A stretch of 64,000 nt of DNA. Source: Bacteroidia bacterium. Its GTDB lineage: Bacteria > Bacteroidota > Bacteroidia > UKL13-3. The notes under the pieces were generated by a model that worked only from the letters and a program-made list of their open reading frames with translations, was not told the origin of the DNA and ran no database searches. Location of the stretch: NCBI GenBank assembly GCA_020049855.1, contig JAGVLJ010000001.1:62001-126000 (forward strand). Reading direction: 5' to 3'. The position numbers and the translations under genes were made by a program. Below are positions 1 through 64,000 of this stretch, piece after piece (positions within the stretch are counted from its first letter, which is position 1; every line of letters begins with the position of its first letter).

Positions 1-2
1 AC

Positions 3-209
3 TACGAAGAGTGGTTTCAGGACGTGGATAACGGCTGGATTGCAGCCATCAATTTTCAGGAACATGTACTGCACGAATTTAGACACAGCCATATAGATTA
101 TTACCTGAATTTTGGCGGAGAGCTGGATAATTTGCCCTGGAGAAAATTCTCGCCACAGCAGTTTTATCAAAAAGTAAAAGAGGTATTGAGCCGCAGGTTG
201 CCCGCTTAA
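3..209 (+). CDS. C-terminal fragment of a CDS truncated by the window edge, unknown function
   Basis: Open frame from the window start (YEEWFQDVDNGWIAAINFQEH...) to a stop at 209. Confidence 0.6.
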   Translation, partial: YEEWFQDVDNGWIAAINFQEHVLHEFRHSHIDYYLNFGGELDNLPWRKFSPQQFYQKVKEVLSRRLPA

Positions 210-215
210 CCGGTG

Positions 216-542
216 TTAAACCGCAAAGCTCTCGCCACAACTGCAGGTACGGCTGGCATTGGGGTTGTTGAAAGCAAATCCTTTTCCATTAAGTCCGTCA
301 GAAAAATCGAGCTCGGTGCCAAACAGGTACAACATGCTGCGCATATCTACTACTACTTTCACCCCCTCGGTATTAAACTCCTGGTCTCCGGCTTTTAACT
401 CCTTATCAAAATCCAAATCGTAGGATAACCCCGAGCAGCCCCCGCTTTTCACGGAAACACGCAGAAAATACTGCTCATCGTAATTCGACTCGCTGCGAAG
501 GTTTACTAAACGGCTTTTTGCTTTTTCTGTTACTGTAATCAT
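216..542 (-). CDS. HesB/IscA-family iron-sulfur cluster assembly protein
   Basis: A-type carrier pattern: SGGCSGLSYDL plus C-terminal CSCGESF. Confidence 0.93.
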   Translation of the reverse strand: MITVTEKAKSRLVNLRSESNYDEQYFLRVSVKSGGCSGLSYDLDFDKELKAGDQEFNTEGVKVVVDMRSMLYLFGTELDFSDGLNGKGFAFNNPNASRTCSCGESFAV

Positions 543-639
543 GGCTTGTTGCCTGTTGAACTAGGGCACAAAGGTAGAATAATTCTAAATAACATGCGCT
601 ATATTCCCTCATTTTCTCTTTTTACCCTTACTTTGCCTT

Positions 640-1047
640 ATGAACCTGCGTAAAATTGAACATTTGGGCATAGCCGTAAAAGACCTGGAGGCTTCTAAAA
701 AACTGTTTGCCGCCCTGCTGGGCACCACCTGTTACAAAGAAGAAGAAGTTGCTTCAGAACACGTTAAAACGGCTTTTTTCGGTACGGGAGAGAGTAAGGT
801 GGAACTGCTGCAGGCTACCTCGCCCCAAAGCCCCATTGGCAAATTTATTGAGAAAAAAGGAGAGGGCATTCACCATATTGCGTTTGATGTAGCAGATATT
901 GATGCCGAAATAACTCGGCTGAAAGCCGAAGGGTTCCAGTTTATCAGCGAAACCCCCAAAGACGGGGCCGACAATAAACGGATTGTTTTTTTACACCCCA
1001 AAAGCACCAACGGAATATTGGTAGAGTTGTGCCAGGAGCGCAAATAA
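640..1047 (+). CDS. mce: methylmalonyl-CoA epimerase (VOC family)
   Basis: MNLRKIEHLGIAVKDLEASKKLFAALLG...EGIHHIAFDVADI, typical VOC epimerase. Confidence 0.92.
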   Translation: MNLRKIEHLGIAVKDLEASKKLFAALLGTTCYKEEEVASEHVKTAFFGTGESKVELLQATSPQSPIGKFIEKKGEGIHHIAFDVADIDAEITRLKAEGFQFISETPKDGADNKRIVFLHPKSTNGILVELCQERK

Positions 1048-1067
1048 TGTTTGAGTGCCGGTGCCGG

Positions 1068-1925
1068 CTATTCAACGTGATATTCTTTTCTCAAGGTATT
1101 TATTAAGATCTCTGCATCTTTATCCATTTGTTTCAAGCGTTCATTATAAAAGATAACAACTGCACCGTAAAAAACGACCTTATTCCCAAATACAATTAGC
1201 TTTGACTTATCATTGTTTAACAGTTTAGGATCAGCAGCAGGCTCGTTGTATTTACCCAGATTATAATTTTTAAAATTGAAAAGCTCAAACGCTAACTTTC
1301 CTAATTCAAACTGTGACATCTCATAGAATTCCTGTTGTTCCTTTATTTTTTTTCCGGCATCATCATACTTTATAATTCTGTCCACAGCCCCTTTTTTTCT
1401 TATTAGCCTCATACCACCCGAATTTTTTAATTGTGACAAAGTCCTTTCTGTAGGGCTCACTACAGATGGATGTGTAAGCGCTGCCCTATAGAGCCTGTAT
1501 ATCGCTGAATCCTGGTTTTTCGCAGCATCATAATTAAAACAAAGTTGTGCAAGTGAATCCATCTTAAGCGCCCTTTGTTTATTAAGGGATATAGCAGCGT
1601 GAATACTTACCATATCTGTTTCTGCATCTTCAATCATGGATATAATGAATTCCTTTTCCCGATTATGTTCGATGGTATGTTCCAGTTGATACTCTGCTAA
1701 AAAGCCACAGAATACAGCAAGAAAAAGCATTAAAAATTCCCATAAATAAGATTTCCAATTTTTCTTACCATGAGCATGTGAGTGGTGATGTACTTCCATA
1801 TTTTCAGTTTCCCGGATGGGGTTAATGGTTCCTGTGTCAGTAGCCGGAATAAATTCGCCTGAAGGATTTTCCGGTTCCATATTCTTCGGGTTGTCTAAAG
1901 GTTCTTCCTCTGTAGGGTCTGCCAT
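1068..1925 (-). CDS. hypothetical membrane protein with His-rich N-terminal segment and one TM helix
   Basis: 285 aa ORF; HHHSHAHGKKNWKSYLWEFLMLFLAVFCGFLAEYQLEHTIEHNREKEF. Confidence 0.75.
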   Translation of the reverse strand: MADPTEEEPLDNPKNMEPENPSGEFIPATDTGTINPIRETENMEVHHHSHAHGKKNWKSYLWEFLMLFLAVFCGFLAEYQLEHTIEHNREKEFIISMIEDAETDMVSIHAAISLNKQRALKMDSLAQLCFNYDAAKNQDSAIYRLYRAALTHPSVVSPTERTLSQLKNSGGMRLIRKKGAVDRIIKYDDAGKKIKEQQEFYEMSQFELGKLAFELFNFKNYNLGKYNEPAADPKLLNNDKSKLIVFGNKVVFYGAVVIFYNERLKQMDKDAEILINTLRKEYHVE

Positions 1926-2126
1926 TTACTTTAAATTATTTCTGCATGACGCACAACGTCAGCATCCGCAAGGGCGGGATAAGATGTGATAAACTCATTC
2001 TCCATCTGCATGGTAAAACTGGTGATAAAAGGTGGAAAAAGCAAGTAGAAAAAACCCTTAGTCTGTCATAGAGAACAGTGGCGGGCTTTTCTTTCCGTTA
2101 ACCGTTAAAAAGTTTTTTAAACTTTA

Positions 2127-2166
2127 TGGTTGACAATTAGTTTAATTATCGTAAATTTGTCAACCA
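2127..2166 (+). promoter_or_regulatory. predicted Bacteroidetes promoter overlapped by a perfect 10-bp inverted repeat (candidate operator)
   Basis: TGGTTGACAA (2127-2136) and TTGTCAACCA (2157-2166) are exact reverse complements; TTG (2130-2132)-N19-TAAATTTG (2152-2159) matches TTG-N19-TAnnTTTG. Confidence 0.75.
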
Positions 2167-2192
2167 ACAGGGATCTCAAATTAGATACAACA

Positions 2193-3263
2193 ATGGAAAA
2201 TGTCTTTGGAAATAAACTGGTGTCAGCCCGAAAGATGGCTGGCATGTCATTACAGGACTTAGAAACCAAACTTGAAAAAGTTGTTTCTCGTCAGGCATTG
2301 CATAAATACGAACAAGGCAAAATGAAACCCGATAGTCAGGTGCTGATTGCATTGTCTGATGCTCTTAATGTTCCTGTTGACTATTTCTATTCTGTTTCAA
2401 CTGTTAAGGTGGAATTGAAAAATGTTGACTACCGAAAATACTCCTCTAAGATTTCTAAAACAGAACAAATAGCTGTTGAAGAAAAAGCAAAGGAAAATTG
2501 TGAACGCTATTTGGAACTGGAACATTTGATTAACCCAAGTGAGAAAGCAGAATACTTTACTTATGAAAAGGTCATTGAAAATGCAGATGACGCTGAAACT
2601 GCTGCAGAAAAATTAAGAGAAGTTTGGAAACTTGGTTATGACCCGATTCCTGATGTAGTTGAAATGTTAGAGGACAAAGGTTATAAAGTAATTGAACTGG
2701 ATGCTCCTGATGGTTTTGATGGAATGAAAGCGGATGTTGACGGCAAAAAGATAATTGTGCTGAAAAAGAGTGTGACGCAAGGCGAAGATGTTGTAAGAAA
2801 AAGATTAACCGCTTTGCATGAACTGGCTCACCACTCTCTGGCTTTTTCAAAAAAACTTTCTGATAAGGAAATAGAAAAATTGTGTCATACTTTTTCATCT
2901 GCTGTGCTGTATCCTGCTGATATGGCAAAGAAGGAATTGAGTAAAGACCGTTTCCATTTTTATCAAAATGAATTGCTACTGATTAAAGAAAGATGGGGTA
3001 TTTCTTTCTCTGCTGTTTTTTCAAGGGCTTTACATCTCGGCATTATCACCAGTTTTATTTATAAGCGTTTCAATATTGGTTACAGAGAAAGAGGATTACA
3101 CTTGAATGAGCCGGGAAAATTTATGAGCAAAGAAAAACCTGTGAAAATGCAACGGTTGGTTTACATGGGTCTGTCAAAGGAAATTCTAACTATTAACGAA
3201 GCAGCATACTATCTCGGAATGTCGGCTTGGAAATTTAAAGAACAATTGCATCAGATAGTATGA
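2193..3263 (+). CDS. XRE-family HTH fused to ImmA/IrrE-like zinc metallopeptidase
   Basis: N-terminal HTH (GNKLVSARKMAGMSLQDLETKL...SRQALHKYEQGKMKP) and HELAHH (HExxH) motif; the start at 2193 (MENVFGNK) fits the promoter better than the track start at 2130. Confidence 0.9.
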   Translation: MENVFGNKLVSARKMAGMSLQDLETKLEKVVSRQALHKYEQGKMKPDSQVLIALSDALNVPVDYFYSVSTVKVELKNVDYRKYSSKISKTEQIAVEEKAKENCERYLELEHLINPSEKAEYFTYEKVIENADDAETAAEKLREVWKLGYDPIPDVVEMLEDKGYKVIELDAPDGFDGMKADVDGKKIIVLKKSVTQGEDVVRKRLTALHELAHHSLAFSKKLSDKEIEKLCHTFSSAVLYPADMAKKELSKDRFHFYQNELLLIKERWGISFSAVFSRALHLGIITSFIYKRFNIGYRERGLHLNEPGKFMSKEKPVKMQRLVYMGLSKEILTINEAAYYLGMSAWKFKEQLHQIV

Positions 3264-3760
3264 AATTAATTATTACAGACAGCAGTGTATTTTTTGACAT
3301 CATAAAGATTCAGGCATTGCCTGAATTCTTTGCGTTGGATTTTGAAATATGCACTACTGATTTTGTAAAAAGTGAAATTTTAGAATCGGAACAAAGAGAG
3401 CAGATTGAAATGTTTATTCGTTCACATCAGCTAATTGTTTTTGTGTTGAGTGAACAAGAAATAGAAGAGATAGAAAATTTTAAAACGAAACGGTTTTTCA
3501 AAACACTGATTGATAAAACAGTTTTATGGAAAGCAAAGCAATTGAAATGTCCTTTACTAACTGGTGATGCAAAGTTGAGAAGTGAAGCAATTGAACAAGG
3601 TGTAACAGTGCATGGAAGTTTATGGGTAATACAAATTATGGTTGAAAGCAAAGTAATTACTGCAAAAGCAGGGATTGAATTTTTAGAAAAGCTTAAAATC
3701 AGCAATGACCGTTTGCCGTTAGATGAAATTGAAAAATTGATTAAAAAATTAAAACGCTAA
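3260..3760 (+). CDS. PIN-like domain protein (putative ribonuclease)
   Basis: PIN-like acidic pattern: IITDSSVFFD, VKSEI, LLTGDAKLRSEA...VHGSLWVI; ATGA overlap with the upstream gene. Confidence 0.75.
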   Translation: MKLIITDSSVFFDIIKIQALPEFFALDFEICTTDFVKSEILESEQREQIEMFIRSHQLIVFVLSEQEIEEIENFKTKRFFKTLIDKTVLWKAKQLKCPLLTGDAKLRSEAIEQGVTVHGSLWVIQIMVESKVITAKAGIEFLEKLKISNDRLPLDEIEKLIKKLKR

Positions 3761-3764
3761 GGTT

Positions 3765-4730
3765 ATGGCAAGAGAACATGTAAGTCACTCTGACATTGCT
3801 CAGTTTGCAAAGGACAAGGTTAATTTACCTAGAGAAAAAGCTGATGATTACAGAGAACAAGCAAAAAGGTTAAGCGATAGAATAGAATCATATATTGGAG
3901 AACATCCTGACTTTACAATAAAGAGAATAATGTTGTCAGGAAGCCTTGCAAAGGGTACATCATTGCGTTCTTCAAGTGATGCTGATGTTGCCTGTTACAT
4001 AAGTGGTGCTGATGTTCCAAAAGATATAAAAAAACTGTTGGAATACTTGGCTGAAAAACTAAAGACTGCATTTCCAAATTTTAAACCTGAACAAGTTAAA
4101 CCTCAAACCTATTCTGTAACGGTGTCATTCATAGGTACAGGACTTGATGTTGATATCGTCCCAATACTCTATGACGGAAATAAAGAGTGGTCTGGAAATT
4201 TGGTAAGTCAAGATGATGGTTCTTTTCTTGAAACCTGTATCCCAAAACATATTGAGTTTATAAAGAGCCGCAAGAAAAAACAGGAAACACATTTTGCTCA
4301 AGTTGTAAGGCTTGCTAAATTTTGGGTAAAATATTTAAAGTCTGAAAATGAAAAGTTCCGATTCAAATCTTTTATGGTTGAATTAGTATTAGCTAAGTTA
4401 TCGGATGAGGGAAAAGATTTTTCAGATTATCCCGAAGCCTTGCAACATTTCTTCACATACTTAGCAAAAAGCAACATTAAGGATTTGATATACTTTACAG
4501 ATTACTACACTGCTAAAGAATTAGGAGAATTTAAAGAACCAGTTAGAATTATCGATCCTGTGAATCCAAAAAACAATGCGTCAAAATTGTACACAACTGA
4601 ACAAGCAAAAGTAATTGTTGAAGCTGCTATTGAAGCTGGCGATGCTATTGATGCGGCTTTGGCGGCAACAACAAAACAAGACACAATATATTATTGGCAA
4701 AAAGTTTTTGGACCAACATTTAACATTTAA
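3765..4730 (+). CDS. CD-NTase-like nucleotidyltransferase (CBASS cyclase)
   Basis: SGSLAKGTSLRSSSDADVACY (GS...DxD) and LDVDIVPILY third acidic residue; followed by HORMA-like and TRIP13-like genes. Confidence 0.85.
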   Translation: MAREHVSHSDIAQFAKDKVNLPREKADDYREQAKRLSDRIESYIGEHPDFTIKRIMLSGSLAKGTSLRSSSDADVACYISGADVPKDIKKLLEYLAEKLKTAFPNFKPEQVKPQTYSVTVSFIGTGLDVDIVPILYDGNKEWSGNLVSQDDGSFLETCIPKHIEFIKSRKKKQETHFAQVVRLAKFWVKYLKSENEKFRFKSFMVELVLAKLSDEGKDFSDYPEALQHFFTYLAKSNIKDLIYFTDYYTAKELGEFKEPVRIIDPVNPKNNASKLYTTEQAKVIVEAAIEAGDAIDAALAATTKQDTIYYWQKVFGPTFNI

Positions 4731-4738
4731 AAATAAAA

Positions 4739-5251
4739 ATGAATAGTTATACAAATACGGGCACCCAAGCATTTACGATTACACATGCAAGGAAAATCGC
4801 ATCAAAAGTAGCCACAGATTTGAAAAGGTTACAGCGTTTTTATAATTCACCCTCCGATTCTGACATTCAGGCATATGAAACCGAAATTATTGAATTACTC
4901 AAAGAAGGATACTTAGGTACGGTTAAATATGGATTTAAAAAGGATGATAAATGGATTGAACCGACATTATGTTACACGGCAAAAGATTTTTCTGGCATGT
5001 CGCCTGAAGACAATGACCCAGGTCGCATTACACCAGAGGTTAACATTGAAGGTGCTAATTTCTATTCCTATCTTACCTATAATAGTAACTGGGATAAACT
5101 CACAAGTGACGAAAAGGATGCTTTTAAAAAGGCTCTTCCATTTCAACGAACAGGTGCAAGCGAACCTGGAATAAATGGGTGTTTAATCACTGACAAAATA
5201 TACTCTTCAGGCGGTAAAGGAGTAGAACGTTCATTAGTAAAAAATTATTAA
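4739..5251 (+). CDS. bacterial HORMA-like CBASS accessory protein (Cap7-like)
   Basis: 170 aa, FTITHARKIASKVATDLKRLQRFY start typical of bacterial HORMA proteins; between a CD-NTase and a TRIP13-like ATPase. Confidence 0.7.
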   Translation: MNSYTNTGTQAFTITHARKIASKVATDLKRLQRFYNSPSDSDIQAYETEIIELLKEGYLGTVKYGFKKDDKWIEPTLCYTAKDFSGMSPEDNDPGRITPEVNIEGANFYSYLTYNSNWDKLTSDEKDAFKKALPFQRTGASEPGINGCLITDKIYSSGGKGVERSLVKNY

Positions 5252-6186
5252 TGGAAGCAGGTAAACCAAAATTTGAAGAATTATTTGAGCAGGCAATAAA
5301 TTATCCTGACCCTGATATGCAGGAAAGGCTTGCTAAATTAGTTGGTCTTGATGCTGAGAAGGAACATTTGACTAAAACTCTTGGATTGTTAGTTAATCCT
5401 GAAGGGTTAAAGAAATGGGTAAATCAATACCACCCTAAAGCAAAAAAAATTACTGATATAGTTTTAAGGCGACCACCTTTAATTGTGTTGGCAGGTGATG
5501 TAGGTTCAGGTAAATCTGAATTAGCAAGTACAATTGCAGATGCAGTTGCACGACAAGAAAAAATAGACATCACTTTATTCCCACTTAGTCTATCTACAAG
5601 AGGAAACGGAATGGTCGGACAAATGACTCAACTAATTTCTGCTGCTTTTGATTATACCGTTGAGAAAGCCAAAAAACTTCAAAGTGATACAGGTAAAAAA
5701 AGAGGTGCTGTAATATTGTTAGTTGATGAAGCAGATTCTTTGGCTCAATCTCGTGAAAGTTCTCAAATGCATCACGAAGATAAAGCAGGCGTAAATGCTT
5801 TTATAAGAGGAGTTGATAGTCTTGGAAATGGGAAATTACCTGCGGCTGTAATAATGTGTACAAACAGACCTAATGCACTTGACCCTGCAATAAAAAGAAG
5901 AGCGGCAGATATTTTTTATTTCAAAAGACCAAGCAAAATTGAGAGGCATAAGGTTTTATTTGAAACACTATCTGAACTCGGGATTAAAGAGAAGGATATA
6001 AACGAAATCGTTGATGTTACAGGCTCACAAGGAGAACGGGAATATGGATTTACTTATTCCGATTTAATTCAAAGATTGATTCCTACTATCATATTAGATG
6101 CATATCCAAACAAAGCTGTAACAGGTGAAAGAGGAATTGAAATAGCTAAATCAATAATTCCAACTCCACCATTTAAAGAACAATAA
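5251..6186 (+). CDS. TRIP13/Pch2-like AAA+ ATPase (Cap6-like)
   Basis: Walker A GDVGSGKS, Walker B VILLVDEADSLA, LSTRGNGMVGQMTQLISAAFD segment; TAATG overlap with the HORMA-like gene. Confidence 0.85.
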   Translation: MEAGKPKFEELFEQAINYPDPDMQERLAKLVGLDAEKEHLTKTLGLLVNPEGLKKWVNQYHPKAKKITDIVLRRPPLIVLAGDVGSGKSELASTIADAVARQEKIDITLFPLSLSTRGNGMVGQMTQLISAAFDYTVEKAKKLQSDTGKKRGAVILLVDEADSLAQSRESSQMHHEDKAGVNAFIRGVDSLGNGKLPAAVIMCTNRPNALDPAIKRRAADIFYFKRPSKIERHKVLFETLSELGIKEKDINEIVDVTGSQGEREYGFTYSDLIQRLIPTIILDAYPNKAVTGERGIEIAKSIIPTPPFKEQ

Positions 6187-6189
6187 AGT

Positions 6190-7014
6190 ATGAGTAAAAT
6201 AAATATTGCCGATTTGTTTGCAGGTCTGCAAAAACAAATGGTTGCACAGTTGAATACAAACAGAGAATTTATTGAGCATCCGGGGTCAAAGGGAGATGCT
6301 TTAGAAAACGCTTGGATTGAGTGGTTAAGAAAATACCTTCCGAATCGCTATTGTATTGATAAAGCAATTGTGATTGACCACACTGGTGAAACCAGTCATC
6401 AAATGGATATTGTGATTTACGACAACTGGTACACACCATTTATTTTTTCTCAAAATGGTTTTCATTACATACCAGCAGAAGGAGTGTATGCTGTATTTGA
6501 AGTAAAGCCTGATATTTCAGGGTATTCGGATGCTAAGACAAACATTGAATATGCTGGAGAAAAAATTGAAAGTGTCAGGGTATTAAAAAGAACTTCTACT
6601 GGAATGATAAATTCTGGGAAGCCAGTTCTTGCAAGACCATTAACCAAAATTGTTGGAGGAGTTTTGACTTCAACAAAGTCAGGAGATAGAACAAATAATG
6701 ATACATTAATTAAGCATATACAAAGTCAAAAAAACCTTAGAAGTTTAGACATTGGTTGTATAGCTGATTACGGTAGCTTTTTTGTCAACTATAGCCCAGA
6801 CGAAGAAATAAAAGAAACAGGGCAGGAAAGATTTTTGGAATTTTATTCAAAAAGAGATTTCAAGGAAATGCGGTTTAGCAAGTCCGAAAACTCATTAGTA
6901 ACTTTTTTTATGCAGTTGACAAGATACTTGCAACAGGCAATTGGAACGATACCAGCAATTGACTTAAACAAATACTCAGAGAGTGTCGGATTTACAATTG
7001 ACGATAAAATTTAA
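6190..7014 (+). CDS. DUF6602-like protein, putative PD-(D/E)XK nuclease fold
   Basis: GSKGDALENAWIEWLRKYLP...HQMDIVIYD...EGVYAVFEVKP gives the E / D / ExK arrangement of restriction-endonuclease-like folds. Confidence 0.7.
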   Translation: MSKINIADLFAGLQKQMVAQLNTNREFIEHPGSKGDALENAWIEWLRKYLPNRYCIDKAIVIDHTGETSHQMDIVIYDNWYTPFIFSQNGFHYIPAEGVYAVFEVKPDISGYSDAKTNIEYAGEKIESVRVLKRTSTGMINSGKPVLARPLTKIVGGVLTSTKSGDRTNNDTLIKHIQSQKNLRSLDIGCIADYGSFFVNYSPDEEIKETGQERFLEFYSKRDFKEMRFSKSENSLVTFFMQLTRYLQQAIGTIPAIDLNKYSESVGFTIDDKI

Positions 7015-7017
7015 AGC

Positions 7018-8088
7018 ATGAATAGAAAAACACAATACGCAATTAACGGTGCAATTGGCGGAACACTTATTTCGGCTTTAATAAATGTCTTCAAGCAACT
7101 AAACAGAATCGAAGAAAATCCTCAACTAAAATTTGATTGGTCTGAGTTGTTCAAAGCTGGTGGGAAAGGAGCTTTAATTGGCGGTTGCGGTGGTTTGGTT
7201 GTCGGAGCAATTGTTGATGAAGTCAATGCAAATACAAAAGCTATAAACACCGATGCTTATCTGAGTTCTTTTGCCTTTGCAGTGCAAGCAGACAAAAACT
7301 CTTCTCTTTACAAAGTGAGTGAAAGAAAGTGTGGGCAAATAATAAAGTTCTTAGAGAGAGAATTTGCTTCTGAACTTTCAGATGTGCCTTTTCAATGGGG
7401 TTCAAATGCAAAAGGTACAGCAATTGAAGGAAAGTCGGATTTTGATATTATGGTTCGGTTTCATCCGAATAGTTTTACAGTTGAAGAAATGTACTATTCC
7501 GTATTAGATGCCTTCAAAGAAAAATTTTATGACAAAGCAATTATTGAAGTAGTTGACCAGAAAAAATCTATCGGACTTGTGTTCAGTTTAAAAGGTGAAA
7601 ATGTGAGAATAGATATTGTGCCAATGAGAGATATTGACACTAACCCAAGGAATACCGCCTCTAACTTATATGTAAACAACAAAGGGTTGTTTTCAAAACC
7701 TACAATTACTAAAACTGATATTCCATTACAAGCATCACTTCAATTAACGCCTACACAAAAGAAACTTATTGTCATGCTAAAGAAATGGAAGACTGATAAT
7801 GATGTGCCAATAAGCTCATACATGATTCAATTGTTTGTTGTCAAAGCGTATGAAAGAAATAGGAATAACATTCCAAGAAAGTTAACTGATAAGTTGATGT
7901 TGGTCTTGGATTTTATTGCTGAGAACATAAACACAATAAGACTTGTCAGCCCTGAGAACACAAATAATATTGTCAGCGATGTTCCAGCTACGGATAAGGC
8001 AACCATCAGAAAAAAGGCACTCAAAGTAGTTGAAGAGTATGAGTACCATCCTAACACAATACAATCATTTTTTGTCTTGGAAGACTAG
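7018..8088 (+). CDS. second CD-NTase-like nucleotidyltransferase with N-terminal glycine-zipper membrane segments
   Basis: AINGAIGGTLISALINVF and GGKGALIGGCGGLVVGAIVDE, then WGSNAKGTAIEGKSDFDIMVRF and VRIDIVPMRDID. Confidence 0.8.
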   Translation: MNRKTQYAINGAIGGTLISALINVFKQLNRIEENPQLKFDWSELFKAGGKGALIGGCGGLVVGAIVDEVNANTKAINTDAYLSSFAFAVQADKNSSLYKVSERKCGQIIKFLEREFASELSDVPFQWGSNAKGTAIEGKSDFDIMVRFHPNSFTVEEMYYSVLDAFKEKFYDKAIIEVVDQKKSIGLVFSLKGENVRIDIVPMRDIDTNPRNTASNLYVNNKGLFSKPTITKTDIPLQASLQLTPTQKKLIVMLKKWKTDNDVPISSYMIQLFVVKAYERNRNNIPRKLTDKLMLVLDFIAENINTIRLVSPENTNNIVSDVPATDKATIRKKALKVVEEYEYHPNTIQSFFVLED

Positions 8089-8301
8089 CGTCCGTGAACT
8101 TCAAAAGCGTTGGGGATTGCACTCTTTATTGGATGCATTTGTGACGTTGCAAAATAATGAAAGTGTGTTTTGTATGGTGGGATAGATGGGTTTTTGTAAA
8201 TGTATCAAAAATCTCATAAACCATCAAAAGGGGGAGGTAATTTTTTGAATGCTTTTGGGGAGGGTGTAGTCCCGCAGTTAAAAAAGCAGGGAAACCCGTT
8301 A

Positions 8302-9825
8302 CTAAGAGCCTTGGGCTTTCAGGTAGCGTTGATAGTCTTTCATAATGGCCTTGTACAGCAACTCGGCCAGTAAATTTGCCCCGCGTGGCGACAGGTGGGT
8401 GAAATCTTTTGCGGCCAGTGGCGGGTTATTAAACACCCACAAGGGCATGGAGTTTTTACCTCCCATGGCTTCATAGGCATCCCAAAAAGCACAGCCTGCC
8501 GCAAAAGCTGCCCTGCGCTGGGCATCGCGTATCATTTCAAGGTAGGGATACGTGGCGTAATCGGTTCCTTCTTTGGTAGAGATATCGGTGGTGCCCACAA
8601 CCAAAATGCTTACCCCGGGCAGTTGGCGTTTGAGTAATTGCAATTGTTTTAAAAAACTGTATTCGTAGTACTGCACCGCCTGCGAATCTTTTACGTAAGG
8701 CACCACATTTACCCCATACTGCAAAATGATAAATTTGGTTCCGCGCAGCTGATGTTGTTTGGCTAAATAAGGGCCGTTCATTCGGGTAAAGTCGGTTCCC
8801 GAACTGCCACGCATGGAGTAATTGTCCACCCGCACCCCGTTTTCGCGGTCAAGCGACACCCCCATTATATCCGGACTTTGCCCGCTGATAAACGTAAGTT
8901 TGATATAGCCGCTGCTATCGGTGGTGCTCCATGTTTTGGTCCCCACTTCGGCAGCCGAGATGGTATCGGACAAAATGCCTCCGTTTTTTTCTACCCGCAA
9001 CTGAACGGTGCGCTGACTGGCATACCACAGCGTGGCGCGGTCATAGTTTTTTACGGTGGCGTAAGAGAGTTTGCTTCGTTTAAATGATAACCAGGGCAGG
9101 CCTCCGCTGCTCACCCACACCGATTGTAAAACACTATCGGCACCCGTTGAATCTTTGGCTACTTTTTTTGTAACCAGATAGCCGTTGCGGTAGCTGTACA
9201 TGGCCCCCGAAATACCGTAGCGGCTTTCGTTCACCTTGCTTTGCGGGTATCCGTAGCAGGCCTGTTTAATCCACTCGCGGCTTTCGCGTTGCTGCACGGT
9301 AATGCGCATGGTGGAAACATCAATGGGGGTAACCAGTCCGGGACCACCACCGCCAAATTGTTTTTGAAGTTTATTGCGCAGGTAATCCGAAAAACGGTCG
9401 CCCTCTACCTGCGAATCGCCATAGTAGGCCACTGCCAAAGGGGAGCCTTGTTGCGCGCATTGATGCAGAGCCTCAAAAAAAGTGTTCAGGTCGTCAGCGT
9501 TGTTGCGGCCATGTTGCAGGTTAAACTCGGTGGTGGTATCGGCCGGGTGAAAAGCCGAATCTATTGAGATAAGCGCAAAGGACTCCTCTTCATTTTCGGC
9601 TGAATCTACCTGTACCGAAGTAACAAGGTGTTTAATGTTTTTGGTGGTATGTTCTTTTCCGTGCAACACCTGTTGCAGGGGTACAAAGTGCAGCGAAAAC
9701 CCATCGGTGAGTTTCCATTCTCCATCAGGCATAAGCAGCACAAAAAGCAGTAAGAACAGTTGGATGTAAATAACAATGAAAAAAACTTTTCGCGGACGTA
9801 TGGTTTTAGGAATTTCCTCTTCCAT
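8302..9825 (-). CDS. SGNH/GDSL-type hydrolase family protein, membrane anchored
   Basis: N-terminal TM; AVAYYGDSQVEGDRFSDYLRNKL and DFTHLSPRGANLLAELLYKAI blocks. Confidence 0.8.
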   Translation of the reverse strand: MEEEIPKTIRPRKVFFIVIYIQLFLLLFVLLMPDGEWKLTDGFSLHFVPLQQVLHGKEHTTKNIKHLVTSVQVDSAENEEESFALISIDSAFHPADTTTEFNLQHGRNNADDLNTFFEALHQCAQQGSPLAVAYYGDSQVEGDRFSDYLRNKLQKQFGGGGPGLVTPIDVSTMRITVQQRESREWIKQACYGYPQSKVNESRYGISGAMYSYRNGYLVTKKVAKDSTGADSVLQSVWVSSGGLPWLSFKRSKLSYATVKNYDRATLWYASQRTVQLRVEKNGGILSDTISAAEVGTKTWSTTDSSGYIKLTFISGQSPDIMGVSLDRENGVRVDNYSMRGSSGTDFTRMNGPYLAKQHQLRGTKFIILQYGVNVVPYVKDSQAVQYYEYSFLKQLQLLKRQLPGVSILVVGTTDISTKEGTDYATYPYLEMIRDAQRRAAFAAGCAFWDAYEAMGGKNSMPLWVFNNPPLAAKDFTHLSPRGANLLAELLYKAIMKDYQRYLKAQGS

Positions 9826-9833
9826 TGAAGAAA

Positions 9834-11117
9834 TCAGTCTTTTTTACGCAAGGCGTTTTTTTGTGCCCTGGTCATTCTGTTAATTTTATTGTAGTGCACA
9901 AACTTTTTCCCGGGCACCCAAATAATAAGCTTTTGCCCTAAACGCACATTGGTTGTTTTGAGTTTATTCCACGACTTTATCTGTTGCGGTGTTACATCAA
10001 ACCAGTCGGCAATATTGCCCAGCACATCTCCGCTTTTAACTGTGTACATCACTCGTTTTTTATCAAACACTTTAGCGGGTTCTTCTTTGGTTGTTTTAAC
10101 AGGTTCGGTTGATGCTTCTTCCTTTTTAGGGGTAGGTTCTCCCGGCTGGTCGGTAGTGGCGGGTGTTGGTGCTTCTTCCGGTTTGGTCTCCGTTTTTTGA
10201 ATCGTCACCGGACTCATGTCAGATGGTTTAGGAACATAAATATACACCGAGTCCTTCAATCGGTTCCAATACTTAGCTTTTCCCCTTGGCAGATTAATAA
10301 GGTAATTGGGTGTACCCAGCGGAATGATATCTTTTTTGAAAATAGGATTTAACTCGCGTAGTTCTTCCATTGCAATATCCAATGTTGATGAAATTTGCTG
10401 AAACGAAAGCCATTTGTTTACTGTTACGGTATCGTTGGTAACAGGCTGAGGTAATTTTGCCGGCAAAATATTATGCTCCCGGTAAAAATTAAAAATATAG
10501 GCCGAGGCGATAAACTGTGGTATCAGCTCTTTGTTTTCAAGCGGCAACAAGGGATATACCTCCCAAAAATTCATCTTATATCCGCTTTGGCGAATGGCTT
10601 TATTTAAGATAGCCGGAGTGTTGGCATAGGCCGCCAACGTAAGTAACCAGTTATTGTAAATATTGTTTAAATCTTTAAGGTAAGAAGAAGAGGCCTGCGT
10701 AGATTTTACCAGGTCTTTACGTTCATCCACAAAGGAGTTTATTTTTAATCCATAAGTACGAGCCACGTTGTACATCATGCGCCAGTAGCCTGTTGCTCCG
10801 GCCGGAGATACAATGGCATTGTTAACTCCCGATGCCGCTACCATTAAATATTTTAATTCAACAGGCAATTGCTTTTCACGCAACAATTTTTCAATGAGTT
10901 GAAAATGCCCTTGACAGCGGCCTAAAATTTCGGCCGTTTTCTCGGGCTCTGCCAAAAACAGGTCTATCTGTTTGCGCACCGCTTCGTTATAACTTAGCTC
11001 AATAGGAGATTTTAAACTTGCCAGCCTCTGTTCGTATAGTTGATCGTTTTGATCGGGGGTTGCCCGGCAAGTTAAAAACAGGAGTACACAAAAAAATACC
11101 GCACCAATCCTTCTCAT
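9834..11117 (-). CDS. lytic transglycosylase-like protein with LysM domain
   Basis: SLT-like GATGYWRMMYNVARTYGLKINSFVDERKD; C-terminal LysM YTVKSGDVLGNIADWFDVTPQQIKSWN. Confidence 0.85.
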   Translation of the reverse strand: MRRIGAVFFCVLLFLTCRATPDQNDQLYEQRLASLKSPIELSYNEAVRKQIDLFLAEPEKTAEILGRCQGHFQLIEKLLREKQLPVELKYLMVAASGVNNAIVSPAGATGYWRMMYNVARTYGLKINSFVDERKDLVKSTQASSSYLKDLNNIYNNWLLTLAAYANTPAILNKAIRQSGYKMNFWEVYPLLPLENKELIPQFIASAYIFNFYREHNILPAKLPQPVTNDTVTVNKWLSFQQISSTLDIAMEELRELNPIFKKDIIPLGTPNYLINLPRGKAKYWNRLKDSVYIYVPKPSDMSPVTIQKTETKPEEAPTPATTDQPGEPTPKKEEASTEPVKTTKEEPAKVFDKKRVMYTVKSGDVLGNIADWFDVTPQQIKSWNKLKTTNVRLGQKLIIWVPGKKFVHYNKINRMTRAQKNALRKKD

Positions 11118-11121
11118 TCTT

Positions 11122-12558
11122 TTATGTTGCTGTGGCTTGTTCGTTCATTACTTGTTTGGCAAATGCCAGCAACGATGCTTCTTCAAAATGACGACCCATT
11201 AATTGCAGCCCATAGGGCATTCCGTTACTGTGTTTTCCTACCGGAATAGTAACGGCAGGATTACCTGAAATATTTGCCTGTACCGTAAATATATCGGCTA
11301 AGTACATTGATACGGGGTTAGCTGCTTTTTCGCCCAGCTTAAAAGCCGGTGTAGGTGTGGTAGGCAATAATAAAAAGTCATTGTCCTTCAACAACGCATC
11401 CGTTGCGTTGCGTATTACCCTTCGTACTTTTAACCCTTTGGTATAATAGGCATCGTAATGCTCGGCACTAAGCACAAGTGTTCCCAGCATAATTCTGCGT
11501 TTTACTTCGGGACCAAAACCCTCGCTGCGCGATTTACGAAACGATGATTCCATATCGGTAGCATTGGCACTTCGGTATCCGTAATGCAAACCCGAGAAAC
11601 GGGCCAGATTGCTCGAAGCCTCGGCTGTGGTAAGTACATAGTAGGTGGGCACCATATAGTCGAGGTAAGGAAACTCTACCGATACCACTTCATGTCCGGC
11701 TGCCTTTAATTGTTCAATAGTGACCAGCGTTTGTGCTTTTACTTCGGCATCAATTCCTTCGCTATCCAAACAATCCTTTATATAGGCAATTTTATATTTT
11801 TTATCGCTGTTCAAAAGTTTGCTGTAGGCTTCTGCAGGTTTGGAGGAAGCCGTTGCATCGTGTCCGTCAGCTCCGGCCATTACTTCCAGCAACAGCGCCA
11901 TATCTTCTACGCTTTTGGTAACGGGACCAATCTGGTCGAACGAAGAAGCATAGGCAATAAGCCCCCACCGTGAAATTCTTCCGTACGTTGGTTTTAATCC
12001 ATACAATCCGCAAAAAGCGGCAGGCTGACGAATGGAACCACCGGTATCAGAACCCAGAGAAGCCAGGCACATATCTGCCTGAACCGAAACGGCACAGCCT
12101 CCCGAAGAACCTCCCGGAACACGGGTAGTATCGGCATAGTTGAGTACCGGACCAAAAGCTGAATTTTCGGTACTGGCACCCATAGCAAATTCATCGCAAT
12201 TGGTGCGACCAATAATGATCGCATCTTCTTCCAGAATGCGCTCCACCACTGTTGCTGAATACAACGATTCGAATCCTGCGAGAATTTTTGATGAAGCAGA
12301 AACCTTGTGGCCTTTGTAACAAATATTATCTTTAAGGGAAATAACCATTCCGGCCAGTTTGCCGGCCTTTCCTGATTGAATGCGCTGCTCCACTTCGGCT
12401 GCACGAGCCAAAGCTTCCTCTGAAAAAGTTTCTAAAAACGCGTTGAGGTGTTTGTTCCCTTCTATTTGCCGCAGGTAATGCTGCACCAAATCGCGCAACT
12501 TAAGCTGCCCGCTTTGAATATCGCTGAGTATGGCGGATTGTGATGTATATGTTCTCAA
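11122..12558 (-). CDS. gatA: Asp-tRNA(Asn)/Glu-tRNA(Gln) amidotransferase subunit A
   Basis: Amidase signature GGSSGGCAVSVQADMCLASLGSDTGGSIRQPAAFCG. Confidence 0.95.
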   Translation of the reverse strand: MRTYTSQSAILSDIQSGQLKLRDLVQHYLRQIEGNKHLNAFLETFSEEALARAAEVEQRIQSGKAGKLAGMVISLKDNICYKGHKVSASSKILAGFESLYSATVVERILEEDAIIIGRTNCDEFAMGASTENSAFGPVLNYADTTRVPGGSSGGCAVSVQADMCLASLGSDTGGSIRQPAAFCGLYGLKPTYGRISRWGLIAYASSFDQIGPVTKSVEDMALLLEVMAGADGHDATASSKPAEAYSKLLNSDKKYKIAYIKDCLDSEGIDAEVKAQTLVTIEQLKAAGHEVVSVEFPYLDYMVPTYYVLTTAEASSNLARFSGLHYGYRSANATDMESSFRKSRSEGFGPEVKRRIMLGTLVLSAEHYDAYYTKGLKVRRVIRNATDALLKDNDFLLLPTTPTPAFKLGEKAANPVSMYLADIFTVQANISGNPAVTIPVGKHSNGMPYGLQLMGRHFEEASLLAFAKQVMNEQATAT

Positions 12559-12580
12559 ACAATCTGTCGGGTTTGGGACT

Positions 12581-12826
12581 TTATTTTTTTTCTTCTGCTG
12601 CGCGGTCTTTTTCTTTCATGCCATCCTCTATCTGCGACTTTACGCTTTTTTTGGCATCGTTAAACTCGCGAACACCCTGGCCTATGCCACGCATGAGTTC
12701 AGGAATTTTTTTGCCGCCAAAAAGCAGAATCACAGCAAGCAGGATGATAATCCATTCGCCTCCACCGGGCATGCTGAATAAAAGTGTATTGAGCAATTGC
12801 ATGAGCTTTTGTTTTTGAAGGGTCAA
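12581..12826 (-). CDS. tatA: twin-arginine translocase TatA/TatE family subunit
   Basis: [36 protein letters not shown]. Confidence 0.88.
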
Positions 12827-12962
12827 AGGTACAAAAATTATCGGGAAACGCTACAGGAGGCCAACAAGTCATATTGCTGGCTTCGTGCTGCTTATAAAAT
12901 CAATTGGGGCGCATTGCCTGTTTTAGCTTTTGATGAATAGCTTTTCCTACCTTTGCCACACC

Positions 12963-14939
12963 ATGATTTTTCAGAAAAAATTCTACGACAACAACACCCT
13001 GCTCAAATTATACAAGGGCATTCTTAAACCCCGTATGATTGAAGAGAAAATGCTTATTCTGCTTAGGCAGGGAAAAGTGAGCAAATGGTTTTCGGGTATA
13101 GGGCAGGAAGCGATATCGGCCGGAGCTACGCTGGCACTTGATAAAGACGAATACATTTTGCCCTTGCACCGCAATTTGGGCGTATTTATCAACCGCGATA
13201 TTCCGTTTACTAAACTCCTGGCTCAATGGCAGGGAAAATACAGCGGTTTCAGTAAAGGGCGCGAACGTTCTTTTCACTTTGGCACCAACGAATACCATAT
13301 TGTGGGCATGATTTCTCATCTGGGTGCTATGCTGGGAGTGGCCGATGGCATTGCGCTGGGTGGTGTGCTGAAAGAAGAAAAAAAAGTGGCCCTGGTTTTT
13401 TCGGGTGACGGTGGGGCCAGCGAAGGTGATTTTCACGAAGCACTGAACACGGCTGCCGTTTGGGATTTGCCGGTGATTTTTTTGATTGAAAACAACGGAT
13501 ACGGCCTTTCCACTCCCAGCAACGAGCAGTTTCGCTTTAAACGTTTTATTGATAAAGGTATTGGCTACGGCATGGAAACCCATCAGGTAGACGGCAATAA
13601 TGTGCTGGAGGTGTACGACACCATTAAAAACCTGGCCACTTCCATGCGCCATCGCCCAAGGCCGGTGCTGCTGGAGTGCATGACGTTTAGAATGCGCGGC
13701 CACGAAGAGGCCTCGGGAACCAAATATGTACCGCAGGAACTGTTTGACGAATGGGGCAAAAAAGATCCGCTCACCAATTACGAGCAGTGGTTACTAAAAG
13801 AAAATATTCTTACCAATGAAATAATTGAGCAATACCGCAACGAAATAAAAACAGAAATTGACCACGCAGTAGAAACGGTGTTTGCCGAACCCGATATTAC
13901 GCCCGACACAAACCATGAATTGGCCGATGTATATACACCGCATGTATCGGTAAGCACGCCTCCTGCTACCAAAAATAAATCTCCCAAACGATTAATAGAT
14001 GCCATTAGTGACGGCATGCGGCAGGCCATGGAAAAACACCCCAACCTGGTATTGATGGGACAGGATATTGCTGATTACGGTGGCGTGTTTAAAGCCACGC
14101 AAGGTTTTGTAGAGTTGTTTGGCAAAGGGCGGGTGCGCAACACCCCGTTGTGTGAAAGCGCTATTATAGGTACGGCTTATGGTCTTTCCATCAAAGGCAT
14201 GAAAGCCATGGTAGAAATGCAGTTTGCCGATTTTGTGACCTGCGGATTTAATCAGATAGTAAACAACCTGGCCAAATCGCATTACCGCTGGGAGCAACCG
14301 GCCGATGTGGTGGTGCGTATGCCCACAGGTGCAGGTGTGGGTGCAGGGCCCTTTCACTCGCAAAGCAACGAGGCCTGGTTTTTTCATGTGCCCGGATTAA
14401 AAATTTTATACCCTTCCTCTCCTGCCGATGCCAAAGGATTATTGCTCGCTGCTTTTGAAGACCCGAACCCGGTATTGTTTTTTGAACACAAAGCGCTTTA
14501 CCGTAGCTTGGAAGAAGACGTGTACGATGACTACTACACGATTGAAATAGGCAAAGCCAAAAAAGTGCGCGAAGGAAATGAGGTAAGCATTATTACCTAT
14601 GGGGCTGCCGTGTATTGGGCCGGAGAAGTTTGTGAAGAACTGGGCATTGATGCCGATATTGTTGACCTGCGTTCCTTATTGCCCTGGGATAAAGAAGCGG
14701 TGGAAGCCAGTGTAAACAAAACAGGCAAGGCCATGGTGTTTCATGAAGACACTTTAACCGGTGGCATTGGTGCTGAGATTGCAGCACACATTGCCAAACA
14801 TTGTTTTCAAAAATTAGATGCCCCGGTGTACCGCTGTGGCAGTTTGGATACTCCTGTACCTTTCGCCATTTCGCTTGAACAAAACTTTTTGCCAAAAGAA
14901 CGGTTTAAAAAAGAACTGCTGGAGCTGATGAACTTTTGA
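12963..14939 (+). CDS. 2-oxoacid dehydrogenase E1, fused alpha and beta subunits
   Basis: TPP motif GDGGASEGDFHEALNTAAVWDLPVIFLIENNGYG; beta half GQDIADYGGVFKATQGF. Start likely 12963 (MIFQKKF). Confidence 0.92.
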   Translation: MIFQKKFYDNNTLLKLYKGILKPRMIEEKMLILLRQGKVSKWFSGIGQEAISAGATLALDKDEYILPLHRNLGVFINRDIPFTKLLAQWQGKYSGFSKGRERSFHFGTNEYHIVGMISHLGAMLGVADGIALGGVLKEEKKVALVFSGDGGASEGDFHEALNTAAVWDLPVIFLIENNGYGLSTPSNEQFRFKRFIDKGIGYGMETHQVDGNNVLEVYDTIKNLATSMRHRPRPVLLECMTFRMRGHEEASGTKYVPQELFDEWGKKDPLTNYEQWLLKENILTNEIIEQYRNEIKTEIDHAVETVFAEPDITPDTNHELADVYTPHVSVSTPPATKNKSPKRLIDAISDGMRQAMEKHPNLVLMGQDIADYGGVFKATQGFVELFGKGRVRNTPLCESAIIGTAYGLSIKGMKAMVEMQFADFVTCGFNQIVNNLAKSHYRWEQPADVVVRMPTGAGVGAGPFHSQSNEAWFFHVPGLKILYPSSPADAKGLLLAAFEDPNPVLFFEHKALYRSLEEDVYDDYYTIEIGKAKKVREGNEVSIITYGAAVYWAGEVCEELGIDADIVDLRSLLPWDKEAVEASVNKTGKAMVFHEDTLTGGIGAEIAAHIAKHCFQKLDAPVYRCGSLDTPVPFAISLEQNFLPKERFKKELLELMNF

Positions 14940-15090
14940 TGCAAGCACACGCGTTGACAAACGCGCGCGAGTTTGGGGAAGTTGGATAAGTAAACACGCA
15001 GGAAAAACAACTCTTAACATATCTGCAAGGTGAAAAACGAAAATGGCTGGATGGGTTATTTGACATCGTCAAACAAAATCACAAATCATT

Positions 15091-15204
15091 CTACTTTTCT
15101 AATGCATAATCTGGGTTTAAAAAGTTTTCAGGCAAATTAATTTGTTGCCCCATTCCTACCTTGCCCAAGCAAAGCAGAATCAATACAAAAATTGATTTTT
15201 TCAT
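15091..15204 (-). CDS. short signal-peptide ORF (37 aa), possibly a truncated gene
   Basis: MKKSIFVLILLCLGKVGMGQQINLPENFLNPDYALEK-stop, read directly from the minus strand; absent from the ORF track. Confidence 0.35.
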   Translation of the reverse strand: MKKSIFVLILLCLGKVGMGQQINLPENFLNPDYALEK

Positions 15205-15223
15205 AAACCATATAGATTAATTG

Positions 15224-15730
15224 TTAGTTATAAATCATATCGAATCGGCCATCAGTAATGTGTACAATGCTTGAATCGTCTCCAATGGCATCAAAATAAA
15301 ACGTCCCCGCCATGATATGCTTTTGTTTATCCCAATATTGAATGTGTAATTTGCCGGTGTGTAATGGATTGGTCCTAAATCCTCCACCAAATGCAGGTAG
15401 ATAAAAAACATTTTTCTGTGCATTAACATACGTTAAATCATACGCCCCGGTGTCGGTAACTGTTTTGTCCCAAATACCAATATATACCCGCTCTCCGTTC
15501 CGGTCGATGTACAGGGTTAAGTCATCATCATACCAGCCAAAGTATTTGCCCGTTAAATCGTGTTCCCGTGGTATAAACACACGTCCGTTTACCAGGCAGC
15601 CAAGGGTATTTGCTCCTGTCTGGGTATAGGGGGGTAATTGGTCGGGTGGGGTAGTTTCATCTTTTTCGCAATGCACATTCATGGTAAGCAAAGCGGTAAA
15701 AAGTAGCAATAATTGATGGTATGTTTTCAT
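15224..15730 (-). CDS. hypothetical secreted protein
   Basis: 168 aa, N-terminal signal-like segment, GCLVNGRVFIP motif common in Bacteroidota lipoproteins. Confidence 0.6.
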   Translation of the reverse strand: MKTYHQLLLLFTALLTMNVHCEKDETTPPDQLPPYTQTGANTLGCLVNGRVFIPREHDLTGKYFGWYDDDLTLYIDRNGERVYIGIWDKTVTDTGAYDLTYVNAQKNVFYLPAFGGGFRTNPLHTGKLHIQYWDKQKHIMAGTFYFDAIGDDSSIVHITDGRFDMIYN

Positions 15731-15909
15731 AACAGTTAGTTATTAGATAACAAAGCTAACAGCTAAATTTTGGCAAAAACAAATTTTTGCTAAACTAAAA
15801 TAAAAATTACCCTTTAGGGTAAATGGAGGATGGCTACCATGCCATGGTTTAAAAACGAACTGCGCGGGCTACTGCATTTTTTTGCGCTGCTTTTATGATT
15901 TTTATCAGA

Positions 15910-15927
15910 ATGTAACTTAAGTCACAT
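15910..15927. promoter_or_regulatory. candidate Crp/Fnr-family binding site
   Basis: Near-palindrome ATGTAACTTAAGTCACAT about 20 bp upstream of TACCTTTG (15949-15956). Confidence 0.45.
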
Positions 15928-15960
15928 GGTTCCCGTTCACACACCTGTTACCTTTGGTGT

Positions 15961-16071
15961 ATGAAACCGGAAGGAACATCGGGCAACTGGAAAAAATTAG
16001 TGCTGGTTTGTTTAATGTGCGTTGCTCTTGTTTCTGCTATTGTTTTAGTCATTCAATTTTTTAACTCTTAA
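15961..16071 (+). CDS. small single-TM protein (36 aa)
   Basis: MKPEGTSGNWKKLVLVCLMCVALVSAIVLVIQFFNS-stop; hydrophobic helix; absent from the ORF track. Confidence 0.4.
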   Translation: MKPEGTSGNWKKLVLVCLMCVALVSAIVLVIQFFNS

Positions 16072-16081
16072 ACTAAAAAAC

Positions 16082-16291
16082 ATGAAACGTAACATGGGCA
16101 ATGCGGACAGAATTATCCGCCTGATTATTTCAGCCATTATTGCTGTACTTTATTATAGCGGTACGGTAAGCGGCACATTGGGTTTGGTACTTATCGTATT
16201 GGCCGCGGTGTTTACACTTACGGCCATTATGAGTTTTTGTCCGCTGTATACATTGGCCGGGTTGAATACCTGTGCCGCCAAAAAAGAATAG
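16082..16291 (+). CDS. DUF2892 (YgaP-like TM) family protein
   Basis: MKRNMGNADRIIRLIISAIIAVLYYSG...SFCPLYTLAGLNTC. Confidence 0.85.
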   Translation: MKRNMGNADRIIRLIISAIIAVLYYSGTVSGTLGLVLIVLAAVFTLTAIMSFCPLYTLAGLNTCAAKKE

Positions 16292-16318
16292 GAAGGGTAG
16301 ATAAGGGGTTTTAGGTTG

Positions 16319-16353
16319 GGCCGGTTTCTCCTTGTGAGAGATCGGCCTTTTTT
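16319..16353 (+). terminator. rho-independent terminator of the DUF2892 gene
   Basis: GGCCG ... CGGCC stem with inner TCTC/GAGA pairing followed by TTTTTT. Confidence 0.65.
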
Positions 16354-17104
16354 AGGCTTTCACCGAGTGTACGGCAGCTGCAATTTCTCTTATCAGCTCT
16401 ATATCTTTTTCTACCGCATTGCCCACCACAATTACATCGGCTCCGGCTTTGCAGGCTTTTACTGCCTGGTCGGGGGTGCGAATTCCGCCACCTACCACCA
16501 AAGGAATAGAAATAGCACCTTTTACCCGCTTTATCATGCTTTCGGTAATGGGTTGCGCGGCCCCGCTTCCGGCATCCATATAGATTAATTGTAGCCCCAG
16601 CAGCTCTCCGGCCATGGCGGTACACATGGCTATGTCTGCTTTATCAGACGGAATGGGGGTGGTATTGCTCATATAACTCACCGAGGTAATATGTCCGCCA
16701 TCAATCAGCATGTATCCGGTGGGCACTATTTGTAATTTGCTTTTTTTCAATCGCGGGGCAGCCAACACGTGTTTTCCTATAAGTAAATCGGCATTGCGGC
16801 CCGAAATCAATGACAATAATAAAATACCATGAGCCTGTTCGCTTATTTGTAAATTATCTCCGGGAAATAAATACACCGGAATGGTGGTGTATTTACGCAA
16901 TGTTTTCACACAATCTTCCAGGTTTCCATTGGCAATTAAACTTCCGCCCACCAATAGTAAATCAACGCCCGATTCTTCACTTACTTTACACACCCGCTGA
17001 ATGGATTTGTTGCTTTCAAACGAGTCGGGGTCGAGTAATAAAGCGAATTTTTTGGGTTTTTTATTCCCTTTTTTATGCAAATCCGTGAGTAAGCTGTTTT
17101 TCAT
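16352..17104 (-). CDS. geranylgeranylglyceryl phosphate synthase family protein (GGGPS/PcrB)
   Basis: KFALLLDPDSF...DLLLVGGSL...YMDAGSGAAQPI...PLVVGGGIRTPDQA...GADVIVVGNAVEKD. Confidence 0.92.
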   Translation of the reverse strand: MKNSLLTDLHKKGNKKPKKFALLLDPDSFESNKSIQRVCKVSEESGVDLLLVGGSLIANGNLEDCVKTLRKYTTIPVYLFPGDNLQISEQAHGILLLSLISGRNADLLIGKHVLAAPRLKKSKLQIVPTGYMLIDGGHITSVSYMSNTTPIPSDKADIAMCTAMAGELLGLQLIYMDAGSGAAQPITESMIKRVKGAISIPLVVGGGIRTPDQAVKACKAGADVIVVGNAVEKDIELIREIAAAVHSVKA

Positions 17105-17270
17105 TCAAAAATGTAGTTTAAAATAGACGCACGCCCTTATTCTTTTGATATTCTTTCCATTGAAACTCCCCGCAAATAAAGGGGTTTTTTGCAAGAATTT
17201 TTGTTATTCACAGCCTGAAACCCTTGTCAGACTTAGAAAAAAAAATATACAGCGCCTTTATGTGGATAAG

Positions 17271-17279
17271 GAGGTTTGA
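17271..17279 (-). promoter_or_regulatory. perfect DnaA-box-like 9-mer upstream of nrdJ
   Basis: TGTGGATAA, reverse complement of TTATCCACA. Confidence 0.4.
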
Positions 17280-17395
17280 ACGGATGGGTACGACTCCTCT
17301 ATTTTTGGTTAAAAAACCCCTAAGAAATTTTTAACCCGATTTTAACAGGAGTTTAACAGTAAAAGTTCATCAAACGATCTAAGATATATAGCTAC

Positions 17396-20300
17396 ATGAA
17401 TAAAGCCAGCAGCAAAGCAACCAAAAAAGAACAAGCCGGATTAAGGTTTGAGCGCTTCTACACTCAGAATGGTGTAAGTCCCTACGACATGTTCGAGTAC
17501 GACCTCCGAACCTCTGTAATTAAAAACCCCTCGGGAGAGAAGGTATTTGAAATGACGAATGTAGAAGTACCTAAAGGATGGAGTCAGGTGGCAACCGATA
17601 TCCTTGCCCAAAAGTATTTCCGCAAAGCAGGAGTGCCGCAACCAGACGGAAGTCTTGGCGCGGAAACTTCTATTAAACAAGTGGCGCACCGTATGGCAAA
17701 TTGCTGGCGTGTATGGGGCGAACAATACGGATACTTTAACAGCACCGAAGATGCTCAGGTGTTTTATGAAGAGCTCGTATATACCTTAGTTAACCAAAGC
17801 TGCGCGCCCAACTCTCCGCAGTGGTTCAACACCGGGCTGCATAGTTCATATGGCATTACCGGCAAACCACAGGGACACTATTATGTAGACCAACGCACCG
17901 GCAAGTTAGAGAAATCAACTTCGGCCTACGAGCGTCCGCAGCCTCATGCCTGCTTTATATTAAGTGTAGATGATGATTTGGTAAACGAAGGCGGTATCAT
18001 GGATCTGTGGGTGCGTGAAGCACGTATTTTTAAATATGGCTCAGGTGTGGGTACCAACTTCTCGCGCATTCGCGGTGAAGGCGAAAAACTTTCGGGTGGC
18101 GGAACCTCGTCAGGCCTTATGAGTTTTTTGAAAATTGGCGACCGCGCTGCCGGGGCCATCAAATCGGGTGGAACCACCAGACGTGCCGCCAAAATGGTAT
18201 GCCTGGATTTAGATCACCCCGAAATTGAAAAATTCATTAACTGGAAAAAAGACGAAGAGAAAAAAGTAGCTGCCCTGATTGCAGCCGGATATCCGAGTGA
18301 TTACGAAGGAGAGGCATATGCCACCGTATCGGGACAAAACTCCAACAACTCGGTGCGTATACCAAACGAATTTTTCAATGCACTCGAAGAAGGAAAAGAC
18401 TGGGAACTGAAAGGCCGCAGCAACGGGGAAACCATGAAAACGATTCCTGCAAAAAAATTGTGGGATATGATTGGTGATGCGGCATGGGCCTGTGCCGACC
18501 CCGGTGTACAATACGACTCTACCATTAACGAATGGCATACCTGCCCCGAAGGCGGACGCATCAATGCCTCCAACCCTTGCTCGGAGTATATGTTCCTCGA
18601 TAATACCGCTTGTAACCTGGCCTCATTAAACCTGATGAAATTTTTCAATGAAAACACGCTGGAGTTTGATGTAAAAGGATTTGAACAAACGGTTCGCCTG
18701 TGGACCACTGTACTCGAAATTTCGGTACTCATGGCTCAGTTCCCTTCAAAAGAAGTGGCACAACTATCTTATGAATACCGTACACTTGGTTTGGGCTATG
18801 CCAATCTGGGTTCTATGCTTATGGTAGCCGGTATTCCTTACGATAGTGATAAAGCCTATGCCCTGTGTGGTGCCATTACTGCTATTCTGAATGGGGTTGC
18901 TTACGAAACTTCGGCCGAGATGGCCAAATACCTCGGACCATTCCCTAAATACAAAGAAAATAAAAAACACATGTTGCGCGTAATGCACAACCACCGCTTT
19001 GCCGCCTATAATGCTACCGATGCCTACGAAGGGCTTTCGATTAAACCCGTTGGTATTGACCCGAAACACTGCCCAGATTACTTATTGAAAGCCGCCTGCA
19101 ACTCGTGGGATCGTGCCGTACAATTAGGAGAGAAATACGGATACCGCAATGCACAAGCTACGGTAATTGCTCCTACCGGAACTATCGGGCTGGTAATGGA
19201 TTGTGATACTACCGGTATTGAACCCGACTTTGCCTTGGTGAAATTCAAAAAACTTTCCGGTGGCGGGTATTTCAAAATAATTAACCAGTCAGTGCCCGCT
19301 GCCCTTAAAAACCTAGGTTACACTGAAAAGCAGATTAAGGAAATTATTGCCTATGCAACCGGAAGTGCCACGCTTAAGGGTGCTCCGGGTATTAACCCCG
19401 AAACACTAGCTGCCCGAGGATTTACGCAGGAAGAAATTGAGAAATTAGACAAAGCCGCTTCAGGAGCCTTTGAAATTGGTTTTGCATTCAACGTGTGGAC
19501 AGTAGGCGAAGAGTGTTTACAACGCCTTGGTTTTACTGCTGACGAATACAATACCAATAACTTTAACCTGCTGCGTAAGCTTGGTTTTACAAAAGCTGAA
19601 ATTGAAGCTGCCAACGATTTTATCTGCGGAACAATGACCGTAGAAGGCGCCCCCCATTTAAAAGATGAACACCTGCCCGTATTTGACTGTGCCAATAAGT
19701 GTGGTAAAAAAGGAGAGCGTTACATCCATGCCTATGGGCACATTCGCATGATGGCTGCCGCACAACCATTCCTCTCGGGAGCTATTTCAAAAACCATCAA
19801 CCTGCCCAACGAAGCAACGGTGGAAGAAATAAAATCGTGTTACGAGATGAGCTGGAAACTTGGATTGAAAGCCAATGCCCTTTACCGTGACGGATGTAAA
19901 CTCTCACAACCGCTCAGCAACAAAAGTGATGTGAAAGACGAAGAAGATGTGCAGGAAGTAGTAGAAAATGTATTGGGACAGGATGCCAACAAACCGGTAG
20001 GCGAATTAACAGCCGATCAGGTACTGGATGCCGCACAAGCCATCTTAAACCGCAGCCAGGATACCGACTTTAAACGCAAACTGGCCCGCATAGTAGAGCG
20101 CAAAGCTCTGCCCTCAAAACGCAGTGGCTTTACACAGAAAGCAACTGTGGGCGGACAAACCATTTTTGTACGCACCGGTGAATACGAAGACGGAACATTA
20201 GGAGAAATTTTCATTGACTTGCACAAAGAAGGTGCTTCTTTCCGCTCGCTGATGAACTGTTTTGCCATTGCTGTTTCCATTGGTATGCAATACGGAGTTC

Positions 20301-20746
20301 CGCTGGAAGAGTTTGTAGAGAAATTTACCTTCACCCGCTTTGAACCAAGCGGCATGGTGCAGGGACATGACAACATCAAAAACTCTACTTCTATTGTAGA
20401 TTATATGTTCCGCTTATTAGGATTTGAATACCTTGGCCGCACCGACCTGGTACAGGTGCCTCCGGTAGAAAATCCGGTAGCGAAAAAGCAAGCCGAACAA
20501 GCCGCCAAACAGGTTGCCATTACCATGACCAAAGCACAGCCGATAGCCACTGTTACCCCTGCTCCGGTGAGCAATGCTGAAAAAACCGTGAGCAGCACAC
20601 CCACAGCACAGCTTGATCAAACCCAGGAATACATGAGCAGCATGCAAAGCGATGCGCCTCCGTGCAACGTATGCGGGCATATCACCCTGCGCAGCGGCAC
20701 CTGCTACAAATGTTTAAACTGCGGCAATAGTATGGGATGTAGTTAA
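17396..20746 (+). CDS. nrdJ: vitamin B12-dependent (class II) ribonucleotide reductase
   Basis: 1116 aa; [32 protein letters not shown]-terminal [27 protein letters not shown]. Confidence 0.95.
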
Positions 20747-20769
20747 CCAATAGCTTTTCTATACAATAC

Positions 20770-20803
20770 AAAGCCATCTCCGGCCAACGGGGGTGGCTTT
20801 TTT
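20770..20803 (+). terminator. rho-independent terminator after nrdJ
   Basis: AAAGCCA...TGGCTTTTTT hairpin. Confidence 0.65.
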
Positions 20804-20904
20804 ATTCCGTGAGCTTCAAGCAAAAGAGTCTCCGCACATTCAATAAAAAACACCCGCCATTACTGACGGATGCCCGATGTATTGAATGAAGGGTTTAGGT
20901 TGTT

Positions 20905-22236
20905 TTACTGCAACAGTATTTTTTGTACGCTCATTTGTCCGTTTGTTTTCGAAACCAGTAAATACATGCCGCGATTTACAGGAGCTACGTTCAGGTCGGT
21001 TTTTCCCTCTTCCAGTTTACCCGACAAAACTTCGGTTCCCATGAGGGTAAGTAATTGATAACTTCCGCTGCCGGCACTCACTACTGTAATGGTTTCTGTA
21101 GCCGGATTGGGGTAGTTGTAGAAGGTAATGGCATTAGCTACGGGCTCTATAGCCGTTGGGATAGTTGGCGTATAGGTGAAAAGAATGTGGCCACGGTATA
21201 ACAGGGAACCGCCTCCAATTCCAAAATAAATTTGTACCGAATCCGGATTTCCTGCAGCATTTAAAAAGTAAATAGATGAATCGGCAAAACCGCCTTGAAC
21301 GTCAGTTCTTCTGACGCTTCTCATTCTGTTTCCGTTTTGTAACACAAATGCATCATAAAAGTAAGCCGATTGAAGGCCGGAGCCACTGTATCGCTGTTCG
21401 TCTATTTTATCCAGTTTGCCGTTGCCGTCATACTGGAATGAGCGTTTCATAAACTCATACAGGCTGTCTTTATATTGCAGATAGTTTACGGCAGCAAACG
21501 TACTGAACCTTGTCATTCGATTTTGCCCATCATATTCGTATACTATTTTGCTCATTTTAGCCGTATCCCCAAAAGCAGTAAGGGCTGATAATACACCCGT
21601 CAGATTTGTTCCGCTGTATTCATAGTACTCGGTAAAATTAGCCGGCACTTGATAGGTTCCACCGGTTCCTTTAATATAAGAACTCCTTTTGGTTATTTTA
21701 CCCAAGCCATTGTACTCAATGCTGTCAACCCAAATACTTACCTGATCAGGTGGGGTACCTGATGAAAACGTGTCGGTATAATTGATGTAAACAGGCTTTC
21801 CGCTGGCATTATATCCTACATTGTAAACCATTGTAGCTTTTGTTGATCCGGGATTTGACCCCTTGCTGCTTTGCCATAAAGAGGTTATCCGCTGATTAGC
21901 ATCATAAGTTGTTACATAATTATCACTATCCTGATTGGCCCAGCTTCCCGAGTTGTAATAGTAATTAAAAAAACCGGTCAGATTGCCTTTTCCGTCCCTG
22001 CCGGTAATACTTTTGGCTGAATTCGTATAAACTCCAGTTGTATAGCTTTGAGAAAGAGCCTCAACATAGCCATTATAAACCATAAAATTAATTAGGGAAA
22101 AATACGGATCGTTCACCGTATTTCCTGCAGATATTAATACCGTCCCTACCGCAGTAGAGTACTGTGCATTGCTAAATCCGCAAAAAAGAAATAAAAAGAA
22201 ATAAAGGGTAAGTTTTACTTTCATTTGACTAGTCAA
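20905..22236 (-). CDS. secreted protein with T9SS type A C-terminal sorting domain
   Basis: Signal peptide; C-terminal FYNYPNPATETITVVSAGSGSYQLLTLMGTEVLSGKLEEGKTDLNVAPVNRGMYLLVSKTNGQMSVQKILLQ. Confidence 0.85.
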   Translation of the reverse strand: MTSQMKVKLTLYFFLFLFCGFSNAQYSTAVGTVLISAGNTVNDPYFSLINFMVYNGYVEALSQSYTTGVYTNSAKSITGRDGKGNLTGFFNYYYNSGSWANQDSDNYVTTYDANQRITSLWQSSKGSNPGSTKATMVYNVGYNASGKPVYINYTDTFSSGTPPDQVSIWVDSIEYNGLGKITKRSSYIKGTGGTYQVPANFTEYYEYSGTNLTGVLSALTAFGDTAKMSKIVYEYDGQNRMTRFSTFAAVNYLQYKDSLYEFMKRSFQYDGNGKLDKIDEQRYSGSGLQSAYFYDAFVLQNGNRMRSVRRTDVQGGFADSSIYFLNAAGNPDSVQIYFGIGGGSLLYRGHILFTYTPTIPTAIEPVANAITFYNYPNPATETITVVSAGSGSYQLLTLMGTEVLSGKLEEGKTDLNVAPVNRGMYLLVSKTNGQMSVQKILLQ

Positions 22237-22393
22237 TAATTTGATGCAAGATAGTTTTTGATAAAACCAACGCGACTACCATAAAATACGTAATTTATCG
22301 ACCAATCTACTTTTTTATGTGTCTCATTCTTCGGATTTCCCTACTCTTTTCTGGTTTTTTTGCCCTATTTTCGCCCTCAAATCCCGGGTAATT

Positions 22394-22741
22394 ATGTACA
22401 ACGAACAATACAACAAAAAAGTAAGTGAGCTGCGCAAGCTGGTTAGTTATGAGCAATTAGATATTGAAAAAATTGTTTCGCTCATGAAGGAAATCCGCGA
22501 AATAGTTAAATCGGTAGGAGACCCGCTGGTAGTAAAAACCCTTCGTCTGGCTTATGAAAATATTGAAGCCAACAAAGAGCTGGCTATTGAATACCTCGAA
22601 GATCAAGAAGACTTGAACAACCTCGAGTATTTTATTGATCTGCTCAAAGATGCCCAGAACAAATACAACCGTGACGAGATAGAGGATATTATGTATGCTT
22701 TACTCGGCATTCCGCGCCCCCAGGCCGAGGAAGGGGAATAA
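22394..22741 (+). CDS. conserved hypothetical protein
   Basis: MYNEQYNKKVSELRKLVSYEQLDIEKI..., helical; start likely 22394. Confidence 0.65.
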   Translation: MYNEQYNKKVSELRKLVSYEQLDIEKIVSLMKEIREIVKSVGDPLVVKTLRLAYENIEANKELAIEYLEDQEDLNNLEYFIDLLKDAQNKYNRDEIEDIMYALLGIPRPQAEEGE

Positions 22742-22747
22742 AGTACC

Positions 22748-23392
22748 ATGCTTCACAACCTCTCCGAAAACAACTCGCTCATCAATCAGTTTGTTGCGGA
22801 ACTTCGAAATATTAACCTGCAAAAAGACCGGTTTCGCTTTCGCAAAAACATTGAAAGAATAGGAGAAATTTGTGCGTATGAACTAAGCAAAACACTGGTC
22901 TGGAAAAAAGAAATTATTACCACCCCTTTAGGAAAAAAAGAAATGCCCGTATTGGCCGAACAGCCCGTATTGGCAACCATTCTTAGAGCAGGATTGCCCC
23001 TACACTACGGCATCACCAACTATTTCAGCGAGGCCGATAATTGTTTTATTTCGGCTTATCGCAAACACCGCGCTGACGGCAGTTTTGATATTGTGGTAGA
23101 GTATTTAGCTTCACCCTCGCTCAACAAGCGCATTGTGATTTTGGCAGACCCCATGCTGGCCTCAGGGCAATCGGTTGTTTTAAGCTATCAGGCCATGCTG
23201 CGCAACGGGATCCCAAAAGAACTGCATATTGTAAACCTCATTGGCAGCAGCACTGGTGTGGCCTACGTGCAACAACATTTGCCGCATGCTCATATCTGGA
23301 TTGCTGCCATTGACGATGAACTAAACAATAAGGGATATATAGTTCCTGGGCTGGGCGATGCCGGAGACCTTTCGTTCGGAGAAAAACTTTAA
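22748..23392 (+). CDS. upp: uracil phosphoribosyltransferase
   Basis: PVLATILRAGLPLHYG, VILADPMLASGQSVVLSYQAML, GYIVPGLGDAGDLSFGEKL. Confidence 0.9.
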   Translation: MLHNLSENNSLINQFVAELRNINLQKDRFRFRKNIERIGEICAYELSKTLVWKKEIITTPLGKKEMPVLAEQPVLATILRAGLPLHYGITNYFSEADNCFISAYRKHRADGSFDIVVEYLASPSLNKRIVILADPMLASGQSVVLSYQAMLRNGIPKELHIVNLIGSSTGVAYVQQHLPHAHIWIAAIDDELNNKGYIVPGLGDAGDLSFGEKL

Positions 23393-23397
23393 GTAAC

Positions 23398-24093
23398 ATG
23401 CCCGCTTATCGGCACATCTTTTTCGATCTCGATCATACCCTTTGGGACTTTCATAAAAACTCGGAAGAAACGCTCCATGAGTTGTACCACTCATTTAATC
23501 TTACAAATCTTGGGGCAAAGAGTGCCATCGCGTTTATTGATTCGTATAAAGAAATTAACCATCGCCTGTGGAACGATTACCATAATGGCATCATCACCAA
23601 AGAAGAACTGCGAAACAGGCGGTTCAGAGATACATTTACCGACTGTGGCATTAACGGGGAACAAATAGCCGATACTTTTGGAAACGAATACCTGCACATC
23701 TCTCCCACCAAGCCGCATCTGTTCCCAAATGCGGTACAAGCACTTGAATACCTAGATGCCAAATACACCATGAGTATTATCACAAATGGGTTTGCTGAAG
23801 TACAACTTGTAAAACTGAAACACGCTCGTATTGAACATTTTTTTACACATATTTTTATCAGTGAAATAATAGGGTATCAAAAACCAGATGTACGCATTTT
23901 TGAGCATGCCACAAAAACCCTCGAAGTAAAACCTTCACAAACTATCATGGTGGGTGACAACTTTGCCACTGATATTGTGGGGGCTATTCGTGCGGGCATT
24001 GATCATATTTATTTTAACCCCGAACATATACCTCACAACCTTTCAGTACAAAAAGAAATTACCGACTTGAACGAATTAATCTTGTTGTTATGA
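23398..24093 (+). CDS. HAD hydrolase, YjjG-like noncanonical pyrimidine nucleotidase
   Basis: FFDLDHTLWDF, MSIITNGFAEVQ, IGYQKPDVRIFEHA, MVGDNFATDIVGA. Confidence 0.9.
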   Translation: MPAYRHIFFDLDHTLWDFHKNSEETLHELYHSFNLTNLGAKSAIAFIDSYKEINHRLWNDYHNGIITKEELRNRRFRDTFTDCGINGEQIADTFGNEYLHISPTKPHLFPNAVQALEYLDAKYTMSIITNGFAEVQLVKLKHARIEHFFTHIFISEIIGYQKPDVRIFEHATKTLEVKPSQTIMVGDNFATDIVGAIRAGIDHIYFNPEHIPHNLSVQKEITDLNELILLL

Positions 24094-24575
24094 AAACAAT
24101 CATTCTCACCTTGTTTTTTTTCGCTCCGATTACGCTTTTTGCACAAGCCATTGAAGAGCGAACCGTAGATTTTATCACGCAGCTTATACAAAATAAAAGC
24201 GACACGGTTTATGTCATTAATTTCTGGGCCACCTGGTGTAAGCCCTGCATCGAAGAACTACCCGCTTTCCAAAAACTCGATTCGCTGTACAAAACAAAAA
24301 AAGTAAAAGTGATTTTATTTAGTCTTGATTCAAAAAAACAGGTGGGCGAAAATTTGATTCCTTTTTTAAAAAACAAAAATATTTCCTGCACGGTTTACAC
24401 CACCAATGTGGTGGATTTCAACAAACGCATTGACGAAATCTCTACCAATTGGTCGGGAGCTATTCCGGCCACACTTATTAGTGGAAAAACAAATACTGGT
24501 GTATTTTTTTTCGAAAAACCTGTTACCTTCGAAGAACTGGAAAAAATTATTCAACCCTTAATAACAAAGCCATGA
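24090..24575 (+). CDS. TlpA-like thioredoxin-fold protein
   Basis: VINFWATWCKPCIEELPAFQKLDS; ATGA overlap with the upstream gene. Confidence 0.88.
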   Translation: MKTIILTLFFFAPITLFAQAIEERTVDFITQLIQNKSDTVYVINFWATWCKPCIEELPAFQKLDSLYKTKKVKVILFSLDSKKQVGENLIPFLKNKNISCTVYTTNVVDFNKRIDEISTNWSGAIPATLISGKTNTGVFFFEKPVTFEELEKIIQPLITKP

Positions 24576-25183
24576 AACATGTGTTGTTTTTCTTAATGCT
24601 GTTTGTTCCTGTATGGATAGTGAGTGCACAGCAGGACATTGGTTACAAACCCGGTGACATAGCACGAGATTTCAGCTTGAAAAACACTGACGGAAAAATG
24701 GTTTCACTGGCGCAGTATAAAACTGCCAAAGGATTTATAGTGGTGTTTACATGCAACCACTGCCCTTTTGCCAAAGCCTACGAAGAACGTATTATAGCTC
24801 TCGATAAAAAATATGCCTCTTTAGGATACCCGGTTGTTGCCATCAACCCAAACGATGCTAAAGCAGAACCCGAAGATTCGTTTGAAAATATGGTAGCACG
24901 GGCAAAAGAAAAAAATTATCCTTTTCCTTATCTGCTTGACGAAACTCAGGAAATTGCCAAAGCCTATGGTGCTAAACGTACCCCTCATATTTACATTTTG
25001 AACAAGGACGAAAAAAGTGGGCTTAAAGTAATGTACATAGGCGCCATTGACGATAATTTTGATGATGCCACTGCCGTAAAAGCCAAATATGCCGAAGACG
25101 CACTACAGGCGCTGCTAAACGGACAGCAGCCAACCACTACCACCACTAAAGCCATTGGCTGCGGGATTAAGTGGAAGAAATAA
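24572..25183 (+). CDS. thioredoxin-family/redoxin protein
   Basis: DFSLKNTDGKMVSLAQYKTAKGFIVVFTCNHCPFAKAYEERI. Confidence 0.88.
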   Translation: MKHVLFFLMLFVPVWIVSAQQDIGYKPGDIARDFSLKNTDGKMVSLAQYKTAKGFIVVFTCNHCPFAKAYEERIIALDKKYASLGYPVVAINPNDAKAEPEDSFENMVARAKEKNYPFPYLLDETQEIAKAYGAKRTPHIYILNKDEKSGLKVMYIGAIDDNFDDATAVKAKYAEDALQALLNGQQPTTTTTKAIGCGIKWKK

Positions 25184-25364
25184 CTCGCTTGGCACATCAA
25201 AGGTTTACCGAGGCGACACACACCCGCAAATCATTTGTCTAGTCTACTTCAAACCTAAAACATTTCCCTATACCCCTACTTGGCTTGCGTGCCGCAAGTA
25301 TAAATTATAACTATAGCCTCCGGATATCTCTGTTTCACACTAACCGTTGCGTTTCATGTGGCCC

Positions 25365-26762
25365 TCACTTAAACTCATAACATCCTATATCGGGCTGGGC
25401 ATCGCGTGGGTCTCCGTCAAAATCTATCGTTATACCCAACGAAAATCCCTTATTGATGCTGGGCGAAGTAGCGGATAGATGAAAATCATTTTTACTAAAA
25501 TTTTTATACAACGGATCCAGATTTAAAATATTGTTTTGCCCTGCTGGTACTACTCCGTCCTTTTTCTGCTTTATAAGGCAATAGCTCATTACAGCCACAA
25601 TAGTACCCGCCCCACTTGTATTTAATTCTACCTCATCATCCTCGCTCCCGTCAATAATGCAATTAACAATGTTGTAGGTAAGTGGGTTAGCAATTTTGGG
25701 GCTTCCTTCTGGTTCGAAGTCGGCATTGCTTAGATAAAACGAGGGATCGGTGCGACCCATAAAATTATTGTAGCCCGAGAAGGTGCAATGAAGTAGGGTG
25801 TAATTGCCTCCCAGCTCGCCCACAAACGAGTATTTACCCATATTGTACACCAGACAGTTTATGGCTTTAATGGTGGCTGTGTAACCTGCCAGTCCGGCCC
25901 CCGACATATTGCGAATGATGGTGTGTTGTATGTTCAGATTTTCTATGCCGTTCACAGGTATCGAGTCGGCCTCTACGCCCACAATGCCATTTTTAATCAC
26001 GGCATAGGTAATTTTATTATTAATACTTTGCGGCAAAAGCCTCACCCCTACCCACTGCGAGGGTAGCTCTTTGTACTCATCTTCCAGACGGTCGCCCTGA
26101 AAAACAACCGGGTTGGCTTTGGTGCCTTTCACCTCCAATGTACCCCCTACGTAAAAGGTAGAGTTCACGTGCGAATAAATCTGTACCCCTTCTTCAATGG
26201 TGAGCTTGCATCCCTGCGGCACAATCACCGAGTTGTAAATCACATAGGGTTTATCGTTGGTCCAGGTGCTGTTACAGGCAATTTCTTCTCCGTTAAAATA
26301 GTGGGCGTCTTGCCCCCATCCTACCAATTGTACATCCTGCACATTGCCGTTGGTTTCAAACACCAGCGAGTCGTTTACAATAAATGGAATAAGGCCGGTG
26401 GTAGGGTCAATATAAAGCTGCACAAAAATAAAAAGGCTGTCCTTGCCGCGTATCTCGTAATCTTTTACCGCGGGGCCGGAAATACCGTCAATATTTATTT
26501 TAAAAAACGAAGAATAACTTTTAGCCACACGAATGCTGGTGCGCACCGCCCGCTTGTTGGGGTTATACACGCGCAGTTGTTTGGTAATGGAAGCGGGCTT
26601 GCCACCGCCCCCACCGGTAAACACGGTATCAAACAAAACGGTATCGAGCGAAAAACTGAGTTTAGCCGATGGGTCGTTGGTAAATAGCTCTTCCCTGCGG
26701 CACGAGCCCGATAACAAAGCCGATAACAGCAAAACAATACCTGCAAGATGTAGCTTACTCAT
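25365..26762 (-). CDS. secreted right-handed beta-helix/choice-of-anchor-type protein
   Basis: Lipoprotein-like N-terminus (LSGSCRREELFTND), repetitive beta-helix segments, DFDGDPRDAQPDIGCYEFK end; start likely 26762. Confidence 0.7.
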   Translation of the reverse strand: MSKLHLAGIVLLLSALLSGSCRREELFTNDPSAKLSFSLDTVLFDTVFTGGGGGKPASITKQLRVYNPNKRAVRTSIRVAKSYSSFFKINIDGISGPAVKDYEIRGKDSLFIFVQLYIDPTTGLIPFIVNDSLVFETNGNVQDVQLVGWGQDAHYFNGEEIACNSTWTNDKPYVIYNSVIVPQGCKLTIEEGVQIYSHVNSTFYVGGTLEVKGTKANPVVFQGDRLEDEYKELPSQWVGVRLLPQSINNKITYAVIKNGIVGVEADSIPVNGIENLNIQHTIIRNMSGAGLAGYTATIKAINCLVYNMGKYSFVGELGGNYTLLHCTFSGYNNFMGRTDPSFYLSNADFEPEGSPKIANPLTYNIVNCIIDGSEDDEVELNTSGAGTIVAVMSYCLIKQKKDGVVPAGQNNILNLDPLYKNFSKNDFHLSATSPSINKGFSLGITIDFDGDPRDAQPDIGCYEFK

Positions 26763-26872
26763 GGGTTGCAATAATACGCTAAAACGAAGAAATGGCGGGA
26801 ATATGATAGAGTAAGACATACATTCTGTTTTGATTTCAGGAGTTGCTATTACCCTTGGTTAAAGTTTACAGT

Positions 26873-27403
26873 ATGAAACTTGGAACATTGACTTTACTTT
26901 TACTGATTCCTTTTTTCTGCTTTGCCCTAAGGCCGGAGCGGAATTATATAATGACTCCGGACTCTTTTGGGAAAATCCCCTCCAAGTAACAAACAATTAT
27001 AACCCCCGACAGTACTCGGCTATTTTCGTGGGAATAATCCCTGCAATCCTTACCGCCCTTCAAAAGAAAGAATTGATTTTTTTATTGGTGACGGTCTAGT
27101 TTCTTCTCCGCTTCTAATCGAGGAAAGGCTGAAAAAGTTAAAAGATGCCGAGGTGCTTTTGCCTCCTGACATTGATAAATATGAAAGTCTTTTGAAAAAT
27201 TTGGATATGAAAATGCTTTTGATTGGAGGAAAACAAGATGTAATAACAACGAATGCCGATTGCACACAGAGGTTGGTAAAAATAAAAAGCGTAAACTTGT
27301 TGAATACGATGGCAACCATTTGCAGGGGTTTGGATTGATGCCTAAAGGTGGTGGACACGGGGAAGATTACATTAAACAAATCAAACTCTTTCTGGGCGTG
27401 TAA
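26873..27403 (+). pseudogene. degraded alpha/beta-hydrolase-like gene
   Basis: MKLGTLTLLLLIPFFCFALRPERNYIMTPDSFG (frame 2), MKMLLIGGKQDVITTNADCTQRL (frame 0), KRKLVEYDGNHLQGFGLMPKGGGHGEDYIKQIKLFLGV-stop (frame 2); collinear pieces broken by stops and frameshifts. Confidence 0.6.
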
Positions 27404-27452
27404 TTCTTTATTGAATCTGCTTATCTCATTAGTTGCTATCCTTGCTGTTTTC

Positions 27453-27482
27453 TTGGCTTTTAAAACTTTATCCCTAACTTTG
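27453..27482 (+). promoter_or_regulatory. predicted panD promoter
   Basis: TTG (27453-27455)-N19-TAACTTTG (27475-27482). Confidence 0.6.
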
Positions 27483-27492
27483 CGCGGTTTTT

Positions 27493-27840
27493 ATGCATAT
27501 ACAGTTACTTAAATCAAAGATTCACAGAGCCAAAATAACTCAGGCCGAGTTACATTATGTGGGCAGTATCACCATTGATGAGGCACTGATGGAAGCCGCC
27601 AACCTGATTGAACACGAAAAGGTGCAGGTGGTAAATATTAATAATGGCGAACGTCTGGAAACATACGTAATAAAAGGCGAACGCAACTCGGGCATCATTT
27701 GTATGAATGGCCCTGCCGCACGCAAAGCACAGGTGGGCGATTTGGTCATAGTGATTTCGTATGGCAGTATGGAATTTGAGGAAGCCAAAAAATACAAACC
27801 CATCAGCATCTACCCTGACGAAAACAATCGTTTAATTTAA
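27493..27840 (+). CDS. panD: aspartate 1-decarboxylase
   Basis: [30 protein letters not shown]...[33 protein letters not shown]. Confidence 0.95.
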
Positions 27841-27843
27841 GAT

Positions 27844-28851
27844 TTGAAAAATCTTAAACCCATCGTTCAATACCTCCTCGTCACCGCCATTGGCGCGTAT
27901 TTTCTCTACTTCGTTTTTAAAGACACCAACTGGAGCGATCAGTTTAAAAAAATAAAACAATCCGATTTTTCATGGCTTGCACTGGGCATGGGCATTGCGC
28001 TTGTGAGCCACTACCTGCGCGGATTAAGAGCCATCATGTTTTACGAGGCCCTTGGTTATACCGTATCGGTTAAAAACAGCGTGCTGGCTGTGTTGGTGGG
28101 CTATATGATGAACTATGTGATTCCCCGTGCCGGTGAGGTTTCGCGCTGTGCCGCTTTGAACAAAACAGATGATGTGCCGGTAGACAAATCGCTTGGAACG
28201 GTGGTAACCGAACGGGCTTTCGATTTACTCATTCTGCTCATTTTGCTGGTGGCGGTGTTTATCCTGCAATTTGACATGATGGAAACATACCTCACTGCCA
28301 GTCTGGGTGCATCGGGGCAGGCGGTTCCTCTTTGGCAAAATCCTAAAATTATTCTTTTGGCGCTGGCCCTTGCCGGATTGCTGTTGTTTATGGTGTTTCG
28401 CAAAAAACTGTTACAGCTCACATTGGTTCAAAAAATCATTTCGGTGTTAAAAGGCTTCAGCGAGGGGTTGCTCAGCATTCGTAAGGTAAAATCTCAGTGG
28501 CTGTTTGTACTTTATTCGTTTTCCATCTGGATATGTTATGTGCTGATGATGTATTTCTGCCTGTTTGCCATGCAGCCTACCGCGCATATCAATTTTGCCG
28601 GATGCCTCACCGTGTTTGCCATTGGCACCATTGGCATGGTCATTCCGGCTCCCGGAGCCGGTGCAGGCCCTTACCACGCAGCCATCATTTTCTCTTTAGG
28701 CTTTTTTGGTGTGGCTCCCGAAGATGCCAAAGCTTACGCCATATTGGTGCACGGGGCACAAATGGTTATTTTACTCACTTTGGGTGGCGTGGCATCGCTT
28801 ATGGTATTATCTTCACACCGCAAAAAACAATATGGGACATCACAGCCGTAA
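27844..28851 (+). CDS. lysylphosphatidylglycerol synthase TM region/flippase-like (UPF0104) membrane protein
   Basis: Multi-TM; LRGLRAIMFYEALG, NYVIPRAGEVSRCAAL, PAPGAGAGPYHAAI. Confidence 0.85.
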   Translation: MKNLKPIVQYLLVTAIGAYFLYFVFKDTNWSDQFKKIKQSDFSWLALGMGIALVSHYLRGLRAIMFYEALGYTVSVKNSVLAVLVGYMMNYVIPRAGEVSRCAALNKTDDVPVDKSLGTVVTERAFDLLILLILLVAVFILQFDMMETYLTASLGASGQAVPLWQNPKIILLALALAGLLLFMVFRKKLLQLTLVQKIISVLKGFSEGLLSIRKVKSQWLFVLYSFSIWICYVLMMYFCLFAMQPTAHINFAGCLTVFAIGTIGMVIPAPGAGAGPYHAAIIFSLGFFGVAPEDAKAYAILVHGAQMVILLTLGGVASLMVLSSHRKKQYGTSQP

Positions 28852-29323
28852 TCTTTCAAAAATTCATACCGCTTTGTCGTTACCCGCTGTGTTAAAAGAG
28901 TGGCGAAACACCAATGAAAAAATCGTGTTTACCAACGGTTGTTTTGATTTGCTGCACCGCGGCCATGTAGACTATCTGGCTAAGGCAGCCGATTGCGGAA
29001 CCAAACTGATTATAGGAGTAAACACCGATGCATCGGTAAGCCGACTCAAAGGCTCTGTGCGCCCCATACAGGACGAACAGTCGCGCCTACAAATTCTGGC
29101 TTCGCTGGCCTGTGTGGATGCGGTGATTTTATTTGACGAAGAAACGCCTTACGAACTGATAAAAACGGTACAGCCCGATGTGCTGGTGAAGGGTGGTGAC
29201 TACAAGCCCGGGGATATTGTAGGCTACGATATAGTTACAGCCAAAGGCGGAAACGTAACCACCATTGATTTTGTACCGGGGTTTTCTACCTCGGCCATTG
29301 AACAAAAAATTAAACAAAGCTGA
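28832..29323 (+). CDS. rfaE2: D-glycero-beta-D-manno-heptose 1-phosphate adenylyltransferase
   Basis: KIVFTNGCFDLLHRGHVDYLAKAADCGTKLIIGVNTD...VLVKGGDYKPGDIVGYD; start likely 28832. Confidence 0.92.
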   Translation: MGHHSRNLSKIHTALSLPAVLKEWRNTNEKIVFTNGCFDLLHRGHVDYLAKAADCGTKLIIGVNTDASVSRLKGSVRPIQDEQSRLQILASLACVDAVILFDEETPYELIKTVQPDVLVKGGDYKPGDIVGYDIVTAKGGNVTTIDFVPGFSTSAIEQKIKQS

Positions 29324-30652
29324 TTACTTTTTAAAGAGCCATTCCTCGGGGTCGAGCCGCACTTTGCCTTTGTAAATTTCTATGTGCAGTTCGGTTTTGT
29401 CTTCAACCTCATTTACCATCACCGTTCCCATCTCCTGTTTGGTATTTACTTTGTCTCCCGGTTTCACAAATACCTCGGCCAGGTTGGTGTAAACAGTATA
29501 ATAATCTCCGTGAGAAATAATAACAGCATACCCCATGCCCGGTACAAAAAATTTCATCTTTACTTCGCCTCTGAAAACGGCTCGGGCTTTGGCATCTTTC
29601 CCTGTGGCAATATCAACTCCGGTATTGTTTACCGTAATATTTTTAAGAGTAGGATGCGGATGAACCCCAAATGATTTAGAGATAAATCCCTGTTCAACCG
29701 GCCATGGCAATGTGCCTTTATTACGGCTGAAATCATTCGCCAGTTGTGCGGCTTCTGGTGTTAGAGCCAACTCGGCTGCAGTGGCTCCCTTTTTGGTTTC
29801 ATTGCCATTGGTAATTGCCGGGGTACCGGCTGCTTTTTTGCGAGCTTCTTCTTCGGCTCTTCTGCGCGCAGCGGCTATTTCTTTTTCTATTAAATCTTCA
29901 ATGGCTTTTTTCAATCGTTTGGCAGCCGCCTCTTTTGCCCGTAGCTGCTTTCGTAAGTCTTTCTCTTTGGCTTTTAGTGCTTCCAATACTTTTGACTCTT
30001 CTTTTTTGTCTGCCTCCAGTTCTCTTTTCTCTTCCTCTTTACTCACCAGCAAAACCTCCTTTTCTTTTTTGGTTTGGCTTAGCTCAGTCAAATTTTCTTT
30101 CAGTGTATTTTGGGTTACCAGAATTAAATGCGCCTGTTTCTCGCGGTAAGCGGTAATTTGCTGCAGGTACTTTATCCGCTTCATAGCCTGATCAAAACTT
30201 TCGGAGGCCAATATGTACATGATGCGGTCGTAAGAATTGCGGTGTTTGTACGAAACCAAAATAAGTTTTGCGTATTGATCTTTTAGGTTTTGAAGGTCGT
30301 TTTGCAGGGTTTGAATGGTTTGCCCCAGTTCAATAATATATTGTTCGGTTAAGTCAATCTCTTCTCCAATGGTATTGATGAGTTTGCTTCGGGTAGAAAT
30401 TTGTTTGCCTATTATCTCCAGCTGATTCAGGGTGGCTTTTTGTTTTTTTTGTGTTTCCTGTAAAAGCTTTTTGGTAAGTTTTATCTCCTGCTCGTGCTGT
30501 TTCCGCTTTTTTTCAAGCTCAACTCTTGATTGTCCAAAAATTGAACAGGAAAAAATAAACAATACCCAGAAACTACTCCATCGGAGAATAACTGGCCGGT
30601 ATAGAAAAAATGACTTGGTCAATGGGATTGAGGGAAACATTTTGGAAGTCAA
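29324..30652 (-). CDS. EnvC-like murein hydrolase activator (coiled coil plus M23 peptidase domain)
   Basis: Long coiled coil, then GVDIATGKDAKARAVFRGEVKMKFFVPGMGYAVIISHGDYYTVYTNLAEVFVKPGDKV. Confidence 0.88.
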   Translation of the reverse strand: MTSKMFPSIPLTKSFFLYRPVILRWSSFWVLFIFSCSIFGQSRVELEKKRKQHEQEIKLTKKLLQETQKKQKATLNQLEIIGKQISTRSKLINTIGEEIDLTEQYIIELGQTIQTLQNDLQNLKDQYAKLILVSYKHRNSYDRIMYILASESFDQAMKRIKYLQQITAYREKQAHLILVTQNTLKENLTELSQTKKEKEVLLVSKEEEKRELEADKKEESKVLEALKAKEKDLRKQLRAKEAAAKRLKKAIEDLIEKEIAAARRRAEEEARKKAAGTPAITNGNETKKGATAAELALTPEAAQLANDFSRNKGTLPWPVEQGFISKSFGVHPHPTLKNITVNNTGVDIATGKDAKARAVFRGEVKMKFFVPGMGYAVIISHGDYYTVYTNLAEVFVKPGDKVNTKQEMGTVMVNEVEDKTELHIEIYKGKVRLDPEEWLFKK

Positions 30653-31367
30653 AGGTAGCCATCAAAATATCCTTAGCCTCGGTTTTAATACTCATTTTAT
30701 TCGCATAACGCACATTGTTCGTACGATGAAATTCGGAATACTGGACACTTAGGCGGTTTGTTTGCGAGCTGTCTGCCCGAACAAATTCCTGTAGAAAAAT
30801 TTCATTGGTAGACTTGGTTACATATACCTGATAAAGGGTTTTGTTAAGGATGCGCCTGAGTAAATACCCGCTTGCTACCGAATCCGTTTTTAATGTGTCG
30901 TCAAGTTCAAGTATCTGGTTACCCACAAATAAATTTTGCAGCACCTCCAGTGTCAGAGGAACGTCTGAAAATCTGGTAAAGTAAGAGTAGCTTTGGGTAA
31001 GGTATCGTTTATTAAGTTTGTCCAGAATTTTTATAGAATCGCGGCTAATGTAAATTCGTGCCGCCTCAATACCCAAAACTGCCGTTGCCGACATCCAGAT
31101 ATATTTTCCGCTTTCCATTTTCAGGTGAAGGGTAAAACTTACATCTTTTCCCCGCTCTTGTGCAAAGTCAATTTTTATTTTGGCACTGAAAAACTCAAAC
31201 TGTGTTTGTTGCTTCCGAAGCGTCTGAACCAAATCGTTCTTGTGAACTATTTCATTACTGACATTATCGTGTGGCGAAGTTTTTATGGCCGATTTATGGC
31301 TTTTGCAGGCCAAAAAAATGGTTGCCGCCAACATGCATAAGAAGAGTTTAGCTAATTGGTTAGTCAC
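30573..31367 (-). CDS. DUF4292-like lipoprotein
   Basis: Signal/lipobox LAATIFLACKSHKS; FFSAKIKIDFAQ...KYIWMSATAVLGIEAARIYISRDSIKILDKLNKRYL. Confidence 0.75.
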   Translation of the reverse strand: MTNQLAKLFLCMLAATIFLACKSHKSAIKTSPHDNVSNEIVHKNDLVQTLRKQQTQFEFFSAKIKIDFAQERGKDVSFTLHLKMESGKYIWMSATAVLGIEAARIYISRDSIKILDKLNKRYLTQSYSYFTRFSDVPLTLEVLQNLFVGNQILELDDTLKTDSVASGYLLRRILNKTLYQVYVTKSTNEIFLQEFVRADSSQTNRLSVQYSEFHRTNNVRYANKMSIKTEAKDILMATFDFQNVSLNPIDQVIFSIPASYSPME

Positions 31368-33072
31368 TTATTTTTTGTTCTCTTATTTTTTTCTCCAACA
31401 ACAATTTTTTGCTGCTATCCTGCTCAAGTGCTTTATTCCAGTAAATGAGTGCCTGCTGTATATTTCCCAATCGGTATTGCAGGTCTCCATAGTGTTCGTT
31501 AACTTCAGCATTTTCTTTCATCAACCCAACCGCCTTTTCCAAAAAGGGTAATGCTTCATCGTATTTACCCTGCTGGTATAATATCCATCCATAGGTGTCG
31601 AGGTAAGTAGGGTTGTCTGCCTCTTTGGTGATGGTAATTTTCGACATTTCTGCAGCCTTTTCCAGCTTATCTTTTCGCACCGATAAAAAATATGCATAGT
31701 TGTTCAGCAAAAAGGTGCTTTGCGAATCAAGTTCAAGGGCTTTTTCAAAGAGCGAATCCGATTGTTTATAGTTTTTTAAATGATTGGCCGCATCAGCCCA
31801 ACTGGCTAATAATCTAGTTCGTGTTTCGCTATCTTCTACACCCGATTCCAACCCGGCTTTTGCTTTTTCTATGGCTTGTTTAAACTGATTTTGCTCCATA
31901 TACGACAGGCATCCCAGTAAATAAAAATCATATACCTCGGGGAAAGTTTCAATTGCCTTTTCACAATCTCCCGCGGCACGGTTATATTCTTTAAGTTCAA
32001 TGCTGCATGATATGGTTTGATGCCAGGCAGGCGCATTGTTTGGCTCTATAAGTAAAACTTGCTGCCAATGGCCTCTTGCCTCACTATATTTTTTGTGTTT
32101 ATACAGCAGCATGGCATAGGCCATATGTGCTGAAGCATCGTTAGGGTGCGTTTTACAAAGCAGTTCGGCCAGTTCAAGGGCTTCTTGCTTACCCGTGTTG
32201 TTTTCACTGTTATCATGATAAGGTCGCAACGCGTTCACCTTCTCTTTTACTTGAACCTGCTCATCGCTAAATGCTTTTTTCAAAGCATCAAAAGCCTTTT
32301 GGTGTTCCCCTTTTTCGTCCCAGTATTTACTAAGGGCAAAGTGAGCCCAACCGGCTGATGGTTCTTTTTCTAAAACCAGCATATATACCGCAGCGGCTTT
32401 TTCTTTATCGTTGGTATAAAGATAAAATTCGGCCAATAGACCCCGATATTTCATTTCATTGGGATAGGTTGCAATTAGTTTTTGAATTTCAGCTTCCGCC
32501 TTGGTTTGTTTTTTAAGAAGTTGATATAGTCTTACCTTTTGCCGGATTGTTGTTTCTTTAATCCCGTACCGTCTTTCTTCTTTATCATAAACCTTGATGG
32601 CCGCATCATACTTTCCTGCCATTGAATATAAGTTGGCCGCATTTTCAAAGTTTGAAAGGTCTCCGGGAACCAACTCTGTCAGGCGCTCATAACTGTTTGC
32701 CGCTAGGTCATATTCTCGATTTGCTTCAAAAATTCGCGCCTGTTGCAATATAATCCACCTATTTCCTCCATCAATTTTAAGCGCTTGCTGATTGTATTCT
32801 ATTGCCTCTTTCCATGCTCTTCTTTTCATGGAAAGTTCTACCAGCTTATAGAAAGGGGTAGCTTGTTCGGGGTCAATATTGGTACATTTTTTAAACAAAT
32901 CGAAGGCCCTTTCTTCATTTCCTGTCATTTGCTCTTTTTGTGCATTCATAAATGCATTTTCAAAATCAAGCATTTTTTTTTCATCCTTATTTTTCTTTTG
33001 GGATAATCCCGAAAAAGAAAGAATCATACACAGAAAATACAACGGAAGGCGTTTCACCATTTTATTGCTCAC
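31360..33072 (-). CDS. tetratricopeptide repeat protein
   Basis: Repeated TPR motifs through 570 aa. Confidence 0.85.
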   Translation of the reverse strand: MSNKMVKRLPLYFLCMILSFSGLSQKKNKDEKKMLDFENAFMNAQKEQMTGNEERAFDLFKKCTNIDPEQATPFYKLVELSMKRRAWKEAIEYNQQALKIDGGNRWIILQQARIFEANREYDLAANSYERLTELVPGDLSNFENAANLYSMAGKYDAAIKVYDKEERRYGIKETTIRQKVRLYQLLKKQTKAEAEIQKLIATYPNEMKYRGLLAEFYLYTNDKEKAAAVYMLVLEKEPSAGWAHFALSKYWDEKGEHQKAFDALKKAFSDEQVQVKEKVNALRPYHDNSENNTGKQEALELAELLCKTHPNDASAHMAYAMLLYKHKKYSEARGHWQQVLLIEPNNAPAWHQTISCSIELKEYNRAAGDCEKAIETFPEVYDFYLLGCLSYMEQNQFKQAIEKAKAGLESGVEDSETRTRLLASWADAANHLKNYKQSDSLFEKALELDSQSTFLLNNYAYFLSVRKDKLEKAAEMSKITITKEADNPTYLDTYGWILYQQGKYDEALPFLEKAVGLMKENAEVNEHYGDLQYRLGNIQQALIYWNKALEQDSSKKLLLEKKIREQKISD

Positions 33073-34066
33073 AGGTTGAGTAGTCGCCCAAACTTAAGTC
33101 ATCTGCTTTCCCCTTGTAAGTAACATGGCTTCCTAACATAGAGTTGGAAATAGTTGATTGTACAATGTGGGTGTTTTGCTGAATTATGCTGTTACTGACT
33201 ACCGAATTGGTAATGCTGCTTCCTTTTCCAACGGAAACATATGGCCCCACTACCGAATTGTTCAAAACTACTCCTTCATCAATAAAACAAGGTTCAATAA
33301 TTATCGAGTTATTATTAAAAACCGAAGGATGGATTAATCGGGTAGCCTTTTTTATCTCAAGCATTCGCTGGTTTGTGTAAACCGTAGAGTTTTTATTTCC
33401 GCAATCAAGCCACTCGTCTACTTTACCCGGTACAAACTTATAGCCTTTGTTTTTCATGTTTTCCATAGCATTGGTCAGTTGAAATTCTCCTTTTTCTTTT
33501 ATGTTATTATCTAGAAGGTATTGTAGCTCTTGTTTCAGATATTCTCCGTCTTTAAAATAATAAATACCAATAATGGCCAAGTCTGAAATAAACTCGGTTG
33601 GTTTTTCAACAAACTCGGTGATAATACCATCGTTATTCACCTTCACCACCCCAAATTGCCTTGGGTCATCAATTTTTTGTACCCATATAATTGCATCTTT
33701 TGTTCTGTCAAGTGTAAAATTTGCTTTAAAAAGCGTATCCGCAAAAACAACCGAAACATTCCCGTGCAGCGATTCTTTTGCACAATAAATAGCATGAGCA
33801 GTACCCAGAGGTTCGTCCTGATAGTAAATTTTACCCTTCGCACCAACACTTTTGGCTATATCCATTAGCGTTTTTTCCACCTCTTCGCCAAAATGACCCA
33901 TAACAAAAGCCACTTCCTGAACTCCTTCTCCACAAACGCTCACAATGTCTTCAATCAACCATTGAACTATGGGCTTGCCGGCTACCGGAATAAGCGGCTT
34001 AGGAACGGTTAGTGTGTGAGGTCTCATTCGCTTGCCCATGCCGGCCATTGGTACAATTATATTCAT
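33062..34066 (-). CDS. sugar-phosphate nucleotidyltransferase
   Basis: MNIIVPMAGMGKRMRPHTLTVPKPLIPVAGKPIVQWLIED; C-terminal left-handed beta-helix-like repeats. Confidence 0.9.
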   Translation of the reverse strand: MNIIVPMAGMGKRMRPHTLTVPKPLIPVAGKPIVQWLIEDIVSVCGEGVQEVAFVMGHFGEEVEKTLMDIAKSVGAKGKIYYQDEPLGTAHAIYCAKESLHGNVSVVFADTLFKANFTLDRTKDAIIWVQKIDDPRQFGVVKVNNDGIITEFVEKPTEFISDLAIIGIYYFKDGEYLKQELQYLLDNNIKEKGEFQLTNAMENMKNKGYKFVPGKVDEWLDCGNKNSTVYTNQRMLEIKKATRLIHPSVFNNNSIIIEPCFIDEGVVLNNSVVGPYVSVGKGSSITNSVVSNSIIQQNTHIVQSTISNSMLGSHVTYKGKADDLSLGDYSTCEQ

Positions 34067-34080
34067 GCTTAATGTTATGT

Positions 34081-34518
34081 TTATTTTTTTCCTGTGTGTC
34101 CATATCCACCGGCACCTCGCTCTGTTTCACCCAGTTCATTGGTAAGCTCCCAAATAACCTGAGAAAAGGGGCATATTATCATTTGAGCAATGCGGTCTCC
34201 GTTTTGTACTTCAAAAGGGTGTGATCCCAAATTAATAAGCAGCACCATCACCTCTCCGCGGTAATCTGCATCAATAGTGCCCGGAGAGTTAAGAACCGTA
34301 ACCCCATGCTTGAAAGCCAAACCGCTTCTTGGCCTTATTTGTGCCTCATATCCGGCAGGCAATTCCATAAAAATTCCTGTTGGTATCAACTTGCGTTCTC
34401 CTGGAACTATAAATTCCGGCTGCAACAAAGCAGCCCTTAAGTCCACACCAGCCGAGTGGATGGTTTCGTATTTTGGTAACAGGTTGCCGGATTGGTTAAT
34501 TATTTTTACCTTAATCAC
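34081..34518 (-). CDS. dut: dUTP diphosphatase
   Basis: [54 protein letters not shown]. Confidence 0.95.
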
Positions 34519-34531
34519 CTAAAAATTATGC

Positions 34532-36001
34532 TTAGTGGCGCGAAGTTACTGTTTTATTCTTTCTTTCAAACAGTATGGCTAGCCCTGCAAAGGCAAGGAG
34601 CATTGCTCCGCGCAACAAGTGGCCCATGTTATCTGAAAGTTGATGAATAAGTTGCTTGTGCGCTAAAAACAGCATAAGAGCTAAGGTAGTATAACCCGCA
34701 ACTCTCCCGGTTTCGTAGGGAATCGGATAATTTTTTTGTCCCCACAAATACGAAATTAACATCATTCCGAAATAACAAATAAAAGTTGCCCAAGCAGAAC
34801 CGACATATCCGTATAAAGGAATCCACCAAATATTTAATACAATAGTAATAAATGCACCTAAAATTGAAATAATGGCGCCTTTATTTGTCTGATCGGAAAG
34901 CTTATACCATATCGATAGGTTAAAGTAAACCCCCAGACATACATTTGCCATCAAGAGAACAGGAACAACCTTTAATCCCTCCCAAAAGTTGGGACCAATG
35001 AAATACTTAAAGATATCAATATAAAGGGTAACTAACAGAAAGATAAATAGGCAAATAATAATAAAATAATTCATTACTCTGGCATACACTTTCCGATTAT
35101 CTTCACTTGCCGCCTGCGAGAAAAAAAAGGGCTCGGCAGCATACCGATATGCCTGAACAAACATCGTTATCAAAATGGAAAGTTTATAGTTTGCACCATA
35201 AATCCCAACCTGCCTCAAACCCTCGTTCATATCGGGAAGCAGGTACTTCATAATCGCGCGGTCAAGGGTTTCATTTATCATCCCGCCCAACCCAACAATA
35301 AGTAATGGTGCTCCATAGGCAAGCATTTGCTTCCATATTGTCGCGTCAAAGCCATTGTTAACCAGCTTTATTTCTTTCATCAAAAGCGGAAGTGTAAGCG
35401 CACTTGCCAACAAATTAGAAATAAAAACATACCCTACCCCAATTTGCCCCGAATAAAAAGGAAGAGATACCCCTTTTGAGTGCTGCACATACGGACATAA
35501 CAACAAAAAATAAACATTTAAAAGAATATTGATGAGGATATTGGCATTTTTAATAAGTGCAAAGCGCAAGGGTTTGCTTTGTTGCCTTAAATAAGCAAAC
35601 GGCACACTTGCCAGCGCATCCAGCGAGAGAATACCGGCAAAATAAATGATATACTCGGGGTGGTGATCATAATGAATTGCTTCGGCAATGGGTTGCGTCA
35701 ATAAACTAATCACAACAACAAATAGCAATGATGAAGCAATCAGCGAGATAAGTGCGGTAGAAAACACCTTAGTATTCTCTGGCTCTTTGTTGGCAAACCT
35801 GAAAAAAGCCGTTTCCATTCCATAGGTAAGCAACACAATAAAGAATGTTACATAGCTGTAAAATTCATTAATGGTTCCGTATTCATTAGGGTTAAATACC
35901 CTTGTTTGAAGGGGAACTAACAGATAATTTACCAAGCGCCCAAGGATATGAGACCCTCCATAAACAACGGTGTGAGAGGCTAATTTTTTTAATGCACTCA
36001 T
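34532..36001 (-). CDS. polysaccharide biosynthesis/oligosaccharide flippase family protein
   Basis: Multi-TM Wzx-like; VVYGGSHILGRLVNYLLVPLQTRVFNPNEYGTINEFYSY. Confidence 0.85.
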   Translation of the reverse strand: MSALKKLASHTVVYGGSHILGRLVNYLLVPLQTRVFNPNEYGTINEFYSYVTFFIVLLTYGMETAFFRFANKEPENTKVFSTALISLIASSLLFVVVISLLTQPIAEAIHYDHHPEYIIYFAGILSLDALASVPFAYLRQQSKPLRFALIKNANILINILLNVYFLLLCPYVQHSKGVSLPFYSGQIGVGYVFISNLLASALTLPLLMKEIKLVNNGFDATIWKQMLAYGAPLLIVGLGGMINETLDRAIMKYLLPDMNEGLRQVGIYGANYKLSILITMFVQAYRYAAEPFFFSQAASEDNRKVYARVMNYFIIICLFIFLLVTLYIDIFKYFIGPNFWEGLKVVPVLLMANVCLGVYFNLSIWYKLSDQTNKGAIISILGAFITIVLNIWWIPLYGYVGSAWATFICYFGMMLISYLWGQKNYPIPYETGRVAGYTTLALMLFLAHKQLIHQLSDNMGHLLRGAMLLAFAGLAILFERKNKTVTSRH

Positions 36002-36184
36002 GTGAATTTAGAACAAATGTATTAGCCAATAGCTAAAAATCCCTTTTAAGTTATAAACGCTTGACCGCTTTTTAATACACGACATCTATATAATTAATTT
36101 ACACAATCCTACTGCTCAGCACATTTACTGCGACCAAACAAGCGTCTTTTTCTTCATCTTCATACGCGGCCAAACATTGTATAT

Positions 36185-38011
36185 TTGTATTTCATTATGT
36201 TCCATCGGATTTTTGTTTTTATTTCAACCCTCCTTATAGTACTGGAGGCATCTGCACAGGGGCAAGACGAGCATCTGGCGGCACAATATTTTGCAAATGG
36301 CGAGTATGAGAAGGCCTCTGTGGTATATGAAAGGCTGTTGAGTAAAAAAACCGCTGATGTTTTTGTCTACGACAACCTGCTAAAATGTTACATAAACCTA
36401 AAATCATTTGATGAGGCTGAAAGGGTAATAAAGCGTTCACAAAAGCAAAACTACACGAACCCCTCTTTTGCCGTTGACTTGGCTTATATCGCCAAATTAA
36501 AGGGCAAAACAGACGTGTTTAGGTCGAGGTGTGAGGCTCTGATAAAAAACATGAAGGCCGATGAGGCTTTTGCAGAACAACTTTCTAAAGCTTTTCAAAA
36601 ACGTGGCGAATATGCCTATGCCGCAGAAGTATACCTGAAGTTCAGGAAATTATCAAAAGCAGAGTTAGCCTTTAGCTTGGAGTTGGCAGAACTTTTTGCT
36701 CAACAGGGCCTAGAGGTAGAGATGATTACGGAGTTCCTAAACCTGCTTTCTTATGATGACAGCCAATTAGATAACGTACAATCGTTTTTGAGCGAGTACT
36801 TTGAAGGAAAAAAAGAAGGTGTTGACCTTTTAAAAAAATCCCTTCTTAAAAAAATCGCTGACGAATCTGGTAAAATGGTCTTTCCCGAACTACTTATATG
36901 GCTATATACCGAGCAACAGCAATACGAAGCAGCATTTGTACAGTGTAAGGCTGTTGATAGAAGATTTAAACTGAACGGTAGGAGAATTTATCAGTTTGCC
37001 GAACTTGCCAAAGATATTGATATGCTTGATTTATCAGCCCGAGCCTATCAGGCTGTTATTGAACTAGGGGTTGACAAACCATTTACTATTTCGGCTAAAT
37101 ATGGTCTTCTTGAAGTGAGAAACAAAAAACTACTCTTGGGAAATTATACAAAAACCGATTTATTGGAACTTGAAGCAGAATACATAGAAAATATCAGAGA
37201 TCTTGGAGTCAACCATTTAAGTGCGAATTTTATTAAAGATTTGGCGCATCTTCAGGCGTTTTACCTTAACAAGACAGATACTGCTATTTTACTTTTAAAA
37301 GATTTAGCGTATTTGTCGGGTGTAAATTCTCAAGTAAATGCCCGCGCAAAATTAGAATTAGGGGATATTTATCTTTTTAAGGGCGAGGTTTGGGAAGCCA
37401 CGTTATTATACGAACAAGTTGATTATGATTTAAAAGAAGAGCCCCTTGGGCAAGAAGCAAAGTACAAAAATGCCCAGCTTTGTTATTTCATGGGTGATTT
37501 TGAGTGGGCTAAAGCACAACTTGATGTGTTGAAAAGTGCCACCTCACAATTAATTTCTAATAATTCCATTGAGTTGTTAATGATAATTTTGGATAATACA
37601 GGATTAGATACAACAGAAATGCCCCTTCAGTTATATGCTAAAGCCGACCTGTTTATTTACAGAAACAAGCCGGATAGCGCCTTAACGGTATTAGAAAAGT
37701 TAGAACGCCTATTTCCAGATAATGAATTAACTGATGACATCCTTTTCCAAAAGGGTAAAATTGCGCTTCTGAAAGGAAACTATGAAACAGCATGTATGTA
37801 TTTAGAGCGTGTATGGAAAAATTATCCGGATGGAATCTTGGCTGATAACGCTTTAATTACCTGTGCCCGAATATATGAAAAGCAATTAAACCTCAAGACA
37901 AAAGCTCTCGATTTGTATGATAATTTTATCAGAAATTACCCAGGTAGTTTTTTTATTTCGGAGGCGCGATCACATTATCGTTTACTAAGAGGAGATAATT
38001 TACCCCAATAA
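36185..38011 (+). CDS. tetratricopeptide repeat protein, secreted
   Basis: Signal peptide; AAQYFANGEYEKASVVYERLL and later TPR motifs. Confidence 0.8.
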   Translation: MYFIMFHRIFVFISTLLIVLEASAQGQDEHLAAQYFANGEYEKASVVYERLLSKKTADVFVYDNLLKCYINLKSFDEAERVIKRSQKQNYTNPSFAVDLAYIAKLKGKTDVFRSRCEALIKNMKADEAFAEQLSKAFQKRGEYAYAAEVYLKFRKLSKAELAFSLELAELFAQQGLEVEMITEFLNLLSYDDSQLDNVQSFLSEYFEGKKEGVDLLKKSLLKKIADESGKMVFPELLIWLYTEQQQYEAAFVQCKAVDRRFKLNGRRIYQFAELAKDIDMLDLSARAYQAVIELGVDKPFTISAKYGLLEVRNKKLLLGNYTKTDLLELEAEYIENIRDLGVNHLSANFIKDLAHLQAFYLNKTDTAILLLKDLAYLSGVNSQVNARAKLELGDIYLFKGEVWEATLLYEQVDYDLKEEPLGQEAKYKNAQLCYFMGDFEWAKAQLDVLKSATSQLISNNSIELLMIILDNTGLDTTEMPLQLYAKADLFIYRNKPDSALTVLEKLERLFPDNELTDDILFQKGKIALLKGNYETACMYLERVWKNYPDGILADNALITCARIYEKQLNLKTKALDLYDNFIRNYPGSFFISEARSHYRLLRGDNLPQ

Positions 38012-38013
38012 GG

Positions 38014-39030
38014 TTAGCTTATTGTATTAAACTGATTAAGAAATCTTAAATCATTTTCAAAATAGATTCGTAAATCCTTCACATCATATTTTAACATTGC
38101 CACCCGTTCTACCCCTAAGCCAAAAGCATATCCGTTGTATTTTTCTGAATCAATACCACAATTAGTTAAAACTTCTGGATCAACCATGCCACAACCAAGT
38201 ATTTCTACCCAACCGCTGTGTTTACATACATTACAACCCACTCCAGCACATATCCTGCAGTTAATATCCATCTCAGCACTTGGTTCGGTAAACGGAAAAT
38301 AACTTGGCCTGAACCTTATTTTCACTGTTTCGCCAAAAAGCTCTTTTACAAAATAATATAACGTTTGCTTTAAATCGGCAAATGATACATTTTCATCAAT
38401 ATATAAACCTTCTATTTGATGAAAAAAGCAATTCGCCCTAGCTGAAATAGCCTCATTTCTATAAACCCTTCCAGGCATAATCACTCGCATTGGCGGCTTA
38501 TTTTTTTCCATGTACCTTACCTGAACAGAGGAAGTGTGCGTTCTTAAAGCAATATCTTTATCAATAAAAAAAGTATCCTGCATGTCTCTGGCAGGATGAT
38601 TATCAGGGAAGTTAAGTGCAGAGAAATTATGCCAGTCGTCTTCAATCTCCGGACCATCAGTAATTGCAAATCCAAATTTTCTGAATATACCAATAAGTTC
38701 TTCTTGTATTAATGTTAACGGATGTTTGGTTCCTATATTAATTGAAATTCCAGGTAAAGTTAAATCCGTATCCTCTCTTAACCCGCTAATAAGTAAATCA
38801 AACTGTGCTTTGTAATACTCGTAAGTGTTTTGTAAAATATTTTTTAACTCATTTATTGGTTTTCCTAACTCTTTTTTTTGGTCAGGTTTCGCTGTTTTTA
38901 ACCAATCAAAAAAATCTGACAACTTCCCTTTTTTGCTAAGATATTTTATTCTAAAATTTTCCAACTGCTCCACGTTGGTTATCTCAATTTTTTCAATCTC
39001 TTTCCTTACATTATTTATTTCTTCTATCAT
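38014..39030 (-). CDS. pheS: phenylalanine-tRNA ligase subunit alpha
   Basis: HPLTLIQEELIGIFRKFGFAITDGPEIEDDWHNFSALNFPDNHPARDMQDTFFI; GLGVERVAMLKY. Confidence 0.95.
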   Translation of the reverse strand: MIEEINNVRKEIEKIEITNVEQLENFRIKYLSKKGKLSDFFDWLKTAKPDQKKELGKPINELKNILQNTYEYYKAQFDLLISGLREDTDLTLPGISINIGTKHPLTLIQEELIGIFRKFGFAITDGPEIEDDWHNFSALNFPDNHPARDMQDTFFIDKDIALRTHTSSVQVRYMEKNKPPMRVIMPGRVYRNEAISARANCFFHQIEGLYIDENVSFADLKQTLYYFVKELFGETVKIRFRPSYFPFTEPSAEMDINCRICAGVGCNVCKHSGWVEILGCGMVDPEVLTNCGIDSEKYNGYAFGLGVERVAMLKYDVKDLRIYFENDLRFLNQFNTIS

Positions 39031-39442
39031 GTTAAAATTTTAGCTTTCAAAAATAAGTATTAAAAAAATAAACTTTAAAATTATATGTTAAGCACTAATT
39101 AATAAAAGATTTTAAAATTATATTAATAATATATAAGGATGTGTTTTTAGGGGATAACTAATTTCGTTTTCATAGTGTATTTCGTTGTTTGTTTTTAATC
39201 AACAGAGTTCACACATAAATAGATAATGATTATCAATCGAAAAACTATTTAATACACAATGTGTAAAAGTAAATCAACATCACAATGTTTAATAGTTATA
39301 AAAAAAAATAATGTTAAATATCTGTTTAAAAGTGTCGACATATTAAAAGTTATCATTTGTTTAATTAATTACTGGCTGCGAGTTTAGTTAAACACCGTGG
39401 TTACTCACAATAAATACACACATAAACTAATAGCAATAATAC

Positions 39443-41020
39443 TCACTTAAAACTTTCTATATCAACAAGGTTGTTATCTAAATCCCAATCCGCCTTTACA
39501 TGAAAGGTTGTTGACAAAAAAACTATCCTTTCAGGCTGTTGTCCTGTAATAATATCACCACCATCCCAAATTCCGTTTTTATTAGTATCAAAAACTATTT
39601 TAAGACGGTAAACACCAGGTAAAATTTCTTTTAATCTTATCACTCCTTCAGACGATGATATTATTTCCTTATAAACTGCATTTTTTTCAGACAGTAACGA
39701 TATAATTAGCGGTAATTTTTTCGGGTTAATTAAGTTAAGCCCTATGGTACCAAAATCTTCTGGTTTTTTAGCAATAAGGTATGTAACATTTTTTGGTGAA
39801 GGTGTCTGAAAAATATCGATAAATGCCCCATGCCCCAAACCAAGTATATAGGTACCGGAGGATAGTTTTTTATCTGGAATAATAAAAAACGTAAAACTAT
39901 CATGTGTAATTAGTTTAAAAGAAACTTGTAGGGAATCTTGTTTTATGGTAATAGAATCTTTTTTTACCATTACTGCCGGGTTTGATAAATATATACATAT
40001 AGTATCTTCTTTTTGAGCTATACTAACCACCTGCTGGGGGAAACTATTTTCAATATTGTTAAATGAGGGTATACTAATGGTTTTATTAGGATATTTTACC
40101 TCAATAGAATCTGAAAATATTGTAGTGGAAGAGAACAAAAAAAGAGTATCAAAATCCGCACGGTTAGCCCATCTATAAAGGTATTTTGATTTTATTAATG
40201 GGACATAGGTGTTTTTATAAAAAACCAAACCACACGCACCTTTCCCAATATAGACAGTATCTATAATCGAATTGGCGGCATACAGTGGTTTAGTAAATGC
40301 AAAAAGACTCATCTTCCTACTGCTATCAATAACTTCAAGAGCAGTATTTGAGAAGGCAAATAATTCGCCTTTGTCAGCCACGCCATTACTGTTTTCATCT
40401 TTAAAACCGGCAATATAGTAGTGTCCCGGCTTAACGTGGTTTATTTTAAAAACCCCATCGGCAATAGATTTTGTATAAAAAAGAGGCCTTTCCTTTTCAA
40501 CACACGAATCGCAAAGTTTGTTATATAAACCAATGGTAAAATCAGCAATCGGCTGCTTAGTAAAAGAATTGGTTATCATTCCACCCACAAAAAGGGTATC
40601 AATAAAACTTCCCGTTGAAAAGGCGTAATTATATTCAATGGTCTTATTTGATTCATTTAAGTCAGCAATGGAACTACCAAAATTGATAGTATAAGTGGTA
40701 TTTGCTAAAAGGGTTTCACTTTTATCTAAGGAAATATGAACACACTTTCCCGATACGCTAATGCTTGGCTTCTTCTTAAGCGGTGGAGATATAGATATAT
40801 TTTTCTCCGATTCAGATATTGAAATGTACTCATTAAAACAGATTTCTATGTGTTTTGGAGAGAAATAAACACTGCCATTTGGAGGAGTTTCTTTTTGAAC
40901 CGTTGGAGCAAGTTTGTCCACAGGCCCTCCAGTTGGCGCAACAATATTTGCACAAGAATATAACAATAAAAACGAGGATAAAATAAATAATAGGCATATT
41001 GATTGTTTATTTATCTGCAT
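39443..41020 (-). CDS. lipoprotein with bacterial Ig-like domain
   Basis: Lipobox LYSCANIVAPTGGPVDKLAPTVQKETPPNGSVYFSPKHIEICFNEYI. Confidence 0.75.
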   Translation of the reverse strand: MQINKQSICLLFILSSFLLLYSCANIVAPTGGPVDKLAPTVQKETPPNGSVYFSPKHIEICFNEYISISESEKNISISPPLKKKPSISVSGKCVHISLDKSETLLANTTYTINFGSSIADLNESNKTIEYNYAFSTGSFIDTLFVGGMITNSFTKQPIADFTIGLYNKLCDSCVEKERPLFYTKSIADGVFKINHVKPGHYYIAGFKDENSNGVADKGELFAFSNTALEVIDSSRKMSLFAFTKPLYAANSIIDTVYIGKGACGLVFYKNTYVPLIKSKYLYRWANRADFDTLFLFSSTTIFSDSIEVKYPNKTISIPSFNNIENSFPQQVVSIAQKEDTICIYLSNPAVMVKKDSITIKQDSLQVSFKLITHDSFTFFIIPDKKLSSGTYILGLGHGAFIDIFQTPSPKNVTYLIAKKPEDFGTIGLNLINPKKLPLIISLLSEKNAVYKEIISSSEGVIRLKEILPGVYRLKIVFDTNKNGIWDGGDIITGQQPERIVFLSTTFHVKADWDLDNNLVDIESFK

Positions 41021-41900
41021 GTTTTACAATATATAGAACACTTGAATAGTTTCTTTTTTTGCGCGCTTTCCAATTTGAAATTTGCCCGATAATCATTGCT
41101 CTTAAAAATCGGAATCGAGATTTTTTATGTATTTCACTTCTCCAGGAAATATAATATGAATCGAAGATCATAGGCAACCTTTCTACTATTTCCAATCCAT
41201 TTCTTTCAAGTAACATCTCAATTGATTTGTGATTAAAGTGGTAAAGGTGTCTTGGCACATCGTAGCCGTCCCAAAACGAGTTATAGTATTTGGCATCATA
41301 GCTATCGGAGTTTGGAACAGCAACAAATATAAGACCATCAGGTTTCAATACTCGGGTCATATCCTTTAGCCACTCCTGAGGGTTATGAAAGTGCTCAAGT
41401 ACATGCCATAGCGTGATTGCCGAAAAGGTATTGTCAGGAAAATTTTTTATAGCCTCCTCCTTGTGCACGGTGATGCCAAAATGGTCTTTTGCATGTTTCC
41501 TTGCCTCCTCCGAAACATCTAAACCCTCCACTATCCAGCCTCCATTTTGGGCAGTGTTCAAAAAGTAACCCAAGCCACAACCAATGTCCAAAAGGATATC
41601 TTTTTTGTTTAGTCGTTTATTTATTTTATTTATTTTATTTTTCTGACTAATGAAACGAATGATATTATAAAGCACATAGATAGCTCCACTTTTTGTGTTG
41701 GCGTGGGAAATATAATTATTGGTTTGGTAGTATGCGGAAATATGTTCCCTATCGGGCCTTGGGTTTGTGAAAAGCAGAGTACAGTTGATGCAACGTTCCA
41801 AGGTAAACACATGTTGGGTTGCTACAAAATCTTTGCAGGTTCTTTCTCTTATAAAATACTTTCCGCCACAAACCGGACATCTGGATAAAAATTCATTCAT
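41007..41900 (-). CDS. class I SAM-dependent methyltransferase
   Basis: ILLDIGCGLGYFLNTAQNGGWIVEGLDVSEEARKHAK; Zn-binding-like CPVCGG N-terminus; start likely 41900. Confidence 0.85.
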   Translation of the reverse strand: MNEFLSRCPVCGGKYFIRERTCKDFVATQHVFTLERCINCTLLFTNPRPDREHISAYYQTNNYISHANTKSGAIYVLYNIIRFISQKNKINKINKRLNKKDILLDIGCGLGYFLNTAQNGGWIVEGLDVSEEARKHAKDHFGITVHKEEAIKNFPDNTFSAITLWHVLEHFHNPQEWLKDMTRVLKPDGLIFVAVPNSDSYDAKYYNSFWDGYDVPRHLYHFNHKSIEMLLERNGLEIVERLPMIFDSYYISWRSEIHKKSRFRFLRAMIIGQISNWKARKKRNYSSVLYIVKHADK

Positions 41901-41922
41901 TTCGACACAAAAGTAATAAATT

Positions 41923-43785
41923 CTATCGCCCGAATTGCACCAATAGAATAGAGATATCCGAAGGAGACACCCCACTGATTCTGGAGGCTTGTCCAATTGT
42001 GGCGGGTTTAATCTTTGTGAGTTTTTCCCGGGCTTCTGCAGATAGGGAGGTTAGTTTGTGAAAATCAACGTCTGTTGATATACGAACATTTTCAAGACGA
42101 TTAATCTTATCAGCAAGATCTTTTTCTCTTGTTATATACCCATCATATTTAACTAAAATTTCAGCACTAAGAAGCTCCTCTCGGTTGTATATAGCCAGTT
42201 CTTTTGCGATAAAGTCAACTTTTTGAATCAGGTAATCTAAGTTTATCCTGGGTCTTAAAAGCAACGAAGACAATTTTACCTGTTGGTTAATAGAAGAACT
42301 ATCTACATCTGACAGCACAGGATTAGCCGCATTTGGAGTTATCCCAGTTTTGTGAAGATACCGGATAATAGATTTAATATTTGCTTCTTTACTTTCTACT
42401 TTGACAAGCCGGCTGTTATCTGCTAGGCCAATTTTGTAAGCTAGTTTTGTAAGCCTAATGTCCGCATTATCTTGGCGGAGTAAAATTCTGTATTCCGCCC
42501 GTGATGTAAACATCCTATAGGGTTCTTCTGTGCCCTTGTTGATTAAATCATCAATCAAAACACCTATGTAAGCCTCGGACCGTTTAAGAATGAATGGTTT
42601 TTGTTCTCGTAGCTTAAGATGAGCGTTAATTCCAGCCATTAACCCCTGACAAGCGGCTTCTTCATATCCTGTCGTTCCATTAATTTGGCCTGCAAAATAT
42701 AAATTCTCAAACATGTGGGTTTCAAGGGTATTCTTTAATTGCGTTGGTGGGAAGTAATCATATTCTATGGCATAACCAGGCCTGAACATTTTTGCATTCT
42801 CAAACCCGGGAATTAGGCTTAGTGCTTTCATTTGTATATGGTCAGGAAGAGAGGTGGAGAAACCGTTCAGATATGTTTCACAAGTTGACCAACCTTCAGG
42901 TTCTACAAAAATTTGGTGTCGATCTCTTTCGGCAAAGCGGTTTATTTTGTCTTCTATGGAGGGGCAATACCTCGGACCCAAACCACGTATTCGACCTGAG
43001 TACATAGGAGATTCATCGAAACCTGTTCTTAGCACTGCATGTACTTTTTCATTTGTGTATGTTATCCAGCAAGATAGCTGGTTTTTAGGTAGTTGTGTTT
43101 TTTTGAAAGAAAAACCGGAAGGGATCTCATCTCCTTTTTGTTCTTCCATTTTAGTATAATCTATGCTTCTTCCATCAATTCTTGGTGGAGTTCCCGTTTT
43201 CATTCGCCCCGATTGAAACCCCAATGAAACAAGCTGTTCTGTAATACCCGATGAGGCCGGATCCCCCATTCTGCCCCCCCCAAATTGCTTTTGGCCTATA
43301 TGAATAATGCCATTTAGGAACGTTCCATTGGTTAGCACAATTGCCTTCGACTTAAAGGTTATTCCTAGACCTGTGATAACCCCAGCTATTATACCTTTTT
43401 CTATAATTATCTGTTTGACGGAATCCTGCCAAAAATCAATATTTGAACATCCTTCTAGGTATCCTCTCCATAGTGCAGAAAACAACGATCGATCGTTTTG
43501 GCTTCTTGGACTCCACATTGCCGCGCCTTTTGACCGATTGAGCATTCGAAACTGTACCATGCTTTGATCTGAGACTATTCCAGACAAGCCACCAATTGCA
43601 TCTATTTCTCTAATTATTTGGCCCTTAGCTATTCCACCCATAGCTGGATTACATGACATTTGCGCTATTTTGCCCATATCCATTGTAATTAGCAACACCC
43701 TAGAGCCTAGCGTTGCCGCAGCATGAGCCGCTTCGCAACCTGCATGTCCTGCACCTACAATTATTATGTCATAAAATTTACACAT
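41923..43785 (-). CDS. mnmG: tRNA uridine-5-carboxymethylaminomethyl modification enzyme MnmG
   Basis: DIIIVGAGHAGCEAAHAAATLGSRVLLITMDMGKIAQMSCNPAMGGIAKGQI; start probably 43785 (MCKFYD), since the track's MFHVKH extension is encoded by the parS-like site. Confidence 0.93.
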   Translation of the reverse strand: MCKFYDIIIVGAGHAGCEAAHAAATLGSRVLLITMDMGKIAQMSCNPAMGGIAKGQIIREIDAIGGLSGIVSDQSMVQFRMLNRSKGAAMWSPRSQNDRSLFSALWRGYLEGCSNIDFWQDSVKQIIIEKGIIAGVITGLGITFKSKAIVLTNGTFLNGIIHIGQKQFGGGRMGDPASSGITEQLVSLGFQSGRMKTGTPPRIDGRSIDYTKMEEQKGDEIPSGFSFKKTQLPKNQLSCWITYTNEKVHAVLRTGFDESPMYSGRIRGLGPRYCPSIEDKINRFAERDRHQIFVEPEGWSTCETYLNGFSTSLPDHIQMKALSLIPGFENAKMFRPGYAIEYDYFPPTQLKNTLETHMFENLYFAGQINGTTGYEEAACQGLMAGINAHLKLREQKPFILKRSEAYIGVLIDDLINKGTEEPYRMFTSRAEYRILLRQDNADIRLTKLAYKIGLADNSRLVKVESKEANIKSIIRYLHKTGITPNAANPVLSDVDSSSINQQVKLSSLLLRPRINLDYLIQKVDFIAKELAIYNREELLSAEILVKYDGYITREKDLADKINRLENVRISTDVDFHKLTSLSAEAREKLTKIKPATIGQASRISGVSPSDISILLVQFGR

Positions 43786-43792
43786 GTGTCTA

Positions 43793-43808
43793 TGTTTCAC
43801 GTGAAACA
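43793..43808. promoter_or_regulatory. parS-like ParB binding site
   Basis: Perfect 16-bp palindrome TGTTTCACGTGAAACA, identical to the well-known chromosomal parS consensus. Confidence 0.85.
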
Positions 43809-43843
43809 CAGCAAAGGTAAGAAATTTTTGTAGGGTTTATCGC

Positions 43844-43883
43844 AAACAAAAAAGGCGTTCCACGTGGAACGCCTTTTTTGTTT
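43844..43883. terminator. 40-bp perfect palindrome: bidirectional terminator with a parS-like core
   Basis: AAACAAAAAAGGCGTTCCACGTGGAACGCCTTTTTTGTTT, exact inverted repeat; central GTTCCACGTGGAAC (43857-43870) matches the parS core. Confidence 0.8.
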
Positions 43884-43896
43884 TGGGGTATTATTG

Positions 43897-45729
43897 TTAC
43901 TCAGAGTTTAAAAGATAAATCTCTCCGGAATACATTTTTGTGGATCCATTAAGTGTGCCGTATAGTGTGGCCATGTAAAAATATATTCCCTCTGGAAGAA
44001 TTTTTCCATCTTTTTTCCCGTCCCAACCCTGATTTAGGTCTGTAATTCTAGCCACCTCTTCGCCCCATCTATTATAAACAATCATAAAAGATATTTTAAA
44101 GTTAACAAAAGAACAGACCGGTTTGAATATGGTATTTTCGCCAGTGGGCACAAATGCATTTGGGAAAAAGGCAATAATGGGTTGTCGAGCACATGACACG
44201 TTAGAGTGGCATGAGTCGGAAAAGCCAAATGCGTTCACCCCATTTTCAAAGACAATGGTGCGATAGCATATCCCATCCTCTCCAACATCATCAGGTAGGT
44301 TATTGTCCAAAACAAGGGTGTCTTTTGTTTGTATTAAATCTCCCCAGGTTATATTCCCATCAGAACTAAAACCCCGTTGAAGCATATATGACTCAACTGG
44401 GTTTAAAAACCCCATATAAGATGTCCAGATTACTTTAACAGTAGAAACGCCAATGGTCGATGCTTGAATAAATACTGATTTCACAATGTTTGAGCCCAAA
44501 ACAACAGAGTCGCATAAATCATAGCTGAGCACCCTATAGAAATAGTAGCCGGAATTGCCATCGACCTTTGTATCTGTATAACTTTTTTCGGATGTTAAGT
44601 CATTATTTATTGAGTCGATAATTGAAAAATCAATGCCATTAGTTGATCTCAAAATATTAAATTTCTTAATCTCTCCTGTTAGGTCTGGATACCAAGTAAG
44701 TTTGATAGAACCATCATCCAATACATCCGCACACCGAACGTAGCAAAACTTAGGGATAGGCTTTGTAGCACTTCGATACCCAAACGTATTTGAGGACGAA
44801 CTGTAATTTGATCCTGAACTGATTGCTCTTACAAAAAAGGTTAAACTGTCTCCGGGAGTTTGTCCAAAGTGCGTATAGGTTGTTGTTGTTGAATTGGTTT
44901 CGCCAACTTTCATAAATACTCCAAAGTTGGTTGCAGCGTAAATTTCATATTTAGAAACTGGCCAGCCGATTCCTCCAAGTGCCCAAGCTCCGTCATATCT
45001 ATTCCACGAAAGCGAGACAGACTTGTAACATTCGCTTGTAGTAGCGGTAAGAAAAATGGTATGGTGAGGGTCACTAATTGTAGATTCAAGCGTACAGCTA
45101 TCTACGGTTGCAATGCCATAGCCATAAGATTTAATTTGGGGATTTGCAATGCTAGAACCGACTAAGAAATAACTTGCTGGAGTAAATGACAAATCTGCGA
45201 AACCTGCTCCGTCAAAATCTTTAACGGTGTAACCAGCAACGTCCTTAGCATTGACCTTAGACCAGCCGACAACAATTTCACCTGTATAAATGTTTACACT
45301 TACAGAATCAATCTTAGCGCTTATAGGTGTTTTATTTACTGAAATTGTGTCAGAATATATGGGAGTGCTAAAATCACAATCATAATCCACTCGGATGAAA
45401 TATTGGCCACTAACCTTAAAGCTTAGCGCATTAGTGTGAATATATTGGTTGGTTGGGTAAAAAGTAATCACATCAATAATCGTCCAAGAAAGAGAGCTAT
45501 TTTCTCTCCCGTATATATAATATCCAGAAAAAGAGCCACACGGATCTGGAGGAATATTCCAGGATAAAGTAATATTGTTGTCAAACTTACCTGGACATGC
45601 ACGAATCATTTTGATTGGACCGCTCACCGCAATGCTATTTAACTGGCATAAGATGAGCAAAAAACCACCAAATGTGCTAAAAACCAGCTTATTGTAGTCC
45701 GCAAATAATTTCATAAAAATTTTCAACAT
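43897..45729 (-). CDS. fibronectin-type-III-like secreted protein with gliding-motility/T9SS type B C-terminal domain
   Basis: C-terminal FFPNAFVPTGENTIFKPVCSFV...MIVYNRWGEEVARITDLNQGWDGKKDGKILPEGIYFYMATLYGTLNGSTKMYSGEIYLL. Confidence 0.88.
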   Translation of the reverse strand: MLKIFMKLFADYNKLVFSTFGGFLLILCQLNSIAVSGPIKMIRACPGKFDNNITLSWNIPPDPCGSFSGYYIYGRENSSLSWTIIDVITFYPTNQYIHTNALSFKVSGQYFIRVDYDCDFSTPIYSDTISVNKTPISAKIDSVSVNIYTGEIVVGWSKVNAKDVAGYTVKDFDGAGFADLSFTPASYFLVGSSIANPQIKSYGYGIATVDSCTLESTISDPHHTIFLTATTSECYKSVSLSWNRYDGAWALGGIGWPVSKYEIYAATNFGVFMKVGETNSTTTTYTHFGQTPGDSLTFFVRAISSGSNYSSSSNTFGYRSATKPIPKFCYVRCADVLDDGSIKLTWYPDLTGEIKKFNILRSTNGIDFSIIDSINNDLTSEKSYTDTKVDGNSGYYFYRVLSYDLCDSVVLGSNIVKSVFIQASTIGVSTVKVIWTSYMGFLNPVESYMLQRGFSSDGNITWGDLIQTKDTLVLDNNLPDDVGEDGICYRTIVFENGVNAFGFSDSCHSNVSCARQPIIAFFPNAFVPTGENTIFKPVCSFVNFKISFMIVYNRWGEEVARITDLNQGWDGKKDGKILPEGIYFYMATLYGTLNGSTKMYSGEIYLLNSE

Positions 45730-46963
45730 CTAAATGCTTGTTTGCCAGATAGATAAGATTTTCTGAATCAACATCCTTTATTATTTTGAAAAGACCTAAA
45801 TAGTACTCCTTCTTCAAATTGTGGTCTATAAGTATTTTAGTTTTTTCGGACTGCAAAAATGCTCCATCTAAACCTCTTAAGAACGCTCCTAGAAAATAAT
45901 TTTTTGCAATCTCAAGCTCTTTTTTGGGTATTGGTTCTTGTTTTAGCCGTTCAATTTCATTGTATATTTCATTAACGGCAGATGTACGTGAATCATTGTT
46001 TACATCCGTAGCAACATAGAAAACACCATCGCCTCGAAAGGATTCAAGCGATGAAAATATTCCATAAGTCAGACCCTTTTCTTCACGAATATTCTTCATT
46101 AATCTGGAGCCAAAATATCCTCCCAAAATTAAATTTAGTAATTGCATGGGCCTATAGTCCTCATGTGTGCGATCAAACATTCTTTTACCGATACGAATAG
46201 AAGATTGTATCGATTCGCTATGGGGGATAAAGTGTTTTTTTCTTGAATCAGGATTTAAATAAAAATAAGGCAGTTTTTTTTGCGCCCTTTCGTTTCTAAA
46301 ATATAGTTGATTAAAATATCTGCGAATTTCTTCGGTTATTTTGCCTGAACAAATTATCTTTAACCCGACAGCCGAGTAATTTTCCTCAAAGAATGTCTGG
46401 ATCTCTTTTCTATGTAGATTAAGGTAATCTTCCGGATTTGCACTACGTCCATAGGGGTGATTTGCTCCAAAAAGAGCCGAATGAAAGGCTCTCTTGCATA
46501 AGTAATCGGTCTTCTTTTGATTTATTCTTAGCCGACTAGCCTGTGTATTTGTATATGTATACAACTCCTTTTCGGGAATTGAGGCTTCGTTAATTACCTC
46601 ACTAATTAATTCTAAGCATTTGATAACGTGTTTATTAAGACTATATAATGAAATGACAGCATCATCCGCAGAGCAACTGTTTTGGACGAAGGCTCCCAAA
46701 GAGTCTAACTTATCAGAAAGTTCTAGAGCACTATGTTTCATGGTGCCTTCCATTAAAAGGCTATTAGTGGCTGTAGCTAAACAGGTTTTATCCTGTCTTT
46801 TACTTCCAGCGTCAAATATGAAGTCAATTTTAATAACGTCTTCATTGCCTCCGTTTATAAAATAGCAGGGAACACCACTACGGGTTGTAGAAATATCAGC
46901 AGGTAAAAAAGCAAACTCTGTGATGCTGCCGAATTCTGGGGCTATTTTTCTATTTAGAGTCAT
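45689..46963 (-). CDS. M16 family peptidase-like protein (inactive-type partner)
   Basis: M16 fold features (LMEGTMKHSALELSDKLDSLGAF) without HxxEH; adjacent to the active partner. Confidence 0.85.
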   Translation of the reverse strand: MTLNRKIAPEFGSITEFAFLPADISTTRSGVPCYFINGGNEDVIKIDFIFDAGSKRQDKTCLATATNSLLMEGTMKHSALELSDKLDSLGAFVQNSCSADDAVISLYSLNKHVIKCLELISEVINEASIPEKELYTYTNTQASRLRINQKKTDYLCKRAFHSALFGANHPYGRSANPEDYLNLHRKEIQTFFEENYSAVGLKIICSGKITEEIRRYFNQLYFRNERAQKKLPYFYLNPDSRKKHFIPHSESIQSSIRIGKRMFDRTHEDYRPMQLLNLILGGYFGSRLMKNIREEKGLTYGIFSSLESFRGDGVFYVATDVNNDSRTSAVNEIYNEIERLKQEPIPKKELEIAKNYFLGAFLRGLDGAFLQSEKTKILIDHNLKKEYYLGLFKIIKDVDSENLIYLANKHLDVENFYEIICGLQ

Positions 46964-48216
46964 GCCTTTTCAGTAAGATAATTTAAGGTTGAACAATTGG
47001 TTTCGTCTAAAAAATCAATAGCAGTTTGTTTAATATCGGCCGATGAAACATTTTGATATAAATCTAATTCTTCGTTTACAAGATTAGTATTTCCTAAAAA
47101 AGTTGCATAACAAAGAGCCATTCCTTTGTTTAAAATACCCATCTCACCAAAAACAATGGTAGATTCCACTTTTGTTTTTACCTTATTTAACTCATTTTCC
47201 GAAACAAGTTCACTCATTAATTTGTTCAACTCCCTTCGAATACCCATTTTTGCATTTTTGGATGATACGCCCTGATTTACTTTTCCTTCAATTACAATTA
47301 ATCCAGGATCGACATCTCCGGTTATATAAGCCCCAATTTCGCTAAATAACTTTTGTTCTTTTACAAGAGAATTTAGTAAACGGGAAGAGCGGCCACGCGA
47401 AAGAATATCGGTTAAAAGGTCAGCTGCATAATACTCTGAATCCCGTCTGCCCGGGCTATGAAATGCCATGTAAAGGGCATCGGCCGGAACCTTTGATGAT
47501 GATACCGTTTTTTTTCTTTCTTTTTCTTGAGCAGGCTCGGCCGGTAATTCAATTAGTTTTACAGGTTGCGGAGGAATGGGGCCAAACCATTTTTCCGATA
47601 GTTTTTTAACACGCTCCAGAGTAATATTACCTGCTACACACATAATTGCGTTGTTTGGACAATAGTGGTTTTTAAAGAAAGCTTTTACATCATTTAATGT
47701 TGCATTTTCTATGTGCGCTATTTCTTTCCCAATTGTTGGCCATCTATATGGATGAACTTTATATGCAAGAGGTCTAAGCTTTAGCCATACATCTCCGTAT
47801 GGTTGATTCAGGTAGCGTTGTTTAAACTCTTCAATCACTACGCTTCTTTGTATCTCTAAAGAGTCATTGCTAAAGGCTAAACTCAACATTCGGTCAGACT
47901 CAAGCCAAAAACCCGTCTCAATATTTTGAGCTGGAAGAGTGAGATAGTAATTGGTAATATCGTTATTGGTAAACGCATTGTTTTCACCGCCTGCAAGCTG
48001 TAGAGGCCTGTCATATTCGGGAATATTTATCGACCCCCCAAACATAAGGTGTTCAAACAAGTGGGCAAATCCGGTTTTGTTAGGAGCCTCATTTCGGGCT
48101 CCCACTTTATATAGAATATTCATTACTACTAAAGGTGTGCTTTCGTCCCGATGGTGAATAACCTTCAGCCCATTGTTCAGCGTAAACTCGGAAAAGTGAA
48201 TCATAAACCAGTTCAA
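46960..48216 (-). CDS. M16 family zinc peptidase
   Basis: NKTGFAHLFEHLMFGGS (HxxEH motif); ATGA-type overlap with its partner. Confidence 0.92.
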   Translation of the reverse strand: MNWFMIHFSEFTLNNGLKVIHHRDESTPLVVMNILYKVGARNEAPNKTGFAHLFEHLMFGGSINIPEYDRPLQLAGGENNAFTNNDITNYYLTLPAQNIETGFWLESDRMLSLAFSNDSLEIQRSVVIEEFKQRYLNQPYGDVWLKLRPLAYKVHPYRWPTIGKEIAHIENATLNDVKAFFKNHYCPNNAIMCVAGNITLERVKKLSEKWFGPIPPQPVKLIELPAEPAQEKERKKTVSSSKVPADALYMAFHSPGRRDSEYYAADLLTDILSRGRSSRLLNSLVKEQKLFSEIGAYITGDVDPGLIVIEGKVNQGVSSKNAKMGIRRELNKLMSELVSENELNKVKTKVESTIVFGEMGILNKGMALCYATFLGNTNLVNEELDLYQNVSSADIKQTAIDFLDETNCSTLNYLTEKA

Positions 48217-48335
48217 AAGTACTCAAAAAAATACGGTTTAAATAATCTTAAAATCCTCTGAACAAACGAATCAGAAAATAAAGAGGGCTAAAGCGATAAA
48301 GAAGTTACCTTTGTTGAGGATTAAAAAACGAAAGT

Positions 48336-49835
48336 ATGCGGAGAAAAAATTTTTCATCAGGCAAAAGTGAGAGCAAAGAACGCGGGGGTGCAAATGGCGA
48401 AAAACCACGAAGAAGAATGCCTTCAGACAGAAAAACCTCAGGTGAAAAAGCAAGTGGTGGTGGAGAAGATAAAAAAAGAAGATTGGGCAGAGGCGGTCAT
48501 AAGAGAAAAACTGCTTTGAGCGAAGAAGGTTTTGAGCGAAAGAATTCAACCTCACGAGGTAGAAAAACAGGGGAAGAAAGCCCCTCTTTTAATGGTGCAA
48601 GGAAAAGAACTAATAGCAGGGACCTTCATAGGCGTTCAGACTCAGAAAAATACAATCACAACTTGCGCGCTAAGCGTGTTGACTGGCAGGAGACAGGAGG
48701 GGAGCGATCAAAACACGAGTATAAAAGCGGGGGAGACCGATTTTCGCGGGGGAGAAACAATAGATTTGACAGGCCGACATTTGAAGGGAGGCGAAAAAGC
48801 CCCGAGGCCGACAGAAATAAGCCAAACTCAGAAGAAACGGGAAAATACAGTCGCAAAGCAACAGGATATCGTTATTCAGATAACAAAAGGCCTAATAACG
48901 ACAACCGAGCTAAAACAAAGAGAGAAAAGTCGGCTGGCAAAGGTCGGTCTTCTGATACAAAAAGGGGATTTACTGGAGCAGGAAGGGGAGAAGATTTGGC
49001 GGATGGAAAGAGTTGGTCGGGCGAAAACAAATACCGGAAACCGCTGGGTGATAATTTTCGGAAAGGACTCCGAACAACCCTTAAAAAGACCGAGCGAAAG
49101 GAGATGGATTTAGGAGATGGAATAAGACTTAACAAGTACATTGCCAATTCGGGCATTTCATCGAGACGGGATGCAGACAAGTTTATAAAAACAGGAGTAG
49201 TTACCGTAAACGGAAGGGTAATTACAGAAATGGGTCACCGTGTTACGGAAGGAGATATAGTGAAGTTTGGAGACCGTACTATAAAACCCGAAAAACCAGT
49301 ATATGTGGTACTGAACAAGCCTAAAGATTTTATCACCACCACAGATGACCCACGAGGAAGAAATATTGTAACCAACTTGATAAAAGTTAAAGAGCGGATT
49401 TTTCCAGTAGGTCGTTTGGATCGAAATACAACGGGAGTTTTAATTTTAACCAATGATGGAGACTTGGGCGAAAGGCTTATGCACCCCAGATTTAATATTA
49501 CCAAAATATACTTAGTTGTTTTAGATAAAAATTTAAAACCGGAACATGTGCAGCAACTCAAAGAGGGGGTTGAGCTTGAGGATGGAATAATTGCATTTGA
49601 TGATGTAGCCTATGTGGCTGACGACAAAAAAACAATTGGCGTTCAGATTCACAGCGGTAGAAATCGAATTATTCACCGAACATTTGAGCAGTTAGGTTAT
49701 AAAGTAGATAAGCTGGATCGCACAAGCTATGCAGGTATTACCAAAAAAGACCTGAAACGGGGAGACTGGCGTTATCTTACTCCGCTAGAGCTGATAGAAC
49801 TGAAAAAGTTGACAAAACTAAAAGGGAAGTATTAG
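48336..49835 (+). CDS. RluB-like pseudouridine synthase with long basic low-complexity N-terminus
   Basis: S4-like LNKYIANSGISSRRDADKFI; GRLDRNTTGVLILTNDGDL; ~250 aa N-terminus rich in R/K/G/S. Confidence 0.88.
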   Translation: MRRKNFSSGKSESKERGGANGEKPRRRMPSDRKTSGEKASGGGEDKKRRLGRGGHKRKTALSEEGFERKNSTSRGRKTGEESPSFNGARKRTNSRDLHRRSDSEKYNHNLRAKRVDWQETGGERSKHEYKSGGDRFSRGRNNRFDRPTFEGRRKSPEADRNKPNSEETGKYSRKATGYRYSDNKRPNNDNRAKTKREKSAGKGRSSDTKRGFTGAGRGEDLADGKSWSGENKYRKPLGDNFRKGLRTTLKKTERKEMDLGDGIRLNKYIANSGISSRRDADKFIKTGVVTVNGRVITEMGHRVTEGDIVKFGDRTIKPEKPVYVVLNKPKDFITTTDDPRGRNIVTNLIKVKERIFPVGRLDRNTTGVLILTNDGDLGERLMHPRFNITKIYLVVLDKNLKPEHVQQLKEGVELEDGIIAFDDVAYVADDKKTIGVQIHSGRNRIIHRTFEQLGYKVDKLDRTSYAGITKKDLKRGDWRYLTPLELIELKKLTKLKGKY

Positions 49836-51023
49836 TTAAAAAGTACTCAAAACGCTACTGTAAAACGCTTCGTATTTTGGTAAAACGGTTTCTATACTAA
49901 ACTTACGTGCCTGAGATAGGGCGTTGCTCTTAAAACGCTTTAAAGTTTCAGCATCCTCTAAAATGAGGAATGCATCATTGGCCATTTTTTCAATGTCTCC
50001 AACATTGCTCATAAAGCCTGTTATTCCATCAACCATCAGTTCGGGAATGCCCCCTGTATTGGATGAAATAACGGGAAGCTCACAAGCCATAGCTTCAAGT
50101 GCGGCCAAGCCAAAGCTTTCGTGTTCGGATGGCAAAATAAAGAGGTCGCATATTGAAAGAATTTCTTCAACTGCCTCCTGTTTGCCAAGAAAAGTGATGA
50201 GTGGGGCAATATTCAGCTCCCGGCAAAGCATTTCGATATTGATTCGTTCCGGACCATCGCCAATTAATAACAGGCGCGAAGGGGTTTTCTCATTAATTTT
50301 TTGAAATACCCGTACCACATCTCCTACTCGTTTTACCTTGCGAAAGTTTGAGGTGTGAATTATCATCTTTTCACCATTTGGGGCTATAACTTTACGAAAG
50401 TGATCTTTTGGTTTTTTGCTAAAGCGGGAAAAGTCGACAAAATTTGGGATTACTTTTATCTCTTTCTTCACATCAAAAAGAGTTAATGTTTCTCTTTTTA
50501 GTGATTCGGAAACAGTAGTCACCCCATCGCTTTCGTTAATAGAATAAGAAATAACGGGAGTATAGGTTTTGTCTCTTCCCACTAAAGTAATATCCGTTCC
50601 ATGCAGGGTGGTAATAACCGGAATCCGGATGCCTTCAGAGGCGAGAATATGCTTGGCAAAAACAGCTGCCGAAGCGTGTGGAATGGCATAATGAACATGA
50701 AGAATATCGAGTTTTTCAAACTTAACCACATCCACTAGGCGGCTAGCCAAAGAGGTTTCGTATGGAGGATAATCAAAAAGCGGATAGGTAGAGACATTTA
50801 CCTCATGATAGAACAGGTTTTCGTTAAAAAAATCTAACCTTGCCGGTTGACTGTAAGTAATAAAATGTACCTTATGACCGCGGGAGGCCAAAGCTTTTCC
50901 AAGCTCGGTTGCTACTACCCCGCTTCCCCCGAAGGTGGGGTAGCAAACTATTCCAATATTCATTTCAGGAGCAAAGGTAAAACAAAACCGATAGAACTTC
51001 GGTGTACGGTGAAGGAAGAACAA
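49836..51023 (-). CDS. bshA: N-acetyl-alpha-D-glucosaminyl L-malate synthase
   Basis: MNIGIVCYPTFGGSGVVATELGKALASRGHKVHFITYSQPARL...HVHYAIPHASAA; start probably at MNIGIVCY. Confidence 0.93.
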   Translation of the reverse strand: MFFLHRTPKFYRFCFTFAPEMNIGIVCYPTFGGSGVVATELGKALASRGHKVHFITYSQPARLDFFNENLFYHEVNVSTYPLFDYPPYETSLASRLVDVVKFEKLDILHVHYAIPHASAAVFAKHILASEGIRIPVITTLHGTDITLVGRDKTYTPVISYSINESDGVTTVSESLKRETLTLFDVKKEIKVIPNFVDFSRFSKKPKDHFRKVIAPNGEKMIIHTSNFRKVKRVGDVVRVFQKINEKTPSRLLLIGDGPERINIEMLCRELNIAPLITFLGKQEAVEEILSICDLFILPSEHESFGLAALEAMACELPVISSNTGGIPELMVDGITGFMSNVGDIEKMANDAFLILEDAETLKRFKSNALSQARKFSIETVLPKYEAFYSSVLSTF

Positions 51024-51041
51024 CTGAAAGCACGATTACCA

Positions 51042-53960
51042 TTAAGGGTTAATAATTTGGTAAATTAGGTCTTGAATGTCGGTACGCAAATTCATTTGAA
51101 TGATTTTGTTGTTCTCGGCACTTGGGTTTACCCGATTACTTAAAAAAACAAAAATAATTCCACTTTGTGGATCGGCCCAGGTACAGGTGCCGGTAAATCC
51201 GGTATGTCCAAATGTGGCAGGAGAAACCCGTTTGCTGCATGGACTAGCCTTTTGTAAACTAGTTTCCGGCTTATCAAATCCCAGTCCTCTACGACTTATT
51301 TTAGAACTTTTTACTGTGAATTCATCTACGCTACTCGGCTTAAGAAAACGAACTCCTCCGTATTCGCCTTTATTAAGCAACATTTGCATAATAACCGTTA
51401 CATCGTTTGCATTGCTGAAAACACCAGCATGGCCGGCCACCCCACCCATTAATGCAGCTCCGGGGTCGTGAACGTATCCCTGCAATAGTTGTTTTCTGAA
51501 GAGGCTATCGGACTCGGTAGGAGCAATAAATTCTACAGGAAATCGCTCAAGGGGTTTGTATCCAATAGTTGCCAAACCGAGGGGTCTGTAAAAAACCGAA
51601 TCAACAAAAACATCCAAAGTAACTCTGGTTATGTTCTCAATAGCTTTTTTGAGAAGAATCATATTGAGGTCTGAGTAAACATATCCCTGTTCTTTTTTTA
51701 TATCACACGAAAGGATCTCGTCCCAAATTACTTCCTGATAATCTTTGTGCAGCCAAAGGTTTTTGGCAACGGGAATGCAGAAAAAACTATCCTGCGTTTC
51801 ACAGTAAAGCAAAGGATTTAAATATCCATTAACGAGTGTTTTTTTGTAAAAAGGAATAAAAGCCGGAAGACCTGATTCATGGAGAAGCAATTGCCTTATG
51901 GTAATATTTCTTTTATTGGTTTCGCGTAATTCGGGAACGTAATGCCCCACTCTTCTATCAAGATCCAGCAACTGTTTTTCATGCAGCTTCATTGCCGCTA
52001 AAGTAGTAGATAAAATTTTGGTAAGCGAAGCCACATCGTACAAATGATATCCTTTTACCGGAATAGTTTTGTCGTAGGTTTGATATCCAAACGCCTTGTG
52101 GTAAATGACCTGACCGTTTTTGGATACCAGCAGTTGGCATCCTGGTATGGCACCCGCATTAATTGCTCTGTTTACAAGTGTGTCTAAACTTGACAGAGCT
52201 TTGGAATCATAACCCAGTTGATCCGGTAAAACATAAGTAAGTCGGTTAAGAAGGTTACCTGTATTGGACGAATTAATTGTGTATTCTCCTACGCCAACCG
52301 GAAGTTTTCCGGATGCAGTTCGGGCACCGAATAAAATTTGTGCTGCAATTTCATTGTTCCATGGTAAATCTTCATAAGAAATAATCAGCGATTTAATATT
52401 GGGTATGAATTGCATACTATATGGATTTCCGTTATTTACCAGAATAATTTTTTTATACAGGTTGAGTTTGTTTATAAAACGAATTTCCTGATCGGACAAG
52501 CCAAAATTTTTATTTACAAACCGACTTGTATTGTGCAATGAAACAATGACTAAATCATAAGTTTTCAAAGACTCAAAAAGATTTTCATACATGTTCTGCG
52601 GGTCGTTTTTATCAATAAAAAACCGATCCATACGAGCATAGCTAAGAGCCACTTCTTCAAAAGTGCGGTATTCGTTCGATCCCACGCCCACCAGTGCAAT
52701 TTTTCGTTTTTCAATATCTTTAACTGGAATAAGCCCGTCTTGGTTTTTAGCAATAACTACGGACTTTTCTATTACACTTCGAATTAACAAATTGGTAGAG
52801 CAGCAGTTTAAATCTTCTACGAGGTGTTCTATATCAACAGGAGTTGGTTTATCCAGTCCGACCCATTGTTTACACAGTAACACTTTTTTGATGCTTGCAT
52901 ATACAGCTTGCCTGTCGAGCCAGCCGCTATCCATAGCTTCTTTTATTTTTAAAATACTTAGCGGCACTTGTTCGGGAAACAAAAGCATATCGTTTCCCGC
53001 CTGTAGTGCTTTGATATTAATATCCCAAGGGGTGTTGAATTTACTAACTCCCTGCATATTGAGTGCATCTGTAAGCACAAGCCCTTGAAACCCCATGCGT
53101 TTTTTAAGCAGGGTGTCCACCACCACAGGCGAAATAGACGAAGCAAGATTTGGAGTGGAGTCGAGAGAAGGAATAAAAAGATGTGCATTCATTACACTCA
53201 TTACCCCATTTTTAAACAGCTCCCGAAACGGATAGAGTTCAAGCGTATCGAGTTGTTCAAGGGTCTTTTTAATAATGGGTAAACTATAGTGAGAGTCGCT
53301 GTCTGTGTCCCCATGTCCCGGAAAATGTTTGGCACAAGCCATTACCTGCTCACTTTGTATGCCGCGTGAATATGCCACTCCCATTCTGGCAACTTTATAC
53401 TTGTCTTCACCAAAAGACCTATCGTTAATTACCGGATTGCGGGGATTGTTATTTACATCTACCACAGGTGCAAAATTCAGATGAATACCCATTCTGCGGC
53501 ATTGCTTGCCAATTTCTTTGCCCATTAAAAAAACAAGTGTATCTTCATTGGCCGAACCCAAAACCATTTGCCTTGGGAACGTAGGTGTGCTGTCAAGCCG
53601 CATGGATAGTCCCCATTCCCCGTCAATGCCAATGAGTAAGGGCACCTTTGCCAAAGACTGGTAGTAGTTGGTAAGAAGAGCCTGCCTAACCGGGCCTCCT
53701 TTAAAAAAAATTAGCCCACCAATCTTAAGTTCTTGTACCAAACAACTAATTTCTTTAATGTGAGCAGAGTCTTTGCTTGACCAGGCCGCGATCATAAAAA
53801 GTTGGGCTATGCGCTCCTCTTCCGTAAGAGAGTTGAATACCGAATCTACCCAAACATTTGATGTTGCCCAAAAAGGGGAAATGGCTAAATTATCCTGGGC
53901 AAAAGACAATAACCGGCAGCTAAGGGAAAGAAGAAAGAAGAGAAGAACTTTGTATTTCAT
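51042..53960 (-). CDS. glycoside hydrolase family 3 domain fused to serine beta-lactamase-like hydrolase
   Basis: GH3: FPRQMVLGSANEDTL...CAKHFPGHGDTDSDSH; beta-lactamase-like: YDVASLTKILSTTLA (SxxK) and YSDLNMILL. Confidence 0.9.
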   Translation of the reverse strand: MKYKVLLFFLLSLSCRLLSFAQDNLAISPFWATSNVWVDSVFNSLTEEERIAQLFMIAAWSSKDSAHIKEISCLVQELKIGGLIFFKGGPVRQALLTNYYQSLAKVPLLIGIDGEWGLSMRLDSTPTFPRQMVLGSANEDTLVFLMGKEIGKQCRRMGIHLNFAPVVDVNNNPRNPVINDRSFGEDKYKVARMGVAYSRGIQSEQVMACAKHFPGHGDTDSDSHYSLPIIKKTLEQLDTLELYPFRELFKNGVMSVMNAHLFIPSLDSTPNLASSISPVVVDTLLKKRMGFQGLVLTDALNMQGVSKFNTPWDINIKALQAGNDMLLFPEQVPLSILKIKEAMDSGWLDRQAVYASIKKVLLCKQWVGLDKPTPVDIEHLVEDLNCCSTNLLIRSVIEKSVVIAKNQDGLIPVKDIEKRKIALVGVGSNEYRTFEEVALSYARMDRFFIDKNDPQNMYENLFESLKTYDLVIVSLHNTSRFVNKNFGLSDQEIRFINKLNLYKKIILVNNGNPYSMQFIPNIKSLIISYEDLPWNNEIAAQILFGARTASGKLPVGVGEYTINSSNTGNLLNRLTYVLPDQLGYDSKALSSLDTLVNRAINAGAIPGCQLLVSKNGQVIYHKAFGYQTYDKTIPVKGYHLYDVASLTKILSTTLAAMKLHEKQLLDLDRRVGHYVPELRETNKRNITIRQLLLHESGLPAFIPFYKKTLVNGYLNPLLYCETQDSFFCIPVAKNLWLHKDYQEVIWDEILSCDIKKEQGYVYSDLNMILLKKAIENITRVTLDVFVDSVFYRPLGLATIGYKPLERFPVEFIAPTESDSLFRKQLLQGYVHDPGAALMGGVAGHAGVFSNANDVTVIMQMLLNKGEYGGVRFLKPSSVDEFTVKSSKISRRGLGFDKPETSLQKASPCSKRVSPATFGHTGFTGTCTWADPQSGIIFVFLSNRVNPSAENNKIIQMNLRTDIQDLIYQIINP

Positions 53961-54069
53961 GTAGTGCGCAAAAGTGGGGAATAAATCTGTATTTTTGTTT
54001 CGCGAATATTAACACTTAAAGCGATAATTGTTGATAGCTGCAAAAGCAATTCCAGAAATTATAGTTTTC

Positions 54070-55872
54070 ATGTCAGACATTATTCGATTGTTGCCCGAAC
54101 ATGTAGCAAATCAAATTGCTGCCGGAGAAGTTGTGCAAAGGCCGGCTTCGGTAGTTAAAGAATTGCTTGATAACAGCATTGATTCCGGTGCCACCAAAGT
54201 AGATTTGTTTTTTAAGGAAGCCGGGAAGTTGCTAATTCAGGTGATTGACAATGGAAAAGGAATGAGCCCCACGGATGCACGCATGTGCTGGGAACGACAT
54301 GCTACATCAAAAATAAAACAAGTGGACGATTTGTTTAAGTTACGCACCATGGGTTTTAGGGGAGAGGCACTGGCGTCTATTGCTGCGGTAGCTCAGGTAG
54401 AGTTAAAGACTAAAAGAGAAGAGGACGAGCTGGGAACACAAATTGGGATAGAAGCTTCTGAAGTAAAACGGCAAGAATATGTTGCTTGCCCCAAGGGAAC
54501 ATCTATTCTTGTAAAAAATCTATTCTATAATGTTCCTGCCAGACGAAATTTTCTCAAATCAAATCCGGTTGAAACCAGACATATTTTAAATGAGAGTATT
54601 CGTATTGCACTTGCAAATCCACAAATTCATCTTACGGTACAGCATAGTGATACCAGGGTATATGACCTGCCGGCAACAGGATTAAAGGGAAGAATTGTGC
54701 AGTTGTTTGAAGGGCGTAAACCCGAAGATCTTATAACCTTTGAGGAGGAGACTTCCATGATAAAGGTTTCGGGTTTTGTAGGCACTCCAACTTCTGCCAA
54801 AAAAACAAGAGATGAACAATTTTTTTTTGTAAACAGCCGCTTTATAAAAGACCCCTACCTGCACCATGCAATAATGGGCTGTTATGAGCAGTTAATTGAA
54901 AAGGAACAATTTCCGTTTTATCTTGTAAATATTGAAATAGACCCCAGGGAAATAGATGTGAATATTCATCCAACCAAAACCGAAATTAAATTTCAGGATG
55001 AGCGCTCTGTTTATCTTGTTTTAAAAACCGTAATTAAAAAAGCACTGGGCGATTTCTTTACCGTTCCTATGTATGAGTCAAGTGCAATAAGTAGTTTTTT
55101 GCCTCCTGCACCCCTGCCGGAGGGGTATGTTCCCAAAGCACCCGAACCCAAAAAGCAGGCAACGCTCAATCCGCTTTTTGTTCAATCATCCACTTATAAA
55201 AGGGATACCACCAAAGGTTGGGAAAAAATGTTTGAAACCCGTTCAGCAGAACAGAATGTGCTATCGGCAATATATCCCAAAGAAGAAAAAATTGCCAGAG
55301 AAGAACTGGGGTCTGCCCCCCTGTTGCAATTAAATGCAAAATATATTTTTGCTACCACTATCAATGGAGTTCTTATCATAAATCAACAGGCTGCACACGA
55401 GCGGATATTGTTTGAAAAATACCTTGCCGCAGCCGAGTACAACCCTATTGCAAGTCAGCAAAAGCTTTTTCCACGGGTAATAGAGTTAAGTAAAACCGAT
55501 TTTGAACTGGCAGGCGAATTAATTCCAGAGCTTCGTTTAATGGGGTTTGATGTAACGGAATTTGGTCAACACAACCTGATTGTTCATGGCATGCCCGCGG
55601 ACATGTCGCAGCATAATGAAGAGCAGCTTATTTTGGATATATTGGCCGATTATAGGCAAAGCGCATTGGAGGGTGATGAAAAAAGAAAAGAAAATCTGGC
55701 ATTGTTATTATCAAAAAGGGCTGGAATTAAAAATGGAACCAAACTCGAGGAACATGATATGAGGCAACTGGCCGAGCAATTGTTTTACTGCGACCAGCCA
55801 ACCTTTACCCCCGGTGGCAAAAGAACATATATTAAATTATTGGCCGACCAAATTGAAACATTATTTAAATAG
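54070..55872 (+). CDS. mutL: DNA mismatch repair endonuclease MutL
   Basis: IIRLLPEHVANQIAAGEVVQRPASVVKELLDNSIDSGA...DNGKGM...TMGFRGEALASIAAV; start likely 54070. Confidence 0.95.
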   Translation: MSDIIRLLPEHVANQIAAGEVVQRPASVVKELLDNSIDSGATKVDLFFKEAGKLLIQVIDNGKGMSPTDARMCWERHATSKIKQVDDLFKLRTMGFRGEALASIAAVAQVELKTKREEDELGTQIGIEASEVKRQEYVACPKGTSILVKNLFYNVPARRNFLKSNPVETRHILNESIRIALANPQIHLTVQHSDTRVYDLPATGLKGRIVQLFEGRKPEDLITFEEETSMIKVSGFVGTPTSAKKTRDEQFFFVNSRFIKDPYLHHAIMGCYEQLIEKEQFPFYLVNIEIDPREIDVNIHPTKTEIKFQDERSVYLVLKTVIKKALGDFFTVPMYESSAISSFLPPAPLPEGYVPKAPEPKKQATLNPLFVQSSTYKRDTTKGWEKMFETRSAEQNVLSAIYPKEEKIAREELGSAPLLQLNAKYIFATTINGVLIINQQAAHERILFEKYLAAAEYNPIASQQKLFPRVIELSKTDFELAGELIPELRLMGFDVTEFGQHNLIVHGMPADMSQHNEEQLILDILADYRQSALEGDEKRKENLALLLSKRAGIKNGTKLEEHDMRQLAEQLFYCDQPTFTPGGKRTYIKLLADQIETLFK

Positions 55873-55878
55873 AAACAG

Positions 55879-56625
55879 ATGAACAGTTATCGCCCCGGAG
55901 GCTTTCAGATTTTACCACCAGTTGTAAAAAATATATTAATTGTAAACGGATTATTTTTTCTTGCCGTAGTGGTTTTGGAAGAGAAGTTCAGGATTGACCT
56001 AACCGATAAGCTTGGGTTGTATTTTTACAAATCGCCTAAATTTAAGCCGCTACAACTTTTTTCACACTTGTTTATGCATGGCAGTATTATGCACCTTTTT
56101 TCAAATATGTTTGCGCTGTGGATGTTTGGCAGCATGATGGAGAATGTGTGGGGAAGCAAGCGTTTTTTTGTTTACTACCTTGTTACGGGTATTGGTGCTG
56201 CGGTTCTTCATATGGCTGTTTTGGCTTATACCTATTATGATATTACTTCAGGTGTTGATCAGGCAGCGCTTAACGAAATTTTAGTTGGGGGTGGAGATTT
56301 ACTGGCGCAGCATATGAACTATGCCAACCCAAGTTATGCAGCAATAAACAATTTACTCAACACTCCAACCGTTGGTGCATCGGGAGCTGTGTTTGGGGTG
56401 CTGCTGGCCTATGGTATGTATTTTCCTAATGCGGTGGTGTATGTTTATTTTGCCATACCCCTAAAAGCAAAATACTTTGTAGCTATATATGGGTTGTTTG
56501 AACTGTATGCCGGTTTTGCAAATAATCCGGGAGATAATGTGGCGCATTTTGCCCATCTTGGCGGAATGTTGTTTGGCTTTTTTCTTATTCGTTACTGGCA
56601 AAACAAAAGTCGCAGGTATTTTTAA
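55879..56625 (+). CDS. rhomboid family intramembrane serine protease
   Basis: HLFMHGSIMHLFSNMFALWMFG...GASGAVFGVLLAYG...HFAHLGGMLFGF. Confidence 0.92.
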   Translation: MNSYRPGGFQILPPVVKNILIVNGLFFLAVVVLEEKFRIDLTDKLGLYFYKSPKFKPLQLFSHLFMHGSIMHLFSNMFALWMFGSMMENVWGSKRFFVYYLVTGIGAAVLHMAVLAYTYYDITSGVDQAALNEILVGGGDLLAQHMNYANPSYAAINNLLNTPTVGASGAVFGVLLAYGMYFPNAVVYVYFAIPLKAKYFVAIYGLFELYAGFANNPGDNVAHFAHLGGMLFGFFLIRYWQNKSRRYF

Positions 56626-56627
56626 AC

Positions 56628-57509
56628 ATGGGACTCAAAAGCGATTTCAGGTATAGAATCTTTCATCAGGCTTCGCCATTGCAGGTGCTTATTCTGATTA
56701 ATGTTGGGGTGTTTATTTTGTTTGGCTTTTTTCATGTTTTGTTTTGGTTGTCAAAAACCAACTACTTTGTTTTGGCCGAAATAAAAAGCTGGTTTGATTT
56801 GGCCTTAGAGCCGAAGCAATTACTGAGACAGCCGTGGTCAATCATTACTTATGCCTTTATGCATGACGATTTCATGCACATATTTTTTAATATGTTGGTG
56901 TTATTTTGGTTTGGAAGCATCTTTTCTGACTTTAGCAGAAACACTAATCGGCTCTGGCTTTTTTATTTTTCAGGAGCCCTAGGCGGAGCGCTATTGGCTC
57001 TGGCTGCGTATAATTTTGTTCCGGCCGTTCATCAGGCCATTTCAGCCCCATATCTTTTAGGGGCCTCGGCAGCCGTAATGTGCATTGTGGTTGGCCTTGC
57101 CACACTTGTGCCCGAGTACAAGGTGATGTTGCTGTTTTTGGGCTCGGTTAAAATAAAATATCTTGCAACAGCCTATGTGTTAATTGACTTTTTGTCAATG
57201 CCCGCAGGGAATGCCGGAGGAAAAATTTCACACCTTGGCGGTGCAGTTATGGGGTTTATTTTAATGTGGCAGATTAAGCAGGGACGTGAGATAAGTATTA
57301 AAAAGTTAAAAATTTTGAATAGTTTTGGTTGGTTTTTCGGGCAAAAGAGAACATTAAAAGTAGTTCATAAGTCAGAGAAGAAGAAAAGGCGGGAAGGGCC
57401 TACACAGGAGCAGGTAGATGCAATTTTGGATAAAATATCCCAATCGGGGTATGAGAGTTTGACATCAAATGAAAAGGAAATTTTGTTTAACGCCAGTAAG
57501 ATAGAATAA
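56628..57509 (+). CDS. rhomboid family protein
   Basis: YAFMHDDFMHIFFNMLVLFWFG...LLGASAAVMCIVVGLA...HLGGAVMGF. Confidence 0.88.
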   Translation: MGLKSDFRYRIFHQASPLQVLILINVGVFILFGFFHVLFWLSKTNYFVLAEIKSWFDLALEPKQLLRQPWSIITYAFMHDDFMHIFFNMLVLFWFGSIFSDFSRNTNRLWLFYFSGALGGALLALAAYNFVPAVHQAISAPYLLGASAAVMCIVVGLATLVPEYKVMLLFLGSVKIKYLATAYVLIDFLSMPAGNAGGKISHLGGAVMGFILMWQIKQGREISIKKLKILNSFGWFFGQKRTLKVVHKSEKKKRREGPTQEQVDAILDKISQSGYESLTSNEKEILFNASKIE

Positions 57510-58582
57510 TGTACATACTAAATAGAATATTTTTCCCGCTAAATATTCTCGGGATACTTGTTTTATTGTGCTCTTATCTCGCTCCCTATGTCAGTCCATC
57601 AGAGTATTGGTATTTTTCGTTTGCCGGAATGGCTTATCCTGTTCTGGTGCTTGTGAATGTTTTCTTTTTTCTTTATTGGGGCTTTCAGGTTAGAATGACC
57701 TGCCTCTATTCGCTGGTAGCCATGCTTATTGGATATAATCACCTCACCGCCTATTTTCAAACAGATCCTAAAAAAGCAAAAGTAATTACCCGCACTATAA
57801 AGGTGATTAGTCTTAATACGCACAATTTTGGCGCACCTGAAAACAAAGCATCAGCCAACAACTCATTAAGTGAAATTTTTAAAGACGATATGCCCGACAT
57901 TTTATGTTTGCAAGAGTCTTATGAGTCAAACTCGTTTAAAGGATTTATTTTAAAGAAAGAGCTGAAAAAGTATAATATGGCTTATGTAAAAATTGAAGAC
58001 AACAAGCTATTAGGAAAGGGTCTTCCTATGCTTAGCGTTTTTCCAATTATCGATAAGGGTCTTATTATTTACGATTCTACGTCAGCCAATTTTAGTGCGT
58101 TTATAGATATTGTCATCAACAAGAAAGACACCGTTAGGGTTATTAATACCCATTTGCAATCTATTCATTTTGAAAAGTACGACTATCAGTTTGTAAACAA
58201 CGCGCAAATAGGTGATGATACCGATGTGGTGTCAACAAAAAATATTTTGCGAAAATTAAAAACCGGATTTATAAAACGCTCGGTACAGGTTGATCATTTG
58301 GTTGAATTTATAGAGAAAACAAAATATCCGATTATTTTATGCGGAGACTTTAATGACACACCGGTGTCCTATGCATATAATAGATTGGCTGTTGGTATGA
58401 AGGATGCATTTAAAGAAAGCGGAAGCGGCATTGGAACCACTTACACCGGTCCGTTCCCTTCTTACCGAATAGATTATATTTTATTCAACGAACACTTTGA
58501 CGGCTTTAATTTTAAAACCGTTGAGACCAATTTCTCCGATCACAAAATTATTAAAACCCTAATTGACTTGAACTCTCAATAG
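57509..58582 (+). CDS. endonuclease/exonuclease/phosphatase family protein
   Basis: KVISLNTHNFG, ILCLQESYE, RVINTHLQS, PIILCGDFNDTPVSYAY, YRIDYILFN, FSDHKII. Confidence 0.9.
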   Translation: MYILNRIFFPLNILGILVLLCSYLAPYVSPSEYWYFSFAGMAYPVLVLVNVFFFLYWGFQVRMTCLYSLVAMLIGYNHLTAYFQTDPKKAKVITRTIKVISLNTHNFGAPENKASANNSLSEIFKDDMPDILCLQESYESNSFKGFILKKELKKYNMAYVKIEDNKLLGKGLPMLSVFPIIDKGLIIYDSTSANFSAFIDIVINKKDTVRVINTHLQSIHFEKYDYQFVNNAQIGDDTDVVSTKNILRKLKTGFIKRSVQVDHLVEFIEKTKYPIILCGDFNDTPVSYAYNRLAVGMKDAFKESGSGIGTTYTGPFPSYRIDYILFNEHFDGFNFKTVETNFSDHKIIKTLIDLNSQ

Positions 58583-58588
58583 AGAATC

Positions 58589-59872
58589 CTATTGGCCGGA
58601 ATATTTTTTATCAAATTTTTTGTAGAGCAGGAACTGATGATTTTCTGTTAAAGAAATCTCAATACCATTTATAAAAACACTCTCGATTTTACTTTCAGCC
58701 ATATTTAATAAATCACCCGAACAGATTAACAGCGTAGCTAAACGCCCTTTTTGCAGTGACCCTATTAATGAGTCGACCCCCAAGATGATAGCTGGGTTAT
58801 AGGTAATCATCATGAGCGCATTTTCTTTAGTTAGTCCATAAGCTGCTGCTGTTCCTGCATTAAACGGAAGGTTTCTGACCTCCCACGACCCGCGGTTGGA
58901 AATACAACAAACTATGCCTGCTTTTGCCAAGGATGCGGCTTCGGTAAATGGTTCGTTTATTTCGGACTGTCCGGTTGCGGGTAAACGGTGAATAGTTTGC
59001 AATACTACTGCTACCTTGTTTTCTTTAAGGAAGGGAATAAGCGATATGGCGTTTTTTGCACCTACCCAAACCACCGAAACGCCCAACGACTTAAAAAACA
59101 ACACAGCATCTATAATAGAAGATTCGAGGGTTGCCGAAACAAACACCTTCTGTTTGCCGGTAAAAATGTGGCGTATGGCATCAAACTTACTTTCTCCAGT
59201 AAGGTCGTTATCGAAACAGATTTTGGCTTCAGAAAAAAAAGTTTTGAGTTTGTTTAATTGTGCATCATGGTGCTTTTTCGCATCAGCGGCATCCGTCCCG
59301 CTCTCCCGTGCATGCGGTAAAAATTCGGGCCAGTTAATATGCAGGCCTATATCGGAACACACCACCCCGTCCTGCCAGTTACTACAAGATGTCGTCATCA
59401 AGGAGGAACTTCCACTCAATAGGCCGCCTTGGGGCGTTGGTTGTGTATAGACTACACCATTGCACAAAAGTGTCGGCAAAATGCGTGAATCGCAATTGTA
59501 AGCAATTAACGATCGGACATTTGGATTTAGCTCTCCGGTTTCAGCAAAATCGTGTGTAGGTTTGGCGGCATCAATTTCGTTTAAGCCAGCATAATTGCAT
59601 AAGGCGATTAATCCAGGGTATAGGTGTTTACCGTTCAGTTCTATTACATCTGCTGTTTTTAAAAAAGCAGAGCCAACCACGCCTACGTGAATAATTTTTC
59701 CTTCCTGTATAGCCATCATTCCGTTTTCAATAACGGCTCCGTTTCCTAAATGAATAACGGCTCCGGTAAATAAGATGGTTTTGCCGTTGCTTTGAGCAGG
59801 TAGCAAATTGGGGAAAACGGTTAATAGACAAAATAATAAACCGGTATGGAATAAATGTTTTAACAAATGCAT
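58589..59872 (-). CDS. amidohydrolase-like protein, secreted
   Basis: TILFTGAVIHLGNGAVIENGMMAIQEGKIIHVG...ELNGKHLYPGLIAL; ATGAAAYGLTKENALMMITYNPAIILGVDSLIGSLQKGRLATLLI; start likely 59872. Confidence 0.8.
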   Translation of the reverse strand: MHLLKHLFHTGLLFCLLTVFPNLLPAQSNGKTILFTGAVIHLGNGAVIENGMMAIQEGKIIHVGVVGSAFLKTADVIELNGKHLYPGLIALCNYAGLNEIDAAKPTHDFAETGELNPNVRSLIAYNCDSRILPTLLCNGVVYTQPTPQGGLLSGSSSLMTTSCSNWQDGVVCSDIGLHINWPEFLPHARESGTDAADAKKHHDAQLNKLKTFFSEAKICFDNDLTGESKFDAIRHIFTGKQKVFVSATLESSIIDAVLFFKSLGVSVVWVGAKNAISLIPFLKENKVAVVLQTIHRLPATGQSEINEPFTEAASLAKAGIVCCISNRGSWEVRNLPFNAGTAAAYGLTKENALMMITYNPAIILGVDSLIGSLQKGRLATLLICSGDLLNMAESKIESVFINGIEISLTENHQFLLYKKFDKKYSGQ

Positions 59873-59929
59873 TTGCGTATTACCTTTGCCACCTCTCAAA
59901 AGTAGTATAAACTTATTAAAATAAATCAT

Positions 59930-60796
59930 ATGAAAAAGAAAACAATTTTTGCCGTGTTGTTTACGCTTGTTGGGCTTGCCAATGTTTATGCACAATTACA
60001 ATTACCGCAACCCAGCCCCAAGGCACAGGTGATGCAAACCGTAGGGCTTACCGACATCACCATTGATTACAGCAGCCCGGCAGTTAAGGGTCGCACTATT
60101 TGGGGCGACCTTGTTCCCTACGACCAATTGTGGCGTGCCGGAGCCAACTCGGCTACCAAAATTACCTTTAGCAAAGATGTTACCATTGAAAATGTAGCTG
60201 TAGCCAAAGGGAGTTATTCAATATTTATTATTCCTGGCCAAAGCGGATGGACCATTATCATTAATAAAGACGCAAGCGCCTCAACGGATCAATACAAACA
60301 GGAAAATGATGTAGTACGTGTTAAAACGTTTCCATCAACTATTCCTAAACGGGAGCGTATGACTTTTTTGTTCAGCAATACCTCCGATGATCAAACCAGC
60401 ATTGAGCTAGAATGGGAAATGGTAAAAGTTTCATTTGCGGTAAAAGTTGCTACCGAAAAGCAGGCAGAAGAGAATATTAAATCTGCCACTTCGGGCACCT
60501 GGAGAATTCATGCCAATGCCGCCCGCTATTATTTCGAAAAGAAAAACCTGAACGATGCCATTATACAAATTGATATGGCTTTGGCTTTAGCTCCAAGCGA
60601 GTGGTATGCTATTTGGATTAAAGCGCAAATTCAAGCCGAGCTGAAGGAGTATAAAAACGCTTATGCAAATGCGCTAAAGGCAAAAGCAGAAGGAGATAAA
60701 AATCCTCAAGGATTTTTCTATAAAACTCAGGTTGAAAAGGCAATTGCCGAATGGAAACCAAAGGCAGATGCAGAATCGGCAAAAAAGAAAAAATGA
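59930..60796 (+). CDS. DUF2911 domain protein, secreted
   Basis: PQPSPKAQVMQTVGLTDITIDYSSPAVKGRTIWGDLVPYDQLWRAGANSATKITFSKDV. Confidence 0.9.
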   Translation: MKKKTIFAVLFTLVGLANVYAQLQLPQPSPKAQVMQTVGLTDITIDYSSPAVKGRTIWGDLVPYDQLWRAGANSATKITFSKDVTIENVAVAKGSYSIFIIPGQSGWTIIINKDASASTDQYKQENDVVRVKTFPSTIPKRERMTFLFSNTSDDQTSIELEWEMVKVSFAVKVATEKQAEENIKSATSGTWRIHANAARYYFEKKNLNDAIIQIDMALALAPSEWYAIWIKAQIQAELKEYKNAYANALKAKAEGDKNPQGFFYKTQVEKAIAEWKPKADAESAKKKK

Positions 60797-60813
60797 CGCG
60801 ACAAAGAACATTG

Positions 60814-62538
60814 TTAATTGAGCCGCTCCTTGATGGAGCGGCTCAATTTATTACTGAGGAACTGGAAGAGCAACGAATATGCCAACACCAGAATACACCC
60901 GATTACGTTCAACCAAAGAAAAGAAACCTTGTCGGCTACAAAAATCTGAATCACCCAAAGCTCCGTGACAATGGCCGCATAAAAAACAGCATTTCCTTTT
61001 ATCTTTTTAAAATAAAAGGCTACTACAAAAACGCCAAGGATGGTTCCATAGAACAGGGATCCCAATATATTTACAGCCTCTATGAGACTACCCAATTTGG
61101 TGGCAAACATAGCCACCCCAATACAAAAAAGCCCCCACAGCAGGGTAAACCACTTTGCCCTGTTGTAATAATGTATTTCTGATTTTTCGGTGGTATGATT
61201 TCCTTTGTACAAATCGATTATGGTGGTAGAGGCAAGCGAGTTTAGCGCAGCGGCAATACTTCCCCAGGCCGCCAGAAAAATCATAGCAATGAGCAAACCT
61301 ATTAATCCTTTGGGCAAATGGTGAACCACAAAGTATAAAAAGATGTAATTGGTATCATTCGTATCGGCAGCCGGGCTAGCTTTTTTAATTACGTTAATAG
61401 CTTGTTTCCTGATTTGCTGTGCCTGGCCTTCGGTGTTGTGTAGGGAAAGTTTGTGTGGGGATGTTTCCCGATTGGTATGTAGTGCCTGTATCAATTGTTG
61501 TGTATGATGTTGCTTCAGGGTATTTAGTGAGTCATATTGGGAGGATAAGGAAATAAATTCAGAAGCATAGGGAGATGAAAGAACTTTCTCGGTTTGTTTC
61601 TGGTTAAAAAATACAGGTGCTTTATAAAACGAATAAAAAGAAAACAACAAGGCCCCTACCAACAAAATTAAAAACTGCATGGGTACTTTTACCAGTCCGT
61701 TCATCAATAAACCCAGTCGGCTTTCGTTGATATTTTTAGCAGTTAAGTACCTTCCCACCTGACTTTGATCGGTACCGAAGTAGGAGAGAGCCAGAAAAAA
61801 ACCACCAATTATTCCGCTCCATATATTGTATTTATCCTTCCACCAGTGTGAGTCGGTTATGTCAATCTTTGTTTCAATTACATTCAGCTTTCCGGTTTTA
61901 CCCGCCACCTGCATGGCATCCGAAAAACTTACCCCATCAGGTAATAAATATACAATAAGGTAGCCGGCCATAAACATGCCTACAAATACAACAAACAATT
62001 GCTGCATTTGAGTATAGGCAACCGCTTTGGCACCACCACTCACGGTGTAAATAATAAGTAATCCGCCCATCACTAAATTGGTGAAGTAAATATTCCAGCC
62101 AAGTAAGGAAGAGAGAATAATGGAAGGAGCATAAATGCTGATACCGGTGGAAAGCCCGCGCTGGATAAGGAACAATAGTGAAGTGAGGATTCTGGTTTTT
62201 TTATCGAAACGTTGTTCCATAAATTCATAGGCAGTAAACACTTTTAGCTTATGAAACATGGGCACAAAGGTTACACACAGCACCACCATTGCCAGCGGCA
62301 GACCAAAGTAGTATTGCACAAAACGCATCCCATCGGTATAGGCCTGACCGGGAGCAGAGAGAAAGGTAATGGCGCTGGCCTGGGTACCCATGATGGAGAG
62401 CAGAATTAGAAACCAGCTCATGGAATTGTTACTCTTAAAATAACTGCTCAGGTTTTGCTCGTGCGTGCTTTTATAAATGCCATAAGCAATTACCGAAAGT
62501 AGGGTAAGCGACAATACCAGCCAGTCAAGCGTACTCAT
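60814..62538 (-). CDS. sodium:solute symporter family protein
   Basis: SSS-family multi-TM: GTQASAITFLSAPGQAYTDGMRFVQYYFGLPLAMV; GTDQSQVGRYLTAKN. Confidence 0.92.
   Translation of the reverse strand: MSTLDWLVLSLTLLSVIAYGIYKSTHEQNLSSYFKSNNSMSWFLILLSIMGTQASAITFLSAPGQAYTDGMRFVQYYFGLPLAMVVLCVTFVPMFHKLKVFTAYEFMEQRFDKKTRILTSLLFLIQRGLSTGISIYAPSIILSSLLGWNIYFTNLVMGGLLIIYTVSGGAKAVAYTQMQQLFVVFVGMFMAGYLIVYLLPDGVSFSDAMQVAGKTGKLNVIETKIDITDSHWWKDKYNIWSGIIGGFFLALSYFGTDQSQVGRYLTAKNINESRLGLLMNGLVKVPMQFLILLVGALLFSFYSFYKAPVFFNQKQTEKVLSSPYASEFISLSSQYDSLNTLKQHHTQQLIQALHTNRETSPHKLSLHNTEGQAQQIRKQAINVIKKASPAADTNDTNYIFLYFVVHHLPKGLIGLLIAMIFLAAWGSIAAALNSLASTTIIDLYKGNHTTEKSEIHYYNRAKWFTLLWGLFCIGVAMFATKLGSLIEAVNILGSLFYGTILGVFVVAFYFKKIKGNAVFYAAIVTELWVIQIFVADKVSFLWLNVIGCILVLAYSLLFQFLSNKLSRSIKERLN
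60816..60847. terminator. hairpin between convergent genes, overlapping the 3' end of the symporter CDS
   Basis: ATTGAGCCGCTCC-TTGAT-GGAGCGGCTCAAT, 13-bp perfect stem, poor T tract. Confidence 0.5.
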
Positions 62539-62630
62539 GAGAAGTATTGGGTAAAAAAGTAAAACAACACAATTTCAAGCAGCAAAAAGCCGATGACCAG
62601 TAGGTAGCGATATGTCCATTTTTTATTCAT
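62535..62630 (-). CDS. small membrane protein (31 aa) upstream of and overlapping the SSS symporter
   Basis: MNKKWTYRYLLVIGFLLLEIVLFYFFTQYFS-stop; ATGA overlap with the symporter start; absent from the ORF track. Confidence 0.7.
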   Translation of the reverse strand: MNKKWTYRYLLVIGFLLLEIVLFYFFTQYFS

Positions 62631-62676
62631 TCTAAATCGGATACAATGATATTTTCGTTGAAAGAAAAAGAAAAGG

Positions 62677-63948
62677 TTATTTCACTAACTCAAGGGCTTT
62701 TTCAAGGAACTCATCGCGCCCTTCAATAACCCCCCTAATTGTTTTATTGACATAAATATCGGGTAAAAACCCCATACCATGCACAGGTATTCCATCGGGC
62801 CGGTAAGCCCTGAGCCCTGTAAATTGAACATAGTAACCACCGGGCAAACGAAAACTGTTTACATCTCCATTGGTTCCTGCAGTTGGTTGCCCAACAAAGA
62901 TAGCGGCCCCCTGAACGGAGGCAATGTATGTTTCTGCCCAGCTAATGGCGCCAGGCCCAATAATGAATATGATCTGAGCGTTTAGAAAAGGTTTTAGTGG
63001 CCCAATGTACTTGCGGAAAAGGCGTTTGCTTCTTTGTTCTTTGTTATAATGAATCTTTTCGTGATCGGGATAAATAAATTCCGGCACTTGAAACCAATGG
63101 AAGAAGAAGGTATCTTTTTCCCATCTGTTTACAAAATGACGGAAGAAATTGTTGTTGTCATTTGGGTAGCTCCTCATATCGCAAATTATAGCCTTAGCCC
63201 TCACCAGCTGGGGCATGATACTGTCAATTTCCCGCATGTCAGCAATATCTATGTTTACATAAAAAACGCTGTCGGATAATTTGCGGCTGCTAATTTTGTT
63301 TTTGAACAAGTTGTGATAATCTGTTTCCGCAACGGTGCGCACCAGCCAATGTACAGATGTTGATCCGTCTGTCTGTGACATCTCAAGGAGAATAGAATCG
63401 TTGAGACGGCCAGCAAGGGTTTCTGATTTCAAACGCTCATCAAGCCACCCTTTGGTGGCAGCAGAAATATACTGAGCCTTTTCTTCAAAGAACTTGGAAG
63501 GGAGTATTCCGTTTATCTTTTTCACTTCACTCCCTCTTTCAGGGGCAAGGGAGCTATCAAGCGTATAAGTAATGATTAGTTTTCCCTCAACCCACTCCCA
63601 AGCTATTGGAGGAAAATAGTTTTTGGAATCATCATAAACATATACATGCCCGTCTTTTGCTTTGGCGGTTAATCTTCGCAGAACGCGCAAAAAGTCTTCG
63701 GGGTTTTTGGCAGTATAAGATTCTGAAAGGGCAACCCGCAACGCCTCGTTCCAGTCGGTTTTCACAACATCCCAGTACACGTAAAAATGCTGAAAAACAT
63801 TCCAGCACACTACAACATCGGCTAATGTAAGATAAAGAGGGTTCTTTAAGCGCTGTGCCGAATCGATTTTGTTTTTAAGATTTATAAGACTGTTTTTATC
63901 AGCGACAGGAGGAGTACCTTCTTTAGCGTATAAGCAAAGCGGAACCAT
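62677..63948 (-). CDS. S41 family peptidase-like protein
   Basis: AIICDMRSYPNDNNNFFRHFV...IIFIIGPGAISWAETYIASVQGAAIFVGQPTAGTNGDVNSFRLPGGYYVQFTGL. Confidence 0.88.
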   Translation of the reverse strand: MVPLCLYAKEGTPPVADKNSLINLKNKIDSAQRLKNPLYLTLADVVVCWNVFQHFYVYWDVVKTDWNEALRVALSESYTAKNPEDFLRVLRRLTAKAKDGHVYVYDDSKNYFPPIAWEWVEGKLIITYTLDSSLAPERGSEVKKINGILPSKFFEEKAQYISAATKGWLDERLKSETLAGRLNDSILLEMSQTDGSTSVHWLVRTVAETDYHNLFKNKISSRKLSDSVFYVNIDIADMREIDSIMPQLVRAKAIICDMRSYPNDNNNFFRHFVNRWEKDTFFFHWFQVPEFIYPDHEKIHYNKEQRSKRLFRKYIGPLKPFLNAQIIFIIGPGAISWAETYIASVQGAAIFVGQPTAGTNGDVNSFRLPGGYYVQFTGLRAYRPDGIPVHGMGFLPDIYVNKTIRGVIEGRDEFLEKALELVK

Positions 63949-64000
63949 ACAGCTTATATGATGATTGATCCGTTTGTATATGATTTCGTTTGAAGCGGGT

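What the first reader, a model, noticed from the sequence alone, without database searches (positions are those of the whole stretch)
2127..8088. Seven-gene type III (HORMA/TRIP13) CBASS-like operon with a non-standard composition
Seen: seven + strand genes with overlaps or gaps of 9 nt or less, encoding XRE-ImmA/IrrE, PIN-like, nucleotidyltransferase (GS...DADV, LDVDIVP), HORMA-like 170 aa protein, AAA+ ATPase with LSTRGNGMVGQMT, DUF6602-like PD-(D/E)XK protein and a second TM-nucleotidyltransferase. Established: HORMA (Cap7) and TRIP13 (Cap6) between or next to a CD-NTase define type III CBASS, usually with the NucC nuclease effector. Inference: this is a CBASS variant lacking recognisable NucC and carrying two nucleotidyltransferases, a different nuclease candidate and a protease/PIN module, so it may be a new subtype or a composite system.
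Basis: partly seen in the sequence, partly recalled or inferred. Interest (0 to 1): 0.88.

Follow-up and report, generated by a model that had tools for sequence, protein, structure and literature searches.

The report
Type III CBASS with second cyclase
This is a standard bacterial suicide-defence operon against phages (type III CBASS with the NucC DNA-shredding enzyme) that carries, right after NucC, a second signal-making enzyme with a probable membrane hairpin; the same kind of addition recurs in other Bacteroidota, which suggests two alarm inputs feeding one killer.

Summary
The seven co-directional genes are real, but the claim that NucC is missing is wrong: the DUF6602 protein (6190-7014) is NucC. 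The core, 3765-7014, is CdnC-HORMA-TRIP13-NucC in the gene order of the solved E. coli MS115-1 type III CBASS and is already known. The first two genes are an HTH-ImmA peptidase (RmrA/CapH-CapP-like) and a PIN nuclease, a RosmerTA-like pair behind a palindrome overlapping the promoter. The unusual part is the last gene: a CD-NTase with an N-terminal Gly-zipper hairpin and an intact catalytic triad, 3 nt after NucC. A relative occurs at 4 of 8 other Bacteroidota CdnC loci and beside NucC at 0 of 72 elsewhere, and also after NucC in a type II-short CBASS. Three further type II loci have a hairpin-free second cyclase after NucC. In 395 sampled genomes of the class, 5 of 13 intact NucC loci carry two cyclases. 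I found no description of two-cyclase CBASS in the open-access papers searched. Best reading: a two-input, one-effector CBASS. Rivals: an inhibitory or guard cyclase, or a membrane effector. Nothing was tested by experiment. New variant of a known kind.

The parts
2128..2165 (+). Putative operator and promoter: perfect inverted repeat GGTTGACAA-N20-TTGTCAACC over a Bacteroidota-type promoter (TTG-N19-TAAATTTG, 2130-2159)
   Evidence: no match in 100 shuffles, but the pattern was chosen after seeing it; 9-bp repeats with similar spacers occur 27 times in the window; half-site GTTGACAA occurs only twice in 21 kb of L019, both between regulator and CdnC
2193..3263 (+). HTH + ImmA/IrrE-type (M78) peptidase with intact HExxH; RmrA-like, CapH/CapP-like; predicted repressor and antitoxin
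   Evidence: start corrected from TTG 2130 to ATG 2193
3260..3760 (+). PIN-domain nuclease, predicted toxin partner of the previous gene (4-nt overlap)
   Evidence: Weak sequence match; model pLDDT 88 with PIN/VapC structural matches; conserved D7, E39, D85, D103
3765..4730 (+). CdnC, CD-NTase of type III CBASS
   Evidence: PDB 6p80 E 3e-136; NF041116; triad motifs
4739..5251 (+). HORMA protein (Cap7, bacHORMA_1)
5251..6186 (+). TRIP13-like AAA+ ATPase (Cap6)
6190..7014 (+). NucC endonuclease effector (DUF6602); D73, E104, K106 intact
   Evidence: tree
7018..8088 (+). Second CD-NTase with N-terminal two-helix Gly-zipper hairpin (residues 3-33 and 41-71); D141, D143, D199 intact

Best explanation
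A horizontally acquired type III CBASS operon in a Bacteroidota genome, extended at its 3' end by a second cyclase. CdnC, controlled by HORMA and TRIP13, makes a cyclic trinucleotide on infection; NucC binds it and destroys DNA, killing the cell before phage release (established for the E. coli homologue, inferred here). The last gene is a second CD-NTase from a group of cyclases nearly always found in operons with NucC. It is probably membrane-anchored and makes the same class of NucC activator in response to a different, perhaps membrane or entry, cue: two inputs, one effector. The HTH-ImmA protein represses the operon through the palindrome at 2128-2165; peptidase activation on DNA damage would derepress it and free the PIN nuclease as a further toxin. 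Shown by sequence: gene identities, intact catalytic residues, gene order, recurrence, phylogeny. Inferred: membrane insertion, nucleotide product, trigger, repression, and that both cyclases serve NucC.
For: Core identity. Second cyclase: CD-NTase fold and family; catalytic aspartates invariant in seven hairpin NTases at 22-41% identity to the window's, so catalysis is under selection. It follows NucC by 3-6 nt in the window, L019, L020 and L114, in both type III and type II CBASS. Of 13 genomes found with the NTase alone, 11 have NucC in the same locus. In two-gene loci such an NTase is the only cyclase next to NucC. Hairpin-free second cyclases also follow NucC (L115, L117, L121) and group with these two-gene cyclases. 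Five of 13 intact NucC loci in 395 genomes of the class have two cyclases.
Against: No biochemical evidence for the product. L118 has a hairpin NTase beside a CD-NTase and Cap2 without NucC. The hairpin's hydropathy is moderate and the model only fair (mean pLDDT 73). Clover and Panoptes show that a nucleotide-making enzyme can inhibit rather than activate an effector. Half of the Bacteroidota CdnC loci do without the second cyclase.
Confidence: 0.5

Rival explanations
1. The second CD-NTase is a brake or guard. It constitutively makes a nucleotide that holds NucC (or its own hairpin) inactive; loss of that nucleotide, for example to a phage sponge or nuclease, triggers killing.
For: Precedents: the Clover NTase CloB makes an inhibitory nucleotide that restrains its effector (PMC12265719); Panoptes OptS makes decoy cyclic nucleotides and is linked to CBASS (PMC12657218). 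Coupling right after a lethal effector gene suits a brake.
Against: Relatives of the second cyclase are the only cyclase in two-gene NucC loci, where they should activate. Most Bacteroidota CdnC loci have NucC without a second cyclase, so NucC does not need a brake in general.
Confidence: 0.2
2. The 2TM-NTase is itself an effector: the Gly-zipper hairpin disrupts the membrane, controlled by nucleotides bound or made by its NTase domain, so the operon has DNA and membrane killing arms.
For: Two-pass modules are common CBASS effectors (established knowledge). In L118 no other effector was recognised beside the CD-NTase and Cap2.
Against: The catalytic triad is conserved in all seven homologues, which a pure ligand-binding effector would not need; three type II loci have a second cyclase with no hairpin at the same place.
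Confidence: 0.12
3. Gene stacking without function in common: the 2TM-NTase is an independent or passenger defence gene that happens to sit after NucC.
For: Defence genes recombine often; NucC itself is exchanged between type II and III operons, and half of related loci lack the 2TM-NTase.
Against: Spacing of 3-6 nt after NucC is kept in four divergent loci of two CBASS types; enrichment at Bacteroidota CdnC loci 4/8 against 0/72 beside NucC elsewhere (Fisher 4e-5, not corrected for relatedness).
Confidence: 0.13

Closest known systems
Type III CBASS of E. coli MS115-1 (CdnC-HORMA-TRIP13-NucC; PDB 6p80, 6p8v, 6p7o)
   Same: All four core genes, same order, strong full-length or near full-length matches to the solved proteins
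   Different: Window adds an HTH-ImmA/PIN pair in front and a hairpin CD-NTase behind; its NucC is longer (274 against about 241 aa) and groups with Bacteroidota type II NucCs
Two-gene NTase + NucC loci (L012 Paenibacillus and L013 Rhizobium plasmids, L123, L125)
   Same: NTase of the same PADLOC family (PDLC00803, tested for L123) directly beside NucC
   Different: No hairpin, no HORMA/TRIP13; NTase precedes NucC and is the only cyclase there
Type II CBASS with NucC and a second CD-NTase (L114, L115, L117, L121)
   Same: Second CD-NTase right after NucC; L114 has the hairpin form, L121 also the HTH-ImmA + PIN pair
   Different: E2 or Cap2/Cap3 in place of HORMA/TRIP13; the second cyclases of L115, L117 and L121 are of another subgroup, without hairpin
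RosmerTA and CapH/CapP
   Same: HTH + ImmA-type peptidase; RmrA is known with PIN-like partners (PMC10440598); CapH/CapP control CBASS and other immune operons (PMC13373217)
   Different: HTH and peptidase are fused and co-transcribed with the CBASS genes here; most related CdnC loci have them divergent
Clover (CloB) and Panoptes (OptS)
   Same: Nucleotide-making enzymes that restrain an effector; possible models for the second cyclase
   Different: Other effectors (dGTPase CloA, 2TM-beta OptE); OptS is an mCpol, not a CD-NTase

Membership tests
Type III CBASS | CD-NTase, HORMA and TRIP13 genes in one operon | tested here: met
Type III CBASS | Effector gene in the operon (here NucC with intact nuclease residues) | tested here: met
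Type III CBASS | Infection-dependent synthesis of a cyclic nucleotide that activates the effector | not testable with these tools
   Needs biochemistry
CD-NTase (for 7018-8088) | CD-NTase fold with the three catalytic aspartates | tested here: met
   Foldseek best hits CdnC (E 7.5e-9) though at low TM-score; D141, D143, D199 invariant; PADLOC Cyclase 4.6e-42; below the NCBIfam CBASS_cyclase_b cut-off
CD-NTase (for 7018-8088) | Makes a cyclic or linear oligonucleotide | not testable with these tools
   Needs biochemistry
RosmerTA | ImmA-type antitoxin (RmrA) next to a partner toxin gene | tested here: met
   PADLOC RmrA 1.4e-42; PIN gene overlapping by 4 nt, fold supported
RosmerTA | Toxicity of the partner and neutralisation by RmrA | not testable with these tools
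   Needs experiment
CapH/CapP | HTH repressor plus separate M78 peptidase gene upstream of an immune operon | tested here: not met
   One fused protein that scores higher as RmrA than as CapP (2.6e-11) or CapH (1e-6); works-like claim not affected
Panoptes | mCpol synthase with a 2TM-beta effector | tested here: not met
   The second synthase is a CD-NTase with an N-terminal helical hairpin
Clover | dGTPase CloA with NTase CloB | tested here: not met
   No dGTPase/HD family match among the seven proteins

The most novel reading that the evidence does not exclude
A CBASS with two independent or opposed nucleotide inputs on one effector: the membrane-anchored second CD-NTase constitutively makes a guard nucleotide that restrains NucC (or makes a different signal on sensing membrane perturbation), so that the operon detects both the phage and the phage's anti-CBASS sponge.
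Probability: 0.17. Interest if true: 0.85.

Novelty: new variant of a known kind. Interest (0 to 1): 0.52.

Why it matters
CBASS is usually described as one cyclase feeding one or more effectors. If a second, membrane-anchored cyclase feeds or restrains the same NucC, CBASS can integrate two signals and NucC would be a shared hub rather than the property of one sensor. Recurrence in type II and type III operons makes this directly testable by deleting either cyclase in one operon, and gives a sequence handle for finding dual-cyclase systems that gene-by-gene annotation calls ordinary CBASS.

Tried and rejected
Rejected: 'lacks NucC'. Rejected: ORF start at 2127/2130 (inside the promoter). Single-protein scans with the 2TM-NTase found nothing in viral contigs or in the species-genome collection, because exact 8-mers miss relatives at 36-41% identity; the CdnC alignment scan then found them. 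CdnC gave nothing in phages or viral contigs. The 2TM-NTase had no hit in phages and only distant partial matches on plasmids, of which two read in context are hairpin-free and sit next to NucC. The gene after NucC in Acinetobacter (L007) was checked as a possible second cyclase; its sequence shows no CD-NTase motif and it did not match. A UPF0175-like antitoxin tail on the HTH-ImmA protein was considered but is only E 0.04 and not detected in the homologues, so it is not claimed. The operator palindrome is not repeated as a palindrome in L019 or L121; only its half-site recurs in L019. The empty-site comparison in the same genus (G397) was inconclusive: homology stops at window 1049 and 8300 but on two different contigs. 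A phylum-wide sample added no new hairpin NTases. Literature searches for two-cyclase CBASS returned no relevant paper, but only open-access papers are held, so the main CBASS classification papers could not be searched.

Full report
Observation. The window holds seven co-directional ORFs from 2130 to 8088 with gaps or overlaps of at most 8 nt, in DNA of 34-37% GC, against about 45-47% in most of the flanking sequence. The host is a Bacteroidota genome by inference: it carries 103 type IX secretion tail domains, and the two named loci with the closest CdnC are Bacteroidota. None of the other 96 genomes searched as relatives carries the CdnC, which fits recent acquisition or wide loss.

The core is ordinary. 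The third to sixth genes are CdnC (PDB 6p80, E 3e-136), HORMA (PF18138 3.5e-58; 6p8v_H), TRIP13 (6p8v_A) and NucC (PADLOC 3e-92; 6p7o). Several plasmid CdnC loci carry a gene annotated either as DUF6602 or as nucC at this same place, and D73, E104 and K106 are invariant in the NucC alignment. Gene order is that of the E. coli MS115-1 system. How it acts (HORMA binds and TRIP13 disassembles the cyclase complex; cAAA activates NucC) is taken from the review PMC10419184 and is not shown here.

The regulator. The first gene encodes an HTH domain fused to an ImmA-type peptidase with an intact HExxH. It scores best as RmrA and weaker as CapP and CapH. CapH + CapP control immune operons in response to DNA damage (PMC13373217). 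RmrA is the antitoxin of RosmerTA and pairs with various toxins, PIN-like domains among them (PMC10440598). An ImmA-type peptidase lies upstream of 46 of 80 CdnC loci and a WYL regulator upstream of 15, so a regulator here is expected. The PIN partner is less usual: among the 80 loci only L019 has it, and another case lies upstream of a type II CBASS with NucC (L121). The PIN fold is supported by a confident model (pLDDT 88) whose best structural matches are PIN proteins, VapC toxins among them, and by conserved acidic residues. A perfect inverted repeat, 2128-2165, covers both elements of a Bacteroidota-type promoter. This is the likely operator, and it means the TTG at 2130 is not the start; ATG 2193 is more likely. 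The repeat was noticed before it was tested, and 9-bp repeats of similar spacing are not rare in the window (27); what sets it apart is its place. L019, whose regulator is 37% identical, has its only two copies of the half-site GTTGACAA in 21 kb between the regulator and CdnC.

The second cyclase. The last gene begins 3 nt after NucC. Residues 3-33 and 41-71 are modelled as two long helices with a weak Gly-zipper signature. Hydropathy is moderate, so membrane insertion is likely but not shown. The rest is a CD-NTase (PADLOC PDLC00803 4.6e-42; best structural matches CdnC, E 7.5e-9; the low TM-scores go with a model of mean pLDDT 73). Homologues with the N-terminal segment, 22-41% identical, were found in six other loci and keep the three catalytic aspartates; in L027 and L118 they are the most divergent.

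Recurrence. Among the 80 CdnC loci from species genomes, the hairpin NTase lies directly after NucC in L019 and L020, downstream with an Mrr-like nuclease gene between in L068, and just upstream of CdnC in L027. That is 4 of 8 Bacteroidota loci and 0 of 72 others beside NucC; a distant NTase in L033 is on the opposite strand at a locus without a recognised NucC. Fisher p is 4e-5 without correction for relatedness, or 2e-4 if L033 is counted. It is not tied to HORMA/TRIP13: in G568 (L114) it follows NucC in a type II-short CBASS (CD-NTase, E2, NucC, hairpin NTase). In three other genomes (L115, L117, L121) a type II CBASS (CD-NTase, Cap2, Cap3, NucC) ends in a second CD-NTase without a hairpin. 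A search with NucC in 395 genomes of the class gave 13 intact loci and one fragment; five of the 13 carry two cyclases (window, G461, G568, G696, G703).

Why the second cyclase probably serves NucC. Searching with the NTase alone gave 13 genomes. NucC is in the same locus in 11; one contig ends too early to tell (G479) and one shows no NucC (G523, L118). In two-gene loci such an NTase is the only cyclase next to NucC. In the NTase tree the hairpin-free second cyclases fall with these two-gene cyclases (100/99), while six of the seven hairpin NTases form a group (94/94) beside the type II cyclases, with weak support for that sister relation (80/65) and two long branches. The NucC tree puts the window's NucC with type II NucCs (99/99) rather than with the other type III ones. 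Sensors and effector are thus exchanged, and NucC is the constant companion of this NTase family.

Mechanism and rivals. I favour two cyclases feeding one NucC (0.5). A brake or guard is the main rival, with precedents in Clover and Panoptes. An effector role for the hairpin is kept open by L118. Chance association is disfavoured by conserved spacing and catalytic residues. The identity of the nucleotide is inference; the window's NucC differs from E. coli NucC in the segment aligned with PIPHAGGTYP, so its ligand may differ.

Novelty. The core and each module are known. A second CD-NTase, in particular a hairpin-bearing one, as a recurrent part of NucC CBASS is not described in the open-access papers I could search; mention in subscription papers cannot be excluded. 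I therefore rate it a new variant of a known kind.

Noticed in passing
L121 (G696) 2500-10320: Type II CBASS (CD-NTase, Cap2, Cap3, NucC) with a second, hairpin-free CD-NTase after NucC and a divergent HTH-ImmA + PIN pair: the closest parallel to the window outside type III CBASS.
   Followed up: partly
L118 (G523) 4945-8528: Hairpin NTase followed by a CD-NTase and a ThiF/Cap2 protein, with no NucC recognised, next to genes that look like a type III CRISPR module by eye (those genes were not tested).
   Followed up: partly
L122 4821-6089 and L142 7283-8548: NucC appears fused behind a Cap3-like (JAB) segment in one ORF of 421-422 aa (JAB part judged from gene order and sequence, not from a domain search).
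   Followed up: no
L006, L017, L018: CdnC-HORMA-TRIP13 loci whose effector is a SAVED-domain protein instead of NucC, with GNAT and small DNA-binding protein genes in front (plasmid annotation).
   Followed up: no
L027 8528-8773: 81-aa protein without Pfam match just before the hairpin NTase that precedes CdnC.
   Followed up: no
L068 7083-7847: Mrr-like restriction endonuclease gene between NucC and the hairpin NTase.
   Followed up: partly
window 1068-1925 (-): 285-aa ORF beside the operon with no Pfam match at 1e-5; homology to same-genus genome G397 stops at 1049, so it lies within the variable stretch.
   Followed up: no
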